Source of the DNA: Aspergillus flavus
Lineage: Eukaryota; Ascomycota; Eurotiomycetes; Eurotiales; Aspergillaceae
Direction: 5' to 3'
DNA length: 64,000 bases
NCBI RefSeq assembly: GCF_009017415.1
Contig: NC_092405.1
Coordinates: 1,674,001 to 1,738,000, forward strand
The notes below the pieces were generated by a model. The model made no database searches. It was not told the DNA's origin and saw only the letters and a program-made list of their open reading frames with translations. Positions 1-64,000 of the stretch are shown in pieces (position 1 is the stretch's first letter; the number at the start of each line of letters is the position of its first letter). The translations under genes and the position numbers were made by a program.

Positions 1-82
1 TTTACTCACATGGGCTATGATGTAGTATGGAGATTCAAATGCTGGCCATTCTATCTCCCGCACGCCGGATAAAACGTTCGAC

Positions 83-2092
83 ATGAAAGCCGACTTTAAT
101 GCTCGAGGCATTCCTAGTACTAGCCCGGGCACCAATGGTCAGGAATTAGGCTCGCCAGCTGATATCCAGCGCCCTCGGTCAGCACTGCATTCTGGCGACT
201 TTCGAGAAGGGACCCGTCAAGATCCGCAACCACTGCCGCAGTCACCGCTACCCGGACTTGATGCCGGCTCACGTTTCCCCCTGCTGGGCTCTTCCCCAAC
301 TGCTCCCTGGTTCACGGCCCCGGTTTTTGCATCGCCCACGAGGACGCAACCTGTCACAGCCAATGTGTCTAATGAAAACGCGAGGCCACCATCCCGCACG
401 CGGGCACCGTCCGTGGGCTCCTTCTCTTCTAGCTACGTCCTAAAGGCGCCGACAAGCCCTCTCGTATACCAGGCGAACAATACCGATTTGGATTTTTCCG
501 CCAGGACCGATTCAACTGAGCAGCTTGGTCCCTTGGAGAAGGCCAGCCGTCGTCGTACGCTGCCGCCAGAGACTTTCCGGCACCTTCAATCGTCGCCCAC
601 AACCCATCGAGGAGCGTTCAACTTCCAGTCCAGCCATTCCTCCGGGAAATGGGATGAGCCGCTCCCGTTCCACCATTGTAATCCTCGCCGGTCTCTAAAC
701 TCGGCGTATACTCTTCAACTAGCATCTTCAGTACAAAGTCCATCCCTCAGAACCAGGAGGCCCTCACTTGTTTCGGAGAAGTCTTCCAGACCGCATGCTC
801 CATTGGTTGGATCCTATGAAGAATCTATCCTACGTGGGAGAATGTCGATGAACCCATCAAAGCCACTCGATTTCACCGCGCAAATAGGTGTGTTGGGGAA
901 AGGCAAATGTAAAGCGAATCTCAAGTGCCCACCCCACGTCACAATTCCGTTTCCGGCAGTTTTCTACAGCTATCCTACTTCGGGTAGTGGTCGCTCGATT
1001 TCGGACGATAACCCTAGTCCTTATGTTGGCTTGATAGACTTGGAGAACTCTCTTCCAAAGGACACAGCAGTTACGAGTCGACGTCGCAGGCATCATCATA
1101 GCCCCGCAGAGGTCTGCGGTGAAATGACAGACAATCCACCCCCGCCTAAGGCTAATGACCAAGATGCTCTCCGCAGACGAGAGAAGAGACACAGGAGGGC
1201 CGAGTCGCCCAAGTGTCCGCCCGGGGGCTGCTATCGAATACCTCAACAGGGTCAGCTCCAGGTCATGATAAAGAATCCGAACAAGACAGCTGTTAAATTA
1301 TTTTTGATTCCATACGATCTCAGCGACATGGAACCTGGAACCAAGACATTTATTCGGCAGAGAAGCTATTCAGCGGGCCCTGTCATCGACATGCCGTTGA
1401 CTGCGCGGAAGAACTACGGGACCGATCGTCCAGAGGCATCCTTAAGCTCATCGGAGGATCCAAATGACAAGCCCATCCTGAGGTACCTGATACATTTGAA
1501 CATATGCTGTCCGTCCAAGGGCCGTTTCTATCTACACTCAAGCATCCGTATTGTTTTTGCTAATCGAGTCCCTGACGGCAAAGAAAGGCTCCGGAATGAG
1601 ATACAACATCCAGAGCCCCGATATGCGCCGTATAAGCCTGCTCGTGATGTCAATCAGACGCAGATGAATACGAAGCTAGTAACGGATAGAGGATGCCGAA
1701 GACCAGCTGCTGATCAAGGATCCATTCCAGCTTCATTGCCCGATCTCCCTTCCCCGTGTGGGCGGGAGGGCCAGCCTGCAACACCAATGCCAGTCATTGA
1801 AGCGCAGGCCGTCTCTAGTAACTTGAAGGATGCCCGCTCGGGGCAGCGAGCTCCTCATCCGTTCCGGCCCATTCCGTCCCTAAGGGAAGAAGTGCTTCCC
1901 CTGCATGACCATGATGCAGCCGAAACCTATCAAACTGGTAGTGGATCGTATAGTAAACTCACCAAAGGAGACCATGGATACGGTGGCTATCCATTCAGCC
2001 CCCTGGGCGGCTCCGAAGCCGGCGAGAGCCTACTCGCCAAACGACTGAGAGGACTAGATGTACAAAAGCATAATTCATCGGGCATGGATTAA
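83..2092 (+). CDS. Atos/FAM214-like protein (DUF4210 plus meiotic chromosome segregation domain)
   Basis: Single uninterrupted frame of 669 residues. The first ATG is at 83, and an in-frame TAG at 23-25 closes the frame upstream, so the start is plausible unless an upstream exon exists. Residues 1-250 are low complexity, rich in Ser and Pro. Around residues 250-330 lies the Atos-like block (motifs KPLDFTAQIG, PPHVTIPFPAVF, YVGLIDLEN). Around 380-520 lies the C-terminal Atos block (GCYRIPQQGQLQVMIKNP, YLIHLNICCPSKGRFYLH, RIVFANRVPDGKERLRNE). Animal Atos proteins are transcriptional regulators, and the fungal family is labelled chromosome segregation during meiosis. The specific role here is inferred from the family only. 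The tail after residue 530 is again disordered. No membrane segment is seen. Confidence 0.82.
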   Translation: MKADFNARGIPSTSPGTNGQELGSPADIQRPRSALHSGDFREGTRQDPQPLPQSPLPGLDAGSRFPLLGSSPTAPWFTAPVFASPTRTQPVTANVSNENARPPSRTRAPSVGSFSSSYVLKAPTSPLVYQANNTDLDFSARTDSTEQLGPLEKASRRRTLPPETFRHLQSSPTTHRGAFNFQSSHSSGKWDEPLPFHHCNPRRSLNSAYTLQLASSVQSPSLRTRRPSLVSEKSSRPHAPLVGSYEESILRGRMSMNPSKPLDFTAQIGVLGKGKCKANLKCPPHVTIPFPAVFYSYPTSGSGRSISDDNPSPYVGLIDLENSLPKDTAVTSRRRRHHHSPAEVCGEMTDNPPPPKANDQDALRRREKRHRRAESPKCPPGGCYRIPQQGQLQVMIKNPNKTAVKLFLIPYDLSDMEPGTKTFIRQRSYSAGPVIDMPLTARKNYGTDRPEASLSSSEDPNDKPILRYLIHLNICCPSKGRFYLHSSIRIVFANRVPDGKERLRNEIQHPEPRYAPYKPARDVNQTQMNTKLVTDRGCRRPAADQGSIPASLPDLPSPCGREGQPATPMPVIEAQAVSSNLKDARSGQRAPHPFRPIPSLREEVLPLHDHDAAETYQTGSGSYSKLTKGDHGYGGYPFSPLGGSEAGESLLAKRLRGLDVQKHNSSGMD

Positions 2093-3729
2093 AGCCACCC
2101 AAGATTGCCCAACGCCCGTCGACATTCACCTAGGCCCGCTCCAACATCTCTCTCAGTATAAATCGTTTTACTTAGCCTTTCTTTTTTTTCTATTTCTTTC
2201 TTTCTTGTTGACTTGTTACCACGATGCAGGACACACGCTGCCTAACTGACATTCAAGGTGCAGGCTCATCTTCTGGACATGAACACAATCGCCTCCCGTT
2301 TCCCAATAATTTACACGGGCCAGCCAAGGGCGCATGACATACGTACTTTTAATACCCAAGTTCTCATCTATTCAATTCACGGCGTTAACAATGCTTCGGA
2401 GTCCTGAAAGTCTCCTCTCTTTCTACTGATTCGTTTGTTTTATCAAGGCGTGCAGATTTCAGTTCGAGTACCGGAGAAGGCTATCTTTCTTTCGAGTATT
2501 GATTTTTTTAAGGTGTTGTGTTCTGGTCGTCTGGGAGGTTGGTTACTTAGGTTAAATATATGGTTAAACAGAATAACACATACGCATTTACATTGACAGA
2601 AAGTTCTTCTGAGATATATACTACATATTTATCCGCACCGGGTTTCTTCCAGTGACCTGGAAGTCCCTGTTTCAGATGCCTCCTCTTTAAGTAGTTAAAG
2701 TGAAGACCTTGCTCAGTGAGTACTTTATATCACAGGGTGCAGCTCAGTGCGCAGCAAAAAGTCGCAGGCTAGATGATGTAATTCCATTGAGACGATAAAC
2801 GAGTCATTTGTTAGTGCCCCGTATGGTTATTCTAGTCGAGTGGGATTGGGAACATGTTTTCCATACGAGCAAACCGAACTTCGTTGAATAATCTTCCTTT
2901 CTAACCTTCTATGATACATTCTACTTCTTGATTCCCGCTCTTCGTGTCTCCCATCCCATACTATCAAAGACTAGCCACCGAAAGGAGGTTTTCGAGATAA
3001 ATATTACCCAGAGTCAAAAAAGCTGCGAGGGACGATTGACGAGCAGCTATAATTTGGGCACTCATAAAGAGGGAGATACCCAACGTGGGAAACACTAACG
3101 CCGAGATAAAGTTAAGGAACTACGAAGCAGATGTGTAGTTCTATATACAGAGTCAGTCTTTACTGTGCTTAACGTAACCTTTCATTATGTCTATGTGTAC
3201 TAATCCCATGCTAGGCTCGTCATAAAGATGAACTCCCGCGACTTAGTTATCAGCTCAGGGAGAGTTGTCCAGCTCCTGACATCACAGCCTATATGGAGTT
3301 CATATGTTGGTGTATTCATTGGATGATAGGAACGGGGAGACTTGGTGAAATTGGAAGAGGGACTATGAGGACAATAACATTTGGGCCTTTTAGCTCTACG
3401 TATGACATAGTATACACCCGTTCTCTCTCTTCCCCAAAATAGGAGGTTTAAATGCATTATTTCTTATACTATATAAGCGAGATTTACTATTATACCTGTA
3501 GAGTTGTAGGGTATGTGAAAGTGGTAAGCTAGATTATGCTCGTAGACATCCCTTCGGTGGACTGGAGAGGTCTTATCTCGCCCGCCCCGTTACTAGGAGA
3601 CAAGCTTCAGCTGACAACAATGATATGGATATAGGAGTGTAGAAAGAATAGAACAGATTGTCGCTGTTAGTGAGACAGAATACAGAGTACGACTGTGACT
3701 TCTTGAGATCCTGGACCAATATCAAGCGT
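2093..3729. other. Intergenic, no supported gene
   Basis: About 1.6 kb between the Atos-like gene and the 3' end of the large esterase gene. Pyrimidine-rich sequence follows the stop of the first gene and is probably its 3' UTR. A short minus-strand frame at 3200-3457 starts with a real ATG but has no recognisable motif. I see no tRNA or repeat. Confidence 0.5.
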
Positions 3730-6700
3730 TCAATCGTCCTCCGTACTCTTCGTGCTCAGGCTTAGACTCAGCGCAGGATCCACCTCATCCAGCGAGATCA
3801 ACTTCATCTCCGTTGACATCAATGCATTACTCGTACCGCAGGACCCATTAGCACAACATGCAGGGCTATCAGGTGTACACCCATTTTCGTTGCAGCTGCA
3901 TTGCGTGTTGCTCTTCTGCGCGTAAAGCATCCACTGAATGCAACCAAACCCTTGATTTTCAACAAAAGCACCACCGTAGCCCTCGGTAGGATTTCGACAT
4001 TTGGAGAAACAATGCTCCATCGAAGTTTCGCACTAGTGATAAAGGTCTGGTTAGTGCTGTAAATAGCACAGGGAAACAAAGGCACGTACGTGAATTTTCA
4101 TCTCGACTTCCTTCTCCGGCTTGCAGCCAGACTGATCAGGGGCCCATTGAACAGATCCAATCACGTTAGTTCCAGAAGGATCGCTGTATACATACGTGTA
4201 CGGAGGTCCTCCAGGCTTTAAGGAGTTGCCGTTGTAGCAAAGTGCTTCCATCGCTGCCTTTGCCCCGTCAACTTTGAATGGTACGTAGGAGCCATCATTG
4301 TGCTCATTGAAGCAGTAAATTGGATCACTGGATGTGGTCGCTGTTGGGATAGACAAAGATGTGGTGGTCTTTGTCGGAGCAGTAGATGTGCTAGTAGGGT
4401 TGGCAGGGTCCTTGGTCGTGATTGGGAATGGACACGAATCTCGGCGGGCAAGGGGGGGTCTCGGGGCGCCATCTGTAGTAGCCCTATCCCAATTCAGATT
4501 GATGGGCTTGTTGCACACGTTCCCCGTGCCGTCAAGGTGGTATCTCTCACGTATAGCCTGCAAAGCCTCGCAGTATTCATTCAGACGTGCTGCTCCATCT
4601 GCTGTTTCTAGTGCCTTGTCAGTCGCGAGGTTGAGTCCCTCCTCAATGGATGTGATCAAGAGTGCAGCTTGTTCGCTGCCTGCCTCCATCTGTCCGGGAA
4701 TCCTGACATTTGTCATCCAGTATCTATATGTGGTCGCTAGATTGGCATCAACGTCCTTCCTAAGAGAAATGGTTAATAATGTGGTTCAGAAAAGGCACGT
4801 CATCCAAAGATTGGGAGATCACATACAATGCGGAGTATATCCTATAATTTGTTGAATCAAGTGGACCGAAGATGGCGCTTGAAGTCCATAAATCACAAGC
4901 AAGAACGATCGTTTGTAGAAGCTCCATCCATTCATTGATTATTGCTTCTGAAGCCCTCCATGGTTTCTGTCTCGCTATAATTTTCTTACGCGCCTTTACA
5001 CTTCTCTGGACAATGTTCTGTTCGTACGCGCCTCCCATCTGCCATTGTATCGTGTCAGCAGGATTGTTTGTCCCCGGAAAACTCTAGCTTACCTGGGCCT
5101 TGATCGAATTTAGCTCTTGAGTTACACCAACAAAGTCCCAATGGTCGTCGCCAGGGAGATTATCATAAATAGGTTGAAGTTTGTTGCAACTGTCGAACAT
5201 GAGTTGGTTGAAGTTGTCGCAGGAGTAGCCGGGTTTGCCAAACAGATACTTCCAGAATCCGTCCATCCAGTTCAATTCATCTGTGAGCCGTTAGCCGCAA
5301 TTCTAGTGCCTCTCAAGTACTTATCTGAGATGTCGGAAGGATATTTACAGCAATGTTCGATAGTCGGTGACCGGAAATTATTCCCTAGGAAAGGCTGTAC
5401 CTGCTCATCGGATATCATGGTGATTGTTGGCGCGCAGTCAACGGTCGTCTTGCTGTACCATCTGGACATGGAGAGGGAGGCAGGAAGTGCTCCGCCGATG
5501 GCTGACTGGACATAGTTCTGTGGTCCCTTGTAGGCTGGGATAGTAACAGATGCCCCCGGTGTGAATCTGCAACCTCCAAGGGCAGTATAAGTCCTCGCCG
5601 GGGCCCTCTTCTCCAGACCAGCATGAGTAGGAGCTACTGCCCGCGCCGTAATAGTAGCATAGTTAGGTTGAAAGCCATCACGGATTCTCAGATTTCCTTC
5701 CATGTCTACATCTGAAACAGAGTCAAAAGCCCAGGCACATGGTCTGCAGTTGTCAGATGGGTTCTCGCCGGCGACAGGGTCCGTCACGAAAGGACAATCA
5801 GCGCTGCTCGTCGAGGTGATTGTTCTAGTTGTCGTCCCAGTCACACTGCAGCCCACGGTTGGCATGCAAGTGGTCGACGTGCACGAGGTCGTTGTCGTGG
5901 CAGCTGCGTTGGTCGTCACAGTACAATATTCAGCGCAGATAGTGGCCGTCTCTTTGATGCTGCACGACGGATCGGTTGGTGTCGACCCATCGTCGTCGCC
6001 GCCTCCACCTCCTTCCTCTCCACCACTGCAACCGCCAGCCTCACGACACATGCAGCTCAGACCCCGACAGCTAGTGCATGTAGGACCAGTACAGCTGCAG
6101 AACAACCCAGTGCAGCTACACCCGAGACCTGTACAGCCGCTACATCCCGAGCCACTGCAGGCACAGCCCAATCCGAAGCAGGAACAACCGGGACCTGTGC
6201 AACTGGTGCAATGCTCTCCCTTACAACCGCTCTTGCCATTAGAAACGACACAATCCGATCCTACACAGCTGCTGCAGTGCTCTCCCCTACAAGCCCCATG
6301 ATGGCAGTCCCGACCCGTGCAGCCGTAGCAGTTCGAACCAGTACATTGGCCGTTATGACAGTCAGGCCCCGTGCATCCGATGCAGTTGTCGCCGGTGCAG
6401 TCGCCATCATGACAGTCCAAGCCCGAGCAGCTGCTGCAGTCGTCTCCCTTGCAAGAACCATTGTTGCAGTCCTTGCCGACACAGCCATCATAGCTCGAAC
6501 ATTTGCTGCCGGAGCAAACCCCGTTGGCACATCCGCTGCCACTGCATGTCCCTTCCCAACAATCCGGACCGGTGCAGATACCATCCTTTCCACAATCAGA
6601 TCCAGAACAGCCGAGGCCAATACAGCGGTCGTCAGTACATTTTCCATCCTCTCCGCAGTCATCTCCCACGCAGCCGGCCGTGATGCAGTCGTCCGCCACA

Positions 6701-9154
6701 CAGACACCGTCTCTGCATCCAGATCCAAGACATCCATGGACAGTACATTGCCCAAAGGCGGTACAGACGCCATTCAAGCAGCCAGATCCACTGCAGCCAA
6801 AGGAAGCGCAAAGAAGCCCCGTGCATTGGCTGTTCTTACAATCCGGACCTTTACATTGACCATTGGTGACTACCGGCCATGGCTCTTCCGTAGTGCCACC
6901 GCTGCTGCTGCTGCTGCCACCACCACTATCACCACCGCCTCCTGAGCCTCCTCCACCACTCCCACCTCCGACGCTACCACCATTCGGACACCATTGAGGA
7001 GCGGGCGGGCAGGTTGGTGCCGCGCCACCGTCTTCGTCCGGGGATGGGGCGAGGACACATTTCCCTTTGGCAGACTCCGCATTTCCATTGAAAGCGCTAA
7101 CACACCACTCATAGTTCCACGTACCGGGAAACAGATAGTATTGATCGCTACAAGCAGCTTCCACCGTGTAGTTCAATGCCTCAAGCTTACTACCTGTGGC
7201 ATTTACATTGCGTAACCAAAGCCGGTAGCCCGCCGCAGCAGAGAGGCTATCCCACGTAAGGTGGACTGTGGTTTGATCTGCTGCGATGATCTTCAGGTCC
7301 GTTGGGGGTGGCGGAGTGCCAGCGCCCGGAATAACACTTCGAACCACGGCTGGAAAGCCCTGTCCAGCGGCATTCCAGGTCTCAACGGCCACGAAGTAAC
7401 GGTGCCCTGCAACTAGGTTCTCTATGTGGGCCGAAGTGCCTGTGAACGCGGCTCCAGTAATAAAATCACATTCGGCGTCCTTGTCCCAGTAGAGAACGTT
7501 ATATTCGATGACAGAGTCACTGTAAGAACATGTGGGTGGATCCCAGGATATGTCGAAACCAGTCGTGGTAGCGCTAACAATCACGTTCTGAGGGGCTTCC
7601 ACTGTCTGGGGATGGGCGGTTGCGGTTAAAGTAGTTGTCCAGTCCCCCTTGATAGTGTCCCCAGCACTGGCGCGCACCTGAACCTCATACTCCCAGCCAT
7701 CTATAGGCCACGTAGCATCCCATCGATTGGAGGATACGCTGCCTGAGGAGAAATTCGGGATACCCCCCTTGATCTTGGATCGAACGTCGTAGTTATACGC
7801 ACCATAGACTAGGTATCTTCAATTAGCAAAAGGACGCTCCGGGCTTAGCTGCAGGGTGGCTTACCTGGATCCCATGTTGCCGTTACGCCACCAGGACTAG
7901 TGAATACCTTGAAATTGCTAGGTACCGGTAACGGCCTGGCAGGAACATCATTGGGTATACTCAGTGCGGATGACCCGATCCTGAAATCCTTCACTAGGGT
8001 TTGCGAGAAGGCGCGAGCAATCTGGTATTCACCCATCGCGTTTGGATGAAGTCCATCGGAACCCACCGGACATGAACTAGGCTGACAGTTGTAGTTCTCT
8101 TCCAGCTCAACAGGATGGATTGGGGAAGCTGTAGTGCTCCATTTGGGAATAGTATCGCGCAGTAGAGAGTTGTATATATTGGTGCTAACAGGAAGATCCT
8201 CACGGCCACCAATGAAACTCCGCTGTGGTACATTAGCAATGGCAAACTTGATCTTTGGATTTGCAGCCCGAGCATTGCTGATCAGCGTATGAATACTGTC
8301 CAAAGTTCCTATCGAATCACTGTAGAACCACCCCATATCATTGAAGCCCAATAATAACAGCATCAAATCTGCTGGGTGGGCTGCCATGACTTCCTTGATC
8401 AGGCCTTTATCCACAGCAGCAGCACGGCCCGAAACAGCGAAATGACTCTTAGGAAAATCCGATGACACTTGTTTCGCATAGCCCCCACTTACTTTGATCG
8501 CGCCTGTTGGTTGGGGTTCCCCGTATAATGCTGGTGGGGACGGTGGTGCTGCCTTATCAGGTTGTACCGTGCCTGTATAAGGCCCAACGAAGTCTACAGC
8601 AACTCCCTGAGATTGAAACCACTCCCATATCCGATACCGCCACGTGAAGTCTCCCTCTCGGCCCTGAGATATGGAATCGCCGACTATCATGACCTTAAGC
8701 CCGGTTGCGCGCTCGTGGAGGTGTCCCGTGGTCGAGTTCTCACTTGACCTTAGATTATCCCTCATAGCCGCCAACATTTGGACACTGTTGTTCTGCACAC
8801 TACCAGTTTGAAGCGGCGGCATGAGGCCCACGACTTGGTTCAAAATATCATAATCTGGGAGATCCGTTGGAAGAGGGATGGCCGGGACGGTAGCTAATTG
8901 AGATAACTGATAGGATACTTTGGACTCTATCGCGACAGCTGACGAGTATTCTATGGTAGCTGTTGATACTGCAGTCAAAGCCGTCGCGTTGCCACTTTGT
9001 GTAGGCGTGGGCTTTGGACTGTTCTCCCTCCGTGGAGGGAGCCATGAATAAGCGAAAGTGGTGTCAAAAAAATAAAAATTGCACACAAAAGGAAAGCCAG
9101 GTAAAGATTGAAACTACCTCTAAGGGTAGAACTTCCCCGGTAGGAAGGCGCCAT
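3730..9154 (-). CDS. Large secreted SGNH/CE3-type esterase with fibronectin III domains and a Cys-rich repeat region
   Basis: Six exons: about 9154-7865 (5' end unresolved), 7808-5349, 5280-5093, 5038-4827, 4759-4090, 4032-3730. From 9086 the joined frame gives 1,684 residues with consistent phases at all five introns (56, 68, 54, 67 and 57 nt). Domains in order: SGNH hydrolase, residues about 129-370 (block I VMIVGDSISQG, LLLLGFNDMG, block V SDGLHPNAMGEYQ), resembling CE3 acetyl-xylan esterases; three fibronectin III-like modules; a Gly/Ser linker; a Cys/Gly repeat stretch; a Thr-rich segment; then a C-terminal region with a fungal secreted-protein look. The likely job is deacetylation of polysaccharide outside the cell. 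The only ATG that supplies a signal-like hydrophobic stretch (9154) lies in another frame (see findings). No in-frame ATG precedes residue 89 of the exon-1 frame. Confidence 0.75.
6030..6867 (-). repeat. Cys/Gly-rich coding repeat inside the esterase
   Basis: About 280 residues built from short units of the type CxGxxCxxGxCxGxxC, for example GCTGPDCHNGQCTGSNC followed by variants. Cys occurs at roughly every fourth or fifth position, and Gly fills most of the rest. It is preceded by a Gly/Ser linker (about 6880-6990). The spacing suggests a disulfide-knotted stalk or a carbohydrate-binding array, but no named domain is recognised. The opposite strand carries long open frames here that are shadows of the repeat. 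Confidence 0.85.
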
Positions 9155-10419
9155 GGAGATTGTAGAAAAGAAATCAAGATAAAACGAACGGACGAGGGTT
9201 GAAACAACAACCTCTTAGCTGCCAGGATGTGTTATTCCTGAGCTGCTGGCCTATCTTGTTGTCTTCCATCTTCGAGACGAGACAATGGGGAGTATTTATG
9301 TGATTTCTGATTCTCCAACCCTCGTTACTTACGAAGCTGGTATACTGAATGCCGAGGGATACTACCTCTATGTTGGAAGCGATGTAACCGGAATTGCGGC
9401 TGGCTAGCTCTCAACAAAATAGAGGACAAGGGTGTATACACTAGATCCCAATAGCTAGCGAGATTGATATTAGGTTACAAAGGGATTTGTACAGGAACTA
9501 TGACTCTTAGTGAAAAGCACTAGGAGCGATCTAGCTAAACACTGTGACATCGTTCATAAAGGATTCAACACCTAAAGAACACGATCTCATGCTAGCGCTC
9601 TCTAGTCTCAAGGCGTGTGCGGGCAAATACTTGGTTCTATAAGTATTTTTTTGGTTCCGGTCCGTTGTATTTACTGTGACTGAACTGTAGCTTGTACTAC
9701 TTCTGACTAGGGGTCACGCTGGCCACACGATTTATAGCTTCAATACCCTCATAGACGTTACCTATACCTAATGTAAATATAATATTGTCGTTGTCGATAT
9801 GGTTGCTTGCGCGGTACTGAACCATGTCTGCCAAGAATATAGATAGGGTCGGTTGGAGCCAGCTAAAGGATTTACAGTTAAGCGGACCATCCGGTTTATC
9901 CGATCGTTATTGATCAATGCTTGATCGAGTCTCTTATTAAAGGGACCGAGCGCCCTAATTTGCCTCCCTTAGTGGGCTAAAAAATTCTATTATGGGCTAG
10001 TTTCAGGAACTGGGCGAAGAAGTTGGGAGCGTTAAGCCACCATCTCGGAGATTGATGGTCATGTTAGCTTGCCTGGGTTTGTTTCTATCCTCCATATTTT
10101 CTATCCCGTGAAAAGCGTTCAATCATGGTTTGATTGGAAATCTCAAAGCCCCTATCCGGAGCAATTGTGATGTTGCTGGCTTCGACATAGACCTTTTCGA
10201 ACTGTAAGCGTTAATATATCGTAATCCACATAGCCGAAGTAGGACGCATGCCATCTTAGGTACTAACCATGACTAGCGAAATTAAGACTACTGGCTCTGG
10301 ATTCTATTCCCTGACCAAACCTTTTAGTCCTTAATGGGGCAGTGTTGTATTCAGGTCATACCCAGCCACTGAACCTCGGCTAGATAACATGGTTTGACTA
10401 GTATCTCCATATATCCCCG
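9155..10419. other. Intergenic, no supported gene
   Basis: About 1.27 kb of AT-rich sequence between the 5' end of the esterase gene and the 3' end of the F-box-like gene. All six frames are broken by frequent stops. The esterase promoter must lie in its left part. No repeat or RNA gene was recognised. Confidence 0.5.
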
Positions 10420-11790
10420 TCATTTTCTCTTATACACATGAGTATCGAGCCACTCCTCAATATCTTCATCTTTGGCCTCCTCTAGTAGTCTCCAGATCCG
10501 CCGGCGATTCCGCAAACGGAGCGGAGCATGCTGTAAAGGGTTCCCGGGTTCAAACACCTCCACTTGTGCGAGGGTCCGAACAAGGCGCTCCCAATCCCAA
10601 ACATCTTCTGCCTCATATGTTAGAGCGTTGCCCGCATCGGGTGTCACAGGGTAGCTCCGTAGGGCGGAGATATCTAAATCCCAAAGCCATGGTAGAATAT
10701 GCCGATTAAAGAGCATATCCCGCCACAGGCCTGAGGGTAAGGAACGGGTGCATGTCTGCCCGGGGTTGACGAAAGGGTGTAGATTATTATAGATCATGTC
10801 TTGGACCTCCGCCGGTAGTGCTTCTAGTTCGGGAGATAAACCCGTCTGTCCTCGCAAGGACGGTGGAAGAGGCTGTAGATATGAAAGGATCTCCTGGGTG
10901 AGTCCTGGTATGGGAGATGGTGCCATCTCGTATTCCTAATGGCAGGTTGTTAGCGATGGGATGGAGGCACCATAGATTGTACTTATGTGGAACTAACTCA
11001 CATAGGCCTTTTGCTCTCCAAAAGCCCACGCGACATTATGATAAAGGTTGGTGTCCCGAAAGTAGTACCAATGTGGTTCAACTACACGACGCGGGTTAAA
11101 CGAGCCGTTGCGTCCGAGGGGATACTTGGAATGCACCCTAGTTAATCGCTGTTCAAACACTTCATAGAACTGGCTGAGAGTCGTAGGGTGCTTTAAGCCA
11201 ACCGACACTCCAGCTTTCAGAAGAGCCTGGCGATAGTCTACCAGGCGTCGCATCATGTCAAGGCATTCCGCATGGACCGTTACATACGGGTACTCCGTAT
11301 ATAGATAGTGTACTAATTTCGACGTGTGCTCCCCATAACGCACGGCTTCTAATCTTAACAACCGCTCCCCATAATGCACACCGTCGATCTCAATATCTAA
11401 GGAATCAGAAATCTCTTCGGCGCATTATAGGTTTCCTACAAGAATGAGGGCTAAAGGAGTAACCCACCATCTATCCCGAGTACTTCTAGTGGTAGATCAT
11501 GATTTGGCAGGCTCGCAATATCCCAATCTTTCTCATAATGATAATTTTCAGCTCGGATGGCCTGCGGTACAAACCACTTGTACCTCTCAAGATTCTTGTC
11601 TCGCACTTCTGCTTCCACCACCTTGATCTGTATGAGCGGTTTATTGGTTTTTAGGGACTGAAGAAGAGCTCACAAAGCTTGGGGCACCACAGATAACACA
11701 GCATATATCCTCCGCATCATAGCCCTTATCGAATCGCTCGAACTCGAAGAGATCGCCCTCGGATGGACGCTCGCTGGGGTGGAAATCCAT
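10420..11790 (-). CDS. F-box-like fungal protein
   Basis: Four exons: 11790-11674, 11627-11468, 11414-11002, 10935-10420, giving 401 residues with a consistent frame. Exon 1 starts MDFHPSERPSEGDL and ends with a CCVICG motif, as in many Aspergillus F-box-type proteins. The C-terminal exon holds LSPELEALPAEVQDMIYNNL, which fits an F-box-like helix pair. Introns are 46, 53 and 66 nt. Intron 2 needs a weak AAG acceptor at 11415; the nearer TAG acceptor leads straight into a stop, so either the weak site is used or the gene is broken there. F-box proteins usually link substrates to SCF ubiquitin ligases, but in this expanded fungal family no substrate is known. No signal peptide or membrane segment is seen. 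Confidence 0.6.
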
Positions 11791-12365
11791 AGCAGGTGAG
11801 GATGGAACTTTTGCTCGGATTTCGATCCATGGAACACGGACTCAAAAGCAAGATAATGATAGTAAATGACCATGACTCAGACAAGGTTACATCGCTTAGT
11901 GCTATTGAGTATACTAGGCAAAATACCTAGCATGGGAGCACATCAATATATTCTGTTTATTGGTTGGCTCCACCGGTTGGCTTGGCGCTGTTCATGAGCC
12001 TGTTGGCAAGCTAGATAAATTAACTTATAAGTGTTCATTTATTCTTTTTTTTTTTTTTTTTTGTAGTACGCAGTTCTAGACCGACCACCACCCAGTCATA
12101 ATGAGACTCTGTTCAAGTCGGTTATTTATATGCCAGTAGTTTACCTTAGTATGGAGCGAAATGTTATGGACACGTTCTATTAGTTACGCAGTGCGTACTA
12201 GGTAGTTCTCAATTTCTCGAATTATTAACTATAGTACGGAGAAGTCCGAACCTCAGCCCGCTTTCACGTCGCAGTAGTACATAACTGAATTGTTTTTCTG
12301 CGAGTTCCGCCCGGTTACCCAATACAGGTGCCGCCGCTTTTATAAAAGCAGTATAGAAATGCTCT

Positions 12366-12479
12366 ATAAATACTCTAAAAGTATTTATTCTAAGCTGTTT
12401 ATTAATTACTTATAGAGTATTTATCAGCTGCTCTAGTTACTTCTAAATATTATTAATAAATTTAATAAATAATTTAGAA
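12366..12479. repeat. AT-rich inverted repeats (hairpins)
   Basis: ATAAATACTCT at 12366-12376 is matched by its reverse complement AGAGTATTTAT at 12414-12424. A smaller perfect hairpin, AAATACT/AGTATTT with a 5-nt loop, lies at 12368-12386. A near-palindrome that opens TTCTAAAT and closes ATTTAGAA spans 12441-12479. Surrounding GC content is very low, as in fungal repeat remnants altered by C-to-T mutation. Confidence 0.7.
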
Positions 12480-12550
12480 GCAGTTCTTTTTTTACTTCGT
12501 GCCTAATATTATATAATTAAAAAATATAGATAAACAAAGCTGTAGAGAAA

Positions 12551-12597
12551 GAAATTTATAGATACAGTATAGGAATTTATAGCTACAGTATAGAAAT
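12551..12597. repeat. Short tandem repeat, about 21-22 bp unit, two copies
   Basis: Unit 1 (12551-12572) and unit 2 (12573-12593) share the core AATTTATAG[A/C]TACAGTATAG and differ by one substitution and one A. A third partial copy begins at 12594. It sits in the AT-rich block next to the inverted repeats. Confidence 0.7.
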
Positions 12598-13385
12598 TAC
12601 GGGCCAAGTATATAGAAAACAGCACGGGTATATATCTTATTCTTCTATATAACACCAAGAGGGTAGTTCCCATATATAATAGTAGATAGATCTTCTGCAA
12701 GGGGGGCACTGGACAACTTCTCATCGCAAAATACCGATTCCTTGTAGATTAATAAGCTATAATATCGTGCAGAGTCGTTGCAATGGGCGCTATTCACAGA
12801 ATACTAACGGCATACTTTTCGAAAACGGGTTCCCTGGTCTACAATTTACTGATCTTAAAATAATTGCGCGACCATTTTACCCCCTAATGTATTGGTTAGC
12901 ACTGTCTTCAGTACAGTGGCGCTCGTTATTGCATTCCATGTGTATACACATACAGAGACTGTTTTAAGCCCCAATCACATGATAAGCCAAACCCAAAATG
13001 GATTTGGAGTAAATCACGGTTCTGTATATACATCGTATTGATACTGAATCTTGTACCCGACCGTACTGTATACTACAAGTTCGAGAACCTAGATATGGAC
13101 GACTAAAAGGCTCCATGCAAACGGAGCAAACTAGTAATCGTTGGCAAGGTGTCAACTTTCCTCCTCCATCCCTCGTTGCTTCATTGCAAAAGCTCTGGCC
13201 TTGCTTTGGGGTCCAACCCCCTCTAGCTCTAAGCAACGCCTTCCAGAGATATCTGCGACGATGATTATAAGCCACAGGCGAGGCACTCATAGAATAGAAT
13301 AGGGTAATATGCCCATTGGCAGCTTGCCCCCATTCCTGGTACTCCGATCGCACACCCGCAACCTTGTACTCCCCGAGCCCGCATC

Positions 13386-13576
13386 GTGCCACGCATCAAC
13401 ATCAATCAGTTTAACTCAATTTTCTGCCGTTTGCCGAATGGGAAGGGGGCAACGAATACGATGACCAGCCCCCCAAGATACGTCGTCTATACAATCGATT
13501 GGAAGGTTATACTCAACCACAAGGCGGTAGGTAGAGTGACCGAAGAGGGTTTGGATGTAGCTCCTGGCGAGTATTA
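13386..13576 (+). pseudogene. Possible remnant of a multicopy fungal protein gene
   Basis: The frame around 13461-13573 reads YVVYTIDWKVILNHKAVG and continues to VTEEGLDVAPGEY before a TAG. From memory this resembles a stretch found in Aspergillus multicopy proteins (pattern WKVxLNxxxV...TExxLxxxPxxYW), where a Trp would occupy the position of the TAG, so a TGG-to-TAG change is possible. No ATG-initiated long frame or flanking exons were found. It lies between the AT-rich block and the trypsin-like gene. The family match is recollection, not a search, and the call is weak. Confidence 0.3.
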
Positions 13577-13809
13577 GGACACTTTGGAAGTATATATTAG
13601 AGGTTTCAAGTTTAAAGGAAGCCTGATGAAATCATCACATCGAAATTGAGTATTATTGTTCTGCTCAAGAATAAATGGGACCAGACGGAGAGAGCAAGGA
13701 AAGTGAAGAGATATGGCTGAGGGAGGGACTGAAACGTAGCAGGATTCCGCTGCATTGCTAACTATTCTGCTACATGTCAACTCTGATTATCCTCCCAACC
13801 AGATATCAC

Positions 13810-14535
13810 TTATGCTAGTTTGGAGTTGATCCAATCGAGATAAGCATCGACCTGAGTTTCAACACCAGGATAGTTACCCGCGTCACAGCTTTTGGCTCGA
13901 GAGATAATTCCCACGAGAGTGCCAGCTGAGTCCACCACAGGACCTCCTTGATCAGCCTGACAGGCCCCTTTGCCATCCTTGGTGATCACACAAAATTCTC
14001 TCCTTGTGATTGTGGTGATGGGTCCATATATGTTTTGGCAATTCGATCGAGAGATGATATTCACAGAAGCTGTCTTCAGGGTCCTTGAAAAAGATGCCCC
14101 TTTAGAAGTCTCTCCCCAGCCAAATATCTGAACCGAGCTCCCGTAGCCGAGCGCCTTTTGCTTTGTTGGTAGTTGGGCTGGGGTAGCACCTGAGTAGGAG
14201 TCGGCCAAGGCAAGGAATGCAATGTCGTTATCGAGAGAGTCCGCATCGTATTGAGGATGGATATCAATTGAGGCGACACCAATCACAGTTCCACCACTGG
14301 CATGCTGAAGCGAGCCAAGCCGAACGTTGATGCTTGTGGCATCCTTGTCCTTAACACACGATGCTGCAGTGATTACAGACTTCTCGCCAATCAAAGATCC
14401 GGCGCAAAAAAGCCTGGTTCCGGACAATCCGACGGTGAAAGGCGCCTGGTCCTTAGTTGCCTCTACACCGTTCACAATGGCGTTGGCAAAGCTGGCAATC
14501 GCAAGCAGGAGAGAAGTAAAGGGCACAACATGCAT
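13810..14535 (-). CDS. Trypsin-fold secreted protein lacking catalytic residues (pseudoprotease)
   Basis: Intronless, 241 residues, the usual length of a secreted trypsin-like protein (S1 family). The start is the ATG at 14535, followed by a clear signal peptide (MHVVPFTSLLLAIASFANA). IVNG, the normal mature N terminus, follows directly. The fold signatures are present: GSLIGEKSVITAASC, DNDIAFLAL and GWGETSKG. The catalytic triad is not. The His of TAAHC is Ser (TCG codon), the Asp of DNDIA is kept, and the Ser of GDSGGP is Gln in QADQGGP (CAA codon). The position six residues before the catalytic Ser, normally the Asp that gives trypsin its Lys/Arg preference, is Gly. The frame is intact, so this looks like a maintained non-enzymatic homologue, perhaps a binding protein. 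Fungal trypsins are extracellular. Confidence 0.9.
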   Translation of the reverse strand: MHVVPFTSLLLAIASFANAIVNGVEATKDQAPFTVGLSGTRLFCAGSLIGEKSVITAASCVKDKDATSINVRLGSLQHASGGTVIGVASIDIHPQYDADSLDNDIAFLALADSYSGATPAQLPTKQKALGYGSSVQIFGWGETSKGASFSRTLKTASVNIISRSNCQNIYGPITTITRREFCVITKDGKGACQADQGGPVVDSAGTLVGIISRAKSCDAGNYPGVETQVDAYLDWINSKLA

Positions 14536-15927
14536 GATTGATGTTGTAGTAGGTTTGATTTTGGGTTTCGGGAGTCGGAGGAGATAAGACCAAATCGGAA
14601 ACAGAAGATTCTTGGAATCTGGGAATGAAGGGGATTTAAGAAAGCCTACGGAGTACAACTGTATGTGATCTACCACGTAGTTCCTTCTCAATCAATCCCA
14701 TTCTGGCCGAAATATTGGCGATCAGTGTCGATTCCTCACATTATTGCATAGCTGGAGATTCCCCCTCTCACCCCCTTACTCCACCGTGTCTTATTGTACT
14801 AGAATAAATTCGAGGGACCTCAGGCTGAATCAATAGAAAGTGGGTCACTAGTCAGTGATTTGAAGGTTACAGTATCGATAACATGATCGCAGAGAAGCTC
14901 TGCATCCTGTACTGCTTATCTAGCAGAGCACCCGCAGCTGAGCCATTTGGAGCAGCCATTGCTGCGCTGACCATAATGGCATAGATGAAAATGAAAGGCT
15001 GTATTATACAGTGGTTTTCGAAATCAGTTACACCTCCAAACTCTTGCGACTTCATTCTCGGAAAATAAATCCGCCATATATGAGCTCTGATTGGATTAGT
15101 TCTCTTTCAATAATGGTCGCCATATTTCTAGAATACAATAATCAGACCACGAGGAATGTATTTTACACGAAACCGCCATACACATGCTGTCTCGACTGTG
15201 TTTGTCAGGGTGGTAGCCAGTTAGTCAGATACGAATAAGACAACAATGACTTTGGGTTCAAAACTGTTCTTGAGGTCCCTCAAGAAGTCCTCAATTTCAA
15301 GCTATTTACATACATTCTTCCAGAGGGCTTCCTGCCCACCCAGGCACCGAGGAGAGACCGCTTGAGCTGGAGACAGGCCCTTGTGTAGCGCGAAGGTAAG
15401 ACGAGGTCGTACATGCGAGCTGACTTCACCTCGGAATCACCATCGAAAAGCCACCAATCCTTAGTCGACCCATCGTCGTAAAATCAAGCACAGCAGGGAC
15501 CGCAGAGCGCGCATACGGCGCCTTTCCTCAGCCACATACCGAGTGGGCCCTGACCCACCGCCAAAAGGCCACCGCCTCGGCGGAATCCTGTCAGGCTTCA
15601 CGAATATCCTAACGGGTTCCGAGAAAGAAAGCGTGTGTCTGTGGGGTAATCTGTTTTCGAAATCCATTGTACACATCTGAGAAATTATTGATCTGTATAC
15701 AAAGGACTTTCAAAGCAGAGGTGACTTGAGGATAAAGTACTATCTCAATATACACAGGGTTTTCCCGTGATAAAGGAAACACCAAGTACTGGCCTTGGCC
15801 TGGCCCAATCCTGACATATTTTGCTTCTTGATATCAAAACCCTCATATTTTCCGATTAGGTTCCTGAATGGTCTGTATTTGTCCCGATAAGACCCAGAGT
15901 GTACCCAAAAATTGTACCGGTAGGTCA
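14536..15927. other. Intergenic, mostly without features
   Basis: About 1.4 kb between the trypsin-like gene and the small secreted protein gene. The promoter of the trypsin-like gene falls at the left end and includes a TACGGAGTA copy at 14647-14655. Coding-like fragments at 15280-15676 are listed separately. No RNA gene was seen. Confidence 0.5.
15280..15676 (-). other. Two coding-like fragments in different frames
   Basis: On the minus strand an ATG-initiated frame runs from 15676 to 15461. A second frame takes over near 15485 and runs to a stop at 15280-15282, containing SARMYDLVLPSRYTRACLQL and GAWVGRKPSGRMYV. The sequence is more GC-rich than its surroundings and both segments look coding. 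A single frameshift or a missed short intron would join them. No family was recognised; it may be a broken gene. Confidence 0.25.
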
Positions 15928-16683
15928 TTAAGACCCGAATTGGACACAGTAATTATCAATTTGGTTGAAATAATAATGCGCCTTCTGAATCTTTTCATAT
16001 AGAGGATAATAAGCGTCTTCGAATGAAGCTGCGGCTTCTTTCTCATTTTGGCATCTCTCCAAAAACCGGTCATGATAGTACTTGGTCGATACTGATCAGT
16101 CAAAACGTCATTGATTTTTGGGAAAAACCCACCTTCCAATAGTCGTACGACCGGTATAGATAGTCGCCTAGCTTGAGATCCGACCTTTTCTGGTTAGTCT
16201 TTGAAGTCTGGGAGCATGCGAAAGCTGGACCAATGAGAGTGTCGAAGAAGTCAATTCCTGAAGCCGCAGTCTGATTGCAAGATACCTATTAGCGGAGTTT
16301 AGAGATAAATGGGAGGGTCATAATTACTTGATTGAATGCATTCGCAACAGCAGAGCAAGATCTGCTTTCCTGTTCAATATAATTATAATTAGCGAGGGTT
16401 AGATGCTCGAGTAACTAGAACATTTTCTCCATACTAGGCCACGGTAGTTATCCCCATATCGCAGTTCAGTGTAGGCGTAGTCTGTCTTCTCATAGGCCTG
16501 CTGAATGCGAATCTTGACAACAATGTACTGAGACTGAGCAGAATGGCCTTTTGTGAACGCCTGCATGCCTTGTTTGTATACATGTGTGATATCATCCACA
16601 TTTTGAACGAAACTGGTCTGTACTTGAGCCAATGTCGCTAAGGGAGCTAAGAGGAGTAAGGACGCCAGAGAGTGGACGAGCAT
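15928..16683 (-). CDS. Small secreted protein, unknown family
   Basis: Four exons: 16683-16435, 16369-16328, 16270-16133, 16080-15928, giving 193 residues. Introns are 65, 57 and 52 nt with CTAAT/TTGAC-type branch points, and all phases are zero. The start at 16683 gives a classic signal peptide ([20 protein letters not shown]). The mature part is mostly helical in character, carries a few Cys and ends in a Tyr-rich segment ([18 protein letters not shown]). No known domain is recognised. The last exon uses the second of two nearby acceptors; the first gives a less protein-like frame that fails to close neatly. The profile fits a small secreted protein or effector-like product, which is inference from size and signal only. 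Confidence 0.6.
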
Positions 16684-18696
16684 CTTGATACTAGATGGTG
16701 TTGAAATAGCTAGTGAGTTGACTTTCAAAATGTGAAATAGCTGCTATCTTGATGTTGTGGGGGCATAAGTAGGTATTTATATTTCGTAAGTTGAGATTGA
16801 TATAACCCTTGCTACCCTGCTAATGATCAGCAGACAATCAATACATATTTTGGAGCTATTCACTGTGGATACTCTGGCTGGATCTGATCTGCAGAACTCT
16901 TCCAATTCCGGGCATCTCCCGAGCATGCCTGTACAACACCTGTCTGAAATACCACTGGAGCATTGATGTGGTGCGATGGGGTATGCAGTGCCAATACTAC
17001 AGTATGTATGCAATTAATAGTGTTATGTACGCAAAGTACTAGTCGCAGATCACCTGAATTCTATCTTTCGGGTAGAGACAGTTCTTTAAGTGACCTCTAC
17101 TCCGCACTCAGTACGAGTAACCCCAATATGGACGACCTTACTCCGTATACCTTGTGAAATGCAGCCGTTAGCTGACGGTTGGTGAATAGGCTCCTCGCCA
17201 TACCATATGACATTACCGTTTCAGAGCTAATGAGACAGAATACTTGTGGTCCTATAAAATTAAAGGATTCGGTGTAGCTCGGAGTAGGTCGACCTCCGAA
17301 TGTGGAATGTTGATCATCGACGTAAAATCATATCGACCATAAACTATGCAGGGCACCAATAGCGCCAAAATTTGTATTGTAGATCATAGACACTATTAGT
17401 TGTGTAGGTCTTATTCCAAATTTTCGCGTGGAAATATGACCTGCGCCAAGACACTGTACGGCGCTATTGCTGATCACGAAATATTGCTTCCTGTTAGGGA
17501 CCAATGTTGGCTTTTTAAATATTCCACTCCCACAAAAAGTTTCCACAGAAAAGAATACGGTAGTATTCAGTATACAGTGAGTTGGAATTCAAACCTTTGT
17601 TCTGGGGGATCAGAACTAGTCAGACTGAAGTATCATAGCTCTGGTCGACGTTTTTTTAAAATTCAAAATTGTCTCTCAAATATGTATCACCCTCACCACA
17701 ACACGAGCAGTTTCTGAAGGCTGAAAGAGAATCTATATTTCCTTATCAGAGTGAGATTCCTTCCTTCGTTTATTGCTAAGTCAAGTAATTACCAGTGATT
17801 CTCTTCTCTAAGATCAAAAGTCCCCAAAGGGCATACATAGCGAGACGAAGTTAACCCCCTACCAGAAAGCATTGCATTACAACGATAAGGTATCAAGCCC
17901 TAAAATTCAATCATGATATGGGGACTTTTTTATAGTTCGTGCCCAAAAAGCTCTAGAGTTAGTGAAGACTCTGGCTTGGCTCAGTCTTTGGTAATTATTC
18001 CTTGAGAAGCTGGACAGCCCAGGAGTAGCAATCAAAGTCTGCCTCGATATGATAGCATCAATGGAAATGAGCTGCAGCTCAAGGGCAGATTACAAGCTCA
18101 GGTGGGCCCAATGTCAATCGGCTGGAAGACCATCGACTTGGATAGTTATATCATATATCCTTGGTACAGTGTATGGCCGTCCTAATGCAATTTTTCGTTT
18201 CGAATGGTTCACCCAGCCTGTGTGGTTGTCTACGATATCTTTTTTGCATTTCTGAAGGGCAAGCCAGTGGGTGGTCGAAAGACAACCAGATTGCATCATG
18301 ACTATCCCAATGCCCCAAGAAACGATGTGGCAGCAGCTAGGAACATTTTCTGGTCCGCAGAGGTGCAATGTATGTTTTTGGTCAGCCCTAGTGCCTCAGG
18401 CTGCCTAATCAGATACTAATTTATCAAGTACATCTCAGCCAACATTGACTTAACAAGGTAACACCTTCTCTTGTCAACACTACGTAACACATGCAAAATA
18501 TACAGAGAGTTTGAATTTATTTTACCTAACATGGAGTCTAATTCCAGGAGAAAGGTGCTTCTATTGTATATGTCAAAAATCAGCCTGGCAAACTATTACT
18601 ATCTTAGCCACTGCACTAGATGTCATCCAAGGTACACAGCTAACCAAGCACATATGTTCGAGATATACCGAAGCGTAGTCGTAGGTGTATTAGTGT
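16684..18696. other. Intergenic, no supported gene
   Basis: About 2 kb, AT-rich. The promoter of the small secreted protein lies at the left. A TACTCCGTA motif is at 17139-17147, and a 10-bp inverted pair (CAATAGCGCC near 17356, GGCGCTATTG near 17460) is visible. Open frames around 18049-18419 on both strands have no family signature and begin with non-ATG codons or lack context. Confidence 0.5.
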
Positions 18697-20507
18697 TTAG
18701 CCTGCGTGCTCGACGATCTCGTTCACCAGAACGCCGTCCTTGACGTAGGACTTGATCTGCTCGGGAACCGGGCACTCCTTGGTATCTTCATCTGTTCCCT
18801 CCTTGGGGGGAAGCATGATGTTGAGCGCTGTGCATTTGCTGGAGAAAACCTCGGTGTTTAAGCTCTGGGGGCCGAGGTAGACCGTGGCACCGTCCACCTG
18901 GTCCAGCAAAAGCGTGGGCGCCACGCCGTCGATCTGGAGAGCGAATTTGGTGCACTTAATGACATCAAGGCTGCTCACAAGGGAATCAACGATGATGGAG
19001 AGATCCTTGCAGTTGTCGATGGCGATGGCGTTGGCCTTGCTGGACACCTTCACGATGGTCTTGTTGCAACGGGAGATGAGGATGGACTGGTTCTGCTGGG
19101 CAGGGATCTCGACGATTTCGCCCGGGTTATCGAAGTTCTCGATGTACCACTTGTTGCTCTCGAGGTCCTTGCGAGGAGGTTTACGAACACGCATGCTCTC
19201 CGGCTTAGGCTTCTTACTCGGGGCTGGCGACTTAGAGCGAGAGATGCTGCCTTGCGAGTCAGGACGTTCCGGAACGGTCGAGCTTGCGCGAAGACTAGGG
19301 TTCTTGTGCGTCATTTCAGACTTGTCGACTTTCCGGAGACCAGAGGTGATAGCCTCACCCTGGTTCAACTGAGCAAAAACGGCGGACATATCACCTCCCG
19401 GGGCCGCGCTGGGCGGCGGAGGAACGCCAGGCGGTGGTGGAGGTGGTGGAGGAGCTCCACCAGGCACGTTCAGCGTCGGCACAGGGGGTGGAGGAGGAGG
19501 GGGAGGAGCTGAACCGCTGGCCCCGGTGCTAGAGCCGCCTTTGACCTGTCTGAGGGCTTCCAGCGCATCGATGCCGCTTTGCTCATTCCATGTCAGGCCC
19601 TTTGGATAGTGCTTCTTGAGATAGGCAGCAAGGGCCTTGAAGATTTGATAGTAGGATTGGATGTACTGGACGTGAGTCTTATCCCTGATGAGAACGTAAG
19701 TACTTTGCTTTGCGCTTGAATAGGATAGTAAAGGTCTTACTTTTCCTTGTACTCCTTCAAGACCTTGTTGCCATAGTACTCAATGCCACCAACGATTTCA
19801 CTGACAAAATCGCCTGGCTTGGGCTCAAAGAACCATCCCAGAGCCACGATACCCTCCGCGACCGCGCTGAGGTGGTTGAAAAGCGGAGAGGCCCGATTCG
19901 ACTCGCGGATCATATTAATAGAATCGGAGGCAGTGTGAAGCTCTGTCATGAGCTCTGCGGGCTGGGGCTCGGGCTTCTTCGCCTTCGTCGAGACGTAAAG
20001 GTAGGTGCGCTCGGCTTCGAAAGCTTGTAAGACAGCTTTCGACTACAAAACCAGTCAGTAGGCTGTCGCAACCACAATGTAATGACGTTCGGTTGGAGAG
20101 CCTCACCTGCTCAGCAACAAGGTCTCCAATTTTATTTCCAAGGTCCACGAAGTTCCGCACATCCTTATTGATCAGTGTATCGAAGTCCTCAATTTGAGGT
20201 GGGACGGCAGGAGCTGCAGGGGCCGGGGGAAAAGCTGGCTTGGGCGGTTCAGGAGCAACGGTCTCGGGGGCAGCGGCGGCATTCAATGTTTTCGGCGAAC
20301 TGGGGTCATCTAGTCCCATAGCCATATCCTCCAGGCGGGAGGTCGCGGCTTCCAGCCTATTACATCATTAATATAACGAAAAGAGAACGTGAAGCGCATG
20401 ACGAATGCTCCACACGACAGCTTCCTGTGCACTGTGCTTGAGGCAAGCTGATTCAGGCCTTACCGCTTAATAAGGGTAGTTAGGTTATGCATATGGCTGG
20501 TCGCCAT
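18697..20507 (-). CDS. Adenylyl cyclase-associated protein (Srv2/CAP)
   Basis: Four exons: 20507-20464, 20356-20107, 20042-19741, 19684-18697, totalling 527 residues. It starts MATSHMHNLTTLIKR, and the joined sequence continues RLEAATSRLEDMA, the usual CAP N-terminal oligomerisation helix. Next come a Pro/Ala linker, the helical CAP-N domain (through AELMTELHTASDSINMIRES and FKALAAYLKKHYPKGLTWN), a polyproline tract, a WH2-like actin-binding segment (AITSGLRKVDKSEMTHKNP) and the C-terminal beta-helix CARP domain (KWYIENFDNPGEIVEI to NEIVEHAG). CAP recycles cofilin-actin and binds adenylyl cyclase in yeast. All landmark regions are present and the length is normal. It is divergently arranged with the PfkB-like gene across about 420 bp. 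Confidence 0.95.
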
Positions 20508-20928
20508 CTTGAATGGCCCCTATCAAAGCAAGGGAGGAAGACAACTCAAGAGGGGTGAAAGATACAGGGAGAAAGGACAGTCCGACACTTCAAATGGAAG
20601 TTACAGAGGGACAAGTGATGGTACACTTGCCCGTGACTATGGAGTAAGCTGTGTCCGTCAGAATCGTAAGTTGCAACGGTGTCGGTTCCCAAAAGATGAT
20701 GCTCCTTATCCCGTGCCTGAGGCCTGGAGCTCCACGAGTGGGTCTTACGGTACAATACATTTGAATGGCCGTTTCGCATATTGTACGCTATGACGTTGGC
20801 GGTAAATTTTGGTAATTCTACCACATGTACGGAGTAGGATGGTATTCTGTAGATGCGATAAGAACTTCTACTACGGATACTGAACCCCGCCAATTTGGAC
20901 ACTTGTTAAGCATTACTATCTAGCAATA
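20508..20928. promoter_or_regulatory. Shared 5' region between Srv2/CAP and the PfkB-like gene
   Basis: 421 bp between two divergent start codons. It includes a TACGGAGTA copy at 20828-20836. Open frames inside it are short and unsupported. No TATA element stands out. Confidence 0.45.
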
Positions 20929-22257
20929 ATGACAGAACAAAGCGGCCCTACATCTTTCGCCAATCATGTGGACTTCTGTACACTAGGCATGTTCATCCTT
21001 GGTATGCTATAACACGCCCAAATCGGATGAACTGTCGAAACCCTACGGTATACTTACGAAACTCCTTTGATTCATGCAGATGATATTGACTTCGGGGGCA
21101 CTAGACCTAATGTCAAGAATATCCTCGGGGGTGCAGCGTCTTTCGCGGTTGTCGGTGCTCGTCTAGTCGCTGGAAAGGAGCACTCCCACGCTGTTAGCTG
21201 GATTGTTGATGTTGGCTCCGACTTTCCCTCGGAGGTTTTAGATGTCATCAACACATGGGGCACAGCATGCGTGATGAGAGAAGACAACAACCGATTAACC
21301 ACCAGGGCTTGGAATGGCTACGGTCCCAATGAGAAGCGGGGTGAGCACCTAACCTTCTTTCGCATGAACTCTAGAAAGGATACTGACGGGCTAGACTTCA
21401 AATATTTGACCCCTAAATTACGACTAGAACCTTGGATGCTATCCGATTCCCAGGTGTTCTCGAGGACCTTTCATATGGTCTGTTCAGCAGGACGTTGCGT
21501 GTCAATTGTGCAGAATATACTGCAGCGGCGAGAAGAACTACGGCGAGAAGGCAAAGCACCTTCCAGCAGCCAGGCTTCGGAGAGGCCATTCTTTGTCTGG
21601 GAACCTGTGCCTGATCTCTGTACACCCGAAGAGCAAGATAAATTCTTTGTTGCAAACCGGGTAGTCGATGTGGTAAGCCCTAATGAACTGGAGCTAGGAA
21701 TGATGTTTGGGCAGCCAGGGTGGAATGAAGAGAGCGAATTCGGGAAAGATATTGTCAAGCGCATCCTTGATTCGGGCATTGGCCCGAACGGAAATGGGCA
21801 CTTGGTTATTAGAGCAGGGAAAGATGGAAGCTATACATTCTCAAGAGGCCAGAGGATTTGGTTGCCCGCTTACCATCAACCCGATGCTTCAGCAAATACG
21901 CCAGTCGTCGATCCGACTGGTGCAGGTAATTCTTTTTTGGGGGCACTGACACAAGGGATGGTGACTGTTGATAGGGCCCCAGCCAAGATTGTTGGCTCAG
22001 TGCTTGCAGGGTCTGCTGTCTGGGAAAGGGCATTGGAAGCGTTGGGCAAGCAGAGTTATATACTGTCCTCTCTGATATTCGCCACTGTTGCTGCAGGTTT
22101 CGTTGTGGAGCAGATTGGAGTGCCCCATCTGTCTACGTCTACCGAGGAAAGAGAACTTTGGAACGGAACTGAATTCACGGAACGAGTCCGTCTGTACACG
22201 CAGCGATTGTATCGAACACTCGAAGAGTCTCCCCGGAAGCACTTGCAGATCAATTGA
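20929..22257 (+). CDS. PfkB-like carbohydrate kinase family protein, MAK32-type
   Basis: Two exons: 20929-21001 and 21080-22257, giving 416 residues. The first exon is MTEQSGPTSFANHVDFCTLG and a few more residues; the 78-nt intron (donor GTATGC, acceptor TGCAG) is phase 1 and restores DDIDFGG. The ribokinase-fold landmarks are an N-terminal GG motif (LGGAASFAVVGARL), a middle NELELGMMFG segment and a C-terminal VVDPTGAGNSFLGAL. In active PfkB kinases the last motif is DTxGAGD, with Asp as catalytic base; here it is Asn. The arrangement matches fungal Mak32, which in yeast is needed for maintenance of a dsRNA satellite, with no proven substrate. Cytosolic; no signal sequence. Confidence 0.8.
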
Positions 22258-22493
22258 CCGATTGAAGAACGCCCTTCTATTGTCGTACAGCCCACAATAA
22301 TATGAAACAAATACCTATCATGCCATATAAACCTTCCGAAGGGTTTCATTGTAGCCCATGCTCCCCCTTTATGAATCCTGCTTCGCAGCTTGCTGTCTCT
22401 CGTGTTCGATGATCTGTTTGCTCCAGCTACAGTGGAACAGTAAAATGTCAGTATGTGCGATCTTTGGCAGCGAACACCTCCGAGATGAACTGA

Positions 22494-22762
22494 CTAGCGA
22501 CTGGGGAAGAATCTGCCGGGTTCTGGCATCCTGTCACGGCGTTCCCGGTCGGCACTAATGCTCCATGTCACAGCAGCAATGCCAATCACGACCGCTCCCA
22601 TAATAGCAGTGTTGGCCCTCCAGTTCGCGGGCTGAGCGTACCAGCCTCCAGCGGGAGACCAGACTTCCTTGGGATACCTGAGTAAAAGATCGGTCAGCCT
22701 CTCACAGCATCAGTAGTTCGGGGAGAATTAATCGCATACGGGATCTTGCCGCCTCCACCCAT
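22494..22762 (-). CDS. Small single-TM mitochondrial protein (complex I subunit-like)
   Basis: Two exons: 22762-22740 and 22677-22494, giving 68 residues; the 62-nt intron has donor GTATGC and acceptor CTCAG. The protein starts MGGGGKIPYPKEVWSPAGGWY, has one hydrophobic helix (NTAIMGAVVIGIAAVTWSIS) and ends DRERRDRMPEPGRFFPSR. The GGGGKxPYPKxVWSPAGGW signature is highly conserved in fungal proteins that I remember as small NADH:ubiquinone oxidoreductase subunits, but I cannot fix which subunit, so no symbol is given. The expected place is the mitochondrial inner membrane. It is divergent from the mL44 gene. It is too short and too split to be found as a plain long open frame. Confidence 0.75.
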
Positions 22763-23114
22763 TGTGGTTGGAATATGATTGAACAATGGTAGGGAAAGAA
22801 CGTGGGCGATAGCTTGCTAGGAAAGCGTTGTTCTGGCGGGTTGAAGCCGAAATGACCGTCGACGTCCCTCGTCCCAGAACCCGTGACGCTAGCACCATAT
22901 GCGGTTTAGCGTCACGGTCGACTTTCTCACACGACTCGCGGTCCCGTGACTTCCGCCGAAGCTCGACTTTTCTCCAGCGGTCAAAAGTTCATACAATACC
23001 GACGTGGAAACCCCAACACTAAACCTCCACGCAACGCCCTGGGCAGCCCAATCTTATTTTCGCTCATTCCAATCGCCCTCCGGCTTCAGGTTTTCCACTC
23101 TCACAGTTGCCCAG
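22763..23114. promoter_or_regulatory. Bidirectional promoter between two mitochondrial genes
   Basis: 352 bp separate the divergent starts at 22762 and 23115. The core contains an 11-bp perfect inverted repeat (next entry) and a third CGTGAC near 22945. The short spacing and related products suggest co-regulation, which is inference. Confidence 0.55.
22881..22917. promoter_or_regulatory. Perfect 11-bp inverted repeat with CRE-like half sites
   Basis: CCGTGACGCTA (22881-22891) is followed after 15 nt by TAGCGTCACGG (22907-22917), its exact reverse complement. Each arm contains TGACG/CGTCA, the half site bound by ATF/CREB-type bZIP factors. It lies midway between two divergent mitochondrial genes. 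Confidence 0.6.
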
Positions 23115-24326
23115 ATGAAGAGGCTGCAGCTCCAACGATGGAGCAGTTCGGTCCTTTCGCCGCGGGCCCGAACTGGTGGCCGCCTGCAACAACATCTGTA
23201 CTATAATTTGCGTCGCCAATCGACCGTTGCGCCTGCTCCTCAGGCCGAGAATGAGCCATTGTTTGAGGAACAATCGCTAAATTCGTCAACCCACATCCCC
23301 CAGTCCTCTCACTTCAAATACCTCCTCCCTTCTCCGCCGGTTGAGGCCGCACGCGAGTCCGCAAAACTCGCCGCCCTTCATGCACGCCTCTACCTCCCCT
23401 CCCGACTACCGCTCGAGACATTAGCACGCTCTCTGGTCGATGCTTCAGCCGATTCGAATCCTAATTTCAACAATGAAGCATTGGCTACGCTCGGCAATGA
23501 CCTCCTGAGTCACTACACCTCCGAACACCTTGTTTGTACATATCCTCGACTTCCCTTAACTGTCATCTTCGCGGCAATGTATGCGTATGTCGGCCCTAAA
23601 TCTTTGGCAGCAATGGCAAAGGAATGGGGTGTTGAGATGGCTGCAGTACCTGGTGGAGAGGTTGATCCCGGCCTCTTGCAGTTCAAGAGAGTGCTCCCAG
23701 GCACTGATGTAAATGCGGGACCAGTTACTGGCACAGAGAGACCCAATGAGCACCGGAAATCATGGAGAAAATCAATGACCTCCAGAGTTGTTTATGACAA
23801 TGAGTATGGAGACCCTGTCGGGGTATCCGGCGAGTCGGCCACTCCGGAGTCGCAGAATACCCAGGGTGTTACCGCAGAGCATGCCAACGCGACATTTGTG
23901 CGTGCTGTGATGGGCGCCATCTACCTTCATGCCGGCAGACCGGCTGCCAAGCGATTTTTCGAGCAACACTTCCTCTCCCGCCACCTCAACATCTCGGACC
24001 TGTTCAACTTCTCCCAGCCGGCTCGTGACCTTTCCCGGCTGTGTGCACGAGAGAACTTCGAGCCACCTGTTGCAAAGATCATCAGTGAGACTGGCCGCAA
24101 GAGCAGACACCCTGTCTTTGTCGTTGGTATTTTCTCTGGTCAGGATAAGCTGGGAGAGGGCGCTGGCGCCAGCCTGCTTGAGGCTCGATCCAGGGCTGCC
24201 GTGGCTGCGCTCAAGGGCTGGTACCTGTATAGCCCACTGAATGTGCGTGTCCCTAGCTCCATGGAAGAAGAGGGCGCTGCACCCTGGAAGCCTGTCCACG
24301 TGGACTTGGGTGAGGTGATTGTGTAA
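23115..24326 (+). CDS. Mitochondrial large ribosomal subunit protein mL44 (MRPL3 family)
   Basis: Intronless, 403 residues from the ATG at 23115; the frame is open further 5' but only from a GTG at 23004. The N terminus MKRLQLQRWSSSVLSPRART is a typical mitochondrial presequence (basic, Ser-rich, no acids). Residues about 95-300 form the RNase III-like domain (LETLARSLVDAS, NEALATLGNDLLSHYTSEHL, FVRAVMGAIYLHAGRPAAKRF). The C-terminal part is a dsRNA-binding-like domain (HPVFVVGIFSGQDKLGEGAG, EARSRAAVAALKGWY). In mL44 the RNase III fold is structural, and the sequence lacks the acidic signature (ExxxDxxEA-type) of active enzymes. It acts in the mitoribosome near the exit side. Confidence 0.9.
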   Translation: MKRLQLQRWSSSVLSPRARTGGRLQQHLYYNLRRQSTVAPAPQAENEPLFEEQSLNSSTHIPQSSHFKYLLPSPPVEAARESAKLAALHARLYLPSRLPLETLARSLVDASADSNPNFNNEALATLGNDLLSHYTSEHLVCTYPRLPLTVIFAAMYAYVGPKSLAAMAKEWGVEMAAVPGGEVDPGLLQFKRVLPGTDVNAGPVTGTERPNEHRKSWRKSMTSRVVYDNEYGDPVGVSGESATPESQNTQGVTAEHANATFVRAVMGAIYLHAGRPAAKRFFEQHFLSRHLNISDLFNFSQPARDLSRLCARENFEPPVAKIISETGRKSRHPVFVVGIFSGQDKLGEGAGASLLEARSRAAVAALKGWYLYSPLNVRVPSSMEEEGAAPWKPVHVDLGEVIV

Positions 24327-24771
24327 GATGAGATTGCAGAGAGAGACACGCGTCAACGTGGAAAAGGTGTTATATTATATGACATGACTTGTCGTCGATG
24401 GGAGCAAGAGCACATTACATATTATCTATTCGAATTTTGCAAGAACAGGTTTTGTACAGTATGGGAAATCTATTTCATTCGTCTGATGTCTTCTGCTGAA
24501 CCCTTTTTTTATCTTTATTTTTTAACTTTTCTTTTCTCATTTGTCTTGGTTACATCTTTGCATTTTCACCCCAATCCGTTTTAGACAGGAAACGGTCCTT
24601 ACAACCGAGTCGTTGTAAGGGCTGATTCTTAGACAAAAGTACATAGATGTATGTACCGAATGAATGCATATTACATGACCTCGACTTGCAGAGTACTTGA
24701 GACTCGTAGTAATCTACGGAACTTACAATCGCGGATGCATCAACTACACCAACGATGTGATCTAAGGAAAG
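24327..24771. other. Convergent intergenic region
   Basis: 445 bp between the 3' ends of mL44 (+) and the BSP peptidase gene (-). T-rich stretches near 24506-24545 suit 3' UTR and polyadenylation signals. Nothing else was seen. Confidence 0.5.
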
Positions 24772-25680
24772 TCACTCAGAGGGGTTGACAATCTCATCCT
24801 CCCAATCCCCACCGCTTCGGTCTGTGCTCATCTGACCGTGTTTATCAAGGTATCTACCGTAGTCGTCCCACAGTTCGCTGACCCCGGACCCAAACAGATT
24901 CTTCCAAAAGCCCGGACGTCCGTCTTCCAGCTTCTCGCTCTCACCGATATATCCGCTTCGCAAAAGCCGGTCGTTCAGCATTCCAACTGCGCCTCTCCCA
25001 ATCCGCACATCCTCCAGCCACTCTAGGAAGAATGCTGTATGCTGATAGCCCTGATCCCATTTCTCAGCTCTCTCCTGGGCAGATGCGGGCCGTTTCCAGT
25101 GCAGCGGAACGAAGCCAGCTTTGAGACGCACAAAATCCGCGATGCCCTCGATCAGGCCTCCGGGCGGACGTGGTACCGAGGCGTTATCCTGGCGGGGTGC
25201 CGTATGCTGGTAGCAATGGACCAGCTCATGGGTGAGAACACCAACTATCTCGGCTTTGGGATCGGGCAGCTTCATGGCGGTAAGGATATACTGAAGAGAC
25301 AGGTGAATCTCCTTATGGTCATCGTCCAGCTCCATTCCGGTGGTGTAGGCTACACCGCCAATGTCACGGAGAAAGAAGGTTACGGATCGGGTTGGCGGTA
25401 TGGAGGGTGTGAAGGTTGGGGTGGTTGGGCCCTTGGCGGTGCGCGGTTCATCTTGCGGATGGGGTGGAGTGTAGAGGTTCTCGATAATATCAGCTAGGGC
25501 TTTGTCGATGGTAGATGCAATGTCAGGGACGAGGAGTAAGAAGGCATTAGAACCGGGGTGACGTGTATCATTTATCTGGAGACGAAGTTTGGGTCCGGGG
25601 GGCACAGTGGACCGTTTGTTTGGACTAGGATCGGCTGGGGAGATGGCGGTGGGGAGAGAGTGACTGTCGACAGGTAACAT
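24772..25680 (-). CDS. BSP-family (plant basic secretory protein-like) metallopeptidase
   Basis: Intronless, 302 residues. I start at the ATG at 25680 because the longer frame begins with TTG. The protein has the zinc-binding helix THELVHCYQH (first His at about residue 151, HExxHxxxH), followed by the family's GGLIEGIADFVRLKAGF, an upstream beta strand region (VTFFLRDIGGVAYTT) and a C-terminal WDDYGRYLDKHG. These are the landmarks of the BSP domain (PF04450 type), found in plants and fungi and assigned to the gluzincin-like metallopeptidases. No signal peptide is visible from this start, unlike the secreted plant members, so a cytosolic location or a mis-set start is possible. The substrate is unknown. 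Confidence 0.85.
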   Translation of the reverse strand: MLPVDSHSLPTAISPADPSPNKRSTVPPGPKLRLQINDTRHPGSNAFLLLVPDIASTIDKALADIIENLYTPPHPQDEPRTAKGPTTPTFTPSIPPTRSVTFFLRDIGGVAYTTGMELDDDHKEIHLSLQYILTAMKLPDPKAEIVGVLTHELVHCYQHTAPRQDNASVPRPPGGLIEGIADFVRLKAGFVPLHWKRPASAQERAEKWDQGYQHTAFFLEWLEDVRIGRGAVGMLNDRLLRSGYIGESEKLEDGRPGFWKNLFGSGVSELWDDYGRYLDKHGQMSTDRSGGDWEDEIVNPSE

Positions 25681-27389
25681 CTCGAGTTGAACCCCGTACA
25701 ATAATCGAATGCGCAAGGAAGGACGCGGAAGAATGTAGGTTCTGCGTCAAGATATCCCCACAGGAGTCTGTAGGCGCAAGATATACTTTGACTGGAATGT
25801 TCGTAATACGACGGAGTATAAATCCACTACTTATATGAAGCACTAAATGTATTACTGCTAAGTACATGTTGCATGCGCCCCGATCTGTTCACAGGACCTG
25901 ATTCGACAGGCGCATGCTTCTTCGACCGAATCAGCCAATCGATCTCTTCCAATTGCCCATCGATGGATCCTTCCCCATATTAAGTGCTGTCGTACTGTGT
26001 ATGCCACCTTTGTTGCGGCTCTTTCTTGACATGATGCATGGTAGGTATTTGGTCCAAGTGCCCACGCCAGCCGACGATCGGGTGGAGAAGCCAAACGGTC
26101 CTGTAATCGTCAATGATGATTGGATCATATGTCATTTAAATCCATTGATATATATCTATTGTAGATTTAAACAAAGAAAGAGGAAAAGAAAAATGTGTAT
26201 TTGTGATATAAACCTAGACTCAGGTTAACAATTAAAGAGATTTCACTGGGATCGCGAAATCCGGACCTTTGCGGAGCATAACTTTTTGTAACACGCTGTG
26301 GGAAATTGATATACTGAATGTAAACAAGAAAACAAACCAAGAATCGGCGGAAATATAACTATAGGACTGCGCAAATTCTACTGCAGTACTCCATATATAA
26401 TTTCCAGATTAAGTACTTAAATATAAATAATGCGATCTAATCATTCTTCATTATTTTATTTTATTTTATTTTTTTTTTTTTTTTCAATTAAAAAGAGGGG
26501 GAAAAAAAAACTTCTTTCTAGATTGCGATCATGATACCAGTAACTTTCTGTTTAAAAGTCGTTGGGCTGCAGAGACCTCAGGCGCATTCGACCCCCTCCC
26601 CCCACTGACTGTTGGTTTCCGTGGCCAATGTTGCCGGTAAACAAAGCGGAAAAAAAAGATCCAGGGAACCAACGACCCGACTCGGCTTCCGTCCACTTCC
26701 TTCGCTCTGTCGCACGTCAACACTTGAATTTCACCGAAAGAATTCTTGAACTTCGGTTGAATTAATCCTTATAAAATCGCTGTGTTTATCTAAAGAGGGT
26801 GGAGTTCGAAGCGCTTATCGGCGCGTCTATTCGCTTATCGCTCCTTCCGTTGCAAACCCCCCCGTCGCTGCAGACCATCCTCGGAAGTGTCGCCGTCAGG
26901 ATAGTAGCTTCCTCACCATCATCCTCCTCAACTCGCGCCTCCCATCGCAACGGCCATAATCAAGGTATGTATGAGCTCCTTCCTCATCACTGTCTTCTGG
27001 ATTGTTTGGCTTAGGATGTCTGTCCTTCCCCCCCGTCGTCTTTCTAACCATATCCATTCACACTCACACTCACAATCGCATTCACAATCGCACACTTGCT
27101 TTTGGCGCACCTGCATCTACTTTTCAGCTTATGCTAATCATTCAAAATGGGTTTCTACAGCCTCACCTCTTTTGTGACCGAGTTCGCATTCTGCCTTTGG
27201 GTTTTGAACCTCTACTTCGTCTCCCCCCTTTACTTCTCCATCCAGCTTGGATGCCAACCTGTCTCGACATTCGAGTTTATTTTGATCCTTTATGTGAAGA
27301 CTATCAGACGTCTCCTCGTTTACTCCGACGTTGTCCTTCTATATGTCATCCGAGTTGTCTGTCGTATTGAGCATTTTCTCGCACCCAAC
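25681..27389. other. Intergenic region with the stu1 5' leader
   Basis: About 1.7 kb. Low-complexity T and A runs lie at 26452-26513, and CAC-rich sequence (about 27055-27095) sits in the presumed stu1 leader. A hydrophobic open frame runs in phase into stu1 from 27147, but I take the stu1 start at 27390 by homology. A possible 5' UTR intron starts with GTATGT at about 26965. Confidence 0.5.
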
Positions 27390-30300
27390 ATGGAAGGAAA
27401 AGCTACAGAGCTACTGGCGGTCCTGAAGAACAATAACCTTGCGATTGATGTCAAGGTCAGCCATCTGCTGAGCATCAAATCCGATATCAAACAGAAGAAT
27501 GTCCCCGATAATGCAGTGCATCTGATTTTTGAGAGCCTACGGCTAGCGATCACATCTCATCACGCCGCCCTTTACGCAGCCGGTTTCTCAACGTTTGGCC
27601 ACTTCCTGAAGCGGCTGTTCATACAGGACCAGGCTCATATCGTCTCCGCTTATGCCCGTCACTTCTGCCCCGTACTTCTCGAGCGCCTGGGAGACCACAA
27701 AGAGCGTGTCCGCGCCCAAGCTGCTCAAATATTCACCGACTTATGGCCAGCTGCCAGCGCCGACGTAGAGCACTATGTGCTCGAAGTAGCCTTGACGGGG
27801 AAAAACCCTAAGGCCAAAGAGACAAGCCTGATATGGCTATCGAACGTATGTTAATACCCTTCTACTGTTGCATCATTTACCTAACCGGCGTTCGCAGATG
27901 TCGAGAAATCACGGTCTCCTTTTCCGATCATACGTGCCGAGCGTGGTTTCATGCTTAGAAGATGCAGATAGTTTCGTGAGACACACTGCTAAATCGACTG
28001 TAGTCGAACTATTTCAGTATGCTCTCGCCTGGGGTTAAGTGTTTTGTTTAGGATCAATCATGTGGCTGACAAAGGGCTTAGGGGTGCGCCTGCACGGGCT
28101 AAAGCAGACCTGACCAAAGAAATGACTGCTCAGAACGTTCGTCAATCGATCGTGAATGCAGTTTATGCAAATATCGGACTTGAGGACCACTCTTCCACAG
28201 CTCGCCCGCGCTCTCGAGTAGAGCCTCGGTATACCCCCTGCACGGATTCTCATCCTCTACGTTCCGCCTCTCGAGCAGAGGTCGTACACCAGCAGCCTGC
28301 TGCCGTAGTCTCCTCAGCCCCCCTAAGACCCTCTAAAGAAGGTACGTTTACTTTGCTTTCCTCTGCATTGATAACCATACCGTGCTAATGATTGCCAGCT
28401 ACACCAATGGTTGAACCGGAGCCGATCAAAAGCCGCCCTGGCTCATCGAAGAGCGACAAAGGACGGACCATAGCTGCGGCTCCTGAGGCAGAAAAAGCGC
28501 CACATATGGAAACTGCCCGACCGAGCTCCCAGGATGGTGAAGCTCCTCAGCCGCTTCATGCAGAAACGTCGAAGCAAGTCGAAGATCTCTTCCGTGTGCT
28601 GTCTCCAGCTTTCGAGGGCCGCGAATCCGAGGACAACTGGAGACACCGTGAGAAATACATTACCTCTCTCCGCCGACTAACTTACGGCAACGCCCCCCAT
28701 GATTTTCCTCAGCCATTTTTTACCGGGATTAAGACGAATCTCGATGGTATTTTCAAAGCAGTCAACTCCCTTCGCACCACTTTATCCACCAATGGGTGCC
28801 TCTTGATACAGGATTTGGCCAAGATCGGCGGGTCCAGAATGGACCCGATGGTCGAGGTCATTATGCAGAACCTAATCAAGCTTTGTGGTGGGATGAAAAA
28901 GATTAGCGCTCAAAACGGCAATGTCTCCGTCAACGACGTCCTGGCAAATGTGACTTACACTCCACGTCTCCTGCAACACGTGACGAGTGCATGCCAGGAC
29001 AAGAACGCCCAGTTACGTCTCTTTGCTGCAGGGTGGCTTAAAACCCTACTTAACAAACAAAGCCATCACAAGAGCTCGCTTGAGCACGGTGGTGGCTTGG
29101 CACTACTCGAGAAGTCCCTAAAGAGGGGACTCACCGATGCTAATCCAGGCATAAGGGAAGCGATGAGGGGTGCCTTCTGGACTTTTCATCAGATGTGGCC
29201 TGCAAGGGGCAACAAGTGAGTTACTTCTTTTCACTTCTGAATAACTGGTTTTATAACACCTGCACAGTATTCTATCCGATCTTGACAACAAGACCCGCCA
29301 TCTACTCGAAAAAGATCCGGCGAATCCAAACCGTGACCAATCAAGTTACTTGTCAAGCGACACTCTCACCGTGCCTAGTCGCTCTGCCCTAAAAGAGGCT
29401 ATTGCAGCACACAAAAAGGCTCGTCTGGCCCCGGCCAAGACTCTGCCTCCACGGCCGGAATCAGCCCAGTCATCGTTTAGTGAAACGAAGGTATCTGATC
29501 CCCCGGCGAAGTCTACTGGGCGCACCGCTCGGGCACCTCTTTCTTCACTTTCTTCGGCGCCTATGCGACCTGGTGCTAAACCCCGTCGACCCGAATTGGC
29601 ACGACCCGCGACTGCCGATCCATATTCTTCTCGCAAAACCGCCGCCACAGATGCCGTTCACATTGACAGCTCGCCAAGACCTAGGAGGGTAGCAAACCTG
29701 GGGCAGGCGCCCAGCTCAACGAAGAGCAAGCCCAAGAAACTCGATATTCCCATGACCATGGCCGTCGACCCAGTTGCACCTAGCGCAAGCAACGAAAATG
29801 AGACCCAGGTTGCTACCCAGGTTGCTAGTAAGGTTAGAAAGCGTTCCAGCTTGTCTGAACAATTCGCTGCTATCAAGAGAGGTATTCGGGCCAGAACATC
29901 CCCCAAAACAACACCCAAAACATCTCCCGAAACATCTCCCAAGTTATCCCCCCAAACACCCCCAAATGAACCAGATGATCGCGATATAAATGCCCTGAGC
30001 GAATTATCCATCAATAAGTCTGAACATCCTGATGAAATTGCCGTGGGCGAATCGTCCAACAATGAAGCAGATCGTCACGATGACCATGCACCTTGCGAAA
30101 TATCTTTCGATAAACTAGATCGTCACGATGAAAATAAACTGAGTGAATCACCTACCCCTGGTCCAGATCATCACGATGAAAATGCCCTGGGCGAATTATC
30201 TATCAATGTACCGGATCGTCGCGACGAAACTGCACTGGGCGAATTATCTATCAACAAACCACAACGTCGCGATGAGAATGCCCTGGGCGAATTATCTATC

Positions 30301-31263
30301 AATAAACTAGATCGTCGCGATGAAAATACACCAAGCAAATCCCCTCCGAGTGAACAAGATCGTCACGTTGAGAAAACGATTGACTCTGCTGAACATACAT
30401 CTCAAGCCCAACGACGTGTTGAAGAATCCGAGCCTTTTTTTGCGCGCTTTAAGATTCGGAGTCGCCTGAGCAACAAACGAAGGAACATCAGTCCACATTC
30501 AGAACACCTAGAAAACGCGAAAGAGATGGTCCGGGTTGCGGGCCAACGAATCCGCTCCAAGTCATTCGACCTATTTGCATACCGAAAGCTACAGGACCTT
30601 ATTCATTATCATGGAGAGAAACTCTTCACTCGGCCAGTTTTCGATGATTTGCTCGACGGACTGTTGGTGGAGCTGCGCAAAGAGCCGAGCCCAGATAGAA
30701 AACACAATGGCGACTACGCAGACGTGAAGACCCAGGTTGTTGGAACCCTTCGTCTGTTGGAAAAGAGCTGCCCGAACTTGTTTGTGATTGATTACGACGC
30801 AATAGACGCCATCTTTCATGCGAGAAGATACTTCGAAACCAACTCTTGGATTGTTCAAGAACTCCAGCAAACCGCGTTGGAGTGGTTTCGTAACTGCGAG
30901 CCATCAAGGCTCGAAGGCATGCTTGATACACTTGTCCAATATGTACAACGTGAGACGCGGGACGAACCGGGATATCGGTCCATCCTTATGGCCCTCTCTC
31001 TACTCACTGACCTGATTGGGGACGCGAACAAGAAAGGGGCTTGGTTCTCGAATGAGATCTTGGAACAGGTTGGGACGATAGCAGCAAGGGACATCCTAGC
31101 CGAAGACACCGACATAAGAAAGAAGTCTATCGAACTCTGTGTCCAACTATATGTGATGTCTACTAACCTGTATCAAGACAAGGGGGTATCTTTCTGGAGG
31201 CTGGTGAAAGCCCCCGAGGGGGGGACCCGGCAATTGATAATGTACTACATAGCCAGGCAGTAG
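27390..31263 (+). CDS. stu1: CLASP-family microtubule-stabilising protein Stu1
   Basis: Five exons: 27390-27845, 27898-28016, 28082-28341, 28399-29215, 29268-31263, giving 1,215 residues with consistent phases. The start MEGKATELLAVLKNNN matches the known N terminus of Aspergillus Stu1. TOG/CLASP-N repeats occupy about residues 1-220 (SDIKQKNVPDNAVHLIFESL, LLERLGDHKERVRAQAAQIF). A second TOG domain spans roughly 330-550 (EDNWRHREKYITSLRRLT, CGGMKKISAQNGNVSVNDVL). A basic Ser/Pro-rich region, a minisatellite segment and a C-terminal helical domain (from KLQDLIHYHGEKLFTRPVFD) follow. CLASPs bind microtubule plus ends and kinetochores and promote rescue; yeast Stu1 is needed for spindle integrity. 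Confidence 0.93.
29977..30372 (+). repeat. 48-bp coding minisatellite in stu1, about 8 copies
   Basis: The encoded unit is 16 residues with consensus RRDENALGELSINKxD. Successive copies are DRDINALSELSINKSE, HPDEIAVGESSNNEAD, RHDDHAPCEISFDKLD, RHDENKLSESPTPGPD, HHDENALGELSINVPD, RRDETALGELSINKPQ, RRDENALGELSINKLD, RRDENTPSKSPPSEQD. The three near-identical copies (about 30165-30310) indicate recent expansion. All lengths keep frame. It is preceded by a TSPK/TPK-type short repeat (about 29895-29965). Confidence 0.9.
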
Positions 31264-31364
31264 GCTTTGTATGTATTCCAATAGCTGTACTAATCAAATC
31301 AAAATAATTTCTTCAAAGGAGCTGCCTATATGCTATTACTCCGTATCGTACATTTATGATATAA

Positions 31365-32226
31365 TCAATAATCAGACAAGCACCCCGAAAGGACTCTTGA
31401 CTGGGAAATCCAAATATTAGACGGTGACGAGAGCAGCGACGTCCGGCTTGAATGATAATCCGGGATAACGGACGAGTATTCACCAGTCGGCATGTCCTCG
31501 CTCATCACGTTCGTTACCATCGATGTCCTTGACGGTTCCCGAAGAACAGTCTCCTCACGATCCAACAGCATTGGCTGCGATGATAGATTGCTCTGCTGAA
31601 TATCCTCGAATGCAGGCACCTGATCAACACCTGCGTTCTTTCCGTTAATCCTTATCTCCAGGCCATCAATAGTTCCTATTTTCGACAACGTTTCATTCTT
31701 CCGAAATCCATAACGAAAGAGCGGGCCCTCCCCGCGGAACACTTGGTTATCGGATTTATCCAACCTCCTCCGGTCCGCTTCTGTTAGCTTCCGTCTCTTG
31801 CCAAATTGCTCTTCCAGTGGTGGGAAGGTCATTTTCAATGGACGCGCAGCCGAGACAGCAGCCCAGTCTGTCTTTGCCAAAAGTTGATGTTTAATACTCT
31901 CTAGACGAGTGGATTCTTTCGAGGATCGATGGTTTGGTGATAAAGATGCTAAGATCGTAGGGGACTGTGTAGTATACATTATATTGGTTTAATACTTTTG
32001 CAAGTTCCCAGAGATGTAGACTTACTTGCTTTTGATGACTGGTCTGGTTGTCCTTGTCATTGGATGTATGCTTATCAGGGTCTTGAGCCTTGGTTTGCTT
32101 GAACTTGTGAAATAGAGTCACTTGTTGCGGACCTTGAGTTGGTTTTCTAATAGCCTGTCCTTTGTGTTTGTGTTTGGGCGCGTTGGTGGTGGAATGCCGA
32201 TGGAGACGACCTCCTGTCCAGTTCAT
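31365..32226 (-). CDS. Conserved fungal protein of unknown function
   Basis: Two exons: 32226-32026 and 31964-31365, giving 266 residues; the 61-nt intron (GTAAGT...ACACAG) is phase 0. The protein begins MNWTGGRLHRHSTTN, a start I have seen in uncharacterised filamentous-fungal proteins, followed by a basic His/Lys/Gln-rich tail. A middle motif, LLAKTDWAAVSAARPLKMTF, is followed by GKRRKLTEADRRRLDK. The C-terminal half is acidic and Ser-rich. No enzymatic or membrane features are seen; the basic patches suggest a nuclear protein. It lies tail-to-tail with stu1, only about 100 bp apart. Confidence 0.65.
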
Positions 32227-33510
32227 AGTTTTTTGGTTTTTATTGTAGCATGGTATAGTTGATGGTGTAGAGGGGGTGTCTCCCCTTGAAAAGATGAATG
32301 TGTGGGGATGTTGGAAGAAGTGTATAGTACATTCTATCATGTGATTACTGGAGAACGCTGATGGTCTTTTGGTTTGGTCACGAGGCCGGCTACTCTATAT
32401 AGAATGGTAATGATAATTCTGGGTTGATTGGCAGTAGTAATGACCGTCTTTACAGCTACGCAGCACCCGTTTCTTGCGTAATTAGATCTCTATGGTATCC
32501 ATACTGCAATCGAAAAAGCATCTCACGGACTTGCTCTCCATAGACTGGTCGAGTCTTACAAGCGTTGCTGAGCGGATCTACTCGTCAGGCATATACCAAA
32601 GCGCTAGTTCCGCGTTATATAGACATGTGATAGATTAGAGTGGCTGTGGGCACCGCTATTCGTGATATAAACCAGATTCTGTGGAGATGGTCTGAAGGAC
32701 AAAAACTGGGTAATTGAGGTGTGCGAAAGTTGACTTGCCACGCCCACGATTGTTTATATTGGGATGTTTACATACGTATAGCATATATTACCCAAGGTCA
32801 TCTGTCTGCTAAGTAGGTCTGTCTACATCTCTATAAGTTATGCCCTGGAATAAGTGGTGGCCGGAAACAGAAATGTTAGATGTTGTCCAGGATAGGTCCG
32901 GGTGGCGGTAATCCTGTGTTTTATGTCTATCAAGTATCGCATAAATAAAAAAAGATAAAAGACAGCATATTCCCCCCAGTCCTCCTCTTATGAAGATAAC
33001 TCAGCTTAGTAGCTTTTATTGGAATAGACTTGGAGACGGATATAGAGCATACGTCTACATAAGCTAGTGACATTTTGTCCCCGATATATATATTACGGAC
33101 CGTGCTGTGACTTGATTTGATGCTAGTGTCTTATTGCCGAGTCTTCGGTCTTCCAAACGGAATGAAACTACGTGAGACCCCTTATGGCCCCGTTCATGGT
33201 TCCAGCTCAGGTGGAAATAAGTATTGGGTGGAAAAGTTTATCCCGGCTTGTATGATATAGGATAGGGACGAGGATCATGGTCCACTCAACGGAGAACTAT
33301 TTAACGATCCTGGACTGGCTGAGGTGAATTTACTAGACAGACTCGATGGCTTTTGAAATACGGAAGGTCTCCGTCTTACACGTGAAGAAGTAGTGTGTTC
33401 GAGTTTGATGGTACATGAAGGCATGTCTAGGGCTTGAGAAGTATACGTTTTTACGTTGAAAAAATACTTTGGTCTATATGTTAAATCCTACTAATATAAA
33501 ACATCTACCA
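32227..33510. other. Intergenic, no supported gene
   Basis: About 1.28 kb between the unknown gene's 5' end and the first tRNA-Gly. Stops are frequent in all frames. No repeat was recognised. Confidence 0.5.
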
Positions 33511-33582
33511 GCGTGGGTAGTGTAACGGTTATCATCCTTGCCTTCCAAGCAAGGGACCCGGGTTCGACTCCCGGCCCACGCA
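33511..33582 (+). tRNA. tRNA-Gly (anticodon TCC)
   Basis: 72 nt, intronless. The acceptor stem is GCGTGGG/CCCACGC with discriminator A. The anticodon stem is CTTGC/GCAAG with loop CTTCCAA, so the anticodon is TCC (reads GGA/GGG). The B box GGTTCGACTCC is perfect, and T-rich sequence follows as a Pol III terminator. Confidence 0.95.
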
Positions 33583-34283
33583 TTTCTTTTTGTCCTGCTT
33601 TTTGTTTGATCCATTCCTACTTTGTACTGCTGAATCAGAGCCGTGCTGGAATGGCAGGGTCCTTGGAATTGAATTGAATGCTTCCTCAATCCGCTACCGG
33701 CTACACACTGATAACATGGCCAACTGCCAGACAAGCCCAAATATACGGCAGTCAGGAATGCGTTCTGCAAGGATCAGCACATATGTATCAATGAGCAATC
33801 CTAGTTCTGGTCATAAGCAGCAACATTTATGGTGTTCCAGGGGCATATCTTAACGATCTGGCAACCTTTCGCCTGACGATCTTGTAGATGTGCTGAAATA
33901 ATTAGGGTTATGTATCATGTACTGTCTATCACCTCGCAAAGGATTCGATAAGTGGTCCAGAACACATCAAATAGATATGTTCCATGCAATACAGTAAGTC
34001 AAACGAAACTCGTAGAGACTATATTCAAGGTTTCTATAGTTTAGGGAAGGGTGAAAAGAAAAGCGTTGTCAATTAATAGGAATCAGTGCCGATAATGCTG
34101 TAATTAGTACAAACTCCTTACGGCTATTTCCAGATACTATCCTACGGAGGAAGGCGTATTTATTCTGCAGCATTTGGGTATGGTATCGGACTTGTTCTAG
34201 CGCACGGGTTCTTGGATCAGTTCTAGTGTAAGGTAAAAAAGAGAGAAAAGGAGCAGAGAAGAAAGAGACCAGACAAAAAGAGA
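33583..34283. other. Spacer between two convergent tRNA-Gly genes
   Basis: 701 bp without a supported gene. The only visible signals are T runs after each tRNA (TTTTTG just after 33588; AAAAA on the + strand near 34275 for the second gene). Confidence 0.6.
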
Positions 34284-34355
34284 TGCGTGGGCCGGGAGTC
34301 GAACCCGGGTCCCTTGCTTGGAAGGCAAGGATGATAACCGTTACACTACCCACGC
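34284..34355 (-). tRNA. tRNA-Gly (anticodon TCC), second identical copy
   Basis: The reverse complement of 34284-34355 is identical over all 72 nt to the tRNA-Gly at 33511-33582: acceptor stem GCGTGGG/CCCACGC, anticodon loop CTTCCAA, B box GGTTCGACTCC. The terminator is a T5 run immediately downstream on this strand. The two genes face each other. Confidence 0.95.
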
Positions 34356-37300
34356 TATTGCTTGATGATTAATCTGGTATTCTGCAAGACAAAACCTTTC
34401 TTTTAGAAATACTCCGTATCCACCCCTATTTTCCTTCCAACACAACATAGCAGAGATGTATGTACGATGTTTTGGTGCTCTTTGAATTCCTCTTAAATAC
34501 GAGTTTTCTTTCCAAGCTGAGTTCCTATTACTTTCATAAGCTCTTCTCGCTGAGCGCAATATCACTCTACTTTACAGGACCTTGATATGCAATCGGCAGT
34601 AGAGACCTAAATATACTCTGTATGCACGAGATATGCGCCGTCAGCAAGGGACCAGAGCTACTCGTGTAGAAGAATAGCCCTTGCTTGCTACCTTAGGTAT
34701 AATTCACACGGCTCCTTTCTCGATAAGTACGATATATTTAATCACTGCATGACTTCGGATTGCTGTGGCAATATCAATATATTATGCTTATTGTTTAAAT
34801 AGCTATAGCAAGGGCTGCTGATCGACACTCATCCACACACTATCATGCTGTAAATGATGAGAAAACAGCAAGATCAACATGTATTCCGTCATTTAGCATT
34901 CCTGCGAGAGATATATGCAGCCCGCTTGGCCTGCAGTGGCCTAAAGACCTTAAATTTAGTTCGCTGTCGCCCGAGACCACGATGGGAGTAGTGTACAGCA
35001 CCTAGCCATGGAAGGACATAGCGGCACGGCCCGGGCGATGACCCGAATGGTCCCTAGCCAGCGGCCAGCCACGCGACTTATTCCGAGTAGGGCTCGGGCA
35101 GCCATGGGGAGATACAAACAGTGCAAAATTCTTACAGTCACATGACCTCTCGCTTGGACTATTTTACGCACGCTGAACCTCCCCTGTTCTCTTCCTTCCG
35201 ACACATTTTCTTTCAACACCAACACCAAATCCAACACCAGTCTTTACGCCGGGTCTGGATTGCGTCTGCCTTGATGTTGGCAGAGCTTTGACACCCTGGC
35301 TGAGACAATGTGAGAGATTCGGCTCAATAATTGATCATTATTTGGTCTCCTGAAAAATTAAAATTAATAAAAATAATAATAGGTGAGCGATTAATTTTTT
35401 TTTCTCTCTTTTTTTTCTTTTTTCCCCCTTGTCATTATTTGTTACGACGGCGGAGACATGGAAATCTCGTTCCCCCCCTTTTCCTTTTATGATGATCACC
35501 ATAAGTTATAAGCATAGTTCACCTGAGGTCTTCGGACCGTTGAACGACAACCTTATACCATCTTTCACCTTTGTCTGATATTGTCTCTGCCTGTCATTGC
35601 ATTCTTACTTTCATTGTTTTCTAAGTTTGAAGCTCATGACTGACTGAATGAAGACTATAGAAGATAGTAGACCACCAATATGATACGTTCCATTTGAGAA
35701 GAATTTCTATGGCTAGGCTACATCCTAAACAATCAAATAAAATAATTCATTTCTCATAAGGTTCCCGATGGCCCCGATTATCATCTTCTAGTAGACGCAT
35801 TGCTGCCCAACGTGGGCTTGATGGGGCAGCCCATTGGCGAACCCACTAGTAGTCGAAGTGTAAAGAAGGTAATGGCCAGCAGTGACACATTGTATGTGTG
35901 TGCAATAAGCAAAAAACAAGAGCAAATAATCATGGTAAGCCCCCTTTTTACTGTGTTGTCATGAAACAGGAACCCCTCTCCCTGTCATCCGACGTACTTT
36001 CGTTCTCATCCAGTCCATAAGTGAAGCATGTTGGCACAGACGCGCTGCAAGATGAAGTCGCAAAGTGTCAGACAGGGTGAGAGGAGGGGTCCATTGGTAT
36101 CGCAACCCCTCCTTTCCGCAGTGACATGCAGGTGAGCAACATCTTTTCATGTTCCCCGATGAGATGGAGGGGTTTGACGTGGTAGGGCTCACAGCCAAAC
36201 GATGGGATGGGACTCATAGGAGTCAAGTGCAACTTTCACGAGGCAGAAGTGGATCTCCAATAGGGGAGTCGTAAAACAAGATGGGAGGGGAGTGGGGGGG
36301 AGAATGATAGGCGTAGAAGAGCGCAAGATATACCTGCAGGATTGGGTTCTGGTGAACGCCTTTTTTAGTCGCGGGAGGGAGATTCACCTCCAATGATGCA
36401 ATGGACGGGATGAGGACCCCTTTTTAAGGCCAATAAACGAACGGGCCGAAGTGGGACCCGCTTCACCGCCAGATTGGGCAAGTACCGTTAATGGACCACG
36501 GGAAAGAGGATCCTTCGTCCCGCTGCCACGTCAAGTCTCCGTTATTGGCTGGCTCAACACCGTCGCATGTTGCACCACCATCACCGCCATGTCGCGCAGC
36601 ACCAAATCATCGCCCGCCATCCGCCTAGTGAGGCGCCGCTACTGCTGCAGAATGCGAGTCCGTCACGCCGCTCAGACGCTGCGAATCCACCCCACGCTTG
36701 CCATTTTTCTCCCTCCAAAGCATCTAAAAAGCCGTCGTTTCCCCCCCTCCGGATCCAATTCTTTCTCGATCTCTTCTATTTCTACTTCAGACATCATTCG
36801 GTCTTCCAACAAAAGAAACCATTCCCAGGACAGAAACGAAACCAAGGATTCAGGAGAATTCTTAACCTTAACTTTGATTTTTTTTGTTTTGACAAGAGAT
36901 ACCCCCCCCTAACGTCACTCCACTTTTCATACATCCGTCACCATACATACAATACCTCCCTCCACTATACTGCTTCCGTGCTTGATTTTGTCACAGTCAA
37001 ATCAGCTGATCCCCTTTCCATACTCCCACACATCCCAACTGCTCTGCCGAAGGCCTCTTGTTGCTTTTTTCTTTTCTCTGCTTCTCTTCCTCCAGTCCAA
37101 CCCGTGGATCTTGGAATTCAGAAGAAAAAGAACCTCCCTCTGGTCCACCATACAACCCATTGGATCTTAGTCCATTCTCCAGGATAGGACTTGCCTAGTT
37201 TGTGCTTTGTGTCTTCACTCCCAGGCTTTTTGGTCTGAGCAGTCATCGACAAATAACAGGTAGTCCCCTTGATTTTTCCTTTGTGTTCTTGTTTTTGCTT

Positions 37301-38296
37301 TTGCGTTTCCTTTCTGTCTCGCATCTCGACAAATCACCCTGGACGACCGACTGTGGACGACCCGTGTTATATCGTATTACCGGACTTGCTGGATTCCTGA
37401 TTTGTTTTATCTACTATTGCCGTGCTGGACACTTGCCCCGTCTTCAATGACGGTAACTTGAATAATGATGACCATGGAAACAATTTTTGTCCCAGCGCCC
37501 GCTGTGAGACTGGACACTTTGAGTGTTGTTTAATGTTGCACACTCAACCCCACTTGGATTCTTTTATACCGTTCCTGGACCCGTGGACTCTCTTCCTCCA
37601 TCCGGAGGAGAGAATTGGATTATATTGGCCTTGGATACCCCCTGGACTTTAATGAAACCATCTTGGACATGACCCACCGCCCTGAGGAATTTATAATGTA
37701 TTACAGCCTTGACCTGCCCCTGGACCACACAATGCTCTAATCGCCCCACCTCTGGATGAATCAAATGATGTTTGCTGGAATTGATGAACACCTGAGAGAT
37801 TGACGGCACCAATGGAGACAGAACCTCGCGCCTGATAATGTCTTGACCTTTACTCCACCTTGCTCGCAGGTCTTGTAGTCTTCTGGACTAATACTCAATG
37901 GATTTTGCTGGTCATCGAAATCTCAGAAGGATCACAACACGGCGCGTAGCTCGGATGCGTTGTGGACCCCCATGTCGCTGTGCTTTTACTGTCGCTTCTT
38001 GTCTGGCCATTGTGTGTATAGGTTGCCTGGATTATCACGTCACTTAGCCTGGACCTTAGTGATAGTATTAATGGATCATATGTTCTTTGGTTGGTACTTC
38101 CGATGATTCTCAGGCAATCGTTCAGTCAACTAACCGATTCTTAGGACGTCACTCCCTCTTGGATCGCGGACATGTGTTGTTTCATTAGTGTCAATGATCA
38201 TGTTTCAGAAATGCAAAGGTTTATTTACTGACATCCAGTTCTTTCTTTAGTGCTTGCTATTACTTCCCAGCTGAGCTGGATCTCAAATATATCACA
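34356..38296. promoter_or_regulatory. Long non-coding region upstream of the C2H2 regulator
   Basis: About 3.9 kb with no convincing gene. From about 36450 it becomes pyrimidine-rich with several short open frames (for example 36567-37187) typical of a long transcribed leader. A possible leader intron donor follows ACAG near 37259. Such long 5' regions with upstream frames are common for fungal developmental regulators. No TATA box was identified with confidence. Confidence 0.45.
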
Positions 38297-40178
38297 ATGC
38301 CTTGCCACATCAAGAACGACCCAGAACAGGTTTCTTTGTCCCAGTCAGCGTTGAAAAACATGGACCACATCTCTCTGCCCAGGCATACCGATTTAATCCC
38401 AGGAATCTCAAACATGGCCTCCAGATCGATCCAGGATGATGACCTTTCAAGCCAGGACAATTTCTCTTTGTGCTCCAGTACACATCAAAGCCATGGAACT
38501 CCCCACGGACTGCCGTCATGGGCTTTGGGCGATGTGGACTCACTAGACAATGGTGTCATCCCATCCACCAAGCCAGAATCTCCAGAAGTACAGATGTTGT
38601 CTTTCAATTTGTCCCACCAATTAATGCCTTCCACCGTGGGCCCCACTGATGTAATGTATCACACCGGATCTGAATACCCAGGCTTTCATGATAATGACCT
38701 GGATCTCACACATCCCCAAGATTTCAACCCATACTCCATGATGGACTTGACTGCTTATGATGATGTCTCCGGCCAAAGCGGGAACCAGTCCTGCACTGAT
38801 GATGCGCTGTCTAGCCACAGCTCTCACACAGACGACAGCCACCTGGCTGCTAGCGATGCTTGGAATTCCATGGTGACAGATACCAGAAACTACCACGGAT
38901 CACCACTTGAACAATTTTCTTCCAGCATGTTTCACCCCGTTCCCGTCTCTCCCCCTTTGACGGAAGCGAGTAATGATGTCTCTGTTACTTCCTCATGTTC
39001 CCACACCGGATACCCATCGTTTATGACCCACGAGGATGCCATGTTGAAGGATGTTACAACCACTCCCGTTGGAAGCCATGGTATCAATCTAGGAGACCCG
39101 TTGTTCCCGCTCACGCCGCCGCTCGCGGAACAGGACCCAAACAAGTAAGTCCCCCTTTGACTCCCATTTACGTATTGATCATGTCTTGGAATGATCCTAA
39201 TCACCTATCCCCCTCAATAGAACCATCCGGGCTTCTAAGAATGCACGTAGACCAGCTCTTCACACCCCACCATCCCAGACCCAGGTGAAGCAGGACCCAG
39301 AGTTTTTCCCTCCCCTGCCAAAGGAGCCCGTCCGGCAGCGATCCACCAAGGAATCCACTGAACTGCGCAATCCCCGGGATCATCCATACTATTCTTTGCC
39401 TACTCACAATGATGGAAAGTACTACTGCCCTTTTGCCAACGGAGACAAGCCTTGCAACCACGCTCCCACCACCCAGAAGTGTGCTTATCAGTAAGTTCCG
39501 ACACATTACTATCGCGGGAAAATGTGGCTAATTGTGTGTAGTAAATATCTGGATTCCCACCTGAAGCCATACCGTTGCAAGGTGCCTGCCTGCATGGATG
39601 CCCAGTTGCAATTCTCTTCCAATGCATGCCTCTTCCGCCACGAGCGCGAAGCTCATGGATTCCATGGCCATGGAGACAACCCTCACCTTTGCCTTTTTGA
39701 AGGATGCGACCGTTCGATTCCCGGATATGGATTTCCCCGTCGGTGGAACCTCTTTGACCACATGAGGCGCGTCCACGATTATGCTTCTTCTGACCGACCC
39801 AGCTCCCCAGATGCTTCCCCAACTACCGGCCAGGCTGCTAAGAAGAAGGAAGCCGTTGGACGCAAGCGTCGGGTGACTGGCGTTTCTGGAGCGCAGACCA
39901 TGAAGCGCACTCGCTCCACCCAGTCCCAGACCAACCCGCTCAAAGCGGCCCAGCAGACCTCCGCCCATCACAGCCAGAGACTTCAGAACGCAGAGAGGAA
40001 CTACTACAACTGCCGCTCCCGACTCCTCGAGGAGCTGAGCAAAATCACTCCGCAAGATTCATCGATGCACGAGAAGGTCAACGCCAGCCTTCAGGAGCTG
40101 ATCACTCTGGGGTTGAACTACCGCCACATTGAAGCCAGCCAGGCTGCTGCCCAGATTGCCAATGGTCTACCTGCTTGA
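38297..40178 (+). CDS. C2H2 zinc-finger transcription factor
   Basis: Three exons: 38297-39144, 39221-39490, 39542-40178, giving 584 residues; introns are 76 and 51 nt with GTAAGT donors. The first about 370 residues are acidic, Ser/Thr/Asp-rich and carry no domain, as expected of an activation region. A Cys/His cluster begins at KYYCPFANGDKPCNH. Two proper C2H2 fingers follow (CKVPAC...FRHEREAH near residue 385; CLFEGC...FDHMRRVH near 420-450). A basic stretch (KKKEAVGRKRRVTG) is the likely nuclear signal. The end (QRLQNAERNYYNCRSRLLEE) may form a coiled coil. I cannot name the orthologue. Confidence 0.85.
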
Positions 40179-40701
40179 ACGAAGGGAGCCACAATCATGC
40201 TGACAGCCTGTCCCTTTAAGGTCACCAAGGATTGGATGATTTACCGTTTAAACATCTCATGATGTCCATCATGAGAACCCCTTATGGATGTGTGAAAGAA
40301 CCGCGGACCTGTCCGAGCTCACTTCCCCGGCCTTGCTAGATTTCCTATTTCTGTATAGAGGATCTCATACATACCTTCCGGTTTGCCAGGAGCACACCTC
40401 CGCAGCGATGTGTCACTGACCATCGTCCTCTCCGAGCTGCCACAGTGGACCTGGGCAGTTGACTGTCCTTTCTCATAGCGATGCTACTTTGGTTAGTAGC
40501 AACCTAGAGATTGTCACTGTGGCTACTGGAGCAGGAATGCTGCAATCTGCCACAAATGCCGCCAGGCATGGCCTTTTGAACTAGTATTTCCATTGGAAAT
40601 ACTTCCCCTTCTCCTGACATGGAAAGCTTGCTATTCCATGTAACATTCCTTCTCAATTGGTGTTTTTTAACTCAGAATTCAAAAATTTTTCTATTTGCAA
40701 C

Positions 40702-40732
<31 letters not shown>

Positions 40733-41288
40733 AAAAAGAAAAAGAAAAAGAAAAAGAAAAAGAAAAAAAGAAAAAAGTGAAAGCACAGAAAATCATCACA
40801 CATTGGTTGGGACAATGGAAGACCAAAAAAAAAAAAAAAAAGGATACGGCTCGGCGCCTTGGGATATTTAGAATCGTTTGCTTATTTACCCTTTCTTGTT
40901 TATATTTCTGTTCACTGTTCACTGTGTATTGGTTTTTGGTTTCTACCTGGATATAAAGATATACCCTGCATATTCTCTTCGATTCCCCTACTGATTTGTT
41001 TATGCTTTGCTTCTTCGCATATATATTCCCCTTCTGTTTATTTCAAACAAAATGTTCAGATCAATACCAGACTACCCCGTTGCTACTTTCTCTACAAAAA
41101 CATAACCACTTCGTAGAAGGGCTTCCAGTCTGCAAAAGATAATAAGATTAGACTTTCGAAATCAGATCAGATCATCACTCGTAAACCATAACACAGCAAT
41201 CGAACCCTATCTATACTCTATCCACACGCTCATAAACACCAGTATCCAGACTTTTCTCGCTTCATGCAAATCCAGTAAAGACAACTCA
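40179..41288. other. Convergent intergenic region with simple repeats
   Basis: About 1.1 kb between the 3' ends of the C2H2 gene and KTI12. It holds the A/GAAAAA tract listed below and a second A17 run near 40827-40843. No gene was seen. Confidence 0.6.
40702..40778. repeat. Poly-A tract and (GAAAAA)n microsatellite
   Basis: A run of about 28 A begins at 40702 and is followed by six or more imperfect GAAAAA units to about 40778. It lies in the 3' flank of the C2H2 gene; it may be length-variable and an assembly risk. Confidence 0.9.
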
Positions 41289-42665
41289 TCAAGCAACCCC
41301 CTCTCCTGCAAAATCCGCATTCAAGAACCTCACAAACGCATCCCCAACCTGATCCGCCCCCAGACTTGTCTTATCTCCCCCGGCCACTTTCGCCACATAT
41401 GCCCGATTCAACGTAATCCACTGCCTCCTCAACCTCTGTAACCTGGGCACCGCCAGAATCCCCCCAGCACCACCAAGCTCATCCGTCGTCGCCGTCATCG
41501 CCACATGCGCCGGTACGAACACCGGCGTTTCCACCTCCGGCACAGCAATCCTAATCCCATCCGCATGATCCCCGGCCTTCGCCAACGCACCTTCCGCAGA
41601 CGGATTCTCGACCACGAAGCTCCGAATCGCAGATACCACCGCCGACGTCCGCTTCTCCATACTATAGAGAAGTCCCGAATCGGTAGAGGTCGGCTGCACG
41701 GTAGCAAGGTGGGGTTTTATCTTCGGGCGTTCGCGGCGGAAGGATCCCCCTCCTTTGGTTGTTGTTGAGGGCGCTATCGACGCGGCGGAGGAGAGGTGAG
41801 TGTTTGTGAGCGCTGAGGTTAGGGTTGGGAGTTGGTCCTCGGTCTCGGCGGCAGCTGTTGAAGGGTGCGGGATGCCTGTTAGGGCGGTCCAGATGTCGGC
41901 GATTGGGGGTTTTTCGTCGCTCCAGGGGACGGTGAATAGGGGCTTGTCCCATCTGCTGTGTGTGGATGGTTCTTCGTACCGGAAGATGAGGTTTTGGAGA
42001 AGCTCGGGTGGGTAGGGCTGCTCTGGGTCTGTGGGTTTCTCGGTAGTTGTATTTGTATCTGTAGCAGGTGTTGTTGTTTCGGATTGGGATTGGGATTCAG
42101 GTTCAGGTTCCGATTGAGATTGAGACTGACGATTAAGCCGGGCTTCGTTGTTCGCGACGCATTGGTCGATTGGTGTTCCGACGTGGACCTGTAGGTATCC
42201 TTGTTAGTACTTCTATATGGACATGGAAGTACAGTAAGAAAAGAAGAAAGAAACATACAACACAGCACGTCGTCCCCAATGCCTTCGCCTCACACCATAA
42301 CTGATACCGATACCCCTTGATATAATTCATGCCGTCAAGAATCACGAAACTGTCCTTTCCTAGCATACGGCGCGCCCGCGCGTACGCCGCGCCGCGGGCT
42401 TCCTTCTCCGTGCGCGCATGGTCGTAGACTGTGCGCGGGCGGTTTTCATCATGTGTTGATACGACGTGGATTTTGTAGGGCGGTTTTTCGGCGTCGGGGA
42501 ACACGGCTTCTTGGGTTTCTTGGAGGCCTGTTGCGAGTTGGTTCGCGCGGTGGGTTAGCCCCGAGCAGGGGTAGCCGGTTAGGATTATGAGCTGTTATTT
42601 GGGGGTGTGATTGTTAATTTGGAGGGATTGTGGGAGGATATTGAGTTTGGTTTGCTTACAGGCAT
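41289..42665 (-). CDS. Kti12 (Elongator-associated, tRNA wobble modification)
   Basis: Three exons: 42665-42660 (only ATG CCT), 42591-42259, 42188-41289, giving 412 residues. The sequence begins MP then LIILTGYPCSGLTHRANQL, the Kti12 N terminus, followed by KIHVVSTHDENRPRTVYDHA, FVILDGMNYIKGYRYQLWCEA and the C-terminal LQRLRRQWITLNRAYV plus a final VRFLN. Kti12 works with Elongator in wobble-uridine modification. The length exceeds yeast Kti12 because of a Gln/Ser/Thr-rich insert after the second intron. The P-loop lacks the invariant Lys (GYPCSGLT). The 6-nt first exon is supported by an in-frame 68-nt intron with GTAAGC donor and AACAG acceptor. Confidence 0.88.
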
Positions 42666-44876
42666 TTTTTTTTTTTTTGGGTAATTGGGTAGTTGTTTGA
42701 GGTGGTGGTTTTGGAGGGGGCTTTTTTTTGGGCGATTTTTTGGCGTTGCGGAGTGCGGGGCACATGTGACTTTTCTTATCGGTTGTTTATCGGGATAGGA
42801 TTGTATACTATGTACATATATATGCACGGGTGGAATTTAAAATTGGGTTAGAAGCTTGTTGGGCTTTGGATCGGTTTACTTTCTCAGGATTATTTAGCTT
42901 ATTTTATTTTGTCGTGTTAAGATCGTCCACTGGGTATGTTTGGTGTGGTTGTTTTCTTAATACTATGCTTTTCTGCCGAGGATCTACCTTGCATGTGCTG
43001 CTCGATTGCTGTGCCAAGTGATCGTCAGAATATTATACCTCTAGTCAGCTATTTTGAGAGTCAACGCTACTTGCGCGGAGGGTACGTTGGTCTGAATCTT
43101 TCTTTCATTCAGTCAATTGTGTAGCGTTTGAGCAACTCGGTATCACCGCTGAAGAACAAAAGGAAACTATAGAGTCTATTGTCATTTGTTCACTTTCGAT
43201 TTTATCGGAAATGAGATCAAGAGGGAAAGTAGAGTCGTCCAGCAAGATAGGAGCTGGGTGATTATCTGCAGGGAATATGGAGTAGCTAAATTGGTGTATT
43301 AGAGACGTGAATGAACGGACGAGTAGATCTGGGCTAGATTAGTAACTGGCATGTGGTGGATGTATCTAGTACTGTTGAACAGCTGGGCTAGAGGATTTGT
43401 GTTTCCGTCCTCAGTGCTCGCTGCACTCGTTTTAAACGTGTTGATGAGCTTGGCACAATGTATGTACTTTAGTGATTAGTAGCCCTACCAAGAATTGACT
43501 TACTTAACGCATTGACGAATTGTTACTGTGCCGAGGAGCTAGTGCAATGTTTGTAGCCTCCTGTCATTCATGGTGATAGTTGAGATCCCAGAAATTTGTC
43601 GTTAAGATTTCCGCTTATGTATAAGTCAGACCGGTATGGATGAATGGTCAGAATTTGCCCGCAGAGAATCATAGGCTTCTCACAAGTGGCAAATGCGAAG
43701 CAGCAAATTCGGAGTTGACGCTCTATGCGTCAATACTTTCACATGTGTTTGTCCAAGTTCTAGAATCCTTCCAACCATAGGACGTTTCTTGGCAAGCGCT
43801 GGCGTACCATTATATCGCAGTACGGTACAATGGCTGCGTTTCACATTCAGCAATGTTGGTGGAGGCATGGCGATACTGCTAAGCGATGGAGTAGTGGAAT
43901 GATTGGTGCATGATGTTGCTCTAGTTTCGGTATTCATGCTCGACAGTGAACTCGTCCTCGGCTTTAACTTGTCAAAGCACCACCAATGAACGCAGCCCTT
44001 GCTGTCCATCGACCGACTAGATATTATCGCAACATCTATAGAAAGAAACTCTTGACGTCCTCCACCTTCGGCTCCTCCCCGGATCTCCTTTACCGAGGAC
44101 GGGCAAATCGGCCGATCACCAAGACGTCCCCAGGCAGCAGCGTAAAATCACACATGGCCAGTGAAACAAGCTTCAGCCACAATAAACGGGCAAAATCCGT
44201 AGCGAATCAGAAAGGACCGGTTGCTGCAAGCATACGACGCTTTATAGGATGGAGTTCGCAAAGCCGCGTAGTTCCCGGAGTGACAGGTGAGGCTCCGAGA
44301 CGCCGGAGCCAATCGGGAATGGTACGGTCAAAGCATTGTTGTCCATCAGATGGAGCCGACCGGATAAGCGATGATGCCCCATTCGTGCGCCGGTCGTGGC
44401 CATCTGTCATCTCTCCGTTGGAGCAGGTTTCGGCAGATCGAGTGGGGGACCGCTGAGTGGCTGATTGATGACGACCAGGCTTACGAGTTAGTGGGAACGG
44501 TCTGGAATGCCCGTGTGTGGGTTATTCTGAAACTTGAGTATCTCCAGCTCATTGTATTTTATTGTGTCTGTATTGTCCTTGCTTGGGGAGGTGTGGATTG
44601 GGTTGTTTGGGATTGTCTTGGTTCCATGGGTTGCATGGGAGGAAAGGTCTCATTGTGTGGTTCTTTTCTTGGGATACTGTGTTTTCTTATGCATTGCAGT
44701 GGGTAGGACTGGATCCACCTGGTATGCATCGGTTTGTTGTAGGTATGGACTCACGGGGTTCTAGAATGGTTGACGTGGTATTCTGCAGATGCATCGTCAG
44801 AACTGTCGGAAGTAAGGTATGAGGAGAGAATTTCTGTTTATAGGATGAAATAGTAAAGCTCTTCTATAATTAGAAG
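42666..44876. other. Intergenic, no supported gene
   Basis: About 2.2 kb. The left end is the KTI12 promoter, beginning with a T run. A 156-codon ATG frame at 43986-44456 has no family signature and is overlapped by other open frames, so I do not call it. Confidence 0.45.
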
Positions 44877-44965
44877 TCCTCGATGGTCTAACGGTCATGA
44901 TTTCCGCTTGTCATCTCATACGAGAACAAGCGCGGGAGACCTGGGTTCGACTCCCAGTCGGGGAG
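44877..44965 (+). tRNA. tRNA-Asp (anticodon GTC) with a 17-nt intron
   Basis: 89 nt. The acceptor stem is TCCTCGA/TCGGGGA, with discriminator G. The anticodon GTC is at 44910-44912 and A37 at 44913. The intron is 44914-44930 (17 nt, TCTCATACGAGAACAAG), after which C38 and the 3' stem GCGGG follow. The B box is GGTTCGACTCC, and a T6 terminator lies a few bases downstream. Confidence 0.9.
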
Positions 44966-47026
44966 ATTCCTTTTTTATTTTCAGGTCGTTGTTTTTCATA
45001 TTGACTTTTCATTCTGGGGGTTGTCATGGAGGCGAACAATTGAGAAAGATTAACTTTGGTCCATGAAGACCACAGTCAGCCGCCTGTCATCCATGGATCG
45101 TCTCTGTCAACTTTCAAGTGAAGCACCATGAGTGAAACTGTTTTAGACTCATCTCACCTAATATAAAACCCCCGTAACAATGACGCATGATTGCGGCATT
45201 GTACATACGCAGACGAACGAGCCATGGGGCCTTCTCAAGCGCCAAATGTGCCGTGATCGGCGAACTCAAGTTAGTCGACGGTTTGATTCTCCAATGAGCA
45301 ATCACCAGGCCAACCGGCGCGAAAGGAGTGGTAGAGAATTCGCCATGATGGGCTGAACATCAGCCGCCAGGACCGATTGCATTTCCCAAAACAGTGGGTA
45401 ACGACGAACCTTGTTGACGGCGGACACCGAAAACCTTTCTTTTCGCAGATTCCTTCCATATTACGTTTTCCGGACTAGGGAAAGAAGGGGTTTAGTTGGT
45501 CGAATTCGTGTGCTAGCAGCCAATCTCTGGACGGAGTGCGCACATGCCGGGGGGATGCCAAGAAAGAATCCACATCCCTTGTGGCTGTGGGGGTTGCGAT
45601 GAAATCATGACGAGCAAGTATCAGAGTGGCTGATTGAGCGCTAATGCGTTAGGGGCAAAGGTGGGCAGGGTCATTGGTTACAGAGAGATTATTTTTACCG
45701 ACAGTGATCCAGTTCAGGAATTTTCTCGTCGAAGCTCCCCGTACGGAGTATGTATCACGTTATTCAGGGCTGGGACGGATGTATGCATAATTGTACCACA
45801 TTCGTTTGCAGAATTAGTAGAGAAGACTAGTAGGTGTATGTGTATGCATGGAGGTCAGAAGAATGATGCCAGATACTTCCCCAATGAGACAAAGAATTCC
45901 ATCATTCCCGACCGAATGGTGTGCCCCGTACCTTTAGGTCCTGCCAGTAAATTCAAACCAAAGAGTACAGGTGGTCCTGGCTCGCATCCTTATTGCGCGA
46001 ACTCCCGTGCTTCCGATGGAATGAGGCCCCCAGTGGATTGTGGTCCCATCTCCTGTTAGGTAGGTATTGTTCTTGATTATTTTGGGTTTTCCCCTTACCA
46101 TTTGGTATTCTCCTTTCTTACCCATCCATAAACACACTCCATAAGATACACCATTCTCTCAACTGCCACTACACTGTCATACCATGTACCACCTTCTCGG
46201 AGACTTGGAGACCTCGTTCTCTGTCCATGTTTCAACTGAAACCAGATTTTGCGACGGATCTCAGTCATTATCAATCTGTTCCGTGGTGGACGGGCTGCCA
46301 GCCGCCACGTCGGCCAATGAACACCGGTCGGTTCCCCCAAGGCAACCGCCGATGTTACAGAACGAGATCTCATAGATTAAAGCCGATATTTTCATTGTAT
46401 GATCCAGAGAAAAATGCGAAACCGGCCCCGGTGGTTAACCCTGTGGACCATGTCAGTCGTGGTCGCTGTTAATGTAATGACTTTCTTATGACAAGCAAAT
46501 CATGTTTTTAATTCTTATAAGATTAAAAAAACAAAAATTAAATAAATTAAGAAATAAATAATTAAAATCAAGAAAACTGGAAGATAAAGGAATAGAAACA
46601 GAAACAGAACGAGTGCATACACATTAGAGACGTGGAGACTGTCCCGATACGGATCCGTACATACATCAGCCGTACCAAAATACCGATCCAGTATTGAGCC
46701 ACTCACTAACAATGTGCAGTTCCACTTTCCCTCCTTTAGTCTTTTTTCCAATCGCTGCTATAATTATTTCTTAAACCCCAGCCCATCCCTACACCGGCAT
46801 CAGACGAACTGTCTGACTCGGCTTGGGTTGGGCTGAGAATTTTTACTCGAATACTTTATACTATTACTCCTCCTACTGCTATTATTATCACTATCACTAT
46901 CGCTATCGCTATCGCTATCGTTATCACCACTCTCACATTTTTGTACATCACCACTCACTAGCCAAGAATTCCCTAATTCAGATACTCAATTCGGAGCTCT
47001 TCGATCCTATCGACAAAATTTAAAGA
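44966..47026. other. Intergenic, no supported gene
   Basis: About 2 kb. TACGGAGTA lies at 45742-45750. The right part is probably the promoter and leader of the 47027 gene. Several short open frames have non-ATG starts and no motif. Confidence 0.45.
46891..46926. repeat. (CTATCG)n hexanucleotide microsatellite
   Basis: Four perfect CTATCG units (46897-46920), flanked by imperfect CTATCA and TTATCA units. It lies about 100 bp upstream of the next start codon, probably in the transcribed leader. Confidence 0.85.
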
Positions 47027-47614
47027 ATGATGTTGACTTCCTCGTCCTCCTCTTCCTCCTCCGGTTCTAATAGTCCCATCTTGCAACATCCTCACCCTCA
47101 GGCATACTTCCCATCTCTTCCTCGTCGGAGGGAACCTGTAAAATGCCCTCGCTACTACTCAACTCCATTGCGGTCTGATTCCCCCGAATCGACCCCCCCT
47201 CAAATGTACGGCCTGGAACAGCGGGAGCCATCGCTCTACGGGGACAGACCCTCCACACTCCTGCGTCGATTCTCCCACGCCCTCGATGACATCAAAGAAG
47301 ACTTCTCCCTCCAGCTGGACCCACGCAACACCACCGACAAGATCCGCAGCAAGCGTCGCCAGTCTACCCTGATGATGATGGACACCAGCGCCCCGGGTTC
47401 CCGTGCTGGATCGCTCTCGGGATCGGAGAGTCCCGCTGAAGCCCCGCGTGCCCGGCCCATGTCGATAATGTCGACCGACAACAGCTTCAGTCCGCCGTCG
47501 AGAAGATTGAGCCGGAGACTGACATTGCTGGGCTTCCGGAAGAACCGGCTTCGCGGCGCCCAGGCGGCGAGTATCTCGCAGCCGAATCTGATCGGATCGT
47601 CGACGCAGATCTAA
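47027..47614 (+). CDS. Ser/Arg-rich fungal protein, unknown function
   Basis: Intronless, 195 residues from tandem ATGs at 47027 and 47030. It opens with a poly-Ser run, then a Pro/Arg-rich part. The central segment STLLRRFSHALDDIKEDFSL looks like the one structured helix. The C terminus is basic (PSRRLSRRLTLLGFRKNRLRG) with Ser residues placed as kinase sites. Codon use and GC content rise sharply over this frame compared with the flanks, supporting a real gene. No named domain is recognised and no signal peptide or TM segment is seen. The basic tail suggests membrane-surface or nuclear binding, which is speculation. Confidence 0.65.
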   Translation: MMLTSSSSSSSSGSNSPILQHPHPQAYFPSLPRRREPVKCPRYYSTPLRSDSPESTPPQMYGLEQREPSLYGDRPSTLLRRFSHALDDIKEDFSLQLDPRNTTDKIRSKRRQSTLMMMDTSAPGSRAGSLSGSESPAEAPRARPMSIMSTDNSFSPPSRRLSRRLTLLGFRKNRLRGAQAASISQPNLIGSSTQI

Positions 47615-49742
47615 ACATCAAAAACACAACATATCAACTCTTCAACCGACTCGCCATCGATACTCAACCCACGCTCCTTTTTCTTTCCACTGCACACACA
47701 TATCTTTTTACTTTTTAATCGCATCTCGAGCCATATTGCAAGCATTCGCAGCATTCCTTTGCATAGGAGACTCTTGCGACTGTTTGACTGCATTCTTCAT
47801 CGGAGTTCAGCAAAGGCGGGCGGTACCATCCTTCGATACATTTCCATTTTAATATCCCGCCAAAAGTCATTCCTTGGTAGCCTTTCCTTGTTATTTTGTA
47901 CCTATTACCAATATTCTTTCCTTAACCTTTGCATTAGCTTGGTGTTGGGTGTCTGTATATACTCTATGTCTTTTTTTGTGATTGTTTTTATTTTTCGCTT
48001 TATCGTTTCCATCTTGCGTTGCCCTTGCATCATACATGCATATACAGGTGATATATACACACCTCGTCCAGAAGTATATAGAACCAAAGCATATATCACA
48101 TTTCACGAGAGGACCACCATTGATCGCAACATCCCATCACGTAATAGCCCTCTATAACAGCCGTAGTAAACCAGGGGTTCACCCCTCAGGAGTCAAAACC
48201 TCCTATTCTCCAAATTAAATGACTACAAATCAAGAGCCCAACTGAAATCACCCAAAACGATGTCTCACATCCCCCATCTCCTAAACACACCAATCCCTCC
48301 CCCGGTAATAGTTTTAACCCACTATAGCTCTCATAAGCCTCCGGGCAACGCAATAAAATGAACACCCCCCATCTCGGAAATTAAAGCGAAAAAAAAAAAA
48401 CTTATTTCCCAAGCTCAGCCCCATAGCTCAACCCACTTTTTATTTACAAGACCCTCCTATGAGCCAACAACCAACCTAAAGTCCAGAGTAAACAAAGGGG
48501 GCGACAGAGGTCCGAACTAACTACAAGAACCCTTGGAGCCACTATTGGCGGTAGTCCACCTTAGGTTTTTCTTTTTCTCCTCCCGGGAACCCGGTTAAGC
48601 GATTTTCGTGCCTAGCAAGGGCCCGATATTCCTGCCTAGTAACTGTAAATTTTATTTGTCTGTCCTTACCGAGTCGGGTTCGCTTTCGGACGCCTTTCTG
48701 GGCTTAGAGGGGTTTTCGGCTGCTCTGTTTTGCAGGTGGGCTGTTTGCCTATTGCCTTTTTTGTCTGGCTTATTAGTGCCGCTTTTGGGGGGTTGGAATT
48801 GATCGATTGTTGAGTATGGAGACACGTGGGAGGGTTTCTTGGTTCTTGGGGTTTGGCTTTGCTTTTTCTTTTCTTTTCTTTTTTTTTTTTTTTCGTTTGT
48901 GTTTGGGGGTTTTGAGGCTGGCTGAGGTTTGTGTTGGCCCTTGGTACTTAGGTACCCCGTACATGATACTAGTAGTAGACTAGAGGGATGAACTGGAGTT
49001 CGTCGGTTGGGTGGATTGGTTTTTGTATGTATTACTCCAATACTTTTGTTGTTGCCTTGTGAACTGTATGTATCTATTACAATTACAGAAACAGATACAG
49101 GTATAGATACATACTGAGTATCAGTTCGATTTATGTGGGATTTATGAGCATGGTTTATGCTTTATGAGCAATAATCATATGGTTTAATTCATGAAACAGA
49201 CTTCGTGTTCTTGCCCGATATCATTACCCCCCCAGCCAATTACAAACACTTGGTATAAAGAAAGTGAAAGGAGAAAAGAAAGACACAACGCCAGCCAGGT
49301 TCCATCCACCCAAAAGTATAATCGCTCTAATCAGCAAGAAATAAGAGAAAAAGGCTTCAAACAAACAAAGAAACATCTGTCCGCACAAAGAACCAAAACG
49401 ATAAAGAAGGGGATGAAGACTCATTCCCCGCACCAAGCAATCGATCAATCGATCAATCAATCGTTTTGGTAGCGGTGGTAAGGTAGGTAGGTAGTACTGT
49501 ACCGATCCAAACCTCCATCCATGCATACCCGATCTAGACCAAGAGACAGGGATCCATCCTAGAGAGATGACATGAGACGAGACGAGACGAGACGCTGCCC
49601 TCTATACCATCACCATCACCATCGCCTAACCAAAACCCGACCACGAATCCCCAATAGACGTACTTCGGCTATTTGAAATGCCCACGTCACACAAGACCCC
49701 GTATAAAACCCACACCTCCTGCAGTAGCGCACTGCATCGGAT
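47615..49742. other. Intergenic, no supported gene
   Basis: About 2.1 kb holding the 3' UTRs of two convergent genes. It has long pyrimidine and T runs (about 48840-48895), GATCAATC repeats near 49440 and GAGAC repeats near 49574. No conserved frame was seen. Confidence 0.5.
49574..49593. repeat. (GAGAC)4 microsatellite
   Basis: Four perfect GAGAC units, followed closely by CATCAC repeats (about 49608-49625). Both lie in the 3' flank of the gene at 49743-50147. Confidence 0.85.
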
Positions 49743-50147
49743 CTATAACGTTACCGCCTCCAAATCACGCATCACAACCGACATCTGGGCGCGTTTGGCC
49801 GCCTCCGCTACGAGGCTGAAGTCCCGCAGGAATGGAGCCGTAGCGGTCGGGCCCCCAGACCCGGACACTTGGTGCGGATAGCTTTCCAGGGCATTCGGCT
49901 GTTGACCGCTGGCTTCTGGCAATTGGGACAGCTGCTGTTGGGAGTATTCAGTGGGCTGCGTGTGGGGGTGGTGCGATGCTGATCGCTCGTGTATGCTGGC
50001 TCCGGAAGTTGGGATTGGTTGCTTGGATGCGAGGCTGAGCGGGTTGTGAGGCTGAGGTGAGGTGGTGAGGAGCGCTTGTTGCGCTGTGCTCATGTTGTTA
50101 TTGGCGTGGTTGTTGCTGTTGCCTGGGATTTGTACTCTTGAGTCCAT
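49743..50147 (-). CDS. Small Gln/Ser/Pro-rich fungal protein, unknown function
   Basis: 134 residues from the ATG at 50147; the same frame is open further upstream but only from a TTG. It begins MDSRVQIPGNSNNHANNN and is disordered and Gln/His/Pro-rich up to about residue 95. The C terminus is a compact motif, APFLRDFSLVAEAAKRAQMS followed by VVMRDLEAVTL, which ends at the stop codon and looks conserved and helical. That pattern (long disorder plus one C-terminal helix) resembles fungal regulators, but no family is named. No signal or TM segment is seen. Confidence 0.6.
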   Translation of the reverse strand: MDSRVQIPGNSNNHANNNMSTAQQALLTTSPQPHNPLSLASKQPIPTSGASIHERSASHHPHTQPTEYSQQQLSQLPEASGQQPNALESYPHQVSGSGGPTATAPFLRDFSLVAEAAKRAQMSVVMRDLEAVTL

Positions 50148-51269
50148 TGTGGATGTATGATGGTGGATAGTCGTTGCGTTGGGGGCGGTTGAGTGGGATA
50201 GCCCGGTGGTTAAGTTCTTACGGGATGTAGATATCTTTCTAAGGAAGGATCGGTGAAGATATCGGATTTTCCGCGCGGGATAAAACAAGGTGAAGATTTT
50301 CCTGATGTGGGCTGATCTGGTGGGGTTTCGGATTTGATCCAAGTGGGCGGCTTGATAGACGTGGTGATGGTATTGGTAGTTCAAGGGAGTGAATGGCGTG
50401 ATGGAGAAAAGATAATAGGTAGAAAGGGAAAGAGGAAGGGGAAAATTTTTTTAGATGAGGGTCTAAAAGAAGAAGAAGAAGAAGGGAAGGAAAAAAAAAA
50501 AAAACGGCTTCACTCTGTAACAACACGTGGGGCTCTTTTATCTTTATTTTTTTCTTTCTTTTCTCTTTCCTCCAGATTATGACGTTAGATAAGATGATCT
50601 AGGAGTGGTGACGGCGATAGATAAGTCTTTCGCAATGAGAACCAGATTAAGCAGCAGTCTGTCTCTTACTTAAACCTGACGATCGGTACTTTTGGAGGAG
50701 CAAATCAGAATCAGGGGGGGCAAACAAAGACTAGGGTCTGAGGAATTGATTGTCCATGATCGACAAACTTGGGATTCATTCGTGATCGTCTGGACAGGCT
50801 TGATATGTACTTCATCCTAGTACCTTTGGGGGTAGGGTAGTAACTATAATATAGTAGGTAGTATTCTATAGGTAGTAAACGCATCACTATACTCCTCAGC
50901 GTCCAATTGATGGATAATTTTAATTTGCGCATGCCGACAATTACCCGAGTCGTATCAGGTCCGTATCTCCGCCAACCCCATGCGGGGATTGGCTGTTAAA
51001 TCCTCGAGAATGCAGGTACCGTACTGTATCAAATGATACTAGCCGGAGAAGCCTCGGCATCACCCGCAACCCCACCACGTGATCTCATGTGACTGCCCTG
51101 GAATTGATCCCCAGCGCTAATCCGCTTCCGGCAATCCCCCACTACTCCACTATTGTGTGCGATAGAGAATTCAGCATATGATTGCCGATCGCAGATGAAG
51201 AATTCTGGTTCGAATGACAATTCTGCACCACCTGATCCCCCGTGAATAGGGGGCTCGACGACGATCCAA
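50148..51269. other. Divergent intergenic region
   Basis: About 1.1 kb between the 49743-50147 gene (-) and EFM7 (+). It includes a purine-rich tract (GAAGAAGAAGAAG to A14, about 50465-50505). An AGAATT/AATTCT inverted pair lies near 51198-51227, just upstream of EFM7. No gene was seen. Confidence 0.5.
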
Positions 51270-52153
51270 ATGGCGGATGCAGATGACTTCGAAACGGGGG
51301 ACCTCTTCAAGGACCCCGAGGGCTTCTACGAGCCGGAAAAGGAGCCCACCTTCGCAGAGCACCACATGCTCTCCGGCCAAACGGTGCGCGTGCGCTTAGT
51401 TGGGGACCATCCTCTTTATGTACGACCGCACCCAGTCTGTCTTTCACAAGCCACCAACTGACGCTTCGCAAGGGTAACCTTCTCTGGAACGCCGGCCGAA
51501 CAAGCTCCCACTACATCGAAGAACATGCGCACGAGCTCATCGCCGGCAAAGATGTGCTCGAGATCGGCGCCGCTGCCGGCGTCCCCAGCATTATCGCCGC
51601 GGTCATGGGCGCTCGCACTTCCGTGATGACCGACTACCCGGATCCCGATCTCGTTGGTAACATGCGCTACAATGCGGAGATCTCCGCACCGTTGATCCCT
51701 AAGAACTCGTCCCTGCACGTTGACGGATATAAGTGGGGGAGCCCTGTGGAACCGTTGTTGGCGTACCTGCCGGCTGGGTCGACGGGCTTCGATGTCCTGA
51801 TCATGGCAGATGTGGTGTACAGCTGGCGGGAGCATGGCAATTTGATCAAGACGATGCAAATGACGCTGAAGAAGTCGCCCGATTCCGTTGCCTTGGTCAT
51901 CTTCACACCGTACGAACCGTGGTTCTTGCCCAGGACGGAGACGTTCTTCCCGTTGGCGGAGCAGAATGGATTTCGCGTGACGAAGATCTTTGAGAAGCTT
52001 ATGGATGCGGTCTTGTTTGAGAACGATCCTGGTGTAAGTGCATTTCTAGTATGGTTTTAGTGGTAGCTTTTGCTGACTCTGTTGCAGGATGAGAAGCTTA
52101 GGAGGACCGTTTTTGGATACGAGATTAGGTGGGCCGACGATCAGCTCAAATAG
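51270..52153 (+). CDS. EFM7 / Nnt1 methyltransferase of elongation factor eEF1A
   Basis: Three exons: 51270-51419, 51473-52033, 52088-52153, giving 258 residues; both introns (53 and 54 nt) are phase 0. It starts MADADDFETGDLFKDPEGFY, the family start. Joining exon 1 to 2 restores DHPLYGNLLWNAGRTSSHYI. SAM-binding motif I is VLEIGAAAGVPSI; the post-I acidic motif is MTDYPDPDLVGNMRYN; FDVLIMADVVYSWREHGNL follows. Family MTF16 enzymes such as yeast Efm7 methylate the N-terminal Gly and a nearby Lys of eEF1A; older annotation calls them nicotinamide N-methyltransferase. Cytosolic. The first intron uses a CAAG acceptor. Confidence 0.92.
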
Positions 52154-54258
52154 ACGATGCATAGACTAGATACCATGGCGTTGGTTGGGGAAAACAGGAA
52201 AACAGCATTGGAAGGTTTCACAATGCATGAAGTGACGAATCACGAAAATGGTGCAGATGACCGACTTATTTGTAGTATGATAGGTCGTTGATGTGCAAGA
52301 ATAAAAGTCTGGATTGTTTCATACTCTATACATATTCATATTCCTACTAAGCCGGTCCGCTCCTATTCACAAGTGTTAGATGGGATCGGGGCCTCTGTTC
52401 TACTGTCCCTTGAAGGTACTTTGTCATCTCTTTTTGCCCTTGTAAGTCTTGCTGATTTTGTTGAACGTTCGTAGTCTCTTTCTATTATACATGAGGTTAT
52501 TACACGTTCATGTTAGTAGAGGCCTTGGAATTCTCCAAAAGCCTCAGATGGTTTTCCATTATGGACTGGCATAGTTGCTCCAAGTGCCTTTTTTTGGTCG
52601 ATTGTGGTCCTTATCATTATGAACATGTTTATGCAACTTAATGGAGACGCTGAGGAGGATACCGACTAACCTGAGGAATGCCTTGAATAAACAAGACAAA
52701 ACCTAGCAATGATAGGTTTTCATTATAGGCAGAAGATAGGAAGTACATCGGTTGTAGGGTAGTGTATGTCCCACACGGATCAGGGAGCTACTGGTAAAAG
52801 TAGGACAAAACCACATACTTTTCCCTTCCCTCTACACAAAACAAGAAAGGGAAAATGTTCACGCTAGTCCGAAAGGAATAGTTTTTTTTCTACCTTATCT
52901 CACCTGGCAGGTTATGAAAGCCCCTTTGCGGGCTAAAGCCGGGCTGAAGCTGATCACATAGAGAGGGTTAAATTGTCGCAACCCAGGATTGACGTGCCGG
53001 GGTGTTTTCATCATGGTAAAGGAACTGTGTAAAGCCTGTAATCGACCTGAACTGCAGAAGTGCTACCAACAAGCTGTTAACCCGTGGTTCAATGAATCAT
53101 TAAGTACGGTGTATACTATAACTTCCTATTCAGGCATAGTACATATTTGTGCCTTAGGCATTCATACAGGGCATCACGTTTTGATTGACCAAAAAGGGAA
53201 ACAGTATGAGGTATTGGTCAACAAAGCGAGAATGTGATAGTCACATGTCTATCATTTAGTAATTGATGTCTTTGTCAGCCAGTCATCCTTATCTCTTAAC
53301 TGAGTAAGCACTCAGGGACCTTCCAAGTACGGTACAGATTCGAATGAGATAATGAGATTTATCTACAGCACAATGAGGGATAGCGCGCACATATCTCGAC
53401 TTATGAACACCTTTTACTTCGTTGTGTGAAAGCAAACCTGGGCTGTTGGAAAAAAGAGAAGAAAGACTTAATAGAAGTCTCGTGCGCTTCATCATAAGTG
53501 CTACGGTGTCGATGGATATGGTAAATGTATACGACTGCGTCCAAATTCAGTTTGACATTGAGATTATGCTGACATAGCACATAAAGCTCTTTGGCTTTGC
53601 AGGTAACGCTATGATTCCCGTAATTTAAGCTCTTTTGAGCTCTTAGCGAATGGAGAGACTTGACTAATATGAATACTTGCATAGGAGGTACCATTGTTGA
53701 AGGATACCTTAACTGTGCAAGGGAAACTGGCTAACGGTGGTTGGAATGTACAGGCGCTTGTGGGAGAAAGCTATCCGGTGTAAGACTCTGAACAATCTTT
53801 TAAAATGGGCTTCCAAATGAACTACTACATAATCATCCCACCATGGCCTCAGTCCGTTTGCGACACCTTCATCTCGTACCACCTGGGCTTGGTCTACTAA
53901 CCGTATGCAACAGCGATCGATTGATTTTATTGATTTGAGTAATACTCAAAGATTGGTATGTCAGTATTCATTGATTTGAGCTGACAATAGGTCAAGCATC
54001 AAACGCCATCCTAGCACGCTAATTATAACAATGGATGGCGGCGCATGCTCGTGGTTTCAATAAAGGCCTTGGAGCACAAACCGGTCTATATTCTTGCTAT
54101 TCCCAACGCTCGATCTCACGTCTATTTCTTTGTGACTGGGTAATTTAAGTAGTCCTCATGTTTTGAGGAGATTGCTACAACTTTTATCTGGATAAGCAGA
54201 AGACTGGCCACTGATATCTGGGGCGACACCCTATATCCACCATATCATCGAGTTCGCT
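52154..54258. other. Intergenic, possibly holding a 5' exon of the ABC transporter
   Basis: About 2.1 kb. A short frame at 52989-53237 has no recognisable family. The transporter coding sequence opens near 54195 but lacks an ATG before 54259, so an upstream exon within this region is possible. Confidence 0.4.
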
Positions 54259-57200
54259 ATGATTCAAGAGGTATAGTTGAATCTTTCCACATCATAATAT
54301 CTCCACTGCTTGATTCGAATGACTTACTCTGTTACCTAAGTGGAGCATTGTGGGCTCGATCCCAGCGGCATGTTTCGTGCCCTTGGCTTTACTGCGGATA
54401 CTGCGACTTCGTGAGGCGCGTTCGCAGGTGGCACCCTCATGTTTATATTCCAGCAAGCTAGTAGTTACTCCTCAACTCCCCGAGACAAATAGTACTTAAC
54501 AATTGATCTCAGGTTATCGCATACACTTTGGCCTTTCTCAAGTTCACTGCTTTAGCATTTGCGATTTCCAAGCGATCTTTCACAGACCAATCCCTGTTGT
54601 CTATTGCTTGTGTGTTCACAATCAGATTTGCAGCAGCATGCTTTCTTATTGCGCTCGTCCCACTGGAGCACTCCAGGACATTACGCCCGTCATTTCTGCT
54701 TTTATTCTACCTTTCAACTGACTTGATATTCAACGTGGTGCCTATCGGTAGCCCTTGGCCAGCCGACTCCAGTCTGGAGGTGAAGCGTTTTCTGGCCGCT
54801 TCTATTGGGATAGAATTGATCTTGCTTGCTTTAGAAACAGTTGAGAAGCGGAGGTGGCTTTTGACATACCACGCTGCTGTTCCCCGGGAGAGTACCAGTG
54901 GCCCTTTCAGCCGACTTCTATTTCTGTGGCTTAATCATCTGCTTAAAGCTGGGTATACTAATATGTTAACCCCAGACTGTATACTCCCACCCGTGCACGA
55001 GGGACTAGAATCGATACTGCTATTCGAGGATTTTGCTGTTGCGTGGGAAACCAGTGAGTTCCACGCCTTCACGCTGAGTATTATGCAGCTGAGAGTCTCT
55101 GACCAACGTAGGCGACCACGATCGTAGGCTCGCTTTGTTCCTTGCACTCATCAAGTGTATACGGTGGGAGATTGCTAAAATAGTAGTTCCCCGGCTATGT
55201 GTGGTGATATTCAACATGGCACAGCCATTTCTGCTCAGTCGGGCAATAGTATACTTCGGATCAACAGGCTCAAGACTGCCTCGAGACACCGCAGGGGACC
55301 TGATACGTGACTCTGCAATCGTTTTTATTGGAATCGCAGTAAGCTGCTCTAAACTTTGGGCGATTTTCATTAGCTTGTTAATTGACGGTACTTTCACAGA
55401 TCTCAAATGCAACTTATGAGCACTTGGGCCATCGCGCTATGGCCATGCTTCGTTCTGGGACGACTGCCCTTGTATATCATACAATGATGTGGTTGCATAT
55501 AGACATTGCTCACGAGTTTGGCGCTATTTCCCTGGTAGATGCAGATATTGACTCAGTTGCGGAGTTCGTCCGCCGTACGGTTTGTGATACTTGGGCAAAT
55601 GCCTTACAGCTGGGCCTAGCTACTTGGCTTTTATCGGCCCAAATTGGTGCTACCTGTACTGTCCCTATCATTTTTGCTATAGGTACGCTATCATTACTAT
55701 ATCTACCTTGCAGCGTAGCTGACTATAGCGTAATTTAGTATTTACATCCATATCTTTATATATAGTGGGCTCGGTGTCACGTCATCAGAAATCATGGCTC
55801 GAGGCCACTCAGAAGCGTGTCGACTTTACCACAAAAGTACTAGGGTCCACCAAGGCGATAAAGATGCTCGGGCTTATAGAAGGCATGGTCTATATGATTG
55901 AAGTCCTTCGTACAGAAGAGCTTAAGATCTCCAAGAAGTTTCAAAGAATCCAAGCAGCCAGGGTGTTGCTCGGTAAGCCCCATTGGACACGCAAAATTCG
56001 GTGCAAACTAATAATATGTTAAGTCAATCTACCACTAATACTGGGTCCATTATCTGCTTTCGCTGCATATTCGATCGCTGCTAGATTGGAAGGGTCTAGT
56101 GTCTTTTCTGTATCGCAAGCAATCACTTCCTTGTCACTAATAAACCTGTTGCTTACACCCCTTCAAGATTTGCTCTTTGCCATCCCTGATGCTTTCTCTT
56201 CTATTAAGTGTCTTGACAGAGTCCAGAATTTCTTGACCCGGAAGTCTCAAAATGACAAGAGAATGGTCGGACTGACATCTCCCGGATTGATGCCTTCATT
56301 GCAGCCACCAGTTCCCTTACCGAGAGCTCCAGGAAATGCCTCACCAAGGCTGAGAACTGCAGTTCTAGAATTGAATAATGTTACGATTGGAACTGGGCTG
56401 GACCATTCGAAACATATTGGGAGGTTGACGCTGAGACTTTCAACTCCCTCGCTCACTATGATAGTAGGCCCCGTGGGCTGTGGTAAATCGATATTGCTAA
56501 AGACAATCCTCGGTGAAATTGAACCAGTCGAAGGCGAGATCTCCATCAGCGACCTGGAAGTTGCGTACTGTGGTCAGTTGCCGTGGATCGTCAATAAGTA
56601 TATTCGGGAAAACATAATAGCAGGGTCCCGCTGTTACGATGGCGAGTGGTATCGTTCGATAATCCACGCATGTTGCTTGGACGATGATTTACGAGAAATG
56701 CCCGTTGGCGATAATACATTGATTGGCAGGCAGGGTACCAAACTCAGCAAAGGGCAAAGGCAAAGAATAGTAGGAGGCTATTATCGGATCTTACACGTCT
56801 TACGCTGATTATATTGCAGGCCATCGCTCGCGCAGTCTACGCACGAAAGCCCTTTGCATTCTTCGATGACGTCCTTAACGACCTTGATCAAGTTACTGCG
56901 CGGAAAGTGTTCGACCGTGTCTTCAGTGCAAGGGGCATTCTCCGGCGGATTGGGTGTATAGTATTATTCGCTTCTCATAGTGGTGGGCGCACCTAACCTT
57001 TGGGAGTTCTCGCCGCCTCGTGCCGAATTTTCTGACCATCACCTAGTAAATCACCTGCCACAAGCGGATCTCGTTATTGCATTTGGTGAAGATGGCCTTG
57101 AAATAGGTACGTTTCGCGAGCTTCAGGCTGCTAAAGGGGACATTTCAAAGCTATATATCTCAGAAAGGCCCAGAAATAGCCGCGAAGAAAACATCGCAAC

Positions 57201-59480
57201 GGACGAAATGGCTGCGAAAAGAAGAATGACACGAGGCGCTGCAAACATTGAAGACCAAACCCGAGAGACAAACGGCCTAGCGATCTATGCAACAGCTGTC
57301 GTGTGGCCAAAGGTTGCTCTTTTACTGGGATTTCTGGTTATGGAAGCAGGCTTGGGCGTTTTGCGCTGTATGTTGCCCCCAATATTCGTTCTCAGCGTCA
57401 GACCTGATGAATCGTATCCCTAGATGTCTGGGTTACCATGTGGTCTGAAAGTGAAGACGGTGTCTCAAACTCGAGACTAGGGTTCTGGCTCGGGATATAT
57501 GCCTCAATAGGGCTTGGTGAGGCAGCTGGGTTGATCCTGGCGATAGGGTAGGTGTTCTGGTGCAGCGGTTGACATGCTTCAGCTTTGACTAATCCGGCGA
57601 TTGATTTGTATTTGAAGTTGGATGTGGTTGGTGATTATGCCCGCTGCTTCGAAGAGCCTCCATGGGGTTATGTTAAGGGCAGTCATGATGTAAGCAAACA
57701 CTTCGACGTTGTGGTTCTTTTGCCTGACCTGATTGAATAGGACTCCAGTATCCTTCCTTTCTCGCATTGAAACGGGCAATTTTGTGAGCAGGTTAGCAGC
57801 ATACTAAAAGGTCAAGATTCTGTGGATACTGATGATGACCTGGACAGATTTAGTGAGGACATGGGATTGATTGATAAGGTTCTACCATGTGGCGTTATTT
57901 TGTTAGGCTTTCGTGAGTTTTCGAGCAACATCTATTGTATTGAGCTGACGGTTTTCACTTGTGCATCTTTAGAGGCTTTCCCAGCCATCGCCCAAGTTAG
58001 CGTCGTGATAGCGACTGTGCCACATATTGCCGTGGCAGTACCTTTTCTAGTTGGCATACTGATCTTGATTCATAGTGTGTATGTTCGGACATCGCGCCAA
58101 TTACGCCTGCACGAGTTAGTTCTGTCAACGGCTATCTAAGGAACCGCTAAGCTAACTGATGGCCAGGGCTAAAACCAAGGCTTCGTTACTTTCACATTTC
58201 ATGGACTCTTACGATGGCCTCGTTACTATCCGTAGTTTTGGATGGACGTCATCTATGAGGGACACGACGTACTATTTGCTCGACACAGCGCAGCGACCGT
58301 ACTATCACCTTATATGCATTCAGCGGTGGCTTGTGCTTGTCATCGACTTGATTGTAGCCGCATTGGCTGTGTTGTTGATCGGGTTGGCTGTTGCGATCAA
58401 ATCACCTATCGACCCTGGAATGCTTGGTGCTGGGTTGCTAATGATGACAATGCTTGGGCAGAACCTTTCAGGTATAATTCTGAGTTGGACTTCGATCGAG
58501 CCATCGCTTAGTGTCATCGCACAGCTCAAGCATTTCGTTGAGGATACACCGAGGGAATTGCGGCATCGCAATGTTATAAACCCCGGCGTCTGGCCAGCAC
58601 AAGGAGCCATCGAATTCAGAGACGTATCCGTCAGCCATGACTCCACATCCGATCCGGTACTACGAAATATCACGTTCACTCTTCAACCTGGACAGAAGCT
58701 GGGACTATGTGGACGAACTGAGGGGCAAGTACTATTCCTGATCATGTGAACCATGCTTATATAGACCTGACTCAGTTCCAGTAGCACAAGCTCACTTATT
58801 CTCGCCATACTTGGGATGGCTGAAGTGAAGTCCGGTCGAATCCTCATCGACGGGGAAGACATCTCAATGTTGTCGCCAGCCATAGTTCGCAACAGGATAC
58901 AATGCCTAGCCCAAGAGCCTTTCGTAGTTCCCGGTTCTGTTAGACAAAATCTCGACCCACTTGGGGACAAATGCGATAGCGAACTCATTGTCGCACTGGA
59001 GCGCGTCCAACTCTGGGGGGCCATGGTGGATAGATCTCTCATGTACGGGTTCCCTGACTGCAACCCTCTCGATATTATGATCGACGACAGCTTTCTATCA
59101 TATGGTCAGCAGCAGCTTCTGTGTCTTGCACGGCACCTGCTGAAGCAGAGTACGATATTGCTCCTGGATGAGCCTACTAGCGAGTAAGTGTACTCTGACT
59201 TTTATCTAGGCCATCGCGTTAATAGTATATTTGTGCTTTTAGTCTTGACGCCGCAGGGGATTCAGAGATCCAGGCGGTCATCCGATCGGAGTTTAGCTGT
59301 TGCACGACTATCATGATTGCGCGAAATCTTCGGACAATTCTGGACTTTGACTACGTGGCGGTGATTGACGAAGGTCGAATCGTCGAGTTGGGGAACCCGC
59401 AGTCTTTGCTGTCGGAGTCTCAAAGTATTTTTGGGACATTGTATCACGCCGAGACATTCGATCAAGGGAGTGATTTATAG
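54259..59480 (+). CDS. ABCC-type (MRP-like) ABC transporter with degenerate NBD2
   Basis: I resolve 17 exons, starting 54259-54270, 54341-54460, 54513-55053, 55112-55338, 55400-55682, 55766-55972, 56024-56769 and 56820-56982, then 57047-57367, 57424-57547, 57618-57689, 57741-57791, 57848-57912, 57973-58114, 58167-58724, 58782-59183 and 59243-59480. This gives 1,423 residues with every phase consistent. The order is TMD0, TMD1, NBD1, TMD2, NBD2. NBD1 is normal (Walker A GPVGCGKS, signature LSKGQRQR, Walker B FAFFDD, H-loop FASHSV). NBD2 has the signature LSYGQQQ and LLLDEPTS but Walker A reads GRTEGSTS and the H-loop reads IARNL. Intron 15 is GC-AG. The N terminus is uncertain. The substrate is unknown. 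Confidence 0.85.
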
Positions 59481-60125
59481 TGTGCATGTTGCATATACGG
59501 GCGAGGACACTTGGTGTCAATATGTATTGGCCAGGATATGTAATTTGTGGCCGTAATGGATTCATTCGATTTGCTAGACAGTGTCACAGTATCAATTAGA
59601 ATCGTGCATTCCCAGTCTGCATAACAAGGCAAACATGCCGACCTTGGTCAGTGTCCAAGAACACTGATAGCTTCCCTGGCATTTACAAGTTCCGCCATCT
59701 ACCCCGAACAGCAGGACAGGCATGACTCTGTGGGGAAGCCTAATAAGCTTCTCCAGAGAGTTCTCATGATACTATCCATTGAACAAGACCCCTTGACGGA
59801 ACCACCGAAAGCTTATCACTGGATTCAGGGAATAGTCTAACTCAACTCCAGCTGGTATACCTGTTACCTGGTTTTTTACCTTGGTATCGTCTGGGGATAC
59901 AAGGTAAACCAGAAAGCCTGGCCATGATGTAGAAATAAAACAGCATAACTTTTCTTCTAGAAACTATATATTATTAGACATATAATCACACATAATCCCC
60001 CATTGTCCTCAAATTCGATTTCAGATAAACCAAATAAAAAACCCCACATTCCACCTTCTCCATAACCCAAATTAGTTGACTGATATTGATATTTCCTATC
60101 ACCAAAGATCAATGGAAAGACCAAA
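59481..60125. other. Intergenic, no supported gene
   Basis: 645 bp between the transporter stop and the small gene at 60126. No repeats or RNA genes were seen. Confidence 0.55.
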
Positions 60126-60374
60126 ATGCTCCATCTCAAACTCACCATCCCCAAACCCATCAACGACTCCGTCATCGAATCCCTCACAGCCCGCCTAAAG
60201 AAAATCGACGAAGACTTCAACCTCACCTCCATCGACCAGCGATTCGCAGAAGCGTTCTACGACTGTCCAGACTCGAGCGAGTCCGAGCTAGACGTGGTCC
60301 GCACGGATATCCAACAATTGTTGAAAGATCCGAATCCGCTGATTCGTGGATATACAATTGATCATCATTGGTAG
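60126..60374 (+). CDS. Small acidic protein, unknown function
   Basis: 82 residues, intronless, ATG with AAAATGC context. It reads as one helical domain: KLTIPKPINDSVIESLTARL, IDEDFNLTSIDQRFAEAFYD, then acidic ELDVVRTDIQQLLKDPNPLI. No signal peptide or Cys is present. The codon choice (C-rich third positions) differs from the AT-rich flanks, which supports coding. No family is recognised. Confidence 0.5.
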   Translation: MLHLKLTIPKPINDSVIESLTARLKKIDEDFNLTSIDQRFAEAFYDCPDSSESELDVVRTDIQQLLKDPNPLIRGYTIDHHW

Positions 60375-61509
60375 TTGGGAGTTTAAATACGGAGTAATTT
60401 ATATTATTGAGGCTGGGGGTTTCCGGGCTGTGTTGGGTTTATTTTGTTTATGATAAAGTCGGATCTTGCGTGTGTAGTAGTTTATATATATGGTTGGTTA
60501 AAGTTTTGTTATCAGATTCATGGCGATGTTATAGCAATGCATTTGGTTTGGTTTACTATCTGTAAAGGGTGTTGATGAGTTGAGTTGATTATCCAGAATA
60601 TGACAGGTCAGGGACTCAGGGTTAAGTAGCTCCATGTCTGGTCAGACCCTGGACCCTTTCTGGACCCGGCCTTGGCGAAGCGATATGGCGTACGGTCAGA
60701 CTTGCCTTCATACCGACGGATATACTCCGAACGAGTCTGCAGCTGTACTCCGTAATCAAATAATTATCAAGAATTGACACCACAGCATATATTACGGAGT
60801 ATACATAGTATATATAATATTTGTTATTTCCCTATATAGCAAACAACTACACACGGTACTGTAGACACGGTTTTCACCTCTCAAACCCGACGGCCCAACC
60901 CACCCCTCCCGATCCCTATGAATTATCTCTCACCACTCAGAACCCAGGAAATACGGCCGCCCCACTCCAAAACAGCCTCACGCAATCAAAAGCCCGACAG
61001 AAGAATGAAATTTGGGGGCCAAACAAGCCGCACGAGTCGGACTTGAAATCTAACGGGGGGCTGAGAACTCTTGGCGCCCTCCCTATCAGGCATCTCACTG
61101 GATATTCTCTGCTCGATTAGGGTAACTGGCTGGTCGATGAGGACGCTAGTTGACTCCGCCGACTCCTTATTTCTGCGTCGCGGCCAATGGGATGTTTCCT
61201 TCGTGTGCCACGGGTGGTTACTTTTGTAAGCTGCAGAATTGTTGATTGAGGGTCTGGGTTACTTTTGTGATGAGTTGCTTGGACTGGGTTGGGGTTTGGT
61301 TTCTTCTTGGGATCTTTCTTTGGTTTCTGTTTTGGTGTTTTTGTTTGTTCGTGGTGTTGCTTTACTTTATTTTATCTTAATATACTCTATTATTTTCATT
61401 ACTCTTGAGTCCTGACGAGGTTCTTGATACTTATCCACCCCCAAGCCCAATATACAACACACCGCAACCCAGCCTTACAAAGAAAACGGACAAGAAAAGA
61501 CAAGACAAA
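60375..61509. other. Intergenic, with three TACGGAGTA copies
   Basis: About 1.1 kb. TACGGAGTA or its complement occurs at 60388-60396, 60746-60754 and 60793-60801, the densest cluster in the window. TA-rich sequence around 60800-60830 includes TATATA. The right end is the promoter of the 61510 gene. Confidence 0.5.
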
Positions 61510-62531
61510 ATGAAACTCCAACCAATACCCCTCTTCCTCTCCCTCTCCCTCCTATTCATCCTCCCCACCCACGCCCAAAACCGAACATGCTACTTCCTCG
61601 ACGGCAGCGTCGCAACCGCAGACGTCCCCTGCACCTCCGACGCAACCACAAACTGCTGCAACAAGAACGACATCTGCATGTCCAATGGGCTCTGCTACCT
61701 GCAGGGGTCTCACGGCATGTCGCTGTCCAGGGGGAGCTGCACGGATAAATCTTGGGGTGCGAGGTGTTTTGCGCCGTGTTGTATGTTCCATTTCTCTTTT
61801 CTTCTATCTTCTTTCTTCTTTCTATATGATTTTGGGTGTATATCTTGGTCTAGTCTATCTAGACTGATATATAATCCCTGGAGTCGGGCGTATATACTAG
61901 GAAAGGATAACGGAACTAACAGAAGAAACCTACAGCAAGCACAAACCGCAACAACGGCTTCCCAGTCGTAAACGTCGGGTTCTCAGGCTCATCCTCGAAA
62001 TACTGCTGTGGCTCTGTCACAGTCAAAGATGGTTCCACGACTTGTTCATCTGAGGGGGATCCCTTCACGATTACCATGGGGACGGCGATTCCGGGCGTGG
62101 CGGCGTTGGCTGTGAATAACTCGGACTCGGATTCGGGGTCGGGGTCGGGATCGGGATCGGATTCGAACAATAACAGTACTTGCGATGACGCTGACTATAA
62201 ACTGAAGGAGAAGGCGTTGGATAATCATGATGTGGCTATTGGGGTCGGGGTGGGTGTGCCGCTGGGGGTTATTGCGATTGCGTCGATTGCTTGGGCTTTG
62301 TATGAGCGGAGACAGAGACGGAGTGCTGTCCGGGGGGTTGGGGAGAAGGGGGATGCTGGGGGGTATATGGGGTTGAATGGGGGGAGTTTGAGTGGGAGTA
62401 TGAATATGGGTGGGAATGGGAATATGGGAGGGAATATGGGTATGGGGGGTATGCCGCTGGCCGAGTTGAACACTACTCAGGCTAGTACTCAGCGGCCGGT
62501 GGAGTTGGATTCTGGTAAGGTGCACAGGTAG
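61510..62531 (+). CDS. Secreted/anchored Cys-rich protein with one TM segment and Gly/Met-rich tail
   Basis: Two exons: 61510-61780 and 61936-62531, giving 288 residues; the 155-nt intron is phase 1 (GTATGT...CTACAG). The start ATG at 61510 gives a signal peptide (MKLQPIPLFLSLSLLFILPT, cut near AQN). The ectodomain is Cys-rich (TCYFLDGS, CCNKNDICMSNGLCY, KYCCGSVTVKDG). A Ser/Gly/Asp linker is followed by a TM helix (VAIGVGVGVPLGVIAIASIA) with a basic stop (YERRQRRS). The cytoplasmic tail is Gly/Met/Asn-rich. The layout resembles fungal cell-wall sensor-like or surface proteins, but no WSC domain is clear. Function unknown. Confidence 0.8.
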
Positions 62532-62882
62532 TAGTATTGTGGATGTGTTGTTATGTGTTATGTGTTTGGGTTTGTGTTATAGTTCGATACCTGGTTGCTT
62601 TATTATGTACTTTACTTACTTTACTAACTAATGTTGGGCTGCAATGGATGATGTCAGATGCCGTGATTCTTGTCATACAGTCTTGTCCTGGAGGATTGGG
62701 CTTTTCGGTGGAGCATTGCGAGTGGCTCGTTCGTATCTTCTAAATCTTCTAATACGAGATGCTGACTTGGTCTGGCGAACCTAATCGCATATCAGTGACC
62801 TTCATTGTGTTTCCATTGTTTATGTAATGCTTATTATTATCTGTTTTATCTCGTATACCCGTCCATGTCTACCCAGTAGACC
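62532..62882. other. Convergent intergenic region
   Basis: 351 bp between two convergent genes; only 3' UTR-like sequence is seen. Confidence 0.6.
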
Positions 62883-64000
62883 CTATCGTAGCCAGAATCC
62901 ACGTTGGATGTGCAAGTGCATCGCCCGTTCCTCTCGGACAGATGGCTCCTTGTGGTTCGCCCTACGCGGACTGGCAGGGTTGAAGGTGGGAGGGCCCGTC
63001 GTCGTGTTGGGTTGGGTTTCAGGCGTGCCAGACATGTCCAAGCGCTGCAGACCGGGCAGTCGCAGCGCCGGATCGAAGTTGATGAGGATGATCGCCTGAA
63101 GATCCGAGCTCAGGCCCTCCTGGTTCACCGTGTAGATGATGGTCCGTTCATCCGCCATGGCCTCCACCTTGCCGGTTCGCTTGGATGGGCAGAGAAGTTG
63201 CGTCAACTCGGCCGGCGCGTTGTCAGGCGGCCATAGGCGGACTCCGCGTGATGCGAAGCGCTCTTCACTGCAACCTGCGGCTTGTCCATCTTCTTCCTGG
63301 TCTTCTTCCGTTATCTCCGGTTGATAGAGCAGGTTGGGGGTTCCTTCTTCGCCCGCCTCGTCGATCGGGCACTTGCGCTTGCGTGACACCATGCGCAGTC
63401 GCAGCCGGTCGTGCGGGATCAGGCTGCCCGGGGTTGGGCATGGGTCGTTAACGAGATCGACGAAGGTCGAGGCGGAGAGGTTGTACGTGCGTAGCTTGGT
63501 GCGGTTCAGGATGAAGTCCTGTCGATGTACGGGGTCGTCATGGCCCAGAGTGTATTCGGGGTGGTAGTGTCGGCGGAGGCGCTTCCGGGGGCGTTCGTAG
63601 TTCGGTTTGCTGGACGGGTCCAGGGTTTTGGTCAACGGTTCGTCCGGCAGAGAGACGGGACGGCAGGCTTCGCCCTGGTGCTTACTTTGCATGATCTCGG
63701 CGGGCGACGGGAGCGGCTGCACGTAGTAGGTGCGGAAATTCTCGCTGCCGCCCTTGTGCCACTCGCGACGACATTCCAGGATGATCAGCTGTTTCGTGGC
63801 CTCATCGTGTCGCAGGGAGATATCTGACCAGGAGTCGTTAATGGGGCCTTCCCGATGCTGTCGGCGCCAGGTCCGGTTGAGTGTCACGCGCTTCGTATTG
63901 TTGGTGGGGGCCACGCAGACCCAAACGTAGAATGAGGTCCAGTCGACTTCTTCCATTTCGAAAGCTGTCTGCGTCGACACGGCGTACAGATGGTCCTGGT
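62883..64000 (-). CDS. Fungal protein of unknown function, 5' end beyond the window
   Basis: The minus-strand frame is open from the window edge (64000) to the stop at 62883, over 365 residues. At the left edge of the protein the frame reads DHLYAVSTQTAFEMEEVDW without a start, so the gene most likely continues beyond the window; the first internal ATG is MEEVDW. Recognisable segments are SFYVWVCVAPTNNTKRVTLN, KRLRRHYHPEYTLG, LRLRMVSRKRKCPID (basic, nuclear-signal-like) and an acidic patch EITEEDQEEDGQ. No domain is recognised and no TM segment is seen. GC content is much higher than in the flank, supporting coding. Confidence 0.65.
   Translation of the reverse strand, partial: QDHLYAVSTQTAFEMEEVDWTSFYVWVCVAPTNNTKRVTLNRTWRRQHREGPINDSWSDISLRHDEATKQLIILECRREWHKGGSENFRTYYVQPLPSPAEIMQSKHQGEACRPVSLPDEPLTKTLDPSSKPNYERPRKRLRRHYHPEYTLGHDDPVHRQDFILNRTKLRTYNLSASTFVDLVNDPCPTPGSLIPHDRLRLRMVSRKRKCPIDEAGEEGTPNLLYQPEITEEDQEEDGQAAGCSEERFASRGVRLWPPDNAPAELTQLLCPSKRTGKVEAMADERTIIYTVNQEGLSSDLQAIILINFDPALRLPGLQRLDMSGTPETQPNTTTGPPTFNPASPRRANHKEPSVREERAMHLHIQRGFWLR

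What the first reader, a model, noticed from the sequence alone, without database searches (positions are those of the whole stretch)
54259..59480. Intact ABCC transporter whose canonical ATPase site is degenerate
In ABCC proteins NBD1 is usually the weak site and NBD2 carries hydrolysis. Here NBD1 is normal, but NBD2 has GRTEGSTS instead of GRTGSGKS (Walker A Lys lost) and IARNL instead of the AHRL H-loop (His lost), while signature and Walker B remain. All 17 exons keep frame, so the gene is not simply dying. It may be a regulated channel-like or substrate-sensing pseudo-transporter.
Basis: partly seen in the sequence, partly recalled or inferred. Interest (0 to 1): 0.8.

Follow-up and report, generated by a model that had tools for sequence, protein, structure and literature searches.

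The report
Fading fungal transporter without ATPase site
In the mould Aspergillus flavus, one copy of a common membrane-pump gene still has an open reading frame but has lost the residues needed to burn ATP, most likely because the gene is slowly fading rather than because it has gained a new job.

Summary
A 17-exon model (54259-59480, 1432 aa) keeps frame; NBD2 reads GRTEGSTS (Walker A Lys lost) and MIARNL (H-loop His lost), with signature and Walker B kept. The Walker A intron must be GC-AG; the nearest paralogue (L033) has a GT-AG intron there and intact motifs. Of 36 ABC-exporter loci examined in this genome, only this one lacks both residues. His is gone in 16 of 16 section-Flavi orthologue models that cover it; Lys in 10 of 11, kept in one A. 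pseudonomiae model. But erosion is not ATPase-specific: invariant residues are lost in all domains, and change 5.6 and 7.5 times as often as in L033 for two matched species, with similar free-site rates. Constraint is relaxed, not absent. Best reading: an ATPase-dead, fading ABCC paralogue. A selected channel or sensor role is possible but has no positive evidence. Putative pseudogenes among A. oryzae ABC-C proteins are already reported.

The parts
54259..59480 (+). ABCC-type full transporter gene, 17-exon model, 1432 aa, ATPase site 2 eroded
   Evidence: orthologues
54259..54460 (+). exons 1-2 with the intron between (remnant of TMD0 N-terminus); start uncertain, donors GTATAG and GTAGTT weak, ancestral CxGGFDF block missing
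54513..55053 (+). exon 3, TMD0 and start of the core
   Evidence: weak TMD0_ABC Pfam match (18.2 bits, cut-off 27)
56024..56769 (+). exon 7: NBD1 Walker A GPVGCGKS (intact), Q-loop, signature LSKGQ (LSGGQ in 54 of 54 outgroup proteins)
56820..56982 (+). exon 8: NBD1 Walker B FAFFDD and H-loop FASHS
58167..58724 (+). exon 15: end of TMD2, start of NBD2, first half of Walker A (GRTEG)
58725..58781 (+). 57-nt GC-AG intron (GCAAGT...CTGAC...TTCCAG) inside NBD2 Walker A, at the position of a GT-AG intron in L033
58782..59183 (+). exon 16: second half of NBD2 Walker A (STS in place of GKS), Q-loop LAQEP, signature LSYGQ, Walker B ILLLDEP
59243..59480 (+). exon 17: D-loop SDLD (its first codon is split by the intron), H-loop MIARNL (His to Arg), C-terminus

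Best explanation
This is an ABCC (MRP-type, full-size) paralogue of A. flavus, found here only in section Flavi, on which selection has been relaxed over the whole protein. Shown: the hydrolytic ATP site (NBD2 Walker A and H-loop plus NBD1 signature) is eroded on both faces, and the public orthologues place the loss of the signature Gly and the His before that of Lys (Lys step rests on one A. pseudonomiae model). Shown: the open frame and splice signals are still present in A. flavus. Inferred: the protein, if made, can at best bind ATP at the weak site 1 and cannot pump; the gene is a fading duplicate on its way to loss, kept in frame by weak or recently ended selection.
For: Motif losses and intact frame. 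Orthologue models: His absent in 16 of 16 that cover the spot (A. flavus, oryzae, arachidicola, parasiticus, sergii, nomiae, pseudonomiae); Lys replaced by Thr in 10 of 11 that cover it (A. flavus, oryzae, transmontanensis, parasiticus, sergii), kept in P0038 (A. pseudonomiae). Invariant-site substitutions against A. flavus: A. sergii 10 of 165 here versus 2 of 247 in L033 (p 0.004); A. pseudonomiae 27 of 217 versus 6 of 269 (p 1.3e-5); free-site rates similar (32 of 237 versus 53 of 424, p 0.72; 95 of 306 versus 116 of 430, p 0.25). Losses in all domains. Lineage-specific further losses: Walker B Glu to Ala in A. sergii, NBD2 Q-loop Gln to Arg and NBD1 His to Arg in the nomiae group. Long stem branch, 0.61 substitutions per site. 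In ABCC1, replacing the site-2 H-loop His almost abolishes transport except for Gln or Asn (PMC7756269, passages seen); here it is Arg. ABC-C group V is most numerous in A. [quoted passage not shown]
Against: The conserved/free rate ratio between species (0.38-0.65) is at or below the lower edge of the neutral simulation (0.66-1.45 at about 10% divergence, 0.77-1.25 at about 23%), so some constraint remains or lasted long. No stop or frameshift from exon 2 on, although at d about 0.03 per lineage about 4 stops, 2 splice-dinucleotide hits and, on an assumed indel rate, about 10 frameshifts would be expected without selection. Fourteen of 16 donors keep +5 G. Overall divergence is not dramatically faster than L033: 9.5% versus 6.9% for A. 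sergii, 23.5% versus 14.0% for A. pseudonomiae. No expression data.
Confidence: 0.62

Rival explanations
1. Selected pseudo-transporter: an ATP-binding but non-hydrolysing ABCC that works as a channel, channel regulator or substrate sensor, with site 1 as the only nucleotide site.
For: Site 1 is nearly intact in A. flavus (2 of 22 invariant residues changed against 7 of 27 in site 2); frame kept after the ATPase was lost; residual constraint.
Against: Site 1 versus site 2 difference not significant (p 0.16) and site 2 not different from the rest of the protein (p 0.44); TMD2 is the most eroded part (21 of 74); the nomiae group loses the NBD1 His and the NBD2 Q-loop Gln; [quoted passage not shown]
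Confidence: 0.18
2. Long-dead pseudogene: untranscribed or mis-spliced, and the open frame is luck.
For: Public models of the 17 orthologues are discordant (854-1322 aa) and 9 of 17 leave out part of exon 15 while a tenth (P0016) leaves out all of TMD2; exon 15 is open in the window; N-terminal block missing; within A. flavus/oryzae the ratios are 0.71 and 0.99 on 19 and 23 differences.
Against: Expected lesions absent in the window; ratio below neutral between species. P0001, from this same locus, is also a broken-up model although the DNA is open, so discordant models are weak evidence of lesions.
Confidence: 0.15
3. Working transporter with an unusual ATPase, or an mRNA with a canonical Walker A.
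For: Open frame; Walker B Glu, Q-loop and signature of NBD2 kept.
Against: No in-frame splice choice that I found yields GK; Lys, His and the partner signature Gly are lost together; the same TSS and ARN in other strains and species speak against a sequencing error.
Confidence: 0.05

Closest known systems
L033 (G000:C5:963500-971500) and its match P0121, 'ABC transporter [Aspergillus flavus]'
   Same: Same domain order and 13 shared intron positions by inspection; 34-59% identity piece by piece; P0121 is 99% identical to L033
   Different: Keeps GKSGSGKS, AHRI, LSGGQ and the CRGGFDF N-terminus; evolves under ordinary constraint
Fungal ABC-C group V of PMC2848647 (Phylogenetic analysis of fungal ABC transporters)
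   Same: Pezizomycotina ABC-C expansion, largest in A. oryzae, with some putative pseudogenes noted (section 8 read)
   Different: Group assignment not tested here; the paper's gene tables were not open to me; motif loss at site 2 is not described in what I read of it (section 8 and passages)
MRP1/ABCC1 and other ABCC exporters with degenerate site 1
   Same: NBD1 Walker B ends in Asp instead of Glu (FAFFDD), as in the family (passages of PMC7756269)
   Different: Here the consensus site 2 is lost too (Lys, His, partner signature Gly)
CFTR (ABCC7) and SUR1/2 (ABCC8/9)
   Same: ABCC proteins that are not pumps; the NBD2 exon finds SUR2 first among solved structures
   Different: CFTR hydrolyses ATP at site 2 (passages of PMC7756269); SUR keeps its site 2 motifs (recalled); channel or regulator function untested here

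Membership tests
ABCC (MRP-type full transporter) | Two ABC NBDs | tested here: met
   PF00005 49.5 bits in the exon 7 frame and 67.5 bits in the exon 16 frame, cut-off 25
ABCC (MRP-type full transporter) | Two transmembrane domains of ABC type I | tested here: inconclusive
   PF00664 26.3 bits (cut-off 28) for the TMD2 end; no PF00664 match for the TMD1 pieces; both halves align with intact ABCC relatives
ABCC (MRP-type full transporter) | N-terminal TMD0 | tested here: inconclusive
   TMD0_ABC 18.2 bits (cut-off 27); CxGGFDF block missing
ABCC (MRP-type full transporter) | Degenerate site 1 (Asp for catalytic Glu in NBD1) | tested here: met
   FAFFDD
ABCC (MRP-type full transporter) | Hydrolysis-competent site 2 (NBD2 Walker A Lys, Walker B Glu, H-loop His; NBD1 LSGGQ) | tested here: not met
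   K1222T, H1381R, G715K; Glu kept. It is a relative by descent, not a competent member
CFTR/SUR-like non-pump ABCC | Channel or channel-regulator activity | not testable with these tools
   needs electrophysiology or a partner screen
Pseudogene | Frame or splice lesions | tested here: not met
   none from exon 2 on in the window; orthologue DNA not available
Pseudogene | Neutral substitution pattern | tested here: inconclusive
   intermediate between neutral and constrained

The most novel reading that the evidence does not exclude
An ABCC protein that lost its hydrolytic site before the flavus-parasiticus split and has since been kept in frame for a non-transport role (ATP-binding sensor or channel-like regulator using only site 1), which would be the first such fungal ABCC known to me.
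Probability: 0.15. Interest if true: 0.75.

Novelty: new member of a known kind. Interest (0 to 1): 0.33.

Why it matters
If the fading-gene reading is right, this is a natural series of how an ABC exporter loses its ATPase (signature Gly and His first, Walker A later), with a matched intact paralogue in the same species as control. If the pseudo-transporter reading were right, fungi would have an ABCC that is not a pump. For genome users it also warns that the public models of this gene disagree with each other and, in A. flavus and A. oryzae, avoid a GC-AG intron in the Walker A motif.

Tried and rejected
Sequencing error: rejected, because the same TSS and ARN occur in other strains and species. 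A hidden canonical Walker A through other splice sites: I tried the GT donors near 58725 and the three AG acceptors near 58770-58785 by eye; none keeps frame and gives GK. ATPase-specific erosion: tested and not significant. Frank pseudogene from model gaps in relatives: set aside, because P0001, from this very locus, also has gaps where the DNA is open. Intron-translated stretches as a neutral ruler: dropped, because ungapped matches over-run exon ends and even P0001, of the same genome, showed 10 false differences in 58. A DNA match of the lost N-terminal exon upstream of the gene: score 18 against a shuffled mean of 18.5, not significant. Repeats in the 1-kb upstream stretch: one match, itself, in the genome search. 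Rfam 50000-64000 at gathering thresholds: nothing. Rows dropped: of P0017-P0073, P0052 (fusion) and P0065 were left out and P0038 moved to the Flavi set, giving 54 outgroup proteins (53, where P0020 served as a comparison); of the proteins listed from P0074 on, only eleven from the second search were used, as L033 relatives. In one search, 12 of 17 Flavi models were compared (P0001, P0003, P0004, P0006, P0007 left out). Compared models were masked where a 13-residue stretch fell under 50% identity, for both genes, which can lower free-site rates and so raise the ratio; the control pairs were not masked. No structure was predicted.

Full report
What is there. The window lies on contig C4 (4,810,201 bases) of a 37.7-Mb genome in 8 contigs. 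The protein search returned P0001, 'P-loop containing nucleoside triphosphate hydrolase protein [Aspergillus flavus]', on a contig of exactly that length, and 1131 of its 1131 residues matched to in-frame exon codons are identical to the model, so the source is A. flavus.

The motif loss. NBD2 Walker A is GRTEGSTS where outgroup proteins have GRTGSGKS (35), GRSGSGKS (17) or GKSGSGKS (1) of 54; the H-loop is MIARNL where the three commonest outgroup forms, 48 of 54, are MVAHRI, MIAHRI and MIAHRL. The Walker A codons are interrupted by a 57-nt intron with donor GCAAGT and a branch-like CTGAC; L033 has a 104-nt GT-AG intron at the same codon. The public models of A. flavus and A. oryzae instead read the first intron codons (GQVLFLII) and must use a second, shorter intron that I estimate at about 30-36 nt; they also end in TSS (P0001-P0007). 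Three models of the nomiae group (P0009, P0014, P0015) read GRTGGQVLF, which implies the same GC donor; this is inferred from protein only.

In an ABCC dimer, site 2 is built from NBD2 Walker A, Walker B and H-loop and the NBD1 signature (established knowledge, recalled). The NBD1 signature is LSKGQ here, LSQGQ in the parasiticus group (LSQGK in A. sergii P0016) and LSRGQ in the nomiae group, against LSGGQ in 54 of 54 outgroup proteins. Site 2 is therefore damaged on both faces. Site 1 (NBD1 GPVGCGKS, FAFFDD, FASHS; NBD2 LSYGQ) looks much as in relatives in A. flavus.

How unusual in the genome. One search gave loci for 12 of 25 matches and for 30 of 115; with four fetched stretches I scanned 45 locus records, 36 distinct places. 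The window gene lacks both residues; the other 35 show GK[ST] and His. ABC loci beyond these were not examined.

Order of loss. Of the 17 Flavi models, 11 cover the Lys position: 10 read Thr (P0001-P0007, P0010, P0012, P0016) and one, A. pseudonomiae P0038, reads GKSSL. Sixteen cover the His position and none has His: Arg in the flavus group and in P0008, P0011, P0012, P0013; Pro in P0016; Asp in P0009, P0014, P0015, P0038. So the signature Gly and the His went before Lys, unless His was lost more than once, which the different residues leave open.

Constraint. Sites were classed by conservation in intact relatives. Between A. flavus and its sister species, conserved (invariant plus highly conserved) sites of the window gene changed at 0.38-0.65 of the rate of free sites (10 comparisons), and against an A. 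flavus and an A. oryzae model at 0.71 and 0.99 on 19 and 23 differences. The paralogue L033 gave 0.11-0.16 against A. sergii, A. novoparasiticus and A. pseudonomiae (4 comparisons), 0.16-0.24 against five further species, and 0.31 on 20 differences against P0121. Ten outgroup pairs of similar divergence gave 0.11-0.23. Random mutation of the coding sequence gave about 1.0 (0.66-1.45 at 10% divergence, 0.77-1.25 at 23%). In matched species pairs the free-site rates of the two genes are similar, while invariant sites change 7.5 (A. sergii) and 5.6 (A. pseudonomiae) times as often in the window gene. So selection is relaxed, though not absent. The erosion covers every domain and is not significantly concentrated in site 2.

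Against plain death. The Lys-less state is shared by the flavus and parasiticus groups, so it predates their split; since then a neutral frame would be expected to gather about four stops, two splice-dinucleotide hits and, on an assumed indel rate, about ten frameshifts per lineage at d about 0.03 (d is taken from free-site protein divergence of about 11-13%). The window shows none from exon 2 on. The N-terminus, however, has lost its ancestral block. Whether the relatives are broken cannot be told from their protein models: 9 of 17 leave out part of exon 15, but P0001 shows that the models are unreliable even where the DNA is open.

Literature. Of fungal ABC-C group V, the highest number was found in A. 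[quoted passage not shown] In ABCC1, ATP stays bound at site 1 while site 2 hydrolyses, and replacing the site-2 H-loop His almost abolishes transport except for Gln or Asn (PMC7756269, passages seen). Searches with ABCC, Aspergillus flavus, section Flavi and pseudogene (2 papers), with inventory and degenerate (14 papers), with Walker A lysine, NBD2 and fungal (15 of 16 listed) and with pseudo-transporter (none) listed no title or abstract start about this gene; apart from the two papers named, only listings were seen.

Verdict. A real motif loss, unique among the loci examined, in a fading ABCC paralogue; new as a described case as far as these searches reach, ordinary in kind.

Noticed in passing
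window 60126-60374: Small ORF downstream (MLHLKLTIPKPINDSV...) is fused to the ABC gene in two public models (P0004, P0012) and is far better conserved than it: 0 of 88 differences in A. oryzae, 2 of 85 in A. parasiticus (a few codons upstream of the ATG included); no Pfam match. Perhaps a real small gene.
   Followed up: partly
G000:C3:4255527-4256030 (L049): Another ABCC-like NBD2 with three stops in the matched stretch and LNEA in place of LDEA at Walker B; may be a broken paralogue or introns.
   Followed up: no
window 55054-55111 and 57792-57847: Two introns with good signals that the paralogue L033 lacks: intron gain here or loss there.
   Followed up: no
P0087 (A. bertholletiae) and P0137 (A. 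arachidicola): L033-type relatives with single site-2 changes (IVARRI H-loop; GRTGSSKS Walker A): site-2 erosion may recur in this family.
   Followed up: no
window 51287-52060: Reading frame upstream with a Methyltransf_16 match (PF10294, 53.2 bits), apparently an ordinary gene.
   Followed up: no
window 53240-54260: About 1 kb upstream of the ABC gene that matches only itself in the genome search; no gene was assigned to it.
   Followed up: partly
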